A stretch of DNA of 36,888 nucleotides from assembly GCA_003218475.1 (NCBI GenBank), contig QHNR01000009.1:1-36888 (forward strand), read 5' to 3'. The first letter of the stretch is position 1, and each line of letters begins with the position of its first letter. The translations under genes and the position numbers were made by a program. Shown one piece after another: positions 1 to 36,888 of the stretch. The DNA is from Verrucomicrobiota bacterium (GTDB lineage Bacteria; Verrucomicrobiota; Verrucomicrobiia; Chthoniobacterales; UBA10450). The notes under the pieces are model-generated. The model saw nothing but the letters and a program-made list of their open reading frames with translations. It was not told the DNA's origin and did not search any database.

Positions 1-31
1 GGCGCGCGGATCGACGAGCAGAAAATAATTT

Positions 32-2689
32 TTAGTTCAGGCCTGCGCGCGCCTGTCTCAGCTTCGCCAGCTGCGCGGTAAAATCCGCAAGGCGCCGCCG
101 ATGCTCCTCGACAACAGCCGCCGGCGCGCGATCGATGAACGAACTATTTTGCAGTTTTACTTCGACCGTTCGCAGATCGTTTTCAAGCTTCGCAATTTCC
201 TTGTCCAGCCGCTCTCGCTCTCGCGCCTCGTCCGCGGCGCCTACGGTTAGAAAAATCTCACCGAGCGGCGTAATGGCGACAGGGTGTCCAGCCTGCGCCC
301 GATATTTTGGGTCTAACTCTACCTCCTCGGCATTCAACAACCGCGTCAGCGTTAGAATCTGATCCGGAATTGCTTTACTTTCTGAGCGTAAAAGAAGACG
401 TATCTTCTTGTTCGACGGAATGTTGTATTTTGCACGAAGATTACGCCCGGTCTGTACAGTTTGATAAATGGCCGACACGAGTTGCCGCTTCTCCAAGACA
501 TCCTCCAACTCATCCAAACCAACTTTTTGCGGCGGGGATGCAAATTGAATCGAATCTTCTCCAAATCCCAGCAACAACCAGAGCTCTTCACTAATGTGCG
601 GCATAAAGGGATGCAGCAATCGCAATATCGCCGACAGCACAAAGTCCATGACTGCCAACGCCGACTTTTTCTTCGCTTCGTCCTCACCAAAAATGTCAGT
701 CTTGGCCGCTTCAACAAACCAGTCGCAATAATCGCTCCAAACAAAATCGTAGAGGCGTTGCGCGACTACGTTGAATTGATATTCGCGGTATGCAGCCTCG
801 ATTGCGTCGATTGTCTCGTTCAGGCGCGCCAGCACTTCGATGGCAAAGATCGACAACGCCTGAGTATCGATTTCTGGCGCGGGATCGCTCGCACCATGCA
901 TCTGACGAAAGCGCGCGACATTCCAAAGCTTCGTCGCGAAGTTACGGCCTTCTTCGATTTGTTTCTCGTCGAAGCGAATGTCCTGGCCTGTGGGCGCGAT
1001 GCGCATCAGACCAAACCGCAAGCCGTCGGCGCCGTATTTGTCGATCAACTCGAGCGGATCGGGCGAATTGCCGAGCGACTTCGACATTTTGCGACCCAGC
1101 TGGTCGCGAACAATGCTGGTGAAGAAAACGTGGTGAAACGGGATGTTGTCTTCAATCGTGCTGGATTTGCCAGGCTTGAACTCGAGGCCGGCGATGATCA
1201 TCCTTGCGACCCAGAAGAAAATAATGTCCGCCGCAGTTACGAGCACACTGGTTGGATAAAATTTCCTTCGCGTTTCCTGATCCATCGTCTCATACGCCCA
1301 GAGCCACGACGAAAACCAGGTGTCGAGCGTGTCTTCATCCTGAATCCAGTTCCCGGGATCAGGCGGCGGTTCGATGCCGACGTAAATTTCCCCTCCGATT
1401 TGGGATTTGGAATTTGGAACTTGAGATTTCCGGTACCACGCGGGTACCCGGTGCCCCCACCATACTTGTCGGCTGATGCACCAATCGCGGATGTTCTCCA
1501 GCCACTGAGCGTAAACCTTCTCCCAGTGCGCGGGAAAAAAGCGGATAAGATGATCGCGCACTACGGCGAGCGCCTCTTTCGTTTTTGGGTAGCGCAGAAA
1601 CCATTGCTCGCTGATCCGCGGCTCGATTGGCACGTCGCTGCGATCGCTGAACCCAACATTGTTTTCATACGGCTCCGTTTTCGCCAGCGCTCCCCTCGCC
1701 TGCAGTAGCTCCGCGGCTTTTTCTCGCGCTTCGAATCGGTCCAGCCCATTCAACTCCGGAACTGCTGGACAATTGATGCGTCCATCCGGATGCAGCACAT
1801 CGATGATCGGCAGGTCGTGACGCTGGCCGATCTCGAAGTCGAGTGCATCATGCGCAGGCGTAACTTTCAGAACGCCAGTGCCGAATTCGGGATCAATCGC
1901 TTCATCGGCGATGATGGGAATCTTCTCGCGCGCGAGCGGACGCCAGGCGTGTTTGCCTAAAAGATCGAGGTATCGTTTGTCGCGGGGATGAAAAGCCATC
2001 CCGGTATCGGCCATGATCGTTTCCGGCCTGGTGGTTGCCACTTCGAGAAAACGACCTGGCTCTTCCACTATCTCGTAGCGAACGAAATAGAGTTTTCCTT
2101 TTTGCGGCCTCGAAATCACCTCTTCGTCCGAGACCGCGGTTTGCGCGACTGGGTCCCAATTGATCATTCGACGGCCGCGATAGACCAGCCCCTTGTCGTA
2201 AAGCTCGACGAAAGCTCGTTGCACGGCAGCGGCATAAGCCTCATCGAGCGTGTAGCGTTGGCGCGACCAATCACATGAACAACCCAGCCGCTTGAGCTGT
2301 TCGATAATGATGCCGCCGTGTTTATCCTGCCATTCGAGAACACGTCGTAAAAATTCCTCGCGACCAAGATCGTGTCGCGTTTTGTTTTCAGTTCGCCGCA
2401 AATATTTCTCGACTGCAGTCTGCGTCCCAATTCCGGCGTGATCCATTCCGGGCAGCCAAAGGACTTCAAAGCCCTGCATGCGAGCACGGCGGGCAAGAAT
2501 GTCCTGAATCGTATTGTTGAGCACGTGGCCAAGCGTAAGCACACCTGTGACATTGGGCGGCGGCATCACGATTGAGAACGGCGGCTTCGAGGATTTCGCG
2601 TCCGCAATGAAAGCCTGATCATCGATCCATCGCTGATACCACTTCGGTTCGACCGCTTTCGGATCGTATCTCTTGGGGAGTTCCGCCAT
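32..2689 (-). CDS. valS: Valyl-tRNA synthetase
   Basis: 885-aa ORF with class I aaRS signatures (PPPNVTGVLTLGHVLN, KMSKSLGN, DTWFSSWLW) and a C-terminal coiled coil. Confidence 0.98.
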   Translation of the reverse strand: MAELPKRYDPKAVEPKWYQRWIDDQAFIADAKSSKPPFSIVMPPPNVTGVLTLGHVLNNTIQDILARRARMQGFEVLWLPGMDHAGIGTQTAVEKYLRRTENKTRHDLGREEFLRRVLEWQDKHGGIIIEQLKRLGCSCDWSRQRYTLDEAYAAAVQRAFVELYDKGLVYRGRRMINWDPVAQTAVSDEEVISRPQKGKLYFVRYEIVEEPGRFLEVATTRPETIMADTGMAFHPRDKRYLDLLGKHAWRPLAREKIPIIADEAIDPEFGTGVLKVTPAHDALDFEIGQRHDLPIIDVLHPDGRINCPAVPELNGLDRFEAREKAAELLQARGALAKTEPYENNVGFSDRSDVPIEPRISEQWFLRYPKTKEALAVVRDHLIRFFPAHWEKVYAQWLENIRDWCISRQVWWGHRVPAWYRKSQVPNSKSQIGGEIYVGIEPPPDPGNWIQDEDTLDTWFSSWLWAYETMDQETRRKFYPTSVLVTAADIIFFWVARMIIAGLEFKPGKSSTIEDNIPFHHVFFTSIVRDQLGRKMSKSLGNSPDPLELIDKYGADGLRFGLMRIAPTGQDIRFDEKQIEEGRNFATKLWNVARFRQMHGASDPAPEIDTQALSIFAIEVLARLNETIDAIEAAYREYQFNVVAQRLYDFVWSDYCDWFVEAAKTDIFGEDEAKKKSALAVMDFVLSAILRLLHPFMPHISEELWLLLGFGEDSIQFASPPQKVGLDELEDVLEKRQLVSAIYQTVQTGRNLRAKYNIPSNKKIRLLLRSESKAIPDQILTLTRLLNAEEVELDPKYRAQAGHPVAITPLGEIFLTVGAADEARERERLDKEIAKLENDLRTVEVKLQNSSFIDRAPAAVVEEHRRRLADFTAQLAKLRQARAGLN

Positions 2690-2757
2690 TTGCGATCAAT
2701 CATCCGAAACTCGACGACGTTTGCAAATTGCCAACGCACCTTTGTGCCACAGATTCC

Positions 2758-2854
2758 GCCTCTCCATTGGTGAAGGGAGAGGACTGAGGTGAGGGATCGC
2801 TCACGCGCCGGAAATCAACCCTCACCCTATCCTCTCCGTTTGAAAGGGCGAGGC
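2758..2854. repeat. Imperfect inverted-repeat intergenic element (GCCTCTCC...GGGAGAGG / CCCTCACCCT...CCTCTCC...GGGCGAGGC)
   Basis: Left arm GCCTCTCCATTGGTGAAGGGAGAGGACTGAGGTGAGGG is approximately the reverse complement of right arm CCCTCACCCTATCCTCTCCGTTTGAAAGGGCGAGGC. Confidence 0.75.
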
Positions 2855-2899
2855 GCTGCTGTTTGCAGCGTGCGGCCATCGCCATGAGTTTCCTGCTGC

Positions 2900-3703
2900 A
2901 TGAATGACCCGCGGCCCGTTGGCGTTTTCGATTCGGGGATTGGCGGCCTCACCGTGGTGAAGGCGCTGCGCGATTTATTGCCAAACGAAAGCATTTGTTA
3001 TCTTGGCGACACGGCGCGTGTTCCTTACGGCCCGAAAAGCTCCGAAACGGTGCAACGCTACGCAGTCGAACTGGCGGGAATGCTGATGCGGAAGAATGCG
3101 AAGGCGCTCGTTGTCGCGTGTAACACGGTTTCATCAGTCGCGCTGCCGTTGTTGGCAAACAAATTTTCCGTGCCCGTAATCGGAGTTATTGAACCTGGAG
3201 CGCGAGCTGCACTACAAGCGACACGCAATCGGCACATCGGCGTGATCGGAACCCGAGCGACGATTCGCAGCGGCGCGTACGAAAAGGCATTGCGCGCAAC
3301 CGACAATAATGTGCGGGTGAGCAGTCGCGCTTGTCCGTTGCTGGTCCCGTTAATCGAAGAAGGATTGCTCGACGATGCGGTGACGGATCAAATGATTATG
3401 CGTTATCTCCAGCCTCTGCTTGCCGACGGAATCGACACGCTTGTGCTTGGTTGCACACATTATCCGTTGCTCGCCGGCGCGATCGCACGAGTGGTCAACC
3501 GCCAAATCACACTAGTCGATTCCGCGCAAAATTGCGCCCACGCAGTAGAAGAAATGCTGGATCGACAATCACTGCGCGCGGCGCCTCCAAACAACGCTCA
3601 GCTATACGTTGCCCTCACTGACGCGGCCGATAATTTTCTCAACGTCGCCCGCGACGCGCTGGAGTTGAGTTTCGGCGAGGTCGAGCTCCAACCCTTGCCA
3701 TAG
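2900..3703 (+). CDS. murI: Glutamate racemase
   Basis: GVFDSGIGGLTVVKAL, VACNTVSS and LGCTHYPLL motifs. Confidence 0.97.
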   Translation: MNDPRPVGVFDSGIGGLTVVKALRDLLPNESICYLGDTARVPYGPKSSETVQRYAVELAGMLMRKNAKALVVACNTVSSVALPLLANKFSVPVIGVIEPGARAALQATRNRHIGVIGTRATIRSGAYEKALRATDNNVRVSSRACPLLVPLIEEGLLDDAVTDQMIMRYLQPLLADGIDTLVLGCTHYPLLAGAIARVVNRQITLVDSAQNCAHAVEEMLDRQSLRAAPPNNAQLYVALTDAADNFLNVARDALELSFGEVELQPLP

Positions 3704-4034
3704 ATTTTGGCAGACTTTCGACCACGAGACCGTAGGAGCGGTCGATCATTTTTCGCAACTCAGCACTAGGGATGCCACTCTCAATCTCGACAGTGTTCCA
3801 ATGTTTCTTGTTCATGTGATAACCCGGACTAACTTGCTCGTAACGACCGCGGAGGTCGAGTGCCCAATCAGGGTCGCATTTTAAGTTCACGGTGCTCGGC
3901 ATTTCATCGAGAACTGCTAATGCGAACATCTTTCCACCGACTTTGAACACAAGAACATCGGGCCCGAATGGCGTTCCTTCAGTTGCGCGTGGTTTGCTCA
4001 AACAGTACTCACGGAACTGCGCGAGATCCATCAC
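3639..4034 (-). CDS. MmcQ/YjbR family protein
   Basis: 131 aa; FREYCLSKPRATEGTPFGPDVLVFKVGGKMFAL...NLKCDP...GYHMNKKHWNTVE is typical of MmcQ/YjbR; ATGA overlap with upstream glyQS. Confidence 0.88.
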   Translation of the reverse strand: MMDLAQFREYCLSKPRATEGTPFGPDVLVFKVGGKMFALAVLDEMPSTVNLKCDPDWALDLRGRYEQVSPGYHMNKKHWNTVEIESGIPSAELRKMIDRSYGLVVESLPKSMARVGARPRRNSTPARRGRR

Positions 4035-5392
4035 ACGAGCCGTTCCCGTAAGATTGCCGGCAGATCCTTGAGTGCGACGCGTTCCTGTCTCATAGAATCG
4101 CGATCGCGCAAAGTGACAGTGTCGCGCAGTGCAGGGTCCTTCGCTCCGAGCGTCTCAAAATCAACAGTCACTCCGAAGGGAGTGCCAATTTCATCCTGAC
4201 GCCGATATCGGCGGCCGATGGCACCACTCTCGTCATAGAAAACGGTCATATCCGGCCGCAACACATCGACAATCGCTTTCGCTTTTGCGACCAGCTGCGC
4301 GTTGTTCTTTAGCAGCGGGAATATCCCGGCCTTGATTGGGGCAAGTCGCGGATGAAATCGCAGCACCACACGCGCTTCCATTTTACCTTTTTCGTCCGGT
4401 GCTTCGTCCTCTGAATATGCCTCGCAGATTAACGCCAGCACGGTGCGATCGACGCCTGCGCTCGGTTCTACAACATGCGGGACAAATCTTTGTTTTGTTT
4501 CTTCGTCAAAATATTCGAGCGATTTTCCACTTGCTTGTTGATGCTGCGACAAATCGTAATCAGTGCGGTAAGCAACCCCTTCGAGTTCCTGAGCGCCAAA
4601 CGGAAAATCATATTCAATGTCGTAAGTTCCTTTTGAATAAAAAGCGCGCTCTTCGTCCGGAACCGTCCTGACATGCAACTTGTCACGCGGGATACCGATG
4701 TTCTCGTAAAACTTCAGACGTTCTTCCTTCCAATACTCGAGCAATTCCATTCCTTGCTCGGGTCGGCAAAAATATTCCAGCTCCATCTGTTCGAACTCGC
4801 GCGAGCGAAAAGTAAAATTGCGTGGGTTAATTTCGTTGCGAAACGCTTTGCCGATCTGAGCGATGCCGAACGGCAATTTTTTTCGTGAAACTTCCAGAAT
4901 ATTTTTGAACTGGACGAAGATGGACTGCGCTGTCTCAGGACGCAGGTAAGCGATGGAGCTTTCATCTGCCGCGGCACCCACATGCGTTTCGAACATCAGA
5001 TTGAACTGGCGCGCTTCGGTCAGGTCTTTGCCACCGCAATTTGGGCATTGCTTGCCCCCCTTTTTCTCGATGAGCTGGTCTAGCCGCAGATGCGCCTTGC
5101 ATGATCGGCAATCGATCATCGGATCGGAGAATCCCTCTACGTGTCCTGATGCCATGAGAACTTCGGGGTGCGTCAGGATCGCGCCGTCCATCCCGACCAC
5201 GTCCTCGCGTTCGTGGACCATCACGCGCCACCAATAATTCTTAAGGTTGCGCTTTAGTTCGACGCCGATTGGGCCGTAATCCCAGGCGCCGTTGAGGCCA
5301 CCATAAATTTCGCTCGATTGAAAAATGAAGCCGCGTCGCTTGCAGAGACTGACGATTTTGTCCATGCGTTGCGAGTCTGCCTTGGGATTCAT
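4031..5392 (-). CDS. glyQS: Glycyl-tRNA synthetase (single-chain class II type)
   Basis: RRGFIFQSSEIYGGLNGAWDYGPIGVELKRN, FRNEINPRNFTFRSREFEQMELEYF. Confidence 0.97.
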   Translation of the reverse strand: MNPKADSQRMDKIVSLCKRRGFIFQSSEIYGGLNGAWDYGPIGVELKRNLKNYWWRVMVHEREDVVGMDGAILTHPEVLMASGHVEGFSDPMIDCRSCKAHLRLDQLIEKKGGKQCPNCGGKDLTEARQFNLMFETHVGAAADESSIAYLRPETAQSIFVQFKNILEVSRKKLPFGIAQIGKAFRNEINPRNFTFRSREFEQMELEYFCRPEQGMELLEYWKEERLKFYENIGIPRDKLHVRTVPDEERAFYSKGTYDIEYDFPFGAQELEGVAYRTDYDLSQHQQASGKSLEYFDEETKQRFVPHVVEPSAGVDRTVLALICEAYSEDEAPDEKGKMEARVVLRFHPRLAPIKAGIFPLLKNNAQLVAKAKAIVDVLRPDMTVFYDESGAIGRRYRRQDEIGTPFGVTVDFETLGAKDPALRDTVTLRDRDSMRQERVALKDLPAILRERLV

Positions 5393-5444
5393 AAATCAGC
5401 GTTATTGAGCCACAGATTTACACAGATTGCACAGATCAAAAGGC

Positions 5445-5514
5445 GTTGTAGAGGCGCTCGGCGCGGCGAGCGCCTTGAATTTAGATCGGCGTTTGACACA
5501 AACGCCGCTACAAC
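5445..5514. repeat. TTGTAG-family double-hairpin element (copy E1)
   Basis: GTTGTAGAGGCG...CGCCGCTACAAC termini; hairpins GGCGCTCG/CGAGCGCC and GGCGTTTG/CAAACGCC; inverted homologue at 9988-10057. Confidence 0.85.
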
Positions 5515-5524
5515 ATGAAGTGAG

Positions 5525-5977
5525 CTACGTCTGCGTTTCGACTTTGACCTCGGTCTTCACCGAATTCGCGATGAAGCATTGCTCGTGCGCGCCATGATTC
5601 ATCTCCTCGATTTCTTGCTGCGATGGTTGTTTGTCGCCGGAGAATTTGAGCCGCTGCCTTAGAGTCACACGGGTAATGGCAAGTCTGCCTTCAGCGTTTT
5701 TGTCCATGTGACCGATGGCGTCGTCAACATATTCGTCGAGCACGAACTTCTTTTTGCAGGCGATGGCGAGGAAGGTCAGCATGTGACAACTCGAAAGAGA
5801 CGCCACAAATGCTTCCTCCGGATCGACCAATTGCGGATTGCCCAGGTAAGCAGCCGCAGCCGATGCCTGCATCTCGTGTCCGCCCTCGAATTTCCAGGTG
5901 TGATCGCGCGAATATTTCTGGTACTCGAACGGCTTGTCGCCGCGCTTCCAAGTGAGAGTGATTTTGTGTTCAGACAT
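5525..5977 (-). CDS. OsmC family protein
   Basis: 150 aa; VDPEEAFVASLSSCHMLTFLAIA and HEQCFIANSVKTEV are typical OsmC/Ohr features. Confidence 0.92.
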   Translation of the reverse strand: MSEHKITLTWKRGDKPFEYQKYSRDHTWKFEGGHEMQASAAAAYLGNPQLVDPEEAFVASLSSCHMLTFLAIACKKKFVLDEYVDDAIGHMDKNAEGRLAITRVTLRQRLKFSGDKQPSQQEIEEMNHGAHEQCFIANSVKTEVKVETQT

Positions 5978-6002
5978 GCCTCTAATTAGGATGGCATTTG
6001 TT

Positions 6003-6060
6003 GTAGGGCAAGCGCCCGACGCTTGCCTGCATCCCGTTTGGCAGGCGACGCGCGGGGGGC
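6003..6060. repeat. TTGTAGGG hairpin element, possibly a partial element
   Basis: GTTGTAGGGCAAGCGcccgaCGCTTGCC: 8-bp perfect stem beside a TTGTAG terminus; no clear right terminus found. Confidence 0.5.
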
Positions 6061-6113
6061 ACCTGGCTTGCGCTGTCTCGTGCGCTCTCTATTTTGTCCG
6101 CTTCTGAAAACGC

Positions 6114-6185
6114 GCGCGATTAGCTCAGTGGTAGAGCGCTTGCTTCACACGCAAGAAGTCGCAGGTTCAAACCCTGCATCGCGCA
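6114..6185 (+). tRNA. tRNA-Val (anticodon CAC)
   Basis: Cloverleaf: acceptor GCGCGAT/ATCGCGC, anticodon arm CTTGC-TTCACAC-GCAAG, T arm GCAGG-TTCAAAC-CCTGC; no encoded CCA. Confidence 0.95.
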
Positions 6186-6221
6186 CGTCTTCTCCCGCAG
6201 TTCAACATTTAGCGCTCGACT

Positions 6222-7664
<1,443 letters not shown>

Positions 7665-7757
7665 CCGTTTTCCGGCGAACAGCCTCTTTGCGACCTGCGC
7701 GCATTTTCAATAAGAGCTAGGCGCGTAAAATGTACTCCGAATCCGTATAATGATTGT

Positions 7758-8180
7758 ATGAAGACAAACATTGTTGATCGTGTGGATACAAAAACGGTTT
7801 CCGCAGAGCGTAAGGTCAAAACCAAACTCACATGGCCGCTATTCGGATTGGTTTTGATTTCCGTCGCTCTCGGTGCAGTGGGTTGCGAAGATTACAGCGC
7901 ATACCCAGGCTACGGACCCTATTATGGAGGAGGACCCTATTATAGAGGAGGACCCTATTATAGAGGAGGACCCTATTATAGAGGAGGACCCTATTATGGC
8001 AGGCCCTACGGTGGTTATGCGGGTTCCGTCGCGGTGGAGGTTGGCGATCGGCCTTACTACGTTCACGGGCCTGGTTATTACCAAGGGCGGACGTATTACG
8101 TCTGGAAGCCGGGACATTGGGCGTCGCGGCACGGTCAGAGAGTCTGGATCCACGGCCATTACGTCGTGCGAGGATACTGA
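7758..8180 (+). CDS. Hypothetical lipoprotein-like protein with GGPYYR tandem repeats
   Basis: N-terminal hydrophobic segment then ALGAVGC; tandem GGPYYR units; C-terminal YYVWKPGHWASRHGQRVWIHGHY. Confidence 0.75.
   Translation: MKTNIVDRVDTKTVSAERKVKTKLTWPLFGLVLISVALGAVGCEDYSAYPGYGPYYGGGPYYRGGPYYRGGPYYRGGPYYGRPYGGYAGSVAVEVGDRPYYVHGPGYYQGRTYYVWKPGHWASRHGQRVWIHGHYVVRGY
7927..7998 (+). repeat. 18-bp in-frame tandem repeat (GGAGGACCCTATTATAGA)n
   Basis: Four near-identical consecutive 18-bp units read directly from the sequence. Confidence 0.95.
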
Positions 8181-8208
8181 TCGAGTAGTATTTTGTAGCA
8201 GCCGATAC

Positions 8209-8946
8209 TTAAACGATTGGCTGCGTAAGACCCCATCGCGCCAGCCGGAAACGCAGAGCGGTTGCCACGCAGCCCAAGCCGTAGCGCACGCTTCTGCGAA
8301 AATTGATTGATGACGCCTCGGGCATGTATCTGGCTGGGCACGTCACTTCGCCGATCGCGCAGCCGAGGGCAACGACTTGCGCGAGGGTTTGGTTGTCGAA
8401 CACAAAGTCGTTGGAATTTGCCTCCAACGGCAACCGCTCCAGCAATTGGCGCGAAAATGCGCGATAGCCTGTGTGATATTCTGAAAGTTTCGCACCGATA
8501 AGGAGATTTTCCACGAGCGTCAGGACGCGGTTTGAGATGTATTTCCACCACGGCATGCCACCGCGAAGTGCGCCTCCCCCAAGAATGCGTGACGCAAGCA
8601 CACAGGGGTAAAGTCCGCTTGCTACAAGAGCCGCCATCGCAGGAATCAACTGCGGCGTGTACTGATAATCAGGATGAATCATGATAATGATATCTGCGCC
8701 CGCAGCTAGCGCGAGCCGGTAACAAGTCTTTTGGTTCGCGCCGTAACCACGATTCTCCGGATGCATCTCCACTTGCACGTGTTGCAGGGTGCGCGCGATT
8801 GCTACGGTCTCATCGTGACTGGCATCGTCTACGACGATTACAAGATCCACTATGCCGTGCGCCATGACTTCATCGTAAGTCTGACGCAACGTGCGCGCGG
8901 CGTTATACGCGGGCATTACTACCACAATTTTCTGGCCGTTGAGCAT
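8209..8946 (-). CDS. Glycosyltransferase family 2
   Basis: VVVMPAYNAARTLRQTYDEV, VDLVIVVDDASHDETVAIA, GYGANQKTCYRLALAAGADIIIMIHPDYQY. Confidence 0.94.
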   Translation of the reverse strand: MLNGQKIVVVMPAYNAARTLRQTYDEVMAHGIVDLVIVVDDASHDETVAIARTLQHVQVEMHPENRGYGANQKTCYRLALAAGADIIIMIHPDYQYTPQLIPAMAALVASGLYPCVLASRILGGGALRGGMPWWKYISNRVLTLVENLLIGAKLSEYHTGYRAFSRQLLERLPLEANSNDFVFDNQTLAQVVALGCAIGEVTCPARYMPEASSINFRRSVRYGLGCVATALRFRLARWGLTQPIV

Positions 8947-8971
8947 CGTCGTTCGGGCCGTCTCATAAATT

Positions 8972-9072
8972 TCATTCTGATCCCGCAGTCGCGGGAGAAG
9001 AATCTCAGTTCGTATTTGAACTCGTCGCCTGCAGGAATAGACAGAGATGTTTCGCTGCGCTCAACACGACAG
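8972..9072. repeat. TCATTCTGA...CGACAG-type inverted-repeat element with internal TCCCGCagtcGCGGGA hairpin
   Basis: cattctga-tcccgcagtcgcggga-gaagaatctcag ... agagatgtttcgctgcgctcaacacgacagg; related to 17233-17296. Confidence 0.7.
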
Positions 9073-9129
9073 GGCAGTTGTGACATGGTTGTAGTCGAAT
9101 ATGCGCCGGATCGCTATCTTGCAACTTTG

Positions 9130-9987
9130 ATGACTACTTTTTACGACCCGAGCTGCCTCGAATATTCCAAGCCGGGCCACCCAGAACGACCGGAGCGCAT
9201 CGCTCGCATCGCGCCAGTGTTAAAGCATCGGCACCCTGACTGGGAATGGCGGTCGCCGCGTGCGGCGGCGGATGATGAATTGTTGCGCGCGCATTCACGC
9301 CAGCATGTCGAACACGTCGCCAACGCGCGCGAAGATTTCGACCTCGACACGCCAGATTATCCTAACATCGCGACGTACGCGCGTTGCTCGGCCGGTGGGG
9401 CGATTGAGGCAGCACGCGCGGCGTTGCGCGGCGAATCTGCCTTTAGCCTGATGCGACCGCCCGGGCATCACGCCAAGCGCGACCGCGCGATGGGTTTCTG
9501 TTATTTCAGCAACATCGCCATCGCTGCGCTCGACGCATTGGAGAACAGCGCTGAACGCGTTGCTATTTGGGATTTCGATGGACATCACGGCAATGGCACA
9601 GAGGCGATCGTGGCGCACAATCGCCGAATTCAATTTGCGTCGATCCACCAATTCCCAGCATACCCCGGAACCGGCGCGAAATCGTTCGCGAACATCGATA
9701 ACTATCCTGTCGCTCCTTTCACGAGACGAAAGCAGCACGTGGAAGTTGCAAAGCCGGCGCTGGAGAAACTGATCGCGTTCAAACCCGATCTGCTTCTTGT
9801 TTCGGCAGGATTCGATGCGTATGCACGGGACCCGCTGTTGCAATTGACTCTCGAGCGAGAAGACTTTGCGAAATTTGGCGAGTGGCTAAGCAACATCGAC
9901 CATCCAGTGGCAGTGGTCCTTGAGGGCGGCTACAGCGAGGACTTGCCAGAATTGATCGACGCGTTCTTAACGTCCTGGAACGATTGA
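9130..9987 (+). CDS. Histone deacetylase / acetoin-utilization family protein
   Basis: MTTFYDPSCLEYSKPGHPERPERI, LMRPPGHHAKRDRAMGFCYFSNIAIAA, IWDFDGHHGNGTEAI, VSAGFDAYARDPL; internal ATG 9130 chosen because upstream codons lie in a repeat. Confidence 0.94.
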   Translation: MTTFYDPSCLEYSKPGHPERPERIARIAPVLKHRHPDWEWRSPRAAADDELLRAHSRQHVEHVANAREDFDLDTPDYPNIATYARCSAGGAIEAARAALRGESAFSLMRPPGHHAKRDRAMGFCYFSNIAIAALDALENSAERVAIWDFDGHHGNGTEAIVAHNRRIQFASIHQFPAYPGTGAKSFANIDNYPVAPFTRRKQHVEVAKPALEKLIAFKPDLLLVSAGFDAYARDPLLQLTLEREDFAKFGEWLSNIDHPVAVVLEGGYSEDLPELIDAFLTSWND

Positions 9988-10057
9988 GTTGTAGTGGCGT
10001 TTGTGCCAAATGCCGAACGTATTAAACCGGCGCTCGCCCCGGCGAGCGCCTCTACAA
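9988..10057. repeat. TTGTAG-family double-hairpin element (copy E2)
   Basis: GTTGTAGTGGCGTTTGtgcCAAATGCC...GGCGCTCGccccggCGAGCGCCTCTACAA; reverse orientation relative to E1; begins at the base after the HDAC stop. Confidence 0.85.
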
Positions 10058-10098
10058 AATCTCTACTTGACGCTTGGATTGGCAACCCGAGGCGTGCA

Positions 10099-10548
10099 CT
10101 ACTTTTTTGATTGCGTGCTCACTGCCCGCTCCAGCTTCGCCGCCGCGTTTTCGATTTCGGTGTAGCCATATTGGCGAGCTCTGGCCTTCGCCGCGAGCAA
10201 CCCGCACCGATGAACATTTTTGAAATCGCCATAGGGGAACTTGTATCTTTGCTTGGTATTTTCCGGGTAATGATCGTCAATGCCCAGATGCCATTTTGCA
10301 TATTCGCCGAATCCATGCAGTCGGATGAATTCGTTCTCTTCGTTTGCGGACGGCCGATGTCCGCGCCATGCGCCTTTACCGTCCGCTATGAAATGTCTCT
10401 CTTTGATGAGCTGCATGGCGAAAGCAAAAGCGTCTTCGTTTAGGGCGAGCCCTGTGCGCGGCTGAGCCAGAACGGTCTCGATCGCACAAAGCAGAATTGC
10501 GACTGCAATGGAACGGACGCGCGCACGTTTTACTATGATCGCTTTCAT
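10099..10548 (-). CDS. Conserved hypothetical secreted protein
   Basis: 149 aa from ATG 10548 with signal peptide-like N-terminus; upstream ORF extension is translated tRNA-like sequence. Confidence 0.7.
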   Translation of the reverse strand: MKAIIVKRARVRSIAVAILLCAIETVLAQPRTGLALNEDAFAFAMQLIKERHFIADGKGAWRGHRPSANEENEFIRLHGFGEYAKWHLGIDDHYPENTKQRYKFPYGDFKNVHRCGLLAAKARARQYGYTEIENAAAKLERAVSTQSKK

Positions 10549-10607
10549 CGCACCAGGCGGGAAACGTTTGCCTCGGACCCAGAAGTGGCAAACAATATTT
10601 GCTTGAG

Positions 10608-10656
10608 CGGGCCGTAGCACAGCTTGGTAGTGCGGTCGCCGCGGCGACAGGTCGCG
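10608..10656 (+). pseudogene. tRNA-Pro-like 5' partial copy with anticodon arm replaced by GTCGCCGCGGCGAC (copy A)
   Basis: 27 bp identical to tRNA-Pro 5' half (10775-10801), then GTCGCCGCGGCGAC (10635-10648), then aggtcgcg, then divergence. Confidence 0.88.
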
Positions 10657-10774
10657 ATGGCTGAACCAAGCCCCATTTGATTCGGTTGTCTGCCGAATTG
10701 CCGTCGCGCGCCCGGCTACTATTTTCAGCTCTGGCGATTTCGTTGCAACGAGTGAATAGTCCGTGCAACGCAAA

Positions 10775-10848
10775 CGGGCCGTAGCACAGCTTGGTAGTGC
10801 GCTTGAATGGGGTTCAAGAGGTCGCGGGTTCAAATCCCGCCGGCCCGA
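10775..10848 (+). tRNA. tRNA-Pro (anticodon GGG)
   Basis: Acceptor CGGGCCG/CGGCCCG, anticodon arm CTTGA-ATGGGGT-TCAAG, T arm CGGG-TTCAAAT-CCCG. Confidence 0.95.
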
Positions 10849-10870
10849 GAAGATTAAATCTCTTATCGTT

Positions 10871-11109
10871 TTGTTTCACGTTTACATTTTACGCAGCAGC
10901 AAGACCGGTCGTCGCTATGTGGGATCGTGCGAGAACCTCGTTGAACGTCTTCGGCGGCACAAGCCGGGCCATTCCAAAGCCACCCGTCATGGCATGCCGT
11001 GGACTTTGGTCCACAGTGAAAGCTTTCTAGTCGCGCCGACGTTGCAGAAAGAGAGCGATATTACAAATCTGGCCGTGGTCGCGATGAACTCGAGTGCTTG
11101 GGTTTGTAG
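10871..11109 (+). pseudogene. GIY-YIG nuclease-domain protein with one apparent frameshift
   Basis: TTG start: FHVYILRSSKTGRRYVGSCENLVERLRRHKPGHSKATRHGMPWTLVHSESF; after a 1-nt frame change near 11027 it resumes SRADVAERERYYKSGRGRDELECLGL*, the expected C-terminus. Confidence 0.8.
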
Positions 11110-11164
11110 CGCGGTCGCCGCGGCGACAGGTCGCGGGTTCAAATCCCGCCGGCCCGAGAAGATT
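11101..11164 (+). pseudogene. tRNA-Pro-like 3' partial copy with anticodon arm replaced by GTCGCCGCGGCGAC (copy B)
   Basis: tttgtagcgcg + GTCGCCGCGGCGAC (11114-11127) + 37 bp identical to tRNA-Pro 3' half plus flank (10819-10855). Confidence 0.9.
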
Positions 11165-11167
11165 TGT

Positions 11168-11252
11168 GCCACGGATTATCACAGATGAAACACAGATTAT
11201 CCTTGGCCAATATGGAACGTCATCTGCGTAAATCTGTGTTCATCTGTGGTTG
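11168..11252. repeat. CCACAGAT-type inverted-repeat (MITE-like) element
   Basis: GCCACGGATTATCACAGATGAAACACAGAT ... ATCTGCGTAAATCTGTGTTCATCTGTGGTT; partial relative at 5409-5436. Confidence 0.8.
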
Positions 11253-11253
11253 A

Positions 11254-12378
11254 ATGTTAAGTGCGGGAATCGTCGGGCTGCCAAACGTCGGTAAATCGAC
11301 GCTTTTCAATGCGGTTACGCGCACGCATAAGGCGCCCGCAGAAAATTATCCGTTCTGCACGATCGATCCGAACGTCGGGGTCGTGACGGTACCCGATCCG
11401 CGACTGGCGAGAATTACGCAGATTTCCCAGTCAAAAAAAATCACGCCGACAGCCATCGAGTTTGTCGACATAGCGGGACTGGTCAAAGGTGCGAGCGCGG
11501 GCGAAGGGCTCGGTAACCAGTTCCTCCACCACATTCGCGAAGTGGACGCGATTGTGCAGGTGGTGCGTTGTTTCGAAGACAGCAATGTGCATCATGTCAG
11601 CGCGACGATTGATCCGATCCGCGATATTGAAGTGATTAATACAGAACTTGCTCTTGCAGACTTGGCTTCTTTGCAGAAACGGCGTGACCGATTACAAAAG
11701 CAACTGCACGCCGGTGACAAAACGGCAAACATCGAAAACGCCATTATTGAGAAACTGTCGACGCATCTGGATTCTGGAAAGCCCGCGATCACCGCGGAAT
11801 TAAGCCCGGAAGAAAAAGCAATCGCGCGCGGATTCTTTCTGCTCACAGCAAAGCCAACGATCTTTGCCTGCAACGTAGCTGAATCCGACTTGGCAGCCAT
11901 TTCACCCGGCGACCAAGGAAGCGCCACCGCACGGTATGTCGATGCTGTTCAAGATTACGCGCGCCATCATTTCGCCACCGAAGCGGTGGTGGTTAGCGCA
12001 CAGATCGAAAGCGAACTCGTCTATCTCAGCGAGCAGGAGGCACTGGAGTATCTGCACAGGCTGGGCGTCGAAGATAGCGGCGTCCACGAGCTCATCCGCG
12101 CGGTGTATCACCTGCTCGGCCTGCGCACTTTTTTTACCACGGGCGAAAAAGAGACGCGCGCCTGGACCATTCACGCCGGGGACAAGGCACCCACCGCCGC
12201 CGGAACGATTCACTCGGATTTCGAGCGCGGTTTCATTTCGGCGGAAACGATTCATTACGATGATCTCGCTGCGTTCGGTTCGTTTGCGAAGGCTCGCGAA
12301 GCGGGCAAACTGCGGCTGGAAGGAAAAGACTATGTTGTGCGCGACGGCGACGTTATTTTCTTTCGGTTCAATGTGTGA
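11254..12378 (+). CDS. ychF: Redox-regulated P-loop ATPase YchF (Obg family)
   Basis: [40 protein letters not shown]-terminal TGS-like region. Confidence 0.97.
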
Positions 12379-12380
12379 TT

Positions 12381-12439
12381 GGTAGGGCGCGTTCGCCGAG
12401 CGCGCCGGCCGACCTCCCGCCAAGTGGGTGTTCCCTACC
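12381..12439. repeat. GGTAGGG...CCCTACC intergenic inverted-repeat element
   Basis: TIR GGTAGGG/CCCTACC and internal GGCGCG/CGCGCC stem; fills the gap between two convergent genes. Confidence 0.7.
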
Positions 12440-13136
12440 CTTCGTACAAAATTCGCCCACAATTTTCGCAGCTCACGATTTCTTTTCCCGCTTTGACCTG
12501 CGCCGCGGTGGCAGTCGTCACTTTCATGTGACAGCCGGTACAAACGCCATGTTCGATGGCAACGACAGCCGCATCCCCCTTGCTTTTGAAGAGACGTTCG
12601 AAGCGACCGAGCGAATCCTCATCAATTTTTCCCGCCAACTCCGAGCGCTCCTTGCTTAATCCTTGTAGCTGCGACTCCAAAGCTTTCGATTTTTCCTCCA
12701 AGTCGGCTGTCTGCCGTGCGATCGAGTTTTGAGCTGCGGTTGCTTTCTTTTCTTCTTCAGCCAAGTCTGCCTTGACCTTGTCGGCGAGCACCATCAGTTC
12801 CAACTCGTCGTCTTCTATTTTCCGAATTTCATTTTCGTAACGCTCGATCTCGTGCCCGATTGCCCGAAATTCCTCATTCTTGCGTGTCTGGTATTGCTGG
12901 GTCTTGAGACGTGAGATCGTCTCGGTGCGAGTCCCAACATCCAGCTCAAGTCTCTTGCGATCGATTTCCACCTGTCGCGCTCTCTGCTTAAGGCCTTCTA
13001 CGCTCGCCCTGCTTGCTGCCAATTGCGCTTCTAGGCTGCTGCGCCGGAGCGGCACAGTCTCAATTTCGGTCCGAATCTGTCTGATCTTTTGGTCTCGATC
13101 TTGGAGAATCAGTAGTTGTTCCAATTCGGAATGCAC
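12435..13136 (-). CDS. Coiled-coil protein with C4-type zinc ribbon
   Basis: 233 aa, long heptad-like coiled coil then CTGCHMKVTTATAAQVKAGKEIVSCENCGRILYEG. Confidence 0.9.
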   Translation of the reverse strand: MHSELEQLLILQDRDQKIRQIRTEIETVPLRRSSLEAQLAASRASVEGLKQRARQVEIDRKRLELDVGTRTETISRLKTQQYQTRKNEEFRAIGHEIERYENEIRKIEDDELELMVLADKVKADLAEEEKKATAAQNSIARQTADLEEKSKALESQLQGLSKERSELAGKIDEDSLGRFERLFKSKGDAAVVAIEHGVCTGCHMKVTTATAAQVKAGKEIVSCENCGRILYEG

Positions 13137-13173
13137 GCGCGCTGAAGTTATTGATTCAGCGGAGCGCCGTCAA

Positions 13174-13960
13174 TTACCGCCCTGCCGGCTCAATTTGATT
13201 CAAGGCAGTGAGAACTTGCTCCGGCCGCGCACGAACCGCGATGTTTTCGGTGAGCTTGACCCAACGAACGATTCTGCTGGAATCGATCAGAAACTCAGCG
13301 GGTCTTGCGATATCCGCGCCTTTTGGCCCCGCCCCCGCGATGCAGCACATCGTAACGGCGAATCACTTCGGCTTTAGCATCGGAAAGTAACGGGAACGTA
13401 TAGCCGCTTTTTTGCGATCGGCGCCGGTTAATGTCGGGTGGATCGACGCTAATACCAACGACGCGGATGCCACGCGCATCGAACTCCGAAAGCTTTTGCT
13501 GGAAACTCCGTAACCCGGAGTTGCATAGTGGTCACCAAAAACCGCGATAGAAAATCATTACAACAGCCCGCGACCCGGAAAGCAAATCACCCAAGCCGAC
13601 CGGCTGTTCGTTTTGATCCAACAACATGAAGTCCGGCGCCTTTTCGCCGAGGCGCGGCGCATGAGCCGAGAGCGGCACCTGGCGCAGGACATAGAAAATT
13701 TCGTAACTAAAAAGACCAAAAAGAAACAGCGCGATCGCTGTTAGGATCGAGCCGAAGATCTTACCACAATAAAGTTGTGACCGGCCAAACGCGCGAAATA
13801 GCCCAACAATCAACAAGGCACCGCCAATTCCAAAGAGCAAGAGATTTGCCCATGGAAAATCGCGCGTAATTGGAAACCGGACGAAAAATCCGTAGGAGAA
13901 CAATCCGGCGACGGCGACAACAAAGCCAACCCAGAGCAGCGAGTTCCATTGTCGTTTCAT
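13174..13960 (-). CDS. Membrane-anchored peroxiredoxin-like protein, candidate Sec-containing (UGA at catalytic Cys) with one apparent 1-nt frameshift; otherwise a pseudogene
   Basis: ORF 13532-13960 ends ...VVMIFYRGFW then TGA; reading through gives PLCNSGLRSFQQKLSEFDARGIRVVGISVDPPDINRRRSQKSGYTFPLLSDAKAEVIRRYDVLH; a frame change near 13326-13349 gives AGAGPKGADIARPAEFLIDSSRIVRWVKLTENIAVRARPEQVLTALNQIEPAGR*; starts in ATGA overlap with the OPT gene. Confidence 0.75.
13504..13522 (-). promoter_or_regulatory. Candidate bacterial SECIS hairpin
   Basis: mRNA sense: UGA-CCACUAUGC-AACUCCG-GGUUA-CGGAGUU; perfect 7-bp stem, loop begins GG, 16 nt between UGA and loop. Confidence 0.55.
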
Positions 13961-15990
13961 GCCGATCTTGCAGTGGCCATTCGCAAGATCCACCGGTAGA
14001 GCAGGAATGCGATAACGGCGAACGCGAGGCCGCCGATAAAAACGCCGGCTATCTCAAATCCAGGACCCACCACGCCGAGCGGCGCAGCCTTGCCGGAAAA
14101 CACGACGATTGCGGAAAGGATGACTCCTATGATGCTTTCCCCGACGATCAAGCCGGACGCGAGCAGCACGCCGAGCTGTTTCGTCGCTTCGGGCTTTGGC
14201 GTGCGATTAGCGCGTTGGTCGAAGAACCAGCCGACTATCGCGCCGACGACAATCATCAACGTGCTTTGCGTTGGCAGATAGATTCCCAGACCAACAGCCA
14301 ACGGTGGAACGCGCATGTGTTTCGTAGTGCGGGCAAGAATTTCGTCCAACAAGATGATACCAATCCCGATGAATCCGCCGATCCGGATCAAGCTCCAGTC
14401 AATGTCTGCGGCTATAACGCCTTGAGCCAAAGAGGAAATCAGGCCAGCCTGAGGCGCCGGCAGCGGATGGGGACGCAACTCTGCTCCCGGTGCGCCGACA
14501 AAACCATAAGCATGATTCACCAGATCGAGCACCGGCGGAATCACAAACGCGCCGGCAATGACACCGATGACCAGCGCCATCTGCTGTTTCCAAGGTGTCG
14601 CATCAACTAATTGACCGGTCTTGAGATCCTGAAGGTTGTTATTCGCGATCGCAGCAACATTGAAGATGACTGCTGTCGTGAATAGAGCGAAGGCCATCAG
14701 TGATTTGGCTGCATCTGGCGGCACGTACGGTTTCAGGCCAATCACAAGTAGCAAGGCAGCGCCGATCACCACCAGAATGCCAATTCCCGACAATGGGCTA
14801 TTAGACGAACCGATTAAGCCTGCCATGTAACCGCAGACTGCTGAGACGAAGAAGCTCATCAACACGACGTACGCGACGCCGCCAATGATGAGCGTTGGGA
14901 GATGCGTACCGAGGCCGCTTGTGTTGCCGAAATAACCCAGCAGCCATCCAATCGGCAGCATGCAAGCCAACGTCACAAGACCGACAAGGCCGATTGGAAT
15001 GTCGCGCTCAGTGATCGGCAGCGTGTCGGCTTTACCGGCTTTGCGCGCGCGTGAGGCAGCCATCGCACTTGCCAGACCGCTCGCAACCGGCTTCACTAAC
15101 TTCAGCAGCGTCCAGATCGCCGAAACCCCGATCGCGCCGGCGCCGACGAAACGCACTTTCGTGCTCCAGGTTTTCTGCGCGAGCGTGGCCGCAGCGGTTG
15201 TGAGATCGCCCGCGATGGCTGAAAAATGCGGAACCCCCCAACCCCAACCAATCAGCGCGCCAATCAACATCGCGATTCCAACTGAAAGACCGACCAGGTG
15301 CCCGATCGCAAGAAGCGCGAACGACAGCGCGAAATCATAGCCGCTGACTGCGCCGCGTCTGCCGATTCGAAAAGTCTGCGCGACGTCTGCCGCGAAAATT
15401 TGAGTACCAACGATCACCGCGAAGGCGGCGGAAACGATCGATCCCCACAAGACCGCGAGCAGGCCGGCGCGGCCGTGTTCGACATCGGACGCGTGGGCAG
15501 AGTCGCCGCTGCTGCCAACCTTGAGCACTTCAGCGCAAGCGACGCCTTCCGGATACGGTAAGTCGGAAGTCGTCACCAGGGCGCGACGCAACGGGATTGA
15601 ATACATGACCCCCAGAATTCCGCCGAGCGCGCAGATCCAAAACGAGGTCCAGAACGGAAATTCCGTCCAATAACCGATCATGATCAAACCCGGCAACACA
15701 AAGATGATGGACGACAGTGTCCCCGCCGCGGACGCGACGGTTTGCACAATGTTATTTTCTTGAATCGTCGCATCGCGGAAACCGCGCAGGATTGCCATCG
15801 AAATCACTGCCGCCGGAATCGACGTCGAAAAAGTAAGACCAGCCTTAAGGCCGAAGTACACATTGGCCGCGGTGAACACTAGTGTGATCAGGACACCAAT
15901 AATCAGGCCGCGGACGGTAAGCTCTTTGCGTGTTTGTTCGCGGCCGTTCACGAGGTGCGCAGGATATGTTGAATTCGCGAAAGCGGTCAA
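13957..15990 (-). CDS. OPT family oligopeptide transporter
   Basis: 677 aa, many TM segments, ELTVRGLIIGVLITLVFTAANVYFGLKAGLTFSTSIPAAVISMAIL typical OPT N-terminus. Confidence 0.93.
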   Translation of the reverse strand: MTAFANSTYPAHLVNGREQTRKELTVRGLIIGVLITLVFTAANVYFGLKAGLTFSTSIPAAVISMAILRGFRDATIQENNIVQTVASAAGTLSSIIFVLPGLIMIGYWTEFPFWTSFWICALGGILGVMYSIPLRRALVTTSDLPYPEGVACAEVLKVGSSGDSAHASDVEHGRAGLLAVLWGSIVSAAFAVIVGTQIFAADVAQTFRIGRRGAVSGYDFALSFALLAIGHLVGLSVGIAMLIGALIGWGWGVPHFSAIAGDLTTAAATLAQKTWSTKVRFVGAGAIGVSAIWTLLKLVKPVASGLASAMAASRARKAGKADTLPITERDIPIGLVGLVTLACMLPIGWLLGYFGNTSGLGTHLPTLIIGGVAYVVLMSFFVSAVCGYMAGLIGSSNSPLSGIGILVVIGAALLLVIGLKPYVPPDAAKSLMAFALFTTAVIFNVAAIANNNLQDLKTGQLVDATPWKQQMALVIGVIAGAFVIPPVLDLVNHAYGFVGAPGAELRPHPLPAPQAGLISSLAQGVIAADIDWSLIRIGGFIGIGIILLDEILARTTKHMRVPPLAVGLGIYLPTQSTLMIVVGAIVGWFFDQRANRTPKPEATKQLGVLLASGLIVGESIIGVILSAIVVFSGKAAPLGVVGPGFEIAGVFIGGLAFAVIAFLLYRWILRMATARSA

Positions 15991-16092
15991 TCGCGTACTT
16001 GAATCTGGCAGGGGTGTAAGGCGCCGACGCCAATTAACTAGACCCCCCGTGGCGAACGTTTGCCGGTTAACGCGCTGCGTTCAGTCGCCAGA

Positions 16093-17202
16093 TTAGAACA
16101 TCTCCACCGGCGAAACTGGTCGGCTTTGTGCGTCGCGCAGTTTGGCGCGTTCTTCCCCTAAGACATCGACTCGAAGATCGCAGACTTCACGATCGACCTT
16201 TTGAAAAGCACTTTCTGAAAATTCGTCAGGTGGCGTAAGATTCTTCTTGAAGCGCGCCACACTCGCGAGCGCGCGATCGATTTGATCAGCGGGCACCGTG
16301 CCTAGAATCCGTCGCACATTCTCGATCTCGGGAATCCGGTGGCAAAACATAACGAGATCATTTCCTGCCATAACGGCGAGGCGAATTGTATCCTCCAGCG
16401 TGTAGCCGGTGAGGATTGCACCCATATCGAGATCGTCGGTCATAGCCAGGCCGTTAAACCCAAATTCGCCGCGCAGCAGATCGGTGATCACACGGCGCGA
16501 GAGGCTAGCCGGAGTTTTCTCCGTTTCGAAGCATGGATACCAGCCATGACAAATCATCATGCTGTCCACGTCATTTACGAACTGGCGGAAAACGGCCAAC
16601 TCGTTTTGATCCAGTTCTTCGCGGGTGCGATCAATCCGCGGCAATTGGTAATGAGCGTCTGACGTTGCAGCGGAATAACCCGGGAAATGTTTGCCGCAGC
16701 TCGCGATCCCCTGCTCTCTCATCGCTTCGTTGAATGCGCCGGCATTTCGAATGACCTCTTCGACAGTTCTACCGTAGCAACGGCCGCGTAAGGAATTTTC
16801 CGCCTCGTCATTAAATGAAATGTCGAGAACTGGACATAAATCCAAATTGAACCCGAAAAGACGCAGCAAACGCCCTGTAATGTCACCGTGGCGCCTGATC
16901 AAATTTACATTGTCCTTCTTGCGCAGTTGTTGTGCATTTGGCGGTTCGCTGCCGATCCGGCGTAATCGCGAAACGCGACCGCCTTCCTGATCGACGGTAA
17001 TAATCGGTTCGATCTCGCTCACGTCGCGCAAATCGTCGATAAGCTTTCGCAGTTGCGCGGCGTTTTCGAGGTTCCGGCCGAAAAGAATAAACGCTCCTGA
17101 TTGCACCCGCCGAAATAACTGTGCCGTTTTTGCGTCCAGTTCTTTGCCGGGCACACCAGTCATGATCAGTTGACCCACCAAACTGCTCTTCATGGCCGGC
17201 AC
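16093..17202 (-). CDS. Glycoside hydrolase family 3 protein (NagZ-like beta-N-acetylhexosaminidase)
   Basis: TVDQEGGRVSRLR, CGKHFPGYSAATSDAHYQLP, GFNGLAMTDDLDMGAI. Confidence 0.93.
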   Translation of the reverse strand: MPAMKSSLVGQLIMTGVPGKELDAKTAQLFRRVQSGAFILFGRNLENAAQLRKLIDDLRDVSEIEPIITVDQEGGRVSRLRRIGSEPPNAQQLRKKDNVNLIRRHGDITGRLLRLFGFNLDLCPVLDISFNDEAENSLRGRCYGRTVEEVIRNAGAFNEAMREQGIASCGKHFPGYSAATSDAHYQLPRIDRTREELDQNELAVFRQFVNDVDSMMICHGWYPCFETEKTPASLSRRVITDLLRGEFGFNGLAMTDDLDMGAILTGYTLEDTIRLAVMAGNDLVMFCHRIPEIENVRRILGTVPADQIDRALASVARFKKNLTPPDEFSESAFQKVDREVCDLRVDVLGEERAKLRDAQSRPVSPVEMF

Positions 17203-17204
17203 AT

Positions 17205-17345
17205 GTTAATGCCCAACGCTCGGTATTCAACGCTGTCATTCTGAGCCAAGCGAAGAATCTCAGATCAGAGATGTTTCGCTTCGCTCAACATGACAGGATA
17301 GTATTGAATCTTGAGGTATGAGCGGTAAGCGTTGAACATTGAAAA
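17205..17345. repeat. Nested intergenic repeat: TGTCATTCTGA element (17233-17296) within AACGCT/AGCGTT-type flanks
   Basis: Inner CTGTCATTCTGAGCCAAGCGAAGAATCTC / GAGATGTTTCGCTTCGCTCAACATGACAG; outer CCCAACGCTCGGTATTCAACG ... TATTGAATC..TAAGCGTTGAACATTG. Confidence 0.7.
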
Positions 17346-17908
17346 AGATCGGAATTTATGGCGGCACGTTCGATCCGATCCATTATGCACATTTGATCCT
17401 TGCTCGCGACGCTCTCGAGACTCTGGGTCTCGATGACGTAATCTTTGTCCCAGCGGCGATTTCCCCTCTCAAGAAGACCGCTCCCGTTGCGAGCGGCGAA
17501 CTACGATTGGCAATGTTGCGGGCAGCGATTAAAGGCGAGCCGAAGTTTGTGGCGGACGATTGCGAGCTGCGTCGCCCTCCACCTTCCTACACAATAGATA
17601 CGATTGAGAAAGTTCGGCAACGCAACAGGCATACAGCAATCTACTGCTTGATCGGAGAAGATAACGTGCAGACGTTAAGAAAATGGCATCGTTTTGACGA
17701 ACTGGAAAAAATGGTCCATTTCGTTATTCTCGATCGCACCGGTCAGCCACCTACCAGCTCTTATCCGGTCATTGATCGGAAAATCGACATCTCGGCCACG
17801 GAAATAAGAACGAGAGTTGCTTCTGGCCGGTCTATTCGCTATCTCGTACCGCCAGCGGTGGAAGAAATTATCCGTCGCGAGAAACTCTACTTGGAGCAAC
17901 CGAAATAA
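17339..17908 (+). CDS. nadD: Nicotinate-nucleotide adenylyltransferase
   Basis: KIGIYGGTFDPIHYAHLILARDA, ISATEIRTRVASGRSIRYLVPPAVEEII; TTG start inside repeat-derived sequence. Confidence 0.95.
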   Translation: MKKIGIYGGTFDPIHYAHLILARDALETLGLDDVIFVPAAISPLKKTAPVASGELRLAMLRAAIKGEPKFVADDCELRRPPPSYTIDTIEKVRQRNRHTAIYCLIGEDNVQTLRKWHRFDELEKMVHFVILDRTGQPPTSSYPVIDRKIDISATEIRTRVASGRSIRYLVPPAVEEIIRREKLYLEQPK

Positions 17909-18264
17909 TCCCAGAAAACCTAGCAACTACCTGCGCGGAACTCGCCTCGAACAAAAAGGCGGAAAACATCGTCGTGCTGGATATGCGCGGCATCTCGACG
18001 TTTACAGATTTTTTTGTGATTTGCTCCGGCACGTCCGAGCCTCAACTGAAAGCGATCGCAAACGAACTCGAAACGCGGTTGCGAGAGGACCATTCGGTTC
18101 GGCCCGTCGCGGTTGATGGATTTCCCGCCAGCCAATGGATGGTGCTCGATTTCCTGCAAGTGGTTGTCCACATTTTTCACCGAGACAAGCGCGCTTTCTA
18201 CAGCCTCGAAGATTTATGGGGTGACGCGCCGCGAATGCATTGGCAAGCGGCGGCGGCACATTGA
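17905..18264 (+). CDS. rsfS: Ribosomal silencing factor RsfS (start uncertain, possibly ATA/ATC)
   Basis: NLATTCAELASNKKAENIVVLDMRGISTFTDFFVICSGTSEPQLKAIANELE...HIFHRDKRAFYSLEDLWGDAPRM; no ATG/GTG/TTG early enough in frame. Confidence 0.88.
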   Translation: MIPENLATTCAELASNKKAENIVVLDMRGISTFTDFFVICSGTSEPQLKAIANELETRLREDHSVRPVAVDGFPASQWMVLDFLQVVVHIFHRDKRAFYSLEDLWGDAPRMHWQAAAAH

Positions 18265-18358
18265 CTGCCTCCCGCTGACGCGCGGCCAAGTCGATTAAAC
18301 TGGCGCGTTGATCGGGCACGAATCCCGAGCTTCGCGCGGATTTGACGGCCAAACCGAA

Positions 18359-19111
18359 TTACTTCGGCGACGGCGAAGCTTTTGGCGCAGCCGGCGGAGT
18401 CGTTTTCGGCGCACCTTGCGGAGCAGGCGTAGGAGGCGGCTTAGCGTCCAGCAGTTCTACCTCGAAAATCAGAGTCGCATTGGGACCGATCTCCGGACTC
18501 ACGGAGCGTTCGCCATATGCAAGACTCGACGGAACGACCACCTGATATTTTGATCCGACTTTCATCAGCTGAAGCGCTTCCGTCCAGCCTTTGATGACGC
18601 CGTTGACTGGAAAGGTGGCCGGTTGCCCGCGCTTGTACGAACTGTCGAACTCAGTGCCGTCAATCAGGGTGCCGCGATAATTCACCGTCACCATGTCGGT
18701 CGGTTTGGGTTGCGCTCCAGTTCCATCTTTCTCGACTTTGTATTCTAACCCGCTGGCAGTTGTTTTTACTCCCGGTTTCTTTTTGTTCTCTTCGAGGAAC
18801 TTCGCGCCTTCGGTCTTGTTTTTCTCTCCCGCTTGCTTCTGTTTTTGTTCCATATCCTTTTCAAATTGCGCCATAACATCCTTGACTTGGTCTTGTGTTA
18901 GTTGCGGTTTACCAGCAATGGCGTCTTTGATGCCGGCGGCGAGGATGTCGGGATTAATGTCCACCTTCTGCTTGCTCAGATTAAATCCGATATTCATGCC
19001 AATGCTGTAGCTTACCTTGTCCTTCTGATCTTTGAGTTGTGGTGATTTCTCTTGCCCGAACAGTGGCAATGCAAATAAGGATGCGCTGACAATAACAATA
19101 AAATGCTTCAT
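18359..19111 (-). CDS. FKBP-type peptidyl-prolyl cis-trans isomerase (Mip/FkpA-like, exported)
   Basis: Signal peptide; GTLIDGTEFDSSYKRGQPATFPVNGVIKGWTEALQLMKVGSKYQVVVPSSLAYGERSVSPEIGPNATLIFEVELL. Confidence 0.96.
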   Translation of the reverse strand: MKHFIVIVSASLFALPLFGQEKSPQLKDQKDKVSYSIGMNIGFNLSKQKVDINPDILAAGIKDAIAGKPQLTQDQVKDVMAQFEKDMEQKQKQAGEKNKTEGAKFLEENKKKPGVKTTASGLEYKVEKDGTGAQPKPTDMVTVNYRGTLIDGTEFDSSYKRGQPATFPVNGVIKGWTEALQLMKVGSKYQVVVPSSLAYGERSVSPEIGPNATLIFEVELLDAKPPPTPAPQGAPKTTPPAAPKASPSPK

Positions 19112-19171
19112 AAGATCGTGCTTCCCGCGACGGGTTTAGTTAAATTAATCGCCGCAGAAACCCGCACGCTA

Positions 19172-20014
19172 ATGGATAAATGCCGCTCGTCAAGAAAACA
19201 GCAGCACTGGCTATTTAGACGCCATTATCTTTTGGTCCTATTGCTTATTAGCTGGACGATTGCTCTCTGGCCGCACCCATCCAGCGCAATCACTGTCCCG
19301 CATGCTGACGCGCAGAGGATCGGAAACAAAATCTGGCAAAACGAGTGCAATGGAACCATTTCCGGGCTCACCGCATGGAATCAAGGCGAAGACTTTGCGT
19401 CGCTAGGCATCGGTCATTTCATCTGGTATCCCAAGGGGCGGCGCGGCCCGTTTGAAGAAAGTTTTCCCAAAGTCGTAAGTTTCATATCGAAACGGGGCGC
19501 GAAATTGCCAACATTGCTCTTGCGTGGCGTTGAACAGCCATGTCCGTGGAACTCGCGCGCGGAGTTTTCTCGAGCGCAACACACAGTAGAAATGAACCAA
19601 TTACGCCAGTTTCTCGTCGATACTATCGATCTTCAGGCTGAATTCCTTATTGCCCGGTTGGAGGGGGCGGTGCCTAAAATGCTCGCCGAAGCGGCGCCGG
19701 CCGATCGAGCCAACGTACAGCAGCAGTTCGAGCGGCTGGCGAGAACTCCACATGGGTGCTACGCCCTTGTCGATTATGTAAACTTTAAAGGCGAAGGCGT
19801 TCTCCACACGGAGCGTTATCAAGGTCAGGGGTGGGGCTTGCTGCAGGTCCTCGAAACCATGCACGGTACCTCTGACGCTGCTGCGGTAGATGAATTCTCG
19901 AGTGCGGCGAAAGCGATATTGAACCGACGCGTGCATAACGCTCCGGCCGAACGACGTGAATCACGATGGCTTACGGGTTGGATTCGGCGTGTGAACAGCT
20001 ACAGTGGCGGCTAA
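19172..20014 (+). CDS. Conserved hypothetical exported protein, possible lysozyme/transglycosylase-like fold
   Basis: ISGLTAWNQGEDFASLGIGHFIWYPKG...PFEESFP; GIGH context resembles GH24-type lysozyme; directly upstream of an L,D-transpeptidase. Confidence 0.6.
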   Translation: MDKCRSSRKQQHWLFRRHYLLVLLLISWTIALWPHPSSAITVPHADAQRIGNKIWQNECNGTISGLTAWNQGEDFASLGIGHFIWYPKGRRGPFEESFPKVVSFISKRGAKLPTLLLRGVEQPCPWNSRAEFSRAQHTVEMNQLRQFLVDTIDLQAEFLIARLEGAVPKMLAEAAPADRANVQQQFERLARTPHGCYALVDYVNFKGEGVLHTERYQGQGWGLLQVLETMHGTSDAAAVDEFSSAAKAILNRRVHNAPAERRESRWLTGWIRRVNSYSGG

Positions 20015-20016
20015 TT

Positions 20017-20640
20017 ATGCGCGCAACAATTCGCATACTGTTTTCGGCGCTTTTACTGGCTGGTATTACCGGTTCAATGAACGGTCAGTTTCGTCTCTTT
20101 GGACCAAGACAACCAAAACCGACGCCACCACCAGTGCGCAAAGCTTCGGAGTACTTTTCCAGACAGGCACCGTTAAAGGTGAACCAATCTTTGCTGAAGC
20201 AGGCGACGCCGGATAACACGCATATCGTCGTTTCGATTCCAAAACAGCGCGCTTCCCTCATGATTGGCGAGCGAATCGTGGCTGACGGTCCAATCTCATC
20301 TGGCAGGCGCGGACACGAATCGCCCATGGGCCATTTGCATGTGCTTGAGAAAGATCCAAATCATCATTCCAATCTCTACGGCGATTTTGTGGATAGTTCA
20401 GGCCGTATCGTCCGCGCGGGTGTCAGCGCCCGCGTCGATTCGGCCCCGAGCGGCACGCATTTCGAGGGCGCGCCGATGAGATGGTTCCTGCGTTTGACAG
20501 AAGAGGGCGTAGGCATGCACGTTGGAATTTTGCCCGGCTATCCCGCTTCGCATGGCTGCATCCGCCAGTCCGCCGATGGCGCAAAATTATTCTACGATTA
20601 CGTGAAAGTCGGCACGATGGTGGACGTGGGTGACTACTAA
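20017..20640 (+). CDS. L,D-transpeptidase (YkuD domain)
   Basis: IVVSIPKQRASLMIGERIV, SSGRRGHESPMGHLHV, HVGILPGYPASHGCIRQ. Confidence 0.9.
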   Translation: MRATIRILFSALLLAGITGSMNGQFRLFGPRQPKPTPPPVRKASEYFSRQAPLKVNQSLLKQATPDNTHIVVSIPKQRASLMIGERIVADGPISSGRRGHESPMGHLHVLEKDPNHHSNLYGDFVDSSGRIVRAGVSARVDSAPSGTHFEGAPMRWFLRLTEEGVGMHVGILPGYPASHGCIRQSADGAKLFYDYVKVGTMVDVGDY

Positions 20641-20654
20641 CATGACAAGAGCAG

Positions 20655-21893
20655 TTAGGTCGGAGCAAGAATCTTCCGCCGCAAGAGATCGAGCGCGGAT
20701 TGGGCTGCTAGTTGCTTAAAGGTCTCGCGATCAGTTGAGAAAAAGAACTTTTTCGCGATCGTTTCCGACTCGGCTGAAGCCAAACCGACGTAAACAGTTC
20801 CAACTGGTTTTTCCGCCGAACCGCCGGTTGGCCCGGCGATTCCAGTCGTTGCAAGAGCATAGTCGGACCCTGCACAGACGCGGACGTGTTCGGCGAGCGA
20901 GCGCGCGACAGGTTCGCTCACCGCGCCATGCTTCTCAATCAGATTTCGATCGACGTTCAACATGCCAATTTTGGCCCGATTCGCGTAACAAACGTAACCA
21001 GCGACAAAAATCTGCGACGCGCCCGGCACATTCGTAACGCGGTGCGCAATCAACCCGCCCGTGCACGATTCTGCGGTTGCCAATGTTTGATTGCGCTTTG
21101 TGAGCAGTCTGACGACGACTTCCTCCAAGGTTTCATCCGCTGTAGAAAAAATCGAAAATCCCAGTGCTGATCTGATGATGGCCTCGGCCTGTTGAATCGG
21201 TTCCGGTTTTCCTATAGTGCGCAAATCCACTTCTCCGGGACGCGCACAGTAGCCGAGTTCAATCCCTGGAATCGCCAGAACTTTTTCGCCTATCGCTTCT
21301 TCGACACTCGACTCGCCCATCCCAGCGATCTTATAGATCCGTTGTTCGATCGCGGAACTTGGCGCTAAAAAGCGCAAGATCGGAATAACGTATTTCCGAA
21401 ACATCGGCTGAAGCTCGCGCGGCGGCCCCGGCAAAACAAAAAGGTGCGGCGACGAAATGCGCGGGTTGATATTCGCCTTCAGATAAAATCCCGGTGCGCT
21501 TCCGTTTTCATTTGGGAGCACCTGCGCGCCGGACGGAACATCGGCCTGACGGGCAATGCCGGCTGCCCATTTAATTCCGCGCAGTCGAAGTCGTTGGCGC
21601 AGCGACTCCAGCAACTCCGGATGCTGACGCAACTCTAAGCCAAGTAAATCAGCGACGGTCTCCCGCGTGATATCGTCGCTGGTCGGACCAAGGCCACCGG
21701 TGACAAAAAGCATTTCATACCCCGGAAGTAATTCCGCCAACGTGCGTCCAATCGCGTCGGTATCAGGGACCGTGCGCCGCTCTTCGATCCGAAGCCCCAA
21801 CGGAAAAATCTCGCGCGCAATGAACGCAAGATGCGCGTCCTGCACGTCGCCCAGCAAAAGCTCGGTGCCGGTGTTAATAAGGCCAGCGCGCAT
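20655..21893 (-). CDS. cinA: CinA-family nicotinamide-nucleotide amidohydrolase / competence-damage protein
   Basis: AGLINTGTELLLGDVQDAHLAFIARE, TGGLGPTSDDITRE, ATAESCTGGLIAHRVTNVPGAS. Confidence 0.95.
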   Translation of the reverse strand: MRAGLINTGTELLLGDVQDAHLAFIAREIFPLGLRIEERRTVPDTDAIGRTLAELLPGYEMLFVTGGLGPTSDDITRETVADLLGLELRQHPELLESLRQRLRLRGIKWAAGIARQADVPSGAQVLPNENGSAPGFYLKANINPRISSPHLFVLPGPPRELQPMFRKYVIPILRFLAPSSAIEQRIYKIAGMGESSVEEAIGEKVLAIPGIELGYCARPGEVDLRTIGKPEPIQQAEAIIRSALGFSIFSTADETLEEVVVRLLTKRNQTLATAESCTGGLIAHRVTNVPGASQIFVAGYVCYANRAKIGMLNVDRNLIEKHGAVSEPVARSLAEHVRVCAGSDYALATTGIAGPTGGSAEKPVGTVYVGLASAESETIAKKFFFSTDRETFKQLAAQSALDLLRRKILAPT

Positions 21894-21904
21894 CAGGGAA
21901 CTCA

Positions 21905-21990
21905 CAATCAACGCTCAACGTTCAACGCCCAACACTCAACGCCCAATTGCTTTTGAATTGAACGTTCAGAGTTGAACGTTCGACGTTTGC
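21905..21990. repeat. AACG(C/T)TCAACG-type degenerate inverted repeat
   Basis: caacgctcaacgttcaacgcccaacactcaacgccc ... ttgaacgttcagagttgaacgttcgacgttt. Confidence 0.7.
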
Positions 21991-21999
21991 CCGCAATTT

Positions 22000-23280
22000 T
22001 TACGCGGCCGTCTTATCCTGTTTCTTGCGAATCAGTGGAAGCTTTCTGCCCTCGACGACCGCACGATTGATTGTGACTTCGGCGATGTCTTCGCGACTCG
22101 GCACATCATACATGATGTCGAGCATGATGCGCTCCAGCATCGATCGCAACGCGCGCGCGCCGGTCCCTTTTGTGACTGCCTGCGCCGCCAGCGCGCGCAA
22201 CGCATCTTTCGTAACAGACAAACGCACGCCTTCCATTGAGAAGAGCTTCGTGTATTGCTTCACCATTGCGTTCTTTGTATCGGTCAGAATCGCGACCATC
22301 TCGTCTTCGGTAAGGGCGTCGAGGGAACTGACCACCGGTAGTCGTCCAATGAATTCGGGAATCATTCCAAAAGCGAGCAAGTCTTCTGGTTCCACGTGGC
22401 GAATAGCTTGCTTTCGCAAAGCTTCTTCCACTTCCAGGGTCGGGCTGCCAAAGCCCATCACCTTTTGGCCGATGCGTTTTTGAATGATTTTGTCGAGCCC
22501 GATAAACGCACCCCCGCAAATGAAAAGAATCTTCTCAGTATTAACCTGGATGTATTCCTGATGCGGATGCTTGCGGCCGCCCTGCGGCGGAACGTTGCAC
22601 ATACTGCCCTCCAAAATTTTCAAAAGCGCCTGCTGTACTCCTTCGCCGGAGACATCCCGCGTGATGCTCACGTTATCGGTTTTGCGGCCGATCTTATCGA
22701 TTTCGTCAATGTAAACGATGCCGATCTCGGCTCGTTTCACATCGTAATCGGCATTTTGGAGCAGTCGCAGAATAATGTTTTCGACGTCTTCGCCGACGTA
22801 CCCGGCTTCGGTCAATGTCGTTGCGTCCGCGATGCAGAACGGCACATCAAGGATCCTGGCCAGTGTCTTGGCCAGCAAAGTTTTGCCGGAACCAGTCGGT
22901 CCGATGAGCAAAATGTTGCTCTTCTCAATTTCAACGTCAGCAAGTGGGTCGGGCTGAAATGCTGCGGATGCATCGGTGGGTGCCGCGGTTTGCAGGACCC
23001 GCTTGTAGTGATTGTGGACTGCCACAGACAACGTCTTCTTAGCGACGTCCTGGCCGATCACATATTGATCAAGGGCACGCCGGATTTCTGCAGGTTTCGG
23101 CACCCGGATGTTGGAGGACTGACGCCGAGCGTCCTCATTGAGCTCCTTATCGAGAATGCTCTTGCAAACGTTGATGCAGCTATCGCAGATATAAACGCCA
23201 GGACCAGCGATCAGCTTGCGTACTTCGGCATGGCTCTTGCCGCAGAAAGAGCACATGGTCAGGTTAGAAGCGCGGGCCAT
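22000..23280 (-). CDS. clpX: ATP-dependent Clp protease ATP-binding subunit ClpX
   Basis: N-terminal [27 protein letters not shown] zinc finger; [18 protein letters not shown]. Confidence 0.98.
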
Positions 23281-23303
23281 ATTGGTTTTTCAAAAAGACG
23301 CTG

Positions 23304-24005
23304 TTAACCCGACACTTTGCGCGGTAATGCCACTTCCGCGATTTCTACCGACCGGTCACCCGATGGCGGCCGCGCGCCGTCCAGCAACTTAATTTCCTTT
23401 CGGGATTTAATCACTTCGTCCACCAAGCCGTATGCCTTCGCCTCTTCTGCGGACATATAATAATCGCGGTCTGAATCGACCCGGACTTGCTCCTCAGATT
23501 TGCCGGTGTGCTGCGCGATGATTCGGATAAGGCGTTTCTTCAGCTTGAACATATAATCAACCTGGCGTTCCACGTCGCTCGCCGCGCCCTGCGCGCCGCC
23601 GGAAACCTGATGGATCATGATGTCGGAATTCGGTAGCGCAAAACGTTTGCCCTTCGTGCCGGAACAAAGAAGGACCGCTGCCATGCTGGCGGCCATTCCG
23701 AGGCAATAGGTTGTCACGTCGCACGTGAGAAACTGCATCGTGTCGTAGACGGCCAGTCCTGCAGTGACCGAACCACCGGGCGAATTGATATAGATGTTGA
23801 TGTCCTTTTTCGAGTCTTCCATTTGCAGGAAGAGCAACTGCGCAATGACGAGATTGGCGATGTGATCGTCCATCGGCGTTCCAATGAAAACGATCCGATC
23901 CTTGAGTAGCCGCGAGTAGATATCGTAGCTGCGCTCGCCACGGCCAGTCTGCTCCACGACCATCGGAACCAGGACCTGCGAGAGATTTTCGCTCGATACA
24001 CTCAT
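23304..24005 (-). CDS. clpP: ATP-dependent Clp protease proteolytic subunit ClpP
   Basis: [56 protein letters not shown]. Confidence 0.97.
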
Positions 24006-24031
24006 GATTTTCCTTCTTTAACAGCGGGTTG

Positions 24032-25339
24032 TTACGCTTCTTCGACGCTAACATTCGCCTTCAGGAAATCAAGAGTCTTGCCCAGCAGAATCTGTTCAGC
24101 AATGTCATCCAACGCATCTTTTTGCTGTAACTCCTTGCGCATTTTGTCGGGTGAAATGTCGTAACGTGCCGCCTCCTGCCTGATGCGAACGTCGACATCT
24201 TCTTTCGTTACCTGAATTTTTTCGCGCTCAGCAATGCGATGCAGAATGAAATTTGTCTTCAAGCGGTTGACCGCCAGGCCGGCGGCACCGTCGATCAGCT
24301 CTTTTTCCTTTTGCTTCAGCATCTCATCAGTAACACCGCGCTCGCGATTCCGTTGCACTAGTTCGGCGAGCGCACGCCGCGTCTCATTTTGCAGGAGCGC
24401 CGGAGGCAACTCGAACTGAATATGATCATGCAAATATTTTACGATCTGTGATTCGCTGGCGCGCTCGGCATCATGCTGTTTCGCATGCTCGATATCGTGC
24501 TCGATCATCTGGCGAACATCGGCAAGGGTCTTCCCGGGAACCAGTTTGGCCGCTAAGGCATCATCGACGACTGGTAAAACCTTCTCCTTGATCTCACGCA
24601 AAGTAACCGCGTAATCCGCTTTCTTACCCGCCAATTCTTTGACCGCAAAATCGTCTGGGAAATGGACGATCACGAGGCGCGTCTCGTCGGCCTTTTGTCC
24701 GACTAACTGCTCACAAAATTTCGGCAGAAAATTGTCAACCGCGAGATGCAGCCAGAATTTCTTTCCGCCTTGCAAATTCTTGCTGGCCTGCGGCGCAACT
24801 TCGCTGATCGGCTTGCTATCCACCGAACCTTCAAAATCAAGCACCGCAAAATCGCCCATTTGCAATCCGCGGCCCGGCACATCCACAAAATCAGCTGATT
24901 GATCACGCAAACGCTCCAGCGCCGCGTCGACTTCGGCATCAGAAACTTTTGTATCCGGCGCTTGCACCGGAATGTTCTTGTAATCCGGCAATTCGAATTC
25001 CGGTGCCGTGACCACGGTAGCGCGGAAGCGCATCGATTTGTCCTCGCCGAACTGGACGTCTTCGATGTTCGTCAATGAAGCCACGTGCAACTGCTGCTGT
25101 TCGATTGCTTCGTGATAACCTTTCGAGACGAGTTTTTTGGTGAGCTCCTCCTGAATTTCCTTGCGAAATCTTTTGTCGATGACGGCGCGCGGCGCTTTGC
25201 CGGGCCGATAACCCGGAATCTTGGCGAATCGAGCAAAGCTGATTGCAATGGCGTCCCACTCCTTCGTCACTTCTTCAGGGGGCAATTCAATCTGCAGCTT
25301 CGAGATGAAGCCGGGCTGTTTTTCCACTTCAACCTTCAT
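24032..25339 (-). CDS. tig: Trigger factor
   Basis: MKVEVEKQPGFISKLQIELPPEEVTKEWDAIAISFARFAKIPGYRPGKAPRAVIDKRF; start at ATG 25339 because the upstream ORF extension is repeat-derived. Confidence 0.94.
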   Translation of the reverse strand: MKVEVEKQPGFISKLQIELPPEEVTKEWDAIAISFARFAKIPGYRPGKAPRAVIDKRFRKEIQEELTKKLVSKGYHEAIEQQQLHVASLTNIEDVQFGEDKSMRFRATVVTAPEFELPDYKNIPVQAPDTKVSDAEVDAALERLRDQSADFVDVPGRGLQMGDFAVLDFEGSVDSKPISEVAPQASKNLQGGKKFWLHLAVDNFLPKFCEQLVGQKADETRLVIVHFPDDFAVKELAGKKADYAVTLREIKEKVLPVVDDALAAKLVPGKTLADVRQMIEHDIEHAKQHDAERASESQIVKYLHDHIQFELPPALLQNETRRALAELVQRNRERGVTDEMLKQKEKELIDGAAGLAVNRLKTNFILHRIAEREKIQVTKEDVDVRIRQEAARYDISPDKMRKELQQKDALDDIAEQILLGKTLDFLKANVSVEEA

Positions 25340-25380
25340 TGTGAGACCACTGTAAAGGCGCTGTGTAACTGCGCAAAGTC

Positions 25381-25504
25381 CTGGGGAGCACAAGGCTGCC
25401 AGCCAGTTCAGCTCGGCAGCTTGCTGAGATGCAGAGCTCATTCGCGCGGAGGGACGTTTTCGAATGTTGCCGGCAACTACAGGCCAGCGGCCTGAGCTCC
25501 CTAG
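25381..25504. repeat. CTGGGGAGC-family multi-hairpin element (degenerate copy)
   Basis: CTGGGGAGCACAAGGCTGCCAGCC...CTCGGCAGCTTGCTGAG...GTTGCCGGCAACTACAGGCCAGCGGCCTGAGCTCCCTAG; homologue of 33668-33805. Confidence 0.85.
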
Positions 25505-26739
25505 CGATGGACACGCTCTCCCTTGACGTAGACGGAATGCGTCTGCGGAATTCCAAACCAGTACGCCAACTCGCGGTAATCTTCGCAATCGAAGATCGAG
25601 AAGTTAGCAAGCTTGCCTCGTTCGAGCGACCCGATCTTGCCGCCGCGATTGAGACTGTAAGCCGCATTAATTGTGGATGCCGTGATTGCCTCCGCGGGCG
25701 ACATTTTCATCCGCGTACACGCAATCGACAAAATCATCGGCATGCTCGGAGTCGGCGACGAACCGGGATTGAAATCTGTCGCGAGCACAACGGCAAGGCC
25801 TGCGTCGAGCATTTCGCGTGCGTGAGGGTATGCTGTCGATCCGAGCGCGTAAACAGAACCCGGCAGTAGCACTGGTTGCACGCCGGCGGATTTCATTGCC
25901 GCAATTCCCCGCTCGTCTGTTTTCTCCAAATGATCCGCCGTAGTCGCTTTCAATTCAGCGGCAAGTTGCGCCGCGCCGGAATTGCTGAGTTGATCCGCAT
26001 GAATTCGCAGCCCTAGTCCGAGCTGCCTTGCCGCCGTCAAAATTCCTCTCGATTGCTCAATGGTGAAATAACCATGCTCGCAAAACACGTCGCAAAATTC
26101 GGCCAGCTTTTCCTTTGACATCCGCGGCAACATCTCATCAATCAGAAGATCGATGTATTCATTGACGTCCAGTTCGCGCGGCACCGCGTGCGCACCAAGA
26201 AACGTCGGGACAATTTCCAGCGGCTTTTCTTCATTGAGTCGCTGCATCACCCGCAAGATTTTCAATTCATCTTCGACCGTCAATCCGTACCCAGATTTTG
26301 CTTCGATGGTTGTCGTTCCACAGCGCAGAAACCATTCCGCGTGTGTCTGTGCTTGATTGAAAAGTTCTTCGCTACTAGCGGCGCGCGTTTTTTCCACAGT
26401 TGACCAAATTCCGCCGCCCGCCTTGGCGATTTGTTCGTAAGTCTCGCCGCGGGCGCGGCGCTCAAAATCATCGAGACGATTTCCGGCAAAAATCAAGTGT
26501 GTATGCGCATCGACAAATCCTGGCAGGACAACACGACCGTCGGCATCGATGATCTCCACATCGCGTGCGTTCTTCGCGACCTCCTCGCTTGAACCAAGGA
26601 TTTCGATCTTCCCTTCACGAATTAGCATTCCGCCATCGCGGATAATCGCCAACTCAGACATCTCAGCACCGACGCGCGGCCGCTTCGGTCCCGCCAGCGT
26701 GATCAATTGCGAAGCGTGAAGAACAACGAGTGACTTCAC
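25501..26739 (-). CDS. hutI: Imidazolonepropionase
   Basis: [64 protein letters not shown]. Confidence 0.97.
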
Positions 26740-28430
26740 GATTTGCTTAGCTTGCCTTCGACTACCCCAATGATGGTCTTCAACTGCGCCTCCGAATCGG
26801 CACCGGTTTTTCGCACCTTTTCAAGGAGCGCCGATTTGAATTTTTCGTCTTTCAACTGCCCGATATTGATTCGCACGTTCAACGCGGCTCCTTCAATGCA
26901 GGCCCGCGTAGCCAGCGCGCCGACGCCTACATCTGAAATAGAAGCCGGATTTCCTTTGTCCGCCATCTCGGAGAGTAGTTCGTAGGACTTGGATGCCGTC
27001 TCCATTACCTTTAACGGAACCTCCGCGGCATATTTCGTCGCCTCTTCAATCGCTCTCGAACGTACTGCCTTTTCTTCTGCCGATTCTTTTGGCAGCGCGA
27101 ACGCATCCATTACTTTGTTGAATGCGGCCGTATCTTCATCCACAAGCGACAGCAATTCGTCCTTGAGTTGCTGGGCCTTGACCGCCCAATCGCTGAAATA
27201 CTCCAGCTTGTCGTCCCAGCCACGTTTCCCGGCGGAAAGATTCGCCACCATCCCACCCAGCGACGCACCTAACGCGCCCATCAACGCTGCTACGGAACCA
27301 CCACCCGGCGCAGGCGAATCGCTCAATGTTTCATTACAAAACTCTCGCAGATTCATTTTGACCAGGGACGGCTTTTGCTCAGTAGATTCGATCTTCAATT
27401 CAATCACCTTTTCTTTTGGGTCGAAAGGTTTCAGTTCGCTCAGGCCCATTGAGCGAATCGCGATGTCGATCAATTCTTCCTCTGAAGCGCCCTCAGACCA
27501 TCGCTGTTTGCGAAGAAAATGACGACCGGCATCGACGAGACATTTTTTTGGAACCATGCCCACAATCTCCGAGCCGGTTACACGCAACCCGCGATTGGAC
27601 GCCGCTTCTACACAAGCATCGAACGCAACGTGCAACGGCGTCTCCTCGATGTTGGTCAGATTCATCGAGACTTGCGCGATCCCGTATTCTTTCACGAACC
27701 AGCCGATAGCCTTCACGTGTTTCAACGTTCCGGGAATCCGAACCGGTTCGCCGTTTGAATCCAGAACCGGTTTGCCAGAAGGCGTGCCGTCTTCGGTCTT
27801 TACTCTCCCCTGCTCTCGGACATCAAACGCAACCGAGGTCGCGCGCCGCACCGATTTCGTGTTCAGGTTCACATTGTAAGCCACCAAAAAGTCGCGGACG
27901 CCAATCACCGTCGCGCCAGCTTTCTCGTTGAAAACGGCTGGCCCGAAATCTGGTTTCCATTCAGGCTGTTTAATTTTCTGAAAAAAACCTTCGTATTCCC
28001 CAGAGCGAATAACCGAAAGGTTCGAACGTGATTTATGTTTCGCTGCTTTTTCGTAGAGATAGACCGGAATCTTCAATTCCTCGCCAACACGTTTTCCAAG
28101 GTGATTTGCGCAATCGATTGCTTCTTCCCAGCTGACGTTGCTCACTGGAATGAACGGGCAAACATCGGTCGCGCCCATGCGGGGATGCGCGCCTTTTTGT
28201 TTGCGCATGTCGATCAACTCCGCGGCTTTTTTGATCGCGCGAAACGCCGCTTCCACCGCGGCGTCAGGAGGGCCGACAAAAGTCACCACCGTCCGATTCG
28301 TGCTTGCCCCAGGATCGACATCGAGCAACGACACGCTGTCAATCGTTTTAATCGCATCGGTGATCTGATGAATAACGCTTTCATCTCGCCCTTCAGAGAA
28401 ATTCGGGACGCACTCGATCAGTTTTTGCAT
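26736..28430 (-). CDS. ftcD: Fused glutamate formimidoyltransferase / formimidotetrahydrofolate cyclodeaminase
   Basis: [22 protein letters not shown] start; C-terminal [36 protein letters not shown] cyclodeaminase domain. Confidence 0.95.
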
Positions 28431-28535
28431 AGGTCCGACAGGATTCACGCGATTAGCAGGACTGCAAGAGCAGAGCCATCTCAGTTGGCTCATAATCAGT
28501 CTTGAAACAGTCTAATTTTTGTCCATAGTTGGATT

Positions 28536-28775
28536 ATGCCTACGGTATCAATCAGCGAAGCAAAGCAACGCTTGGGCGAGATTGCCGACCGCGCTATTGA
28601 AGGCGAGCACGTCGTGATTATCAGAAAATCGAAGCTGCTCGTGCTGAAACCGCTCGAGTTACCTGAGCCCGTGCCAATGCGGCCGCCTGGATATTTCCAC
28701 GACTGTTACGACGAGGAGGCAACTCAAGAATCCAATAAGCTCGCTGCCCGATCAGTCCGCAAAATTGTGAAGTGA
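28536..28775 (+). CDS. Phd/YefM-type antitoxin
   Basis: MPTVSISEAKQRLGEIADRAIEGEHVVIIRKSKLLVLKPLE. Confidence 0.85.
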   Translation: MPTVSISEAKQRLGEIADRAIEGEHVVIIRKSKLLVLKPLELPEPVPMRPPGYFHDCYDEEATQESNKLAARSVRKIVK

Positions 28776-29104
28776 GGCAGTGGGAAATATATCTTTTTCC
28801 TTTTCGGGAAGAGCGGCCGCATCCGGCAGTCATCATTTCCAATGAAGAACGTTGCGTAAACCACGACCTCGAATACGTAAATGCACTCATCTGCACCTCG
28901 GCCAGGCTCAATCGCGAGGCGAAAAAGCACGAAGTGGTTCTGAATGCCGCCGATGGCTTGGACTGGAAAACCGCTGTTCGCTGCGACGTGGTCTATCTCC
29001 TGCCGAAAGGTGAGTTTCGAGAGCTCCGCGGAAAAGTGAGCCCGCAACGTCGGGTCGCCATCGCGCGAAAAATTGCCGAAACTCTTCGACTGCCGATGGG
29101 GTAG
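28772..29104 (+). CDS. PemK/MazF-like toxin
   Basis: GTG start overlapping antitoxin stop (GTGA); WEIYLFPFREERPHPAVIISNEERC...VRCDVVYLLPKGEFRELRGKVSPQRRVAIARKI. Confidence 0.75.
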   Translation: MRQWEIYLFPFREERPHPAVIISNEERCVNHDLEYVNALICTSARLNREAKKHEVVLNAADGLDWKTAVRCDVVYLLPKGEFRELRGKVSPQRRVAIARKIAETLRLPMG

Positions 29105-29125
29105 CAACGAGCTTTACTTTAGTGC

Positions 29126-30793
29126 TTAATCCCGGACTTGCGGCTGCATCGGGATTTCGATCTTATGCGTTGCCGCGAATTCGATCGTGCGAGAGTAGCC
29201 GGCGTCGGCATGACGTAAGATGCCAGTGCCAGGATCGCTGGTGAGGACGCGCTCCAATCGACGCTTGGAATTTTCCGTGCCATCGGCGACCACGACCATA
29301 CCGGCGTGTTGTGAGAAACCGATCCCCACGCCGCCACCGTTATGAACAGACACCCAGGATGCGCCAGCTGCGGTGTTCACCAGTGCATTGAGCAGCGGCC
29401 AGTCAGCGATTGCGTCGCTGCCGTCGAGCATGCCTTCGGTTTCGCGATTGGGCGATGCAACAGAGCCGGAATCGAGATGATCGCGGCCAATCACGATGGG
29501 CGCTTTGAGCGCGCCGCGTTTCACTAATTCGTTCATCGCCAAGCCAAACTCGGCACGTTCGCCATAGCCCAGCCAGCAAATTCGCGCAGGCAATCCTTGA
29601 AATTGAATTTGCTCCTTCGCGAGTTTCATCCACCGCGCCAGCGTTTGGTTTTCGGGAAACAATTCGAGCGCGAGTTTGTCAGTGCGTGCGATGTCTTCAG
29701 GATCGCCACTTAAAGCGACCCACCGAAACGGACCGCGTCCTTCGCAAAACAGGGGACGGATGTATTCGGGAACAAACCCGGGAATATCAAACGCATTTTT
29801 AACACCGGCCTTTTTTGCCTGCGCGCGAATGTTGTTTCCATAATCGAACGTGACTGCGCCTTTTTTCTGCAATGCGAGCATGGCTTCAATGTGCACCGCC
29901 ATCGACCTCATTGCGCGTTCGATGTACTCGTCCGGATTTGTCCGGCGCAAAGCGAGCGCATCTTCGAGTGACATTCCATGCGGCACATAGCCATTCAACG
30001 CATCATGCGCGCTGGTTTGATCGGTGAGAACGTCGGGAACGACACCGCGCTTCACAATTTCAGGCAGAACATCTGCGCAATTGCCAACCAAACCCACGGA
30101 AAGCGACTTTCGATCTTTACGCGCCTGATCGATTAGCTTCAATGCTTCATCGAGCGACCATGCAATCTTGTCGCAGTAACCGCTCTTCAATCTTTTCTCA
30201 ATTCGCGCCGGATCGACTTCAACACCGAGAAAGAGTGCGCCGTTCATGGTCGCTGCAAGTGGCTGCGCGCCGCCCATCCCGCCAAGCCCGCCGGTTAAGA
30301 CAAATTTTCCGTCGAGCGAACCATCGAAATTCTTTCGAGCTGCTGCGGCAAAAGTTTCGTACGTTCCCTGCACGATCCCCTGGCTACCGATGTAGATCCA
30401 TGAGCCGGCTGTCATTTGTCCATACATTGTCAGCCCCATTCGCTCGAGCCGATTGAACTCGGCATAGTTGTTCCATTGCCCGACCAGGTTGGAGTTCGCG
30501 ATGAGGACACGCGGTGCTTCATCGTGTGTGCGGAATTTGCCGACAGGTTTTCCTGATTGCACGAGAAGCGTCTCGTCATTTTCAAGCTCGCGCAGCGAAC
30601 GCACGATCGCATCGAACGCCTCCCAACTTCTGGCGGCGCGTCCGGTTCCGCCGTACACGACCAGCTGATCCGGATTCTCGGCGACATCAGGATCGAGATT
30701 GTTCATGAGCATTCGCATTGCAGCTTCCTGATGCCAGCTTTTGCAGGTCCGCTCGCTGCCGCGCGGGGCGTGGATGATTCGTTTTCCGCTCAC
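29126..30793 (-). CDS. hutU: Urocanate hydratase
   Basis: [69 protein letters not shown]. Confidence 0.98.
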
Positions 30794-32301
30794 AGCTTTT
30801 GGCCTTCGGTATCAAATTTGCCTTGGCGGATTGCTTCAGCAACACCCGCGATTTCAAATGAGAGCGGCCGATCCTGCATCAGCGGCGGCGCGATTTTCCG
30901 TAGCGCAGCGAATGCCCGCTCGACGCCAACTCCAGCTTTCAACGGGCGACGATGTTCCAAGCCTTCTGCAGCCGTGAGCAGCTCGATCGCCAGCAAATTT
31001 TCGGCAAGATCGACAATCGATCGCAGCTTCAGCGCGCTCGTCATTCCCATCGAAACGTGATCTTCCTTTCCACCGGAGGTGGTGATGTTGTCAGAGCTCG
31101 CCGGGTGTGCGAGCACGCGCGCTTCGCTGACCAACGAAGCAGCCGCGACCTGCGCAGTCATGAAGCCGGACTCCAAACCCGGCTGTCGCGCGAGAAATGC
31201 GGGCAGGCCTTCGTTCTTATCGGGATTAACGAGCCGATCGGTTCGCCGTTCGCTCATGCTCATTAGATCGGCAATCGCAATCGCGGAATAATCAAAGGCG
31301 AGCCCAAGCGGCGCGCCATGAAAATTGCCGCCGGAAATCACCTCGCCGCTTTCCGCAAATACAAGCGGATTATCGGTTGCTGACGCGGATTCGATCAGCA
31401 AAACGTCTTCGCAATGGGCCAGCGCGCCGCGCACTGCGCCGTGCACCTGCGGTATGCAACGCAGGCTGTATGCGTCCTGGACACGCGGATCGCCCGTGAG
31501 ATGCGACTGGCGAATTTTGCTGCCTTCCATCAGCGACAACAGATGTTCGGCAACAGCTCTCTGGCCTGGGTGTGGACGCGTATCCTGTAACCGCAAATCG
31601 AAAGCGGCAGGTGTACCTTTCAGCGCTTCGAGACTCATCGCGCCGGCGACATCAGCGACAAGCGCGACACGTAGCGCACGCAAAAGCGCAAGCCCACCGA
31701 CCGCGTGCATTGCCTGGGTGCCATTGAGAAGTGCCAGGCCTTCTTTTGCTTCGAGTTGCAGCGCCGTTAACCGAGCGCGTCTCAGCGCCTCGGCACTCGG
31801 CATCCGTTCCGTTTCAAAAAATGCCTCGCTTTCACCGATGAGACTCAATGCCAGATGCGCAAGCGGAGCTAGATCGCCGCTCGCACCGACAGAGCCCTTC
31901 TCCGGAACGACAGGATAAACGCGCCGATTGAGCATTTCACAAAGCAACTGAATAATTTCGAGCCGAACTCCGCTGAAACCGAGCGCAAGCACGTTTGCGC
32001 GCAACAGAATCATCGCCCGCACCTCGGCCTCGGACAGCGGATTTCCAATTCCGCAGGCGTGGCTGCGGACAAGGTTTAGCTGAAGCTGGCGCAAGTCGCT
32101 CCGTGGAATCCGAACATCGGACAACTTGCCGAATCCGGTGTTGACTCCGTAAACCACCACATCACGCGCCACGATCTGTTCGATTACTTTGCGCGACGCC
32201 AGAATACGCGGACGCGCGAGCGAAGAAATGTGAACGGGCTCGGCTCCGAGAGCGACCGCCGCGAGTTGAACAAGAGAAATCTGCCCGCCGTTCAGCTCCA
32301 T
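30790..32301 (-). CDS. hutH: Histidine ammonia-lyase
   Basis: [33 protein letters not shown] (MIO ASG), [30 protein letters not shown] overlap with hutU. Confidence 0.98.
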
Positions 32302-32406
32302 TGCTACAGGTTAGTAGGAAAAGGGCAAAATGTGAAGGCAAGGCCCAAAGGCCGCACACGTCCCATGCAAGTCCATGTTTAACGCCAAAGGTGCCACGCA
32401 AGCTTC

Positions 32407-32498
32407 AGCCTGGGGCAGCGCCCCAGGGATTCAATCCCCATGAATGCAGCGCTGATGGGTTCAGCAATCCACAAGTCCTGGGACGCTGTCCCAGGCTT
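32407..32498. repeat. AGCCTGGG...CCCAGGCT double-hairpin intergenic element
   Basis: CCTGGGGCagcGCCCCAGG and CCTGGGACgctGTCCCAGG; termini AGCCTGGG/CCCAGGCT. Confidence 0.8.
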
Positions 32499-32580
32499 CG
32501 ACATGAGTGGCGCGCCTTTGACGCTAAACACATGCTCAGAAACGTTGAAACGTTAAAGCGTTCAACCGCTTGAATCGGAG

Positions 32581-32619
32581 AAAGAAAAAGGCCAGGCCGG
32601 AGCACGACCTGGCCTTTGG
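32581..32619 (-). terminator. Rho-independent terminator of the small lipoprotein gene
   Basis: Minus-strand AAAGGCCAGG-tcgtgctccgg-CCTGGCCTTTTTCTTTCT: 10-bp stem plus T tract. Confidence 0.85.
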
Positions 32620-32655
32620 GCGAATCCGCCCGAATTAAATTGCCGTATGCCGGAT

Positions 32656-32772
32656 CTATTTTCCTTTCGGCGCAGGTGGTGGGGTCACCACCTCCCTGTG
32701 TTGCGCACAAGCCCCGAGTCCCAAAGCGCTGGCCATTACGACCGCGATCATGATCACTTTCAATAGTTTCAA
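32656..32772 (-). CDS. Small lipoprotein, 38 aa (TTG start)
   Basis: SD AAAGGAGG about 9 nt before TTG; MKLLKVIMIAVVMASALGLGACAQHREVVTPPPAPKGK*, lipobox LGAC. Confidence 0.7.
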   Translation of the reverse strand: MKLLKVIMIAVVMASALGLGACAQHREVVTPPPAPKGK

Positions 32773-32881
32773 TCTATCTCGCCTCCTTTCGCCGCAAGTT
32801 GCTCCGGTCTGTTTAGGCGGTGAACCACGGGGAAGCAATGCTTTTCTCAACTTTTTTGATCACGACAAACGGGGGGCCGGA

Positions 32882-33004
32882 TTACTTCGCGTAACCGGTC
32901 TTTCCCGCGCTTGTGGTCACGGTTTCCTTTCTTTGAGCGCAAGCACCAAAACTCAAAGCAGTGGCCAAAACAGCCACAACCAAAATTGCTTTTACAAATT
33001 TCAA
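32882..33004 (-). CDS. Small lipoprotein, 40 aa (TTG start), paralogue; not in ORF track
   Basis: SD AAAGGAGG; MKFVKAILVVAVLATALSFGACAQRKETVTTSAGKTGYAK*, lipobox FGAC; same leader as 32656-32772. Confidence 0.7.
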   Translation of the reverse strand: MKFVKAILVVAVLATALSFGACAQRKETVTTSAGKTGYAK

Positions 33005-33148
33005 ATTATCTCGCCTCCTTTCGCCGCAAGCTGCAGTACCCGTTCGGGATCATACGGAAGCAACGTTTCTCTTCCCAGGTTTGGATGTATGATCGGGAAG
33101 ATTCTAGCGCGGACGCTTCAACTTGCTACTTGTAATTCGATTGGGAAT

Positions 33149-33598
33149 TCATGCCTCAATTACGACCGGCGTACCCTCATCCACTAGATCGAACAGTTCG
33201 ATTACATCCGCGTTCCGCATCCGCACGCAGCCGCAGCTGTGGGGATTGCCGACTTTGTCCTCGTGTTTCGTGCCGTGGATATAAATGAAGCGGTCACGTG
33301 TATTGGCATTGTGCTCATCCAAACCGTCGAGCCATAAAATACGCGACATGACCAGATCCTCGGTCGAAGGAAGCGGTTCGCTGGGATTGACCGGCACGCG
33401 GCTTCGAAAAATTGTGCCGCCCGGCATGTCGCCTCCAATCTTCTTCGCTACGCAAAACCGGCCCGTTGGCGTTTTCATGCTCCCCTGCTCCGTACCAATG
33501 CCGAACCGCGAAGTGGACACTGGGTAAGTGCGGACTGGGGTCTCATCGTCTTTCAATGTCAGCCGCTGATCCCGAATTGATACATGGATATTCTTCAT
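33149..33598 (-). CDS. L,D-transpeptidase (YkuD domain), variant SCGC motif
   Basis: MKTPTGRFCVAKKIG, FIYIHGTKHEDKVGNPHSCGCVRMRNADVIELF. Confidence 0.88.
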   Translation of the reverse strand: MKNIHVSIRDQRLTLKDDETPVRTYPVSTSRFGIGTEQGSMKTPTGRFCVAKKIGGDMPGGTIFRSRVPVNPSEPLPSTEDLVMSRILWLDGLDEHNANTRDRFIYIHGTKHEDKVGNPHSCGCVRMRNADVIELFDLVDEGTPVVIEA

Positions 33599-33667
33599 CT
33601 CCGTTCGAGATCAAAAAAATCGGCGGCCGCAAACACCAGTCATGACCTTCAAGAATAGGTTCAAATT

Positions 33668-33805
33668 CTGGGGAGCGCAGGCTGCCAGCCTGCAGGTCTC
33701 GGCAGCTTGCCGAGACCGGGAATTGGCGTCGACTCGAATTGCGTGCGCAAAGATGTTGCCGGCAGGGCTGCCGGCAACTACAGGCTGGCAGCCTGTGCTC
33801 CCCAG
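33668..33805. repeat. CTGGGGAGC-family multi-hairpin element (near-perfect copy)
   Basis: 25-bp terminal inverted repeat CTGGGGAGCgCAGGCTGCCAGCCTG / CAGGCTGGCAGCCTGtGCTCCCCAG; internal GGTCTCGGCAgctTGCCGAGACC and GTTGCCGGCAgggcTGCCGGCAAC. Confidence 0.92.
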
Positions 33806-33893
33806 ATCACGACACTCTGCACGCCGTGAGCTTTCGAGTCCTTGCCAGCCATGTTTTGCACAACGTGGCCCTAAGGTTACAATCGACATGCTC

Positions 33894-34961
33894 ATGAGAA
33901 ATTATCACATTGCTGTCGTGGGCGCGACTGGTGCAGCAGGCACTGAGCTGTTGCGCGTGTTGGAACGGCGAAATTTTCCCGTGGCAAGCCTGCGCGCGAT
34001 TGCCTCAGGCCGCTCCGCAGGCAAAGCAGTTCCATTTCGGAGTGAATCCGTCCCCGTAGAAAAACTTGACGATCGATGCTTCGACAAGATCGATATCGCT
34101 TTCTTCAGCGCGGGCGGCGACGTTTCCCGAAATTATGTTCCGATCGCGTGCCAGTCGGATGCGATCGCGATCGACAAATCTTCGGCATTTCGAATGGAGC
34201 CTCATGTGCCGCTCGTGATTCCGGAGATCAACGCGGACGACGTGCGTCGCCACCGCGGAATAATCGCAAATCCAAATTGCACGACGACCGTCATGCTGAT
34301 GGCACTCTATCCGTTGCACAGGATCTTTCATGTCCGCCGCGTTTTTGCCGCAAGTTATCAGGCCGTCTCCGGCAGCGGCACCCGAGGAGTCGAAGAATTA
34401 ACCCGACAGACGAGAGACGCGGTGTGTGGATCGAAGTCCCGCGGTAAGCCGGGATCATCCACCTCCCCGGAAGCTAAGCCGGATAAGACGATCCCAGCCT
34501 CGGTTTCGGCTCAGGCTAACGTTTATCCTCATCCGATCGCTTTTAATGTGCTGCCACACATCGATTCATTTCTCGACAGCGGTTACACAAAAGAAGAAGT
34601 CAAAATGCAGGACGAAGCGCGCAAGATCATGCATTCGCAGTCTCTCCGCGTCTCGGCAACGTGCGTTCGCGTCCCAATTTACCGCGCGCATTCAGTGGCG
34701 GTAAGCGCCGAGTTTCAGCGACCGCTGTCGGTGGAAGAAGCGCGCGAAATTTTGTCGAAGGCGCCGGGATTGGAACTGGTAGACGAACCGCACAGTAATC
34801 GTTATCCCATGCCGTTGACGGTCGCTGGGAAAGATAATTGCCAGGTGGGCCGGGTGCGGCTCGATTGCGCTTTTGAAAATGGGCTCTCGTTTTGGGTGTC
34901 AGGCGATCAACTGCTCAAGGGTGCGGCCTTAAACGCAGTGCAGATTGCAGAGTTGTTGTAG
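33894..34961 (+). CDS. asd: Aspartate-semialdehyde dehydrogenase
   Basis: MRNYHIAVVGATGAAGTELLRVLERRNFPV, NPNCTTTVMLMALYPLH, YQAVSGSGTRGVEEL; upstream ORF extension is repeat-derived. Confidence 0.96.
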   Translation: MRNYHIAVVGATGAAGTELLRVLERRNFPVASLRAIASGRSAGKAVPFRSESVPVEKLDDRCFDKIDIAFFSAGGDVSRNYVPIACQSDAIAIDKSSAFRMEPHVPLVIPEINADDVRRHRGIIANPNCTTTVMLMALYPLHRIFHVRRVFAASYQAVSGSGTRGVEELTRQTRDAVCGSKSRGKPGSSTSPEAKPDKTIPASVSAQANVYPHPIAFNVLPHIDSFLDSGYTKEEVKMQDEARKIMHSQSLRVSATCVRVPIYRAHSVAVSAEFQRPLSVEEAREILSKAPGLELVDEPHSNRYPMPLTVAGKDNCQVGRVRLDCAFENGLSFWVSGDQLLKGAALNAVQIAELL

Positions 34962-35031
34962 TGTCCGCTGTCCTCAGCGGAGTTACGTGCGAGACGAATG
35001 ACGACTGCGCTGAGGACAGCGCACGCTACAG
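34957..35031. repeat. TTGTAG-family double-hairpin element (copy E3)
   Basis: TTGTAGTGTCCGCTGTCCTCAGCGGAG ... CTGCGCTGAGGACAGCGCACGCTACA; TAG of TTGTAG is the asd stop. Confidence 0.85.
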
Positions 35032-35047
35032 CCGGAAGCGCCTGGTT

Positions 35048-35084
35048 AAAAAAAGCGGCTCCGGGATTTTTGTCCGGAGCCGCT
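35048..35084 (-). terminator. Rho-independent terminator of the DUF6600-like gene
   Basis: Minus-strand AGCGGCTCCGG-acaaaaatc-CCGGAGCCGCT followed by TTTTTT. Confidence 0.88.
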
Positions 35085-35102
35085 GTGAAGATTGCACCAA
35101 AA

Positions 35103-36785
35103 TTATTGTGGCCCTGGTGGAGGTGTTCCCTTTTCGGGTTTTTTCTTTCCATGCTCCGGCTGTCCCTGGCCATGCTCTGCTGTAGCAGGCGCTCCAGCTC
35201 TCGCCGGCCCGCCAGGTTGATTAAAGCCCGGACCTGGTTGTCTCGCGCCATGCGCTTCGCCAGAAGGGCCGCCCATAGGAGGTGGGCTGGCGGGATGACG
35301 TAGCCCAGGTGGCGTTCGCTGTTCTCCGCCAGGATGCCCGGACGCACCGGCGCCAGTTGGCGGCGGAGTGCCGAATCGCTGACGTTCAAGTGCCTTGCCG
35401 CGACCTTGGGGCGAAATGTTTACAGTACCACCAGGCGCACCGGGACCCGGACTCTCGCCCAGCTTGTGGATTGGTGGTCGACCATGTTCTGGCGCTGGCG
35501 GCGAAGGACGGAAAGCAGGCGCCGTCGTCGCTCCCGGTGCTCCAGCCGGGTTGGCTGTCGCGCCAGGGAGTGGAGGTCGTCCGCCGGGTTTGCCTCGGCC
35601 TCGTTCAAATGGTGAAGGCGACAGGCCTGCTGGTCCAGGAGGCGCTGCCGTGACTCCGGGTCGTGGCCGTCCACCTGGCGTTGGTTTCCCTCTCTCAAAC
35701 GGTGAAGGCGGACCAACTGGTGGAGCCGCTGTCGCGCCTGGAAGCAACCGTCCCGCTCTGCCTCGTGGGCTGGGTGAAAGGGGGGGCTTGGCGCCGCCCT
35801 CAGCCGGACTCCCCTCAGCAGCCGGCAACGGGCTGCCGCCTGCTCGCGCGGCCGCACGAGTTGGCGGCGGAACGTTCTTGGGATTTTCGGTTTTGATCTT
35901 CTGTTCCAGTTCGGCCTTGTTCTGAACACCAGTCCAGCCGCGTTCAATCTTCGGCTGTGCAACCTTGGCCTTCACGGCCGGAGGCTTGACCGTAGGAGGC
36001 GCCTTGGCGATTTTAGCCGGCGCTGCCACTATCAGTTTGTTACCTTGCACCTTTGTGAGCGCTCCCGATTTGGCGGCGACGGACAGATTGGCAGCAGCCT
36101 CGCGCTCGATCGTGAGCCGCTGAATAGGCCGGCTCGAGTAAGAGCTAACGACGTTGTAATCCGGGCCATAATTATAGACCACGTTGTTTTGAACGGTGAT
36201 GTTGGTCACGTTCACCGTGTTAGTAATGTAGGTAATGTTCTGCGTTGGCGGAAAGATTCGATCTCGCAAGACCGGTTCACCGATGAAACGGACGTCACAA
36301 AAGTTGTAGTATTGCGGTCCGATATCGTATTCGATATCGACGCGAGCGCCGATAGGTTGTCCGTCATAAACAACTCCCGGCCCACGTGGAGGCAAAGGCG
36401 CCCACCCAATGTAATCGCCACCGGTTCGCCACGACACCCAGGCCGGTCCCCAATCAAGATCGCTTCCCGGAAACCAGACCCAGCCGTAATCGGCGAGACT
36501 CGCCCAGCGACCATAATGGTACGTGGCCCAGCCGAAGTCTTCGTAAGAAATCCACGTCCAACCGTAGTCGGTATAAGCCCAGTAGCCGTCGGCGTACGGG
36601 CGCCAGTTTGGATCGCTCACTGCGACGTCGGGTTGCCAGCCGTAGCCGTAGCCTTCGGCCTCAATCCAGTTCCCGCCGGAAAGATTCTCGTAAATGAAAT
36701 CGACCGATACGTCCGCTCCCCGCGCCTGCGGAAGAGCAGACACAACAAAAGCCAGCAAGCTTAGTGCAAATAGAATTTTTTTCAT
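35103..36785 (-). CDS. DUF6600-like exported protein with long Pro/Gly-rich C-terminus
   Basis: Signal peptide; aromatic N-domain WRPYADGYWAYTDYGWTWISYEDFGWATYHYGRWASLADYGWVWFPGSDLDWGPAWVSWR; low-complexity tail with SPSPFERG motifs. Confidence 0.82.
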   Translation of the reverse strand: MKKILFALSLLAFVVSALPQARGADVSVDFIYENLSGGNWIEAEGYGYGWQPDVAVSDPNWRPYADGYWAYTDYGWTWISYEDFGWATYHYGRWASLADYGWVWFPGSDLDWGPAWVSWRTGGDYIGWAPLPPRGPGVVYDGQPIGARVDIEYDIGPQYYNFCDVRFIGEPVLRDRIFPPTQNITYITNTVNVTNITVQNNVVYNYGPDYNVVSSYSSRPIQRLTIEREAAANLSVAAKSGALTKVQGNKLIVAAPAKIAKAPPTVKPPAVKAKVAQPKIERGWTGVQNKAELEQKIKTENPKNVPPPTRAAARAGGSPLPAAEGSPAEGGAKPPLSPSPRGRAGRLLPGATAAPPVGPPSPFERGKPTPGGRPRPGVTAAPPGPAGLSPSPFERGRGKPGGRPPLPGATANPAGAPGATTAPAFRPSPPAPEHGRPPIHKLGESPGPGAPGGTVNISPQGRGKALERQRFGTPPPTGAGASGHPGGEQRTPPGLRHPASPPPMGGPSGEAHGARQPGPGFNQPGGPARAGAPATAEHGQGQPEHGKKKPEKGTPPPGPQ

Positions 36786-36888
36786 AATCGTAAGAAACTA
36801 GGCGTTCGACTTCCCTGTCCCGCGATTTATTCAACTTGTCATTCGAAAACTGCATCCACATCGCGCGTGTACGAGGCCGCAGACAAAT

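Follow-up and report, generated by a model that had tools for sequence, protein, structure and literature searches.

An in-frame UGA codon that almost certainly encodes selenocysteine in a membrane-anchored peroxiredoxin-like gene family of Verrucomicrobiota and Acidobacteriota

The gene described here encodes a predicted membrane-anchored peroxiredoxin-like protein in a soil-dwelling Verrucomicrobiota bacterium that is related to Candidatus Udaeobacter, and the UGA codon that interrupts it almost certainly encodes selenocysteine (Sec) and is not a decayed TGC. It lies on contig QHNR01000009.1, within a 36,888-nucleotide stretch of DNA that was analysed as a whole and is referred to below as the window. 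The gene is very probably a member of a family of membrane-anchored peroxiredoxin-like selenoproteins that exists only in a Sec form, and its copy in the window is either a very recent loss or the product of an assembly error. A first-pass annotation, made from the sequence alone, had proposed a Sec UGA in a peroxiredoxin-like UxxC protein followed by a bSECIS hairpin. The sel genes of the assembly, the UGA codons of homologues and the published SECIS constraints support that proposal.

The minus-strand open reading frame runs from an ATG at position 13960 to a TGA at 13534-13532, which directly follows the motif FYRGFW, and beyond it the same frame continues (...AVVMIFYRGFW-U-PLCNSGLRSFQQKLSEFDARGIRVVGISVDP). 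This gapless readthrough had been described at the outset, and re-reading the sequence reproduced it exactly. When the UGA is translated as a residue, a match to PF00578 (AhpC/TSA) spans it with 89 bits against a cut-off of 26, and PF08534 is matched as well. A domain search with the portion before the UGA alone gave no match. Standard annotation would cut the gene at the UGA or split it. The features of the locus are collected in Table 1.

Table 1. Coordinates of the selenoprotein gene, its internal features and its neighbours in the window
Feature	Position	Strand	Basis or detail
OPT oligopeptide transporter gene, upstream	13957..15990	-	PF03169, E=3.7e-101
Membrane-anchored peroxiredoxin-like selenoprotein gene	13174..13960	-	PF00578, E=3e-25 across the UGA; readable orthologues in ~31 of 83 genomes of the bacterial family
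Three predicted transmembrane helices	13694..13942	-	Residues ~7-26, 37-59 and 67-89; L038 model and hydropathy of 40 homologues
In-frame UGA, selenocysteine codon (almost certain)	13532..13534	-	Residue 143 here; U147 in reference homologue L038
bSECIS hairpin	13504..13522	-	AACUCCG / loop GGUUA / CGGAGUU; loop 16 nt after UGA; MFE -11.8 kcal/mol
G-rich stretch with one extra nucleotide (frame break)	13327..13340	-	Alignment with six relatives
CT398-like coiled-coil / C4 zinc-ribbon gene, next downstream	12435..13136	-	PF02591, PF24481

Whether relatives carry Cys or UGA at this column had been suggested as a check, and all close homologues carry UGA. TGA stands at the Sec codon in all 30 loci fetched from the bacterial family and in all homologues from a second scan of one genome per species, which added Verrucomicrobiota from beyond the family together with about 20 homologues from Acidobacteriota at 50-58% identity. 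Two distant homologues, L135 and L137 (36-37% identity), likewise have TGA. Every readable homologue of the protein family shows UGA, over 55 distinct downstream sequences from Verrucomicrobiota and Acidobacteriota. No Cys version was found among close relatives with the N-terminal membrane part, and a phylum-level search of 390 genomes returned no closely related Cys version with the membrane domain. One candidate, L185, has hydrophobic N-terminal helices and CPLC but is distant and another kind of protein. The relatives that follow in similarity are for the most part soluble proteins with FYRGxWCPYC, which have Cys at the Sec column.

The pattern UGA-N6-UGY-hairpin matches 31 of the 83 family genomes, at the sites of the selenoprotein gene, and its reversal gives no match in the same genomes. 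In a tree built by a quick method, the main verrucomicrobial and acidobacterial groups stay separate, so no recent transfer between the phyla is shown; an older transfer may have taken place. Two genomes each hold two copies of the gene, all with UGA (G062, contigs C48 and C115; G073, contigs C29 and C60), which represent paralogues or bin mixing. A contig labelled Deltaproteobacteria (L083, VBKE01000432.1) falls inside the verrucomicrobial clade and has verrucomicrobial zinc-ribbon and ychF neighbours at 77-81%; it is probably mislabelled or misbinned.

Nine nucleotides after the UGA begins a perfect 7-bp stem (AACUCCG at 13522-13516, CGGAGUU at 13510-13504) that encloses the loop at 13515-13511. 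The first-pass annotation had pointed out this stem, its 5-nt loop opening with GG and its 16-nt distance from the UGA; all are present, and the hairpin is retained in all close relatives. The published bSECIS model specifies a loop of 3-9 nt, a stem of 4-16 bp, a G in the first two loop positions, a distance of 16-37 nt from the UGA and an MFE of at most -7.5 kcal/mol (PMC13188914). Checked against this model, as had been advised, the window hairpin agrees throughout, with a 5-nt loop, a 7-bp stem, GG, 16 nt and -11.8 kcal/mol over 42 nt. Among the 1101 TGA triplets that the window contains on its two strands, only 0.7% are followed by an equally good hairpin (perfect stem of at least 7 bp, same spacing and loop-G rules). 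Because of this rarity and its retention in all close relatives, the hairpin is more than a chance structure.

Synonymous variation across 46 coding sequences from both phyla is lowest at the hairpin among 251 six-codon windows, at 0.086 for CNSELR and 0.099 for NSELRS, compared with a gene median of 0.57 and a lowest value of 0.42 elsewhere. The core CUCCG-NGUUN-CGGAG keeps its 5 bp (C15-G29, U16-A/G28, C17-G27, C18-G26 and G19-C25) in 55/55 distinct downstream sequences of Verrucomicrobiota and Acidobacteriota, and the only parts of the hairpin that vary are the loop, one U-A/U-G pair and the A-U pairs at the outer end. Four of the seven pairs never vary, and no covariation proper was found among the 55 sequences; since the stem is nearly fixed, the SECIS claim rests on the synonymous constraint. 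The canonical sequence can also form an alternative hairpin, GCAACU-CCG-AGUUGC. By inspection, this pairing is weakened in the window, and TTA/TTT codons break it in some homologues, so the universally paired CUCCG/CGGAG is taken as the SECIS. The distant homologues L135 and L137 have another hairpin, CUGCAA-GGU-UUGCAG, slightly farther from the UGA.

The assembly that contains the window (3.16 Mb, 195 contigs, 83% complete) encodes all four of the genes selA, selB, selC and selD, which the first-pass annotation had named as a check. Its tRNA-Sec scores 69.8 bits and is called SeC with anticodon tca by ARAGORN; the scores of selA, selB and selD are 411, 336 and 362 bits, and all four genes exceed their curated cut-offs. 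Contig C7 holds selC, selD and selA together, and selB starts at the edge of contig C44; in several relatives, selB lies directly behind selA. A binning error is unlikely because contig C7 has a G+C content of 56%, close to the 55% of the window, and its selA and selD are ~70-88% identical to the copies of genus members. SelD itself (L009:1261-2346, on contig C7 of genome G000) has an in-frame UGA at LSSCAGUASK, as does SelD of most relatives, and UxxK is a known Sec site of SelD (PMC13188914). A further UGA upstream, near the chosen start of this selD, leaves its start unsure.

Across the bacterial family, selA is found in 29/31 genomes with the selenoprotein gene and in 27/52 without it (p=5e-5, for related genomes that are not independent). 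It is also matched in 23 of 24 more distant gene-bearing genomes. Searches for selA and tRNA-Sec found neither in two gene-bearing genomes, G003 and G005, each ~80% complete, and these are counted against the Sec reading. Many Sec-using relatives do not have the selenoprotein gene. Among other genomes, G075 carries two adjacent tRNA-Sec genes with equal scores (C160:8152-8241 and 8417-8506). A genome that is 96% complete has only a short C-terminal selA fragment (G017:C103:4191-4376), which may be what is left of a Sec trait since lost.

Together, the anatomy of the locus, its conservation and the machinery of the genome point to insertion through SelB: SelB carrying Sec-tRNA would bind the hairpin behind the UGA, and selenocysteine would be inserted at that codon. 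The first-pass annotation had offered an alternative, in which the UGA is a nonsense mutation (TGC to TGA) in a decaying Cys peroxiredoxin gene. A broken frame in the window copy and a higher frequency of broken copies in this gene than in its neighbours would fit such decay, but it does not explain why every homologue in the two phyla has UGA at this codon, why selection is purifying on both sides of it or why the hairpin codons are under extra constraint. Because the UGA is universal in the family, this explanation is rejected as very improbable. Selection on the readthrough frame would equally be expected if the organism read UGA as an ordinary sense codon, such as Trp or Gly. However, ordinary genes in the window, such as the OPT gene, end with UGA; the genome has tRNA-Sec, selA, selB and a Sec-containing SelD; and the UGA occurs only at a redox site of a known Sec type that is accompanied by a bSECIS. 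Reassignment of the codon is accordingly the least credible reading of all.

The Sec reading places the residue in a predicted membrane-tethered thioredoxin fold. A structural model of the intact homologue L038, built from a 40-row alignment with U147 modelled as Cys, has a mean pLDDT of 93.7 and a pTM of 0.88 and consists of three hydrophobic helices followed by the thioredoxin fold; the transmembrane-helix numbering is identical in L038 and the window protein for the N-terminal part. U147 is located at the N-terminus of helix 148-159, the first helix of the fold, and among solved structures the peroxiredoxins Bcp4 and AhpE come nearest, with a TM-score of 0.90 by target. The motif is FYRGxW-U-x-x-C, with U-P-L-C in the window; both the U and the C columns are invariant in 40 homologues, and U147 and C150 are the only Cys-type residues kept in all 40 rows. 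No Pfam family matches the N-terminal three-helix part above its cut-off, and the protein reaches the cut-off of no NCBIfam model.

In alignments with ResA-type and soluble FYRGxWCPYC proteins, U147 occupies the first Cys of CxxC, as the first-pass annotation had it. Its further claim that this Cys is the peroxidatic one does not hold, since profile alignment puts U147 in the Thr/Ser column of the T/SxxC motif of peroxiredoxins and C150 in that of the peroxidatic Cys. The charge of the N-terminus is +2.3, that of the first loop +0.3 and that of the second loop +3.9, so by the positive-inside rule the redoxin domain most likely lies on the outer, periplasmic side. The product would thus comprise three transmembrane helices and a periplasmic AhpC/TSA redoxin domain. 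Most likely, either Sec or the Cys three residues later would attack a peroxide or disulfide, a Se-S bond would then form between the two residues, and a thioredoxin- or DsbD-like partner would reset it. We lean to a Se-S redox pair that acts on periplasmic peroxides or disulfides. A more specific picture can be put forward only tentatively: a Sec-obligate, membrane-tethered redoxin with a periplasmic UxxC in Udaeobacter-type Verrucomicrobiota and Acidobacteriota. In this redoxin, Sec would take the place of the peroxiredoxin Thr and form a selenenylsulfide pair with the classical peroxidatic Cys, and the gene would be lost but never converted to Cys.

The window copy has one extra base within CATCGCGGGGGCGGGG, at ~13327-13340 in the alignment with six relatives, which bears out the 1-nt frame change that had been suspected near 13326-13349. 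With the UGA read through, its frame ends at a TGA at 13297-13295; the stop position of the relatives corresponds to a TAA at 13176-13174, which is reached only in another frame. In most relatives the frame is interrupted by nothing but the Sec codon (28 of 34 copies are intact), which is not so in the window copy. A programmed frameshift was ruled out, as the six compared relatives do not have the extra base. Because the break is real in the assembly, the window copy may not yield a working protein; the extra base lies after the active site and would give the product a wrong, shortened C-terminus. Before the break, the window copy gives pairwise dN/dS values of 0.11-0.16 (~0.14); after it, read in the frame of the relatives, the values are 0.04-0.26 (one pair saturated), and comparisons between other copies give 0.07-0.18. 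As dN/dS is low on both sides, the break is either very recent or an artefact.

If the family is real, as we hold, the window copy is probably a genuine pseudogene of recent origin, and the gene has then been lost repeatedly in this lineage. Within loci of the same synteny block and on the same contigs, 6/34 copies of the selenoprotein gene are frame-broken compared with 2/86 for four neighbouring genes (p=0.006), an excess that favours real, repeated loss. Consistent with this, the window copy alone among 30 family orthologues has changes in codons 6 and 7 after the UGA, affecting the loop and replacing Glu by Gly, and the gene is missing from many Sec-using relatives. Against a dead copy stand dN/dS values as low as those of intact copies, which would make the loss very recent, and the position of the break in a G-rich run. 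These same two features are what an intact gene with one base added by sequencing or assembly error would display. That reading is possible but less likely to be correct: the other window frames checked against Pfam are intact, and breaks cluster in the selenoprotein gene, not in its neighbours.

Prx-like UxxC selenoproteins have been known since 2005 (PMC1088965, PMC2398784, PMC13188914), in agreement with what the first-pass annotation had stated about bacteria. The Prx-like thiol:disulfide oxidoreductase selenoproteins with UxxC or UxxU (PMC13188914 Table 1, PMC9312934, PMC1088965) share PF00578, UxxC and an in-frame UGA with a bSECIS. In contrast to those members, which were compared by description only, the present proteins have a three-helix membrane domain in front, no Cys orthologue with that domain was found, and the hairpin sequence is almost fixed across two phyla. 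The Redoxin family UxxC selenoprotein (PF08534; PMC13188914 Table 1, e.g. HEU0032618.1) shares the PF08534 match and UxxC, and this entry, also compared by description only, possibly covers relatives of the present gene already. What is new is apparently a membrane-anchored, Sec-only subgroup of the known Prx-like UxxC selenoproteins.

Other redoxins are more distant. ResA/TlpA-type oxidoreductases share a membrane tether, a thioredoxin fold and a CxxC aligned to UxxC, and ResA structures were matched; however, they have one anchor instead of three helices and Cys instead of Sec, the present fold is closest to peroxiredoxins, and the ResA model (NF002854) gives 48.6-60 bits against a cut-off of 170. 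The 1-Cys and PrxQ/Bcp-type peroxiredoxins (AhpE, Bcp4) are the best fold matches, with Cys150 in the peroxidatic column. The proteins described here differ in having Sec for the Thr/Ser of T/SxxC, Arg (FYRG) for the Pro of PxxxT and a membrane domain, so that R-G-x-W-U-x-x-C replaces the classical PxxxT/SxxC. PrxU also combines a peroxiredoxin fold with Sec, but its Sec is peroxidatic (TxxU) whereas here Sec is in the Thr place (UxxC), and the PrxU model (NF040737) gives 23-36 bits against a cut-off of 270.

The openly accessible literature contains the known UxxC family, and a search of it found no report on this gene or on Sec use in Udaeobacter-related bacteria. These are among the most abundant soil bacteria, and the present results place Sec use in them. 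So far only Sec versions of the gene have been seen, and its hairpin is nearly fixed across two phyla, which makes the family a clean natural data set for what SelB must recognise. The repeated breakage of the gene and its absence from Sec-using relatives make it possible to test whether selenoproteins disappear directly or only after conversion to Cys.

Most verrucomicrobial loci have the order OPT gene, selenoprotein gene, CT398-like zinc-ribbon gene and ychF. In the window, the OPT stop TGA overlaps the selenoprotein ATG by 4 nt (ATGA, 13960-13957). In Acidobacteriota and some other Verrucomicrobiota, none of the genes that flank it in the window was found near the selenoprotein gene, so this gene is regarded as an independent unit, and its link with OPT may be one of translational coupling only. 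Elsewhere in the window, positions 25501-32301 of the minus strand look like a histidine-utilisation cluster, with hutI-, ftcD/fchA-, hutU- and hutH-like open reading frames recognised by eye from their translations.
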